From an uncultured Spirochaetaceae bacterium (GTDB lineage Bacteria > Spirochaetota > Spirochaetia > Treponematales > Treponemataceae), in the NCBI GenBank assembly GCA_902766345.1, contig CACXDK010000045.1:1-11420 (forward strand): 11,420 nt of DNA, in the 5' to 3' direction. Of the stretch, positions 1 through 11,420 are shown in pieces; position 1 is the stretch's first letter, and each line of letters starts with the position of its first letter. The notes below the pieces were generated by a model. The model had not been told where the DNA came from. It saw only the letters and a program-made list of their open reading frames with translations, and ran no database searches. Position numbers and translations under genes: made by a program.

Positions 1-42
1 AAACGTTTCCAGCAGAAACGTCATGGCGTAACTGTTGAATAA
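1..42 (+). CDS. Possible C-terminal end of an upstream gene (partial)
   Basis: Frame 1 reads 13 codons and stops with TAA at 40-42, about 30 bases before a clear terminator hairpin, which is where the last gene of a transcript would end. The peptide is KRFQQKRHGVTVE. The other two forward frames are also open from the window edge and stop at 31 and 38, so the frame is not proven. The product cannot be recognised from so short a tail. Confidence 0.33.
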   Translation, partial: KRFQQKRHGVTVE

Positions 43-65
43 TTCTCAGTTCTAATAATTTCCAT

Positions 66-107
66 AAAAAAAGAGAGTTCGTACAGATTTTGTGCGGACT
101 CTTTTTT
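66..107 (+). terminator. Rho-independent terminator of the upstream gene
   Basis: A ten-pair stem (75-84 with 92-101, including G-U pairs) encloses a seven-base loop and is followed by six T at 102-107. A run of A at 66-72 precedes it, so the opposite strand would also show a U-tract. It separates the upstream transcript from the ssrA promoter two bases further on. Confidence 0.85.
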
Positions 108-108
108 A

Positions 109-137
109 TTGACAAAAGTTGTTATTATTCTTATACT
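109..137 (+). promoter_or_regulatory. Sigma-70 promoter of ssrA
   Basis: TTGACA (109-114) is a perfect -35 box. TATACT (132-137) is a five-of-six -10 box, and the spacer is exactly 17 bases. Transcription would start near 144, about 15 bases before the mature tmRNA 5' end, leaving a short leader for RNase P to remove. Such a strong promoter fits an abundant stable RNA. Confidence 0.85.
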
Positions 138-158
138 AAAAATATCGGTTCATTTTTA

Positions 159-520
159 GGGGATGCACCGGTTTCGACAGCTAAGAGTAATCTTGTGTTG
201 CAGGTGAGGCTACTTCTGACCTCTAATCAGTTGAAACAAATAACTGAAGACGATTCTTTCGTAGAAAACGAGCAGTTTGCTCTCGCTGCTTAAGCAGCGG
301 AACCGGAACCTATGCTGTGCTGTTCCTAACGGCATAAAGTTCTGTTACCAATAGGGACTTGCTTTGTATTTTGTCTGGAATTTACAGGGGACTTTATCCA
401 GAATAAGGAGACGACGCCTTTGAAGCCGCTACCGTTTCCCGACAATCACCTCGCTTCAATAAACCTGTAGAGGCACCTGGTTAGCTTAATTGGACGCGGG
501 TTCAATTCCCGCCATCTCCA
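159..520 (+). ncRNA. ssrA: tmRNA (transfer-messenger RNA, SsrA)
   Basis: tmRNA works with SmpB to rescue ribosomes stalled on broken mRNA and tags the nascent protein for degradation. The 5' end GGGGATG (159-165) pairs with CATCTCC (513-519) as the tRNA-like acceptor stem, and A520 is the discriminator. The next bases are TTT, so CCA is not encoded and must be added. The T-arm is GCGGG (496-500), loop TTCAATT, CCCGC (508-512). The tag frame ends at TAA 291-293 and reads ...DDSFVENEQFALAA, with the usual protease-recognised ALAA end. The resume codon is uncertain; ACT at 246-248 would give the 16-residue tag TEDDSFVENEQFALAA. The one-piece layout and about 362-base length are normal. Confidence 0.96.
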
Positions 521-526
521 TTTAAC

Positions 527-573
527 AAAAAAAAGCCAGATTTCTTGATTATCAAGGAATCTGGCTTTTTTTT
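527..573. terminator. Bidirectional terminator between ssrA and the SPOR gene
   Basis: A long hairpin pairs AGCCAGATT (534-542) with AATCTGGCT (558-566), then continues through a T-G pair and CTTGA/TCAAG to a three-base loop centred near 550. T runs follow at 566-573 on the plus strand, and A runs at 527-534 give the U-tract on the minus strand. It starts seven bases after tmRNA and ends 28 bases from the stop of the convergent gene, so it can end both transcripts. Confidence 0.9.
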
Positions 574-601
574 CGCACTTTTAGCTATTTTGTTTTTTAT
601 A

Positions 602-2323
602 TTATTTTATCTTTCGTACAAAGGCATCTCTATATCCAAATGCCTTAAACTTTTCAAGAGCTGCACCATATTCATCACCAGTCAAAGGACCAACCATTAC
701 TTTATACCCTTCTCTAGTGTCAAATGGTACTAATATAATAGGATACTTATCGTATCTGTTTACAATCTTCATTCCTGCATCAGATGTTGTTACAGTAGCA
801 ATCTGAACATAATAACTTCCGTTTCTCAAATTCTTATCTTTTATGATAACGTCTTTCTTTTCAGGAACAGGCTTTGGTTTTGAAGTCTCAACAGGAGTTT
901 CGACCTTCTTCTTCGGCTCTTCCTTCTTAGGAGCAGTTTTAGCTTTTGGCTTTGGCTGCTGTCTTGCATATTTAGGATCATATTTAGGTACAACCGCATC
1001 TGTTGGATTAAGAGAGAATACAGAAGTTGTTTCTACAATTTCTTCAATTTCAGGAACATAAACTTCTTCTTCCTCATCTTCAAATTCTTCATCTTCAGAA
1101 TCATCTGTTTCTGCAATAACCTTAACTTCAGGTTCATCTTTTATTGCATCTGTTTCAATAGAATCTGCAAAATTAAATGGTTCTGCAGCAGCAACAGGTT
1201 CATCATTAAATTTTTCTATAACAGCAGAAGCTTTTTCTGGCTTTTTTTCCTGTTCCTGAACCGCTGGAGTTTCAATTCCAGTTTCTACAATAGCTTCAAG
1301 CGGCTCTGTTGTTATCTTTTCAAGAGGAACTGTATCTACAGGAGTTTCAACAGTCTGTTTCGGCGTAACAGGTTCTGTTTCTGTAAGAAAATAATCTGTA
1401 AATTCTTCTTTTACAGGCTCAAAACTATCATATACAGGCTCTAGTTTTTCTTCTTTCTTTTCCGGAATAACAACAGGCTCTGGATCCTCAAAGTCTTCAA
1501 CAGCTGTTTTTGCAACATCTGCTACAACAGGAGCTGAGGCAATTGCTTTTTCTGCAAAAGATTCTGACTCTGTAGCTATAACAGGTTCTTCTTCAGGTAC
1601 AACCTCTTCCTCAACTTTTTCATCCAATGCAGACAAATCTGCAATAGGTTCTATTCTTGTTTCAACTATATTTTTTTCTTCTTCCTGTTCCTCTTCTGCA
1701 TCTACAGAAGTTTCTGATACATATAAAGGCTCTGTATAATCTTCATCTTCGACATCAGATTCATAAGCAGTTTCTGGAACATCAGTATTTTCAGTAAAAT
1801 CGTCGTCTTCAACCTCATCGAAAGTCTCTTCTGTTACATAAGAAACAACAGGTTCTTCTTTTACTTTTGAAACAGGCTTATTATCAAAAGTGTTTTCAGG
1901 AACAGTTTCTTCATCAGCATATACAGAAGCTCCATAAGAAAGAACTCCCGAACCTGCTGCAATTTCATCAAAATCATCAGGACGAGGACTAAGCTTAATT
2001 CTAAGTTGTACAGAAAAATCAATTCCAAGTTTACTTGCAACTTCTGGAGCAATTAAAATGGCAGCATCTTCAGAATCATCCAATGTACCAAGATTTAAAA
2101 CGCTAACCTCTGCCCCATTCTGAGGATTAGAAATTGAAATGCTATCGCCAGGAAGATAATTTTTTGCTTTTGAAAAATAACCGGAAGGCAATTCATTATC
2201 CTGAGATATTTTTACACTTCCAAAAGTATAGGTCTTAGAATCTGCAGCAAATGCAAGACAGAGTGCTATATTCAGAATCGAAAATAAAACCAGTAATTTC
2301 TTCATATATACAAAAGACCTCAT
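602..2323 (-). CDS. Exported SPOR-domain protein with RlpA-like barrel and long acidic linker
   Basis: Likely a cell-wall protein that binds peptidoglycan. An N-terminal signal peptide (about residues 7-26, hydrophobic, ending AFA before AD) sends it across the inner membrane. Residues 30-112 resemble the second half of the RlpA double-psi beta-barrel (YLPGDSISISNPQNG, then IAPEVASKLGI). The RlpA NDRGP motif carrying a catalytic Asp reads NLGTL, so lytic transglycosylase activity is unlikely. Residues 113-440 are a Glu/Asp/Pro-rich, probably disordered linker. Residues 450-490 are Lys/Pro-rich. Residues 500-573 form a SPOR domain (YYVQIATV through YRDAFVRKIK), a fold that binds glycan strands stripped of stem peptides. 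The first ATG overlaps the upstream stop as ATGA. The seventh residue, Met at 2303-2305, is an alternative start giving a classic MKK signal peptide, but its GAGG site is 12 bases away. SPOR call firm, barrel call moderate. Confidence 0.85.
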   Translation of the reverse strand: MRSFVYMKKLLVLFSILNIALCLAFAADSKTYTFGSVKISQDNELPSGYFSKAKNYLPGDSISISNPQNGAEVSVLNLGTLDDSEDAAILIAPEVASKLGIDFSVQLRIKLSPRPDDFDEIAAGSGVLSYGASVYADEETVPENTFDNKPVSKVKEEPVVSYVTEETFDEVEDDDFTENTDVPETAYESDVEDEDYTEPLYVSETSVDAEEEQEEEKNIVETRIEPIADLSALDEKVEEEVVPEEEPVIATESESFAEKAIASAPVVADVAKTAVEDFEDPEPVVIPEKKEEKLEPVYDSFEPVKEEFTDYFLTETEPVTPKQTVETPVDTVPLEKITTEPLEAIVETGIETPAVQEQEKKPEKASAVIEKFNDEPVAAAEPFNFADSIETDAIKDEPEVKVIAETDDSEDEEFEDEEEEVYVPEIEEIVETTSVFSLNPTDAVVPKYDPKYARQQPKPKAKTAPKKEEPKKKVETPVETSKPKPVPEKKDVIIKDKNLRNGSYYVQIATVTTSDAGMKIVNRYDKYPIILVPFDTREGYKVMVGPLTGDEYGAALEKFKAFGYRDAFVRKIK

Positions 2324-2847
2324 CTTTCTATTAAAAATTTATTAATTTCAGTTGCAACTGCACGTGAAAAAACAGCTACACCATTTTTATTATCAGAAGA
2401 ATCTTTGACTTTACCAACATTTCTCTTCCCAGAAGATAATTTTGCTCCAGATTTCGCATCAAATACTTCCCATTTGATTTCCTTTATATTACGAAGGATA
2501 ACAGCTTCTGGATTACAGGAAGAAGAAACATCATATTCCATTACTAAAGCAATAAAATAACGGCACAAACCTTCCTGAGATTCATCAAGAGATTTATAAT
2601 ATATAGCCTGATCTTCTTGTTCACTAAAAGAAACTGCCGTTGGAAAATTCGTTACGATATCCCCTTGATCAAAAAAATAGTCAAAAAAAGTATTCTCAAC
2701 CACAACAGAAGCAGAACGAATTTTTTCCTGACTAGAATCATGTTGAATAATCTGAAACGAAATTGCAGCGGCAGTCGCAGCATTCACTACAAACCCCATT
2801 AGAACCAACAACGATACTAAAAATTTTGGTCTGCAGAGTTTTCCCAT
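2320..2847 (-). CDS. Small exported or membrane-anchored protein, function unknown
   Basis: The 175-residue product is not one I recognise. It has a basic start (MGKLCRPK) and a hydrophobic stretch at about residues 9-30 that fits an uncleaved signal anchor or a signal peptide. No lipobox is evident. The rest is a soluble, mixed alpha/beta-looking domain with one cysteine pair region (C94, C111) and no catalytic motif that I can name. A strong Shine-Dalgarno, GAGGGG, lies six bases upstream of the ATG and supports the start. The stop codon overlaps the ATG of the SPOR gene (ATGA), so the two are probably translationally coupled and may act together at the cell envelope. That shared role is inference from the overlap and the shared export signal. 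Confidence 0.8.
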   Translation of the reverse strand: MGKLCRPKFLVSLLVLMGFVVNAATAAAISFQIIQHDSSQEKIRSASVVVENTFFDYFFDQGDIVTNFPTAVSFSEQEDQAIYYKSLDESQEGLCRYFIALVMEYDVSSSCNPEAVILRNIKEIKWEVFDAKSGAKLSSGKRNVGKVKDSSDNKNGVAVFSRAVATEINKFLIER

Positions 2848-2926
2848 TTTTATCCCCTCGAGAAAAAAACTTCTCTACTTTGTACATCGGCAAATTTAAG
2901 TCTCAGTTTACAAAATCTTTCTATTG

Positions 2927-2955
2927 TTTAGATATAAAATCTATGTTAGTATAAA
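2927..2955 (+). promoter_or_regulatory. Candidate promoter of the five-gene plus-strand operon
   Basis: TTTAGA (2927-2932), 17 bases, then TATAAA (2950-2955) gives a moderate sigma-70 match, predicting a start near 2962 and an 18-base leader with AGAGGA at 2970-2975 before the ATG at 2980. The 132-base divergent spacer (2848-2979) is very AT-rich, so alternatives exist, such as TTTACA at 2907 with TAGATA at 2929. No convincing minus-strand promoter could be singled out. Confidence 0.4.
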
Positions 2956-2979
2956 TAGGAACACTTTTCAGAGGAAATC

Positions 2980-4509
2980 ATGAATAAAGTCGAAACACAT
3001 CTTTACATCATTGGAGCTGGATTTGCAGGTCAAATGATTGCAAAAGATTTAATGAGAAAAAAGATATTTGGTACAGTTGCAGCCTTTCTTGATGATAACA
3101 AAGATCTGATCGGTACAAAAATAGACGGAATACCTGTTTTAGGTCCAATAGACCAAGTAGCAGCATTACTTAGAGTAAGTGCTATTGATGAGGCAATCAT
3201 ATCAATACCAAGTGCTAGCGGTGAACGGATAAGAAACATACACAATATTTTAAAAAGCAATGGTTTTTTCAGAATAAAAATTCTGCCGTCTATAAGCCAA
3301 GTAATTGATGGAAAAGCTCACCTTGTACAAACTCGTAATATAAATCCCTTAGACATACTGGGTAGAACCCCTATTATAATTCCACTGCACGAGAGCCTTG
3401 CCTATCTGAAAGGAAAAAGAGTTCTCATAACAGGTGCTGGCGGTTCTATTGGAAGCGAACTTGCAAGACAGTTGCTTTCAGGTGGAAGCGAAAGACTGTA
3501 TCTATTCGGACATGGAGAAAACTCAATAGTTAAAATATACCGAGAACTCCATATTCTGCAAAATGAAGGTGTCGGGGAAAAAGCTTCTGTAGTACCTATC
3601 ATTGGAGACATGAAAGATAGGGAGTATGTAAAATATATCATAAAGAAAACAAGGGCAGATGTTATTTTCCATTGTGCTGCATATAAGCATGTTCCAATGA
3701 TGGAAGAAAATCCTGTCGCAGTTATAGAAAACAATGTTTTAGGAACAAAAAATCTTCTTGACGCAGCATTGGAAAGCGGAACAGAACGATTTGTTCTCAT
3801 ATCAACAGATAAAGCTGTAGATCCTGTAAGTGTATACGGTGTAAGCAAAATGTTGTGTGAAAAACTTATTACCGAATACTCAGCAAAAACATCTCAAAAG
3901 CAGTCATTCATGTTTGTCCGCTTTGGTAACGTACTTGGCTCAAGAGGTTCTATTCTACCAATATTCATGGAGCAAATTCAGAATGGCGGACCTGTCACCG
4001 TTACCGATAAAAACATGGAACGCTATTTTATGACCATTCCAGAAGCTTGTTCTCTTGTATTACAGGCAGGTGGCGTTGGACAAAATGGAGCTTCATATCT
4101 TCTGGACATGGGAGAACCTGTCAAAATTATTGATCTTGCAGAACAAATTATAAGATTCAGTGGTTTTGAACCATACGAAGACATAGACATAAAGTTTATT
4201 GGTGCTAGACGTGGAGAGCGACTAGTAGAACCTTTATGGCTCAAAGAAGAAAATCCTGTACCTACAGATTACAAAAAGCTCCTCAAATTAACAAACATTC
4301 CGTCTAAAACATTTAATTTAGACACACTCATAGAACAAATTCTACCGATCTGTACATTTGATGCTCAAAAACCTGATTTATATAGAAACAAAGAAGTTCT
4401 TGTTTCTATATTACGTCAAGCAGTTCCAACTCTCGATGAATTTTATAAAGAAGAAGAACAATTTGGCAAGCGCACAGATATGGCAACATCAGTAAAGGTG
4501 GTTTTATAA
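2980..4509 (+). CDS. UDP-N-acetylglucosamine 4,6-dehydratase, CapD/FlaA1/PglF family, soluble form
   Basis: Predicted to remove water from UDP-GlcNAc (or a close UDP-sugar), giving a 4-keto-6-deoxy sugar for surface glycans or protein glycosylation. Two nucleotide-binding folds are visible: an N-terminal Rossmann domain (IGAGFAGQ, residues 11-18), then the SDR core with TGAGGSIGSEL (151-161), HCAAYKHVPMMEENP (231-245), STDKA (275-279) and YGVSK (286-290). Long relatives such as WbpM and PglF have four N-terminal membrane helices; these are absent, so the 509-residue protein should be cytosolic. It has Tyr in the YxxxK position where WbpM-type enzymes have Met. It ends one base before the aminotransferase start. 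The start is supported by AGAGGA just upstream. Family call is firm; the exact sugar and the C5 stereochemistry are not determined. Confidence 0.93.
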   Translation: MNKVETHLYIIGAGFAGQMIAKDLMRKKIFGTVAAFLDDNKDLIGTKIDGIPVLGPIDQVAALLRVSAIDEAIISIPSASGERIRNIHNILKSNGFFRIKILPSISQVIDGKAHLVQTRNINPLDILGRTPIIIPLHESLAYLKGKRVLITGAGGSIGSELARQLLSGGSERLYLFGHGENSIVKIYRELHILQNEGVGEKASVVPIIGDMKDREYVKYIIKKTRADVIFHCAAYKHVPMMEENPVAVIENNVLGTKNLLDAALESGTERFVLISTDKAVDPVSVYGVSKMLCEKLITEYSAKTSQKQSFMFVRFGNVLGSRGSILPIFMEQIQNGGPVTVTDKNMERYFMTIPEACSLVLQAGGVGQNGASYLLDMGEPVKIIDLAEQIIRFSGFEPYEDIDIKFIGARRGERLVEPLWLKEENPVPTDYKKLLKLTNIPSKTFNLDTLIEQILPICTFDAQKPDLYRNKEVLVSILRQAVPTLDEFYKEEEQFGKRTDMATSVKVVL

Positions 4510-4510
4510 A

Positions 4511-5695
4511 ATGGCAGATAATACTCTCAAAGTACCCTTTTTTAAGGCATCTATAGGAACGGAAGAAGAAGAAGCTGTGTTAAAAGTTTTACGCAGCGGA
4601 TGGCTTACAACAGGTAAAGAAAATCTAGAATTTGAAAAAGAATTCGCAAAAAAAATAAATGTACCTTATGCCTTAGGTGTAAACAGTAATACAAGTGGCA
4701 TGGTGCTTGCAATGGAAGCCTGCGGAGTAAAGCCAGGAAAAGCTGTAATTACAACTCCATACACATTTGTTTCAACAGCAGCCTGTGCAAGATTGCTTGG
4801 GGCAGATGTATATTTTGCAGACATAGAAGAAAACTCATATTCCATAGATCCTAAATCGATAGAAGCTATATTAAAAAGTGACAAAGGCAAAAATGTCGTT
4901 GCTATAGTTCCAGTCCACATTGCTGGAAATGTATGTAACATGGAAGCTATAATGTCACTGGCAAAACAATACGGAGTAAAAGTCATAGAAGACTGTGCAC
5001 ATTCATTCCCAAGTCCTACAAAACTTGGTTATGCAGGAGCTATTGGAGACATCGGTGTATTTTCATTCTATGTAACTAAAACAATTACCACTGGCGAAGG
5101 CGGAATGGTCACAACAAAAGATGAAGCGCTTGCCAAAAGAATGACAACAATGAGAATGCACGGCATGGACAGAACAACATGGGATCGCTATACATCACCA
5201 AAAGCATCATGGGAATATGACATTATTGCACCAGGATACAAATATAATCTACCGGATATTCTTGCGGCACTGGGACGAGTACAGCTTGCAAAAGCAGATT
5301 TATTCGATAAAAAAAGAAAAGCTCATGTAGAAAAATACAATGCAGCCTTTAAGGATATAGATTTTATAAAACTTCCTCCAACAGGCGAAGGAAACTCCTG
5401 GCATCTTTATCTTATGCGCCTAGACTTGTCAAAACTCACTTGTACAAGAGAACAGTTTGCAAAGGAATTACAAGCTTCTGGAGTTGGAATAAGTGTTCAT
5501 TTTATTCCAGTATTCCATTTTTCTTACTGGAAAGATCTTTATAAAGATTTTGATGCAGAACATTTTCCTCATGCAGAAAAACAATATAATGAAACCATAT
5601 CAATTCCTCTTTGGCCAGATATGACTGACGACATGATTTCTTATGTTATAGAGACAATAAAATCAATAGGAACAAAGTATCATGCCGACAGATAA
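4511..5695 (+). CDS. DegT/DnrJ/EryC1/StrS-family sugar aminotransferase (PLP)
   Basis: Predicted to transfer an amino group, usually from glutamate, to the 4-keto sugar made by the preceding dehydratase, forming a 4-amino-4,6-dideoxy UDP-sugar. The 394-residue length is typical. PLP features: the Schiff-base lysine is K190 in FYVTKTITTGEGG, and D161 in IEDCAHS should pair with the pyridine nitrogen. The substrate-binding start (PFFKASIGTEEEEAVLKVLRSGWLTTG) and the HFIPVFHFSYW segment near residues 333-343 are family hallmarks. AAAGGTGG (4494-4501) is a good ribosome-binding site nine bases from the ATG. The 3' end overlaps the next gene by 14 bases. No acetyltransferase or glycosyltransferase lies in the window to finish the pathway, so the final sugar cannot be named. 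Confidence 0.93.
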   Translation: MADNTLKVPFFKASIGTEEEEAVLKVLRSGWLTTGKENLEFEKEFAKKINVPYALGVNSNTSGMVLAMEACGVKPGKAVITTPYTFVSTAACARLLGADVYFADIEENSYSIDPKSIEAILKSDKGKNVVAIVPVHIAGNVCNMEAIMSLAKQYGVKVIEDCAHSFPSPTKLGYAGAIGDIGVFSFYVTKTITTGEGGMVTTKDEALAKRMTTMRMHGMDRTTWDRYTSPKASWEYDIIAPGYKYNLPDILAALGRVQLAKADLFDKKRKAHVEKYNAAFKDIDFIKLPPTGEGNSWHLYLMRLDLSKLTCTREQFAKELQASGVGISVHFIPVFHFSYWKDLYKDFDAEHFPHAEKQYNETISIPLWPDMTDDMISYVIETIKSIGTKYHADR

Positions 5696-7871
5696 ACTGC
5701 CAGTAACAAAAAAATATTCTTCCCTAAAAAATAGAATCTCAGTAAAAAATGATTTTTACAGTGATATTGCATTTAAGAACATGCTTTATGCAATTACTAT
5801 AAGAAGCCCTATTGATAGAGGAATAATTACATCAATCTTTCAGGAAACAATTCCAGACGGCTATTATCTTTTTACAGCACGTGATGTTCCTGGAAGCAAT
5901 ATGCTTGAAACTCCACAAGGAAAAATCTCCATTTTCAGTGAAGGAAATGTTTCGTACAAAGGGGAACCAATTGGCATTCTTGTAGGACCAGATGAAAGAA
6001 CATTACTGCAGATTCAGCAGTCACTACAGATAAACTATGATACAAATACCATAGAAGACTATATAGAACCGTTGAACGATGAAAAAACAGAGTTGTCATC
6101 TCCATCATCTACAAAAAGAACTCTTGTCAGAGGAAAAGACGCAGAACATATTGAAGATATTTTTTCATCTGCAGAATATGTTGCAGAACATGAATGGACA
6201 TACAATCTAAACACTCCTTATTACCGAGAACCTCAGGGAGCTGTAGCCCATTATGATGGAGAACAGCTTTCTGTATACACCCCGACACAATGGATAGTTA
6301 ATCTTAGAAATGCTCTTTGTAAAACAACATCAATTGATACAGACAACATCATAATAAACAAAACAAAATCTTACGATCACACAACAAATAGCATCTGGTA
6401 TAATACAATTATTTCCTGTCAGGTTGCCGTTGCTGCATATCATACCAAAAGCTATGTCAAATTAATGTACACTAGACAGGAACAGGAAACCTTTATTGAC
6501 TGCATGACTCCTGTACACTTTAACTATAAATCTGCAGCCGATAAAGACGGACATTTACTTGCTGTAAAAGCAGATATTGACCTTGATACAGGCAGCAACA
6601 ATCTTTTTGCAAACGAAATAATTGACAGACTGGTCATTTCTGCCTGCGGTTGCTACAGTGCCCCAAATATCAACATAACAGTTAATGCAAAACATTCCAG
6701 AAAACCACCTCTTTCTATAGATTTACAGCTATTAGATTCCGCATCTTTTTTTGCATCTGAAAATCAGATGAACCTTATGAGTGAAATCATCGGCATTTCT
6801 CCAGCTGAAATCAGAAAAATAAATCTGACAGAAATAAACACAGAAGCAAGCGAAGAAAAAAAAGAAGAACAGCAACAATTGTATCCGTCATTCTTTTTTA
6901 CACCAAAAGCACAGGAAACAATAGACGCATTAATAAATTCAAGCAGCTTCAATAGAAAATATGCAGCATATAAATTAAACAGCCTTGCAAGAATAAGAAA
7001 TGGAGCTCAGGAATTCATAGCATCACCGAATTCTGCCCCACTACGAGGTATTGGTTCTGCATGCGGTTTTGAAGGTTCTTTTTATTACGGTTCAGAACTA
7101 TATGGTTCAGAACAGACACTCGATGTAACTCTTGAAGAAAATGGAACTCTCACAATCCACTGCTCACCAATATCAAAATCCATCCAAGAAATCTGGACAC
7201 ATCTTGCAGCAGACGTATTAGGGCTTCCAGCATCATCTGTAAAAATAAACTCAAACTTTGAAACAGATAATGAACCTCTTTTGCCAGAAAGTGCCCATGC
7301 AAACATAAGCATTTTGACAGGTCTGTTAAAAAAGTGCTGTGAATCCATAAAGCGCAGAAAAGAAGGCTCTGAAATTCCATATACAGTAAAGAAAAAACTT
7401 TCTTCACAGGAAAGAAAAAGCTGGAATACAGAAAACTATACAGGAGAACCATTTCACAGATCATCATTTGCGGTTGCATTTGTCGAAGTAGAATTTGATC
7501 CATGTACTTTCAGGGAAATAATCCGCGAAATAGATATAGTTATTAATGGTGGCAAAATATTAAATTCACAGGCAGCAGAAAACAGTATAAGACTTGGAAT
7601 AGAAAAAGTCTTACGTTCTCTTGTAGAAGATGATTCAATAGAATGTGACAACATAAAAATATCCTTCGTAGCCTCTGATGAAGAACCAGCAGAAATAGGT
7701 AAATTAGTATATCAAGTCATTCCTGCAGCATATACAGAAGCAATTTCTCAGGCTATAGGTAAAGTAATCAATCGCATTCCGATAAAGACAGACACCTTGT
7801 ATAACATCATAAAAACAGAATACAAAGCAGAAACAGAGGAGCAGGAACATGCAGATTCCATTAAATCTTAA
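5682..7871 (+). CDS. Xanthine dehydrogenase-like large subunit lacking molybdenum-site residues
   Basis: Related along its full length (729 residues) to the molybdopterin-binding subunit of the xanthine dehydrogenase/aldehyde oxidase family. Residues 30-120 match the a/b hammerhead domain (LYAITIRSP, FTARDVPGSN, YKGEPIGILV). The AVAAYHTKSYVKLMYTRQEQ segment, RGIGSACGFEG (455-465), AADVLGLP and FVEVEFDP (600-607) also align. The cofactor contacts are gone: the GGGFGGK loop reads KSYDHTT (229-235), the R-G-F-G motif reads SIDLQLL (345-351), the GQG loop reads SKSIQEI (498-504), and the C-terminal GIGE with the catalytic Glu reads EIGK (671-674). There is no frameshift or stop, so it is a maintained gene, not a pseudogene. 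It overlaps the aminotransferase by 14 bases and the 2Fe-2S gene by 23. Hydroxylase activity is unlikely; true role unknown. Confidence 0.88.
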   Translation: MPTDKLPVTKKYSSLKNRISVKNDFYSDIAFKNMLYAITIRSPIDRGIITSIFQETIPDGYYLFTARDVPGSNMLETPQGKISIFSEGNVSYKGEPIGILVGPDERTLLQIQQSLQINYDTNTIEDYIEPLNDEKTELSSPSSTKRTLVRGKDAEHIEDIFSSAEYVAEHEWTYNLNTPYYREPQGAVAHYDGEQLSVYTPTQWIVNLRNALCKTTSIDTDNIIINKTKSYDHTTNSIWYNTIISCQVAVAAYHTKSYVKLMYTRQEQETFIDCMTPVHFNYKSAADKDGHLLAVKADIDLDTGSNNLFANEIIDRLVISACGCYSAPNINITVNAKHSRKPPLSIDLQLLDSASFFASENQMNLMSEIIGISPAEIRKINLTEINTEASEEKKEEQQQLYPSFFFTPKAQETIDALINSSSFNRKYAAYKLNSLARIRNGAQEFIASPNSAPLRGIGSACGFEGSFYYGSELYGSEQTLDVTLEENGTLTIHCSPISKSIQEIWTHLAADVLGLPASSVKINSNFETDNEPLLPESAHANISILTGLLKKCCESIKRRKEGSEIPYTVKKKLSSQERKSWNTENYTGEPFHRSSFAVAFVEVEFDPCTFREIIREIDIVINGGKILNSQAAENSIRLGIEKVLRSLVEDDSIECDNIKISFVASDEEPAEIGKLVYQVIPAAYTEAISQAIGKVINRIPIKTDTLYNIIKTEYKAETEEQEHADSIKS

Positions 7872-8340
7872 TGATGATAAAATTGTTCTTGATGCAGAAG
7901 CTGATGATTCTCTTCTTACAGTATTAAGGCGTGAAAAATATTTTAAAGTCAAATGCGGTTGCGATAAAGGCTTTTGTGGAAACTGTACTGTATTGCTAAA
8001 CGACAAACCTGTATCAAGCTGTAAAATACCAATAAGCCTTGTAAGAAATGAAAATATAGAAACATTAGAATTTTTCAAAAAAAATAATCCTTACTATGCA
8101 GATATACAGTCGGGCTTTAAAGAAGCGGGAATGAATTTATGTGGCTATTGTGAAGCAGGAAAAATATTCACAACATATTGGCTCATAAAAACTTTTCCAC
8201 ACCCAGAACTAAAAAACATACAGAATGCCATAAAACACTTGGACTGTTGCTGTACAGACCGCACTACATTTACAAACGACATACTATATGCAGCCGCTTT
8301 TAATCATGCAAGAATGGAACGTGGTGAAAATGGAAAATAA
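7849..8340 (+). CDS. 2Fe-2S subunit of a xanthine dehydrogenase-like complex
   Basis: A 163-residue two-cluster iron-sulfur protein of the CoxS/XdhC type (small subunit of molybdenum hydroxylases), expected to relay electrons between the large subunit and FAD. The N-terminal plant-type ferredoxin domain has C38, C43, C46 and C58 (CGCDKGFCGNC, then SSC). The C-terminal helical domain has C98 and C101 (LCGYC) and C133 and C135 within LDCCCTD, in place of the usual LCRCTG. All eight ligands are therefore present. The usual CGFCTPGM reads CGYCEAGK, an altered surround of the second cluster. AGAGGAG (7835-7841) sits seven bases before the ATG, inside the end of the large-subunit gene, so the start is well supported. 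The 3' end overlaps the FAD gene. Confidence 0.92.
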   Translation: MQIPLNLNDDKIVLDAEADDSLLTVLRREKYFKVKCGCDKGFCGNCTVLLNDKPVSSCKIPISLVRNENIETLEFFKKNNPYYADIQSGFKEAGMNLCGYCEAGKIFTTYWLIKTFPHPELKNIQNAIKHLDCCCTDRTTFTNDILYAAAFNHARMERGENGK

Positions 8341-9136
8341 AAATCACAACTTTTTAATAGCCAATACAATGTCAGACATTTTTTATCACTTAAAAAATGT
8401 TCAGGACCTGCAGATAATAGGCGGCTGTACAGGTAACGATCCTATAAGCGAACAATGCGCAACAATACGCTATATTCCAGAATTAAAAGTAACAGAAAAA
8501 CATGAACGCTATATAGATTTTGGTCCAGCAGTAACACTTTCCGAAATGCTCAGCCTAGGACAGTCAAACATGCCAACAGTCCTTTACGAAGCACTGGAAT
8601 CCATTGGCTGCTATCAGATACGAAACATAGCAACTCTCGGCGGCAATATATGTACAAAAGGACTAAAGCAGACATTATGGGCACCATTACTGGCACTTGA
8701 TGCACGTCTTGAAGTAAAAAACCAGACCAGCACAAGATACATTCCGTTTACAAAGTTTGAAGGAGTGCCTGAAAATTTTATTTTAACAAGAATAAGAGTT
8801 CCTATAGATGAATGGCAAATAGCCATATTCAAAAGAATAGGTCCTTCATCAAGAATTACACCAGAAAGTGCAGGATTTGTTTTTTTGGTCAACACACAGA
8901 AAAACATGATTGTCGATATAAAGATTGCGTTTGCAGGAAACGGAGTCTTTAAATCTCTTGAACTTGAAAATAAAATAATCGGTGCAAGAGTTCCGCTCGA
9001 AAAAAAATTCATTGACGATTTAATTACCGAAGCGGATATCATCTTTTCAGCACGGTTTGATAGCCCATTAGTAAATCCTATACTAAAGGCACAATTTTTA
9101 AATCTGCTCAAATACTCTCTTGAACAGCTCGCATAA
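8330..9136 (+). CDS. FAD-binding subunit of a xanthine dehydrogenase-like complex
   Basis: A CoxM/XdhB-type flavoprotein subunit, slightly short at 268 residues. The first flavin loop is IIGGCTGNDP (29-38), followed by DFGPAVTLSEML (63-74) and the signature YQIRNIATLGGNIC (95-108), which is fully kept. After it the usual SPxxDxxPxLLALDA reads KGLKQTLWAPLLALDA, so the conserved Asp is lost. The C-terminal CO-dehydrogenase-flavoprotein-like domain runs from about 160. I chose ATG 8330 because homology begins almost at once after it and the overlap is a short 11 bases; an in-frame ATG at 8288 would add 14 residues with no family match and no ribosome-binding site. It is the last gene of the operon. 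Electron output partner unknown. Confidence 0.87.
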   Translation: MENKNHNFLIANTMSDIFYHLKNVQDLQIIGGCTGNDPISEQCATIRYIPELKVTEKHERYIDFGPAVTLSEMLSLGQSNMPTVLYEALESIGCYQIRNIATLGGNICTKGLKQTLWAPLLALDARLEVKNQTSTRYIPFTKFEGVPENFILTRIRVPIDEWQIAIFKRIGPSSRITPESAGFVFLVNTQKNMIVDIKIAFAGNGVFKSLELENKIIGARVPLEKKFIDDLITEADIIFSARFDSPLVNPILKAQFLNLLKYSLEQLA

Positions 9137-9138
9137 AA

Positions 9139-9154
9139 CTTTTCTGACGAAAAG
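9139..9154 (-). terminator. Weak hairpin between convergent genes
   Basis: CTTTTC (9139-9144) and GAAAAG (9149-9154) form a perfect but AT-rich six-pair stem with a four-base loop. On the minus strand it is followed by TTTTAT, so it may end the ruvB-queA transcript. It starts two bases after the plus-strand stop. The stem is short and weak, so function is unsure. Confidence 0.35.
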
Positions 9155-9156
9155 CC

Positions 9157-10197
9157 TTACTTTATGAGCATTGCATCCCCATAAGAAAAGAAGCGATATT
9201 TTTCTTGGATAGCAATATTATACGCATTTAATATATGTTCACGAGAGGCAAATGCGCTAACAAGCATTAAAAGCGTTGATTCAGGAGTATGGAAATTTGT
9301 AAACATCTGATCAACAACTTTGAACTTGTATCCAGGATACATAAATATATGTGTGCTTCCTGAGCCACCATGTACAATACCGTTTTCATCGCTTGCACTT
9401 TCCAAAGTACGCACACTTGTTGTGCCTACAGCAAGAATAGGCCTTCCCTCTTTTTTAGCTGCATTAATCTTATCCGCAACATCATACGGTACTGTATAGA
9501 ATTCCTCATGCATCTTGTGCTGCTCAATATTTTCAGCCCTTACAGGAAGTAAAGTTCCCAAACCAACATGAAGAGTAAGCCATGCAAGATCAATACCTTT
9601 TTTTTGAAGCCGTGAAATCATATCTTCCGTAAAATGCAAACCAGCAGTGGGACATGCAGCACTACCTGTCTCTTTTGCATAAACAGTCTGATACCTCTCC
9701 CCGTCAACCTCAGTATCTTCACGTCTGATATATGGAGGTAAAGGAATGTGACCATTCCTTTCAAACCAATCTTCCATTACACGGAACGGAAACTTAATTG
9801 AACGGAATTCAGTTCCCTCATTTTCAGGGCTTTCTACAATGACACCTTCAGATCCGTCGGGGAACTTATATACATTTCCAGCCTTAACTTTTTTAGCACC
9901 CTTCACCATTGTATTCCAAGTATCGCCTTCTACACCAATTTGATTAAGGAACATAAATTCCTGCTCACGCCCACTTGTTGTTTTTATGCCGTAACAGCGG
10001 CTTCTACGCACCCTGCTGTTGTTAAACACCATAAGAGTACCGTCATCAATCAAGTCTGGCAAATCGCTCATCAATTTGTGCTGAACGTCACCGCTATTTC
10101 TTCCAAGAAGCATTAATTTATCTTCGCCACGCTTTCCAGAAGGTTTCTGAGCAATAAGCTCCTGAGGTAAATCAAAATAAAAATCGCTGGTTTTCAT
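9157..10197 (-). CDS. queA: S-adenosylmethionine:tRNA ribosyltransferase-isomerase
   Basis: QueA moves and isomerises the ribose of S-adenosylmethionine onto 7-aminomethyl-7-deazaguanine at the tRNA wobble position, giving epoxyqueuosine, the next-to-last step of queuosine synthesis. Characteristic blocks are all present: [15 protein letters not shown] (5-19), [11 protein letters not shown] (53-63), GHIPLPPYI (149-157), [14 protein letters not shown] (177-190), [11 protein letters not shown] (210-220), [11 protein letters not shown] (257-267) and [19 protein letters not shown] (299-317). The 346-residue length is normal. I chose ATG 10195-10197 because [11 protein letters not shown] matches the family start and AAGGA lies seven bases upstream; the reading frame extends 22 codons further but only with non-homologous sequence inside ruvB. 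It overlaps ruvB by 26 bases, implying translational coupling. Confidence 0.96.
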
Positions 10198-11350
10198 TAC
10201 TAGTTCCTTTTCCGGGAGTAATTCCCAAATGTGTATAAGCTTTTTCCGTAACAATTCTGCCACGAGGCGTTCTTTGAATAAGACCTGTCTGAATTAAATA
10301 TGGCTCATAATAATCTTCAAGTGTATCCATTGATTCACCAATAGATATTGCCAGAGTATCAGCCCCAACAGGACCTCCTGCAAAATTACGGATTATAGAC
10401 AGCAAAATTTCCCTGTCATACATTTCAAGACCAAGAGAATCTATGCCAAGCCTCTCCAATCCCTCTTTTACAATGGAATCAGTAATCACTCCGTTTCCCT
10501 CAACCTGTGCAAAATCCCTCATTCTGCGAAGAATTCTATTTGCAACACGAGGAGTTCCGCGAGAACAGGACGCCATGAGCATAGAAGCACTTTTTTCAAT
10601 CTTTACATTCAAAATCGAAGCTGAACGCCTGATAATCTGAGCAAGTTCTTCCGTTGTATAAAAATTAAAACGCTGGATAATACCAAAACGGCTGATAAGC
10701 GGAGAACTTACCATTCCGGCTTTTGTAGTTGCACCTACAAGCGTAAAATGCGGAATAGGTATTCGCACAGTTCTTGCAGCAGCTCCCTGACCAATAACCC
10801 AGTCAAGCTCATAATCTTCCATTGCAATATAAAGCATTTCCTCAATGGCAGGTTTCAAGCGGTGAATTTCATCAATAAAGAAAACAGTTCCAGGTGCAAT
10901 CGTAGAAAGAATGCCAGCCAAATCCTTTGGCTTATCAAGAGCTGGTGCGCTTGTTACCTTAAACTCAGCACCAAGTTCATTCGCCGTAATCTGAGCAAGG
11001 GTTGTTTTTCCCAAGCCAGGAGGCCCAATCAAAAACAGATGATCAAGAGGTTCCTGACGCTCTCTTGCAGCATTTATAAACACTGAAAGATTTTTTTTTA
11101 TCGCTGACTGCCCAAGAAATTCATCAAGGGCATGAGGTCTTAAATTATTATCCTGAGCATCATCATCGGCAGCATAATCAGCACGCACAATATGAGATTC
11201 TGCAACCTCTTCTGCCCGTACAATTTTTGTTTGCCCAGAAGAACTTGCCGCAGCCTGTGCCGAAAGCTGAGCAACAATATTCATGCTGTCTACAGTATCG
11301 TCTGCCTTAGGGCGAGGATATTTGCTTTTAGGATTAACGCTTTTTGCCAT
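10172..11350 (-). CDS. ruvB: Holliday junction branch-migration DNA helicase RuvB
   Basis: RuvB is the AAA+ motor that, with RuvA, drives branch migration of Holliday junctions in recombinational repair. Visible motifs are Walker A GPPGLGKT (109-116), Walker [10 protein letters not shown] (157-165), sensor 1 GATT (206-209), the arginine-finger segment SRFG (220-223), sensor 2 GTPRVANR (265-272) and the winged-helix end [17 protein letters not shown] (361-377). The core begins at about [13 protein letters not shown] (69-81), so there is a longer-than-usual N-terminal tail of some 45 extra residues rich in Ala, Ser and Asp; total 392 versus about 335-350. GGAG lies eight bases before the ATG and the upstream stop overlaps it (TAATG), supporting the long start. 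Met23 is an alternative start. Confidence 0.97.
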
Positions 11351-11420
11351 TATGCAAGCTCCATAAGAGCATTACGGAATACAGACTGTTCCCTATCGCC
11401 AGCACTCTGCTTTTTAAATG
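11350..11420 (-). CDS. ruvA: C-terminal end of the upstream gene, probably ruvA (partial)
   Basis: The minus strand is open from the window edge to TAA at 11350-11352, giving 22 residues that end [14 protein letters not shown]. The stop shares one base with the ruvB start (TAATG). The ending resembles the last helix of RuvA domain III, which contacts RuvB and often ends in an ALxxL pattern, and ruvA commonly precedes ruvB. The identity rests mostly on gene order; the fragment is too short to prove it. Confidence 0.55.

Follow-up and report, generated by a model that had tools for sequence, protein, structure and literature searches.

What becomes of a xanthine dehydrogenase-type complex when its large subunit no longer carries the motifs that hold the molybdenum cofactor (Moco)? 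This question was raised by the window analyzed here, an 11,420-nucleotide stretch of DNA from an uncultured Spirochaetaceae bacterium, in which two sugar genes are followed by the genes of such a complex (Table 1). On balance, we read the product as an ancient molybdenum-free, xanthine dehydrogenase-type redox complex working in an amino-sugar pathway.

Domains and fold of the large subunit

The large-subunit frame consists of 729 open codons and shares 14 nt with the DegT gene and 23 nt with the Fe-S gene, bearing out an earlier note on this DNA, which had described an intact frame of 729 residues with tight overlaps on both sides. The protein scored above the Pfam cut-offs for MoCoBD_1 (109 bits) and MoCoBD_2 (51.8 bits) and slightly below that for Ald_Xan_dh_C (30.3 versus 31.3), and these domains together with the predicted fold place it in the molybdenum hydroxylase (xanthine dehydrogenase) family. 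The retention of the fold, also proposed earlier, was predicted again in a family-only model devoid of canonical rows, which ruled out that the few canonical rows in alignment A1 had pulled the prediction toward the canonical structure. The top model match was TIGR03311 (selenium-dependent xanthine dehydrogenase; 120.4 bits, short of its cut-off of 830.45) and the top match in its library was 3hrd_A, the large subunit of nicotinate dehydrogenase (77 bits), but the cofactor-holding motifs GGGFGGK, RGFG, and GQG were absent from the large subunit. A scan of viral contigs with a single protein, which detects close relatives only, gave no match.

Table 1. Features of the window gene cluster
Feature	Position	Strand	Basis or remark
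CapD-like nucleotide-sugar 4,6-dehydratase	2980..4509	+	Polysacc_synt_2, Pfam 369.5 bits; YGVSK motif; first of five conserved cluster genes
DegT/DnrJ/EryC1-family sugar aminotransferase	4511..5695	+	Pfam 361.4 bits; SFYVTK...TTGEGG
Large subunit (729 aa), molybdenum-hydroxylase fold, cofactor motifs missing	5682..7871	+	
Gln203, kept	6288..6290	+	Aligns with conserved canonical Gln
YDHTTNS replacing GGGFGGK (residues 231-237)	6372..6392	+	Alignment
LQLL replacing RGFG (residues 348-351)	6723..6734	+	Alignment
SKS then two-residue gap, replacing GQG loop	7173..7181	+	Alignment
EIGK replacing GxGE (residues 671-674); preceding GPYG stretch missing	7692..7703	+	Alignment
Lys674 at catalytic Glu position	AAA, 7701-7703	+	
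Subunit with two [2Fe-2S] clusters, 163 aa	7849..8340	+	Pfam Fer2 and Fer2_2
FAD subunit	8288..9136	+	FAD_binding_5, Pfam 77.1 bits; ATLGGN kept

Loss of the cofactor motifs

Alignment with canonical enzymes confirmed that all four active-site landmarks named in the earlier note are replaced, and the replacement recurs across the family. The assignment of EIGK, with its Lys codon, to GIGE held exactly, while the remaining positions had to be adjusted: GGGFGGK corresponds to YDHTTNS, two residues to the right of the proposed KSYDHTT; RGFG is matched by LQLL within the proposed SIDLQLL; and the GQG loop, previously equated with SKSIQEI, aligns with S500 and a two-residue gap. A local artefact or sequencing error was ruled out by the recurrence of the same motif states in independent genomes. 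The motifs were replaced in 81 of 88 homologues, counting the partial protein P0065, which lacks the last region; the remaining seven were canonical.

Motif states were then read in 134 family rows, in which L104 and L111 duplicate L079 and L049; both duplicates also stand in the Fe-S ligand counts below, and L111 in the gene-neighbour counts. Dropped before the counts were L099, L102, L103, L105, and L106, from genomes already represented by other loci, and L054 and L066 are truncated at contig ends. The Arg of RGFG was found in 0/134 family rows versus 25/25 canonical rows, and the Gln of GQG in 0/134 versus 23/25; the GPYG stretch was missing from all 134, two rows ending short there. By comparison, the canonical molybdenum hydroxylases (1dgj, 1jro_B, 1fiq_C, and 3hrd_A) have GGGFGGK, RGFG, GQG, and GPYG, as well as the catalytic Glu where the window has Lys. 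That Glu of GxGE was kept in 70/134 family rows versus 24/25 canonical ones and replaced in 62, with two further rows ending short; Lys occupied the position in just 8 of the 134. Judged from this distribution, the exchange of Glu for Lys is a late, local event that lies outside the ancestral loss. The claim that all cofactor contacts had been lost was thus correct for the pterin-loop motifs and too broad in its "all", because Gln203 remains. This residue, at what we take to be the position of Gln767 in bovine numbering, was Gln in 93/134 family rows and 25/25 canonical rows.

The former active-site loops differ from lineage to lineage, which, along with the frequent replacement of the catalytic Glu, would fit a non-catalytic scaffold, that is, a large subunit that merely keeps its Fe-S and FAD partners, or CapD/DegT, together in a complex and has no working pocket. 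Against such a scaffold, which we consider rather unlikely, stand two tryptophans newly conserved beside the lost loops, W204 (99% of family rows) and W239 (91%). Alternatively, a different cofactor, such as a further flavin, a metal other than molybdenum, or an unusual pterin, may have taken over the cavity of Moco, and the replacement motifs do recur, DGKLWYPS among basal members and TNSIWYN among many Treponema, rather than appearing as random letters. However, the conserved positions listed show no obvious new group of metal ligands, C553 (91%) being the sole newly conserved Cys among them, and we hold such a substitution to be quite improbable.

Age of the loss and selection

A tree calculated from 50 family rows plus 19 of the 25 canonical ones, with the motif columns removed, joined the family rows in one clade with a support of 100. 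Searched across the order with a profile that also catches canonical enzymes, 371 of 390 genomes gave a match; the 33 order genomes examined further were chosen mostly for a single match, a selection that does not reflect the frequency of the family in the order. One set of 80 loci comprised the best of at least 423, and the 30 loci L123-L152 of the order-wide search lie outside every count. The pterin-holding loops were replaced in every lineage read, and the catalytic Glu was kept in 27 of 30 basal rows of the order; because of this retention, the losses appear to have been stepwise. As far as the alignments and tree tell, the motif loss is old and extends past Treponema into the order. Moco independence would have arisen once, in an ancestor shared by the Treponema family and the other order members read, and the complex would have been retained thereafter.

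The dN/dS of the large subunit was 0.039 against L001 and 0.053 against L002, and values across the family ranged from 0.033 to 0.16, close to those of canonical pairs (0.056-0.080); these Nei-Gojobori estimates on stop-to-stop frames are rough, many dS values exceeding 1, and no value was obtained where dS was saturated. The MoCoBD_1 matches listed were long frames free of internal stops. By these estimates the large subunit is under strong purifying selection, in line with the earlier view that the gene has not decayed. A decaying pseudogene would account for the catalytic motif loss and nothing else; the low dN/dS, the long open frames, and the conserved gene order led us to reject it as having practically no likelihood.

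Fe-S and FAD partner subunits

The window encodes a subunit for two [2Fe-2S] clusters and an FAD subunit, as is characteristic of the xanthine dehydrogenase family. Cys was found at all ligand positions of the Fe-S subunit, cluster I being complete and cluster II reading CCC for CxC. Among family rows, the cluster I cysteines were kept in 96/97, and those of cluster II were present in 97/97, in either of two alternative arrangements (48 CxC, 10 of them CCC, and 49 xCC). The FAD motif ATxGGN was kept in 85/90 rows, and the first FAD motif of the window subunit was altered (GGCT). For the true start of this subunit, the ATG at 8330 is a candidate. Among the Treponema-family loci with room, the Fe-S gene was present in 94/95 and the FAD gene in 85/85. 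The partner side of the complex has therefore been kept, as the earlier note had supposed, through ligands, FAD motif, and partner genes alike.

Of the roles put forward in the earlier note, namely scaffold, sensor, or non-molybdenum redox protein, the conserved Fe-S ligands and FAD motif speak most for a redox role, and the complex is probably redox-active. The trimer would still pass electrons from a substrate pocket through two [2Fe-2S] clusters to FAD. For a scaffold, there would be no obvious need for nearly all of the Fe-S cysteines and the FAD motif; the loss of the cluster I cysteines in L121 nevertheless speaks for it. Since L121 lost these ligands and no Fe-S or FAD gene adjoins the large subunit in 3 of 30 basal loci (L166, L167, and L178), the redox role may not be universal. 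A version of the complex with the ligands of one cluster lost has survived in G077, a 1.1-Mb genome that we tentatively assign, by size and map position, to Treponema pallidum.

Moco synthesis in the host genomes

Among 274 Treponema-family genomes, with the basal genomes of L153-L182 left out, MoCoBD_1 was detected in 267, MoaC in 27, and MoeA_N in 13. MoaC occurred in 14 of 18 genomes with canonical enzymes versus 13 of the 256 others (Fisher p 4.6e-13), and was missing from 236 of the 249 family-only genomes, defined by a best MoCoBD_1 E-value weaker than 1e-59 rather than by sequence-by-sequence reading. Many named records are metagenome bins in which a single absence means little, so that the claim is carried by the 274-genome pattern; Treponema-family hosts mostly seem unable to make Moco. 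Both MoaC and MoeA_N were also absent from the isolates T. socranskii (L025), T. porcinum (L037), T. lecithinolyticum (L056), and Brucepastera (L078).

Conversely, MoaC and MoeA were both encoded in 13 family-only genomes, and Moco may therefore be available there. These genomes, the kept Gln203, and the Glu retained in about half of the rows would be compatible with Moco still bound via altered contacts and made by an unrecognised pathway. The joint loss of three pterin-loop motifs argues against this, as do the genomes and isolates devoid of the synthesis genes; moreover, the isolates C6A8 (L041) and JC4 (L050) have MoaC and MoeA_N, yet show the identical loop loss. We thus regard altered binding as very unlikely, and the complex is, from the motifs and the gene content of relatives' genomes, in all likelihood Moco-free. 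Automatic annotations like that of P0003, "xanthine dehydrogenase family protein molybdopterin-binding subunit", are probably wrong on the cofactor.

Several hundred organisms with a partial molybdenum trait, chiefly molybdoenzyme homologues minus a complete cofactor pathway, are described in the main text of PMC6147048, which raises Mo-independent forms as one possibility, reports no sequence feature that tells Mo use, and calls for tests. Its orphan molybdoproteins likewise include XO-family homologues from organisms whose Moco pathway is incomplete, but whereas no sequence-level feature is given for them in that text, the Treponema family provides a clear signature of a Mo-free branch, and its intermediate states put the losses in order. 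Treponema and Spirochaetes are absent from this main text; the supplement may list them. These searches of open-licence PMC papers yielded none on a molybdenum hydroxylase pseudoenzyme, on TP0080 of T. pallidum, or on quinoline 2-oxidoreductase in T. pallidum, and the part of PMC1949818 seen for Treponema, xanthine dehydrogenase, and molybdopterin held nothing relevant.

Upstream sugar genes

Unlike canonical molybdenum hydroxylases, the window family has CapD-DegT neighbours and genomes mostly without Moco synthesis. In Treponema-family loci with room, DegT was adjacent in 87/88 and CapD upstream in 66/70, whereas among the 30 basal loci (L153-L182) DegT lay directly upstream in 9 (10 including L155, whose frame is overlong) and CapD in 4. 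The sugar link is accordingly not universal, about 16 of these 30 having neither gene adjoining. Adjacency with CapD-DegT is in itself no proof of a common pathway. A NeuB gene stood on the available flanks of just 7 of 62 long loci, and the part of PMC3797959 consulted has little bearing on this point for the glycans of T. denticola.

The CapD-DegT neighbourhood, of which the earlier note made no use, nonetheless suggests the best functional lead and indicates where a new function may be sought; the gene order gives a modest preference to a role of the complex in the sugar pathway, and hints that an old enzyme complex has been redeployed. As substrate we predict a nucleotide-linked amino sugar of the CapD and DegT pathway, or what is made from it, possibly on the way to a nonulosonic-acid-type glycan. 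Speculatively, the nucleotide of the substrate would fill the cavity that formerly held molybdopterin cytosine dinucleotide, a placement that we judge unlikely. Equally tentative is the full scheme of a Mo-free complex that takes a CapD/DegT-delivered amino sugar into the pterin cavity and passes its electrons via the clusters and FAD, yielding an unusual sugar of the Treponema surface or flagella.

A DegT-family sugar enzyme is likewise combined with an Fe-S/FAD electron supplier in CDP-ascarylose formation, where E1, a DegT-family 3-dehydrase, works with the Fe-S flavin reductase E3. E1 has His at the PLP Lys position, whereas the window DegT, whose closest NCBIfam model is PseC (360.2 bits, under the cut-off of 423.5), keeps a putative PLP lysine in SFYVTK. 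With this lysine kept, we rejected sugar deoxygenation of the E1/E3 type, in which the trimer would supply a DegT acting as an Fe-S/PMP 3-dehydrase.

An intact large-subunit gene with substituted active-site motifs

The large-subunit gene of the window was confirmed as the open frame of 729 codons that the earlier note had described; it overlaps the preceding gene by 14 bases and the next by 23. Its product matched the Pfam domains MoCoBD_1 (109 bits) and MoCoBD_2 (51.8 bits) above their cut-offs and the a/b hammerhead domain slightly under it (30.3 bits vs. 31.3), and the closest solved structures by sequence were nicotinate dehydrogenase and xanthine dehydrogenases. Alignment to canonical molybdenum hydroxylases bore out the reported substitution of four active-site landmarks, and the AAA codon for Lys was located where it had been placed. 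The replacement of GGGFGGK likewise stood, except that the aligned segment, YDHTTNS, lies two residues beyond the position originally assigned.

The contention that the gene is not decaying was upheld by low pairwise dN/dS values (0.039 to locus L001 and 0.053 to L002). Decay was thus rejected, the values over family pairs with a finite estimate being 0.033 to 0.16, as against 0.056 to 0.080 for canonical pairs of the same bacterial family.

Coordinates of features in the window and in two related loci
Feature	Sequence	Position	Strand
Acidic protein, 573 residues	window	602-2323	-
CapD-like gene	window	2980-4509	+
DegT gene	window	4511-5695	+
Large-subunit gene	window	5682-7871	+
YDHTTNS segment	large subunit	residues 231-237	
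Lys codon AAA	window	7701-7703	+
Fe-S subunit gene	window	7849-8340	+
FAD subunit gene, listed start	window	8288-9136	+
FAD/Fe-S gene overlap	window	8288-8340	+
ATG within FAD gene	window	8330	+
Apparent Fe-S/FAD fusion	L026	10091-11716	
Apparent Fe-S/FAD fusion	L027	9071-10597	

Motif loss across the family

Of the 88 proteins obtained in an initial protein search, that of the window among them, 81 carried replaced motifs and 7 were canonical. When genomes were scanned with the family alignment, the 80 best of at least 423 matching loci came almost entirely from records titled Treponema or Spirochaetaceae. The comparison drew on these loci, on further ones from the bacterial family and order to which G017 (the source genome of T. 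socranskii locus L025) belongs, and on four proteins of the initial search, and covered 134 family rows, two of them duplicates, and 25 canonical rows. By alignment, the Arg of RGFG was retained in none of the 134 family rows vs. all 25 canonical rows, the Gln of GQG in none vs. 23, and the Phe of GGGFGGK in 3 vs. 25, and the GPYG stretch preceding the catalytic Glu was absent from every family row, two of which end early there. At the catalytic position itself, Glu was found in 70 rows, Lys in only 8 (window included), and no letter in 2; Glu occupied it in 27/30 basal rows (L153-L182, other members of the order) vs. 43/104 of the remainder. Gln203 was retained in 93/134 rows. The basal rows displayed intermediates, with DGKLWYPS as the first motif, xGFG without Arg as the second, and GIGE intact in most. 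These counts indicate that loss of the pterin loops, in the common ancestor, came before that of the Glu, which disappeared later in some lineages.

In a quick tree of 50 family and 19 canonical rows, calculated without the motif columns, one branch with a support of 100 split the two sets, pointing to a single origin of the family. L121 formed a long branch, the precise placement of which is unsure.

Molybdenum cofactor synthesis genes in related genomes

Fifty of the 80 host genomes were examined: MoCoBD_1 was found in all of them, and MoaC and MoeA_N, markers of molybdenum cofactor synthesis, in 4 and 3, respectively; the corresponding numbers among 274 genomes of the bacterial family were 267, 27, and 13. 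A strong canonical-type match occurred in 18 genomes, 14 of which had MoaC vs. 13 of the 256 others (p = 4.6e-13), and MoaC was absent from 236 of the 249 genomes with family-type matches only. MoaC and MoeA occurred together in 13 family-only genomes, including isolates C6A8 and JC4, and despite this the large subunits of these two isolates (L041 and L050) showed the same loop loss, which is thus independent of whether the cofactor can be made.

The sequences, together with the gene content of relatives, give good support to a loss of molybdenum dependence in the family. The large subunit shares a recognisable fold with the xanthine dehydrogenase family but lacks its cofactor-binding motifs, so the name "molybdenum enzyme" is unfit, and the family should not carry that label.

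The MoaC genomes fell into two groups: the 13 lacking a canonical molybdenum hydroxylase were the only genomes with a MoeA_N match, and the 14 with one (e.g., G076, G078, G081, and G082) had none.

Gene order and a possible sugar pathway

The retained clusters and FAD make a redox role of the complex likely, the main rival being a scaffold role for the large subunit. As to the pathway that a redox complex would serve, the Treponema-family loci share a near-constant order of CapD, DegT, large subunit, Fe-S subunit, and FAD subunit genes; where there was room, DegT was adjacent in 87/88, CapD in 66/70, Fe-S in 94/95, and FAD in 85/85, which suggests a common pathway in Treponema. The association with CapD and DegT is weaker in the 30 basal loci, where DegT lay immediately upstream in 9 (10 counting L155), CapD in 4, and neither in about 16, while 27 had the Fe-S and FAD genes; parts of the order may have gained or lost this association. 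The CapD and DegT proteins resembled PseB and PseC, with scores below the cut-offs of those models. NeuB, which makes nonulosonic acids, was present in 269/274 genomes of the bacterial family and on the examined flanks of 7/62 long loci (two of the seven checked against Pfam), lending modest support to a sugar role. T. denticola flagellins are described as bearing a 450.2 Da glycan required for filament assembly and motility (PMC9481697); a tie to the CapD-DegT-trimer cluster is one that we only infer. A sugar pathway is the best lead for the role of the complex, at slightly better than even chances, and the explanation as a whole is favoured by a similarly narrow measure, both estimates having been lowered a little, and those of the three main rivals raised slightly, after a recount of the basal loci.

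No adjoining Fe-S, FAD, DegT, or CapD genes were found beside the large subunits of L166, L167, and L178; the gene following that of L166 matched the sialic acid-specific acetylesterase family (Pfam SASA, 65.5 bits). The acidic protein of the window had no Pfam match, and its relatives occurred in 45/62 long loci (window included), mostly upstream on the opposite strand.

Fe-S and FAD subunits

The cluster II ligands of the Fe-S subunit read xCC instead of CxC in 49/97 rows and CCC in 10 (the window among them), a pattern resembling the evolutionary shift of one iron-sulphur ligand by a single residue. In L121, whose 1.1 Mb genome (G077) is probably that of T. pallidum, all four cluster I cysteines were gone and those of cluster II retained. 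The two subunits were apparently fused in a single open frame in L026 and L027. In the window, the listed start of the FAD gene creates a 53-base overlap with the Fe-S gene, and the internal ATG would be a more usual start.
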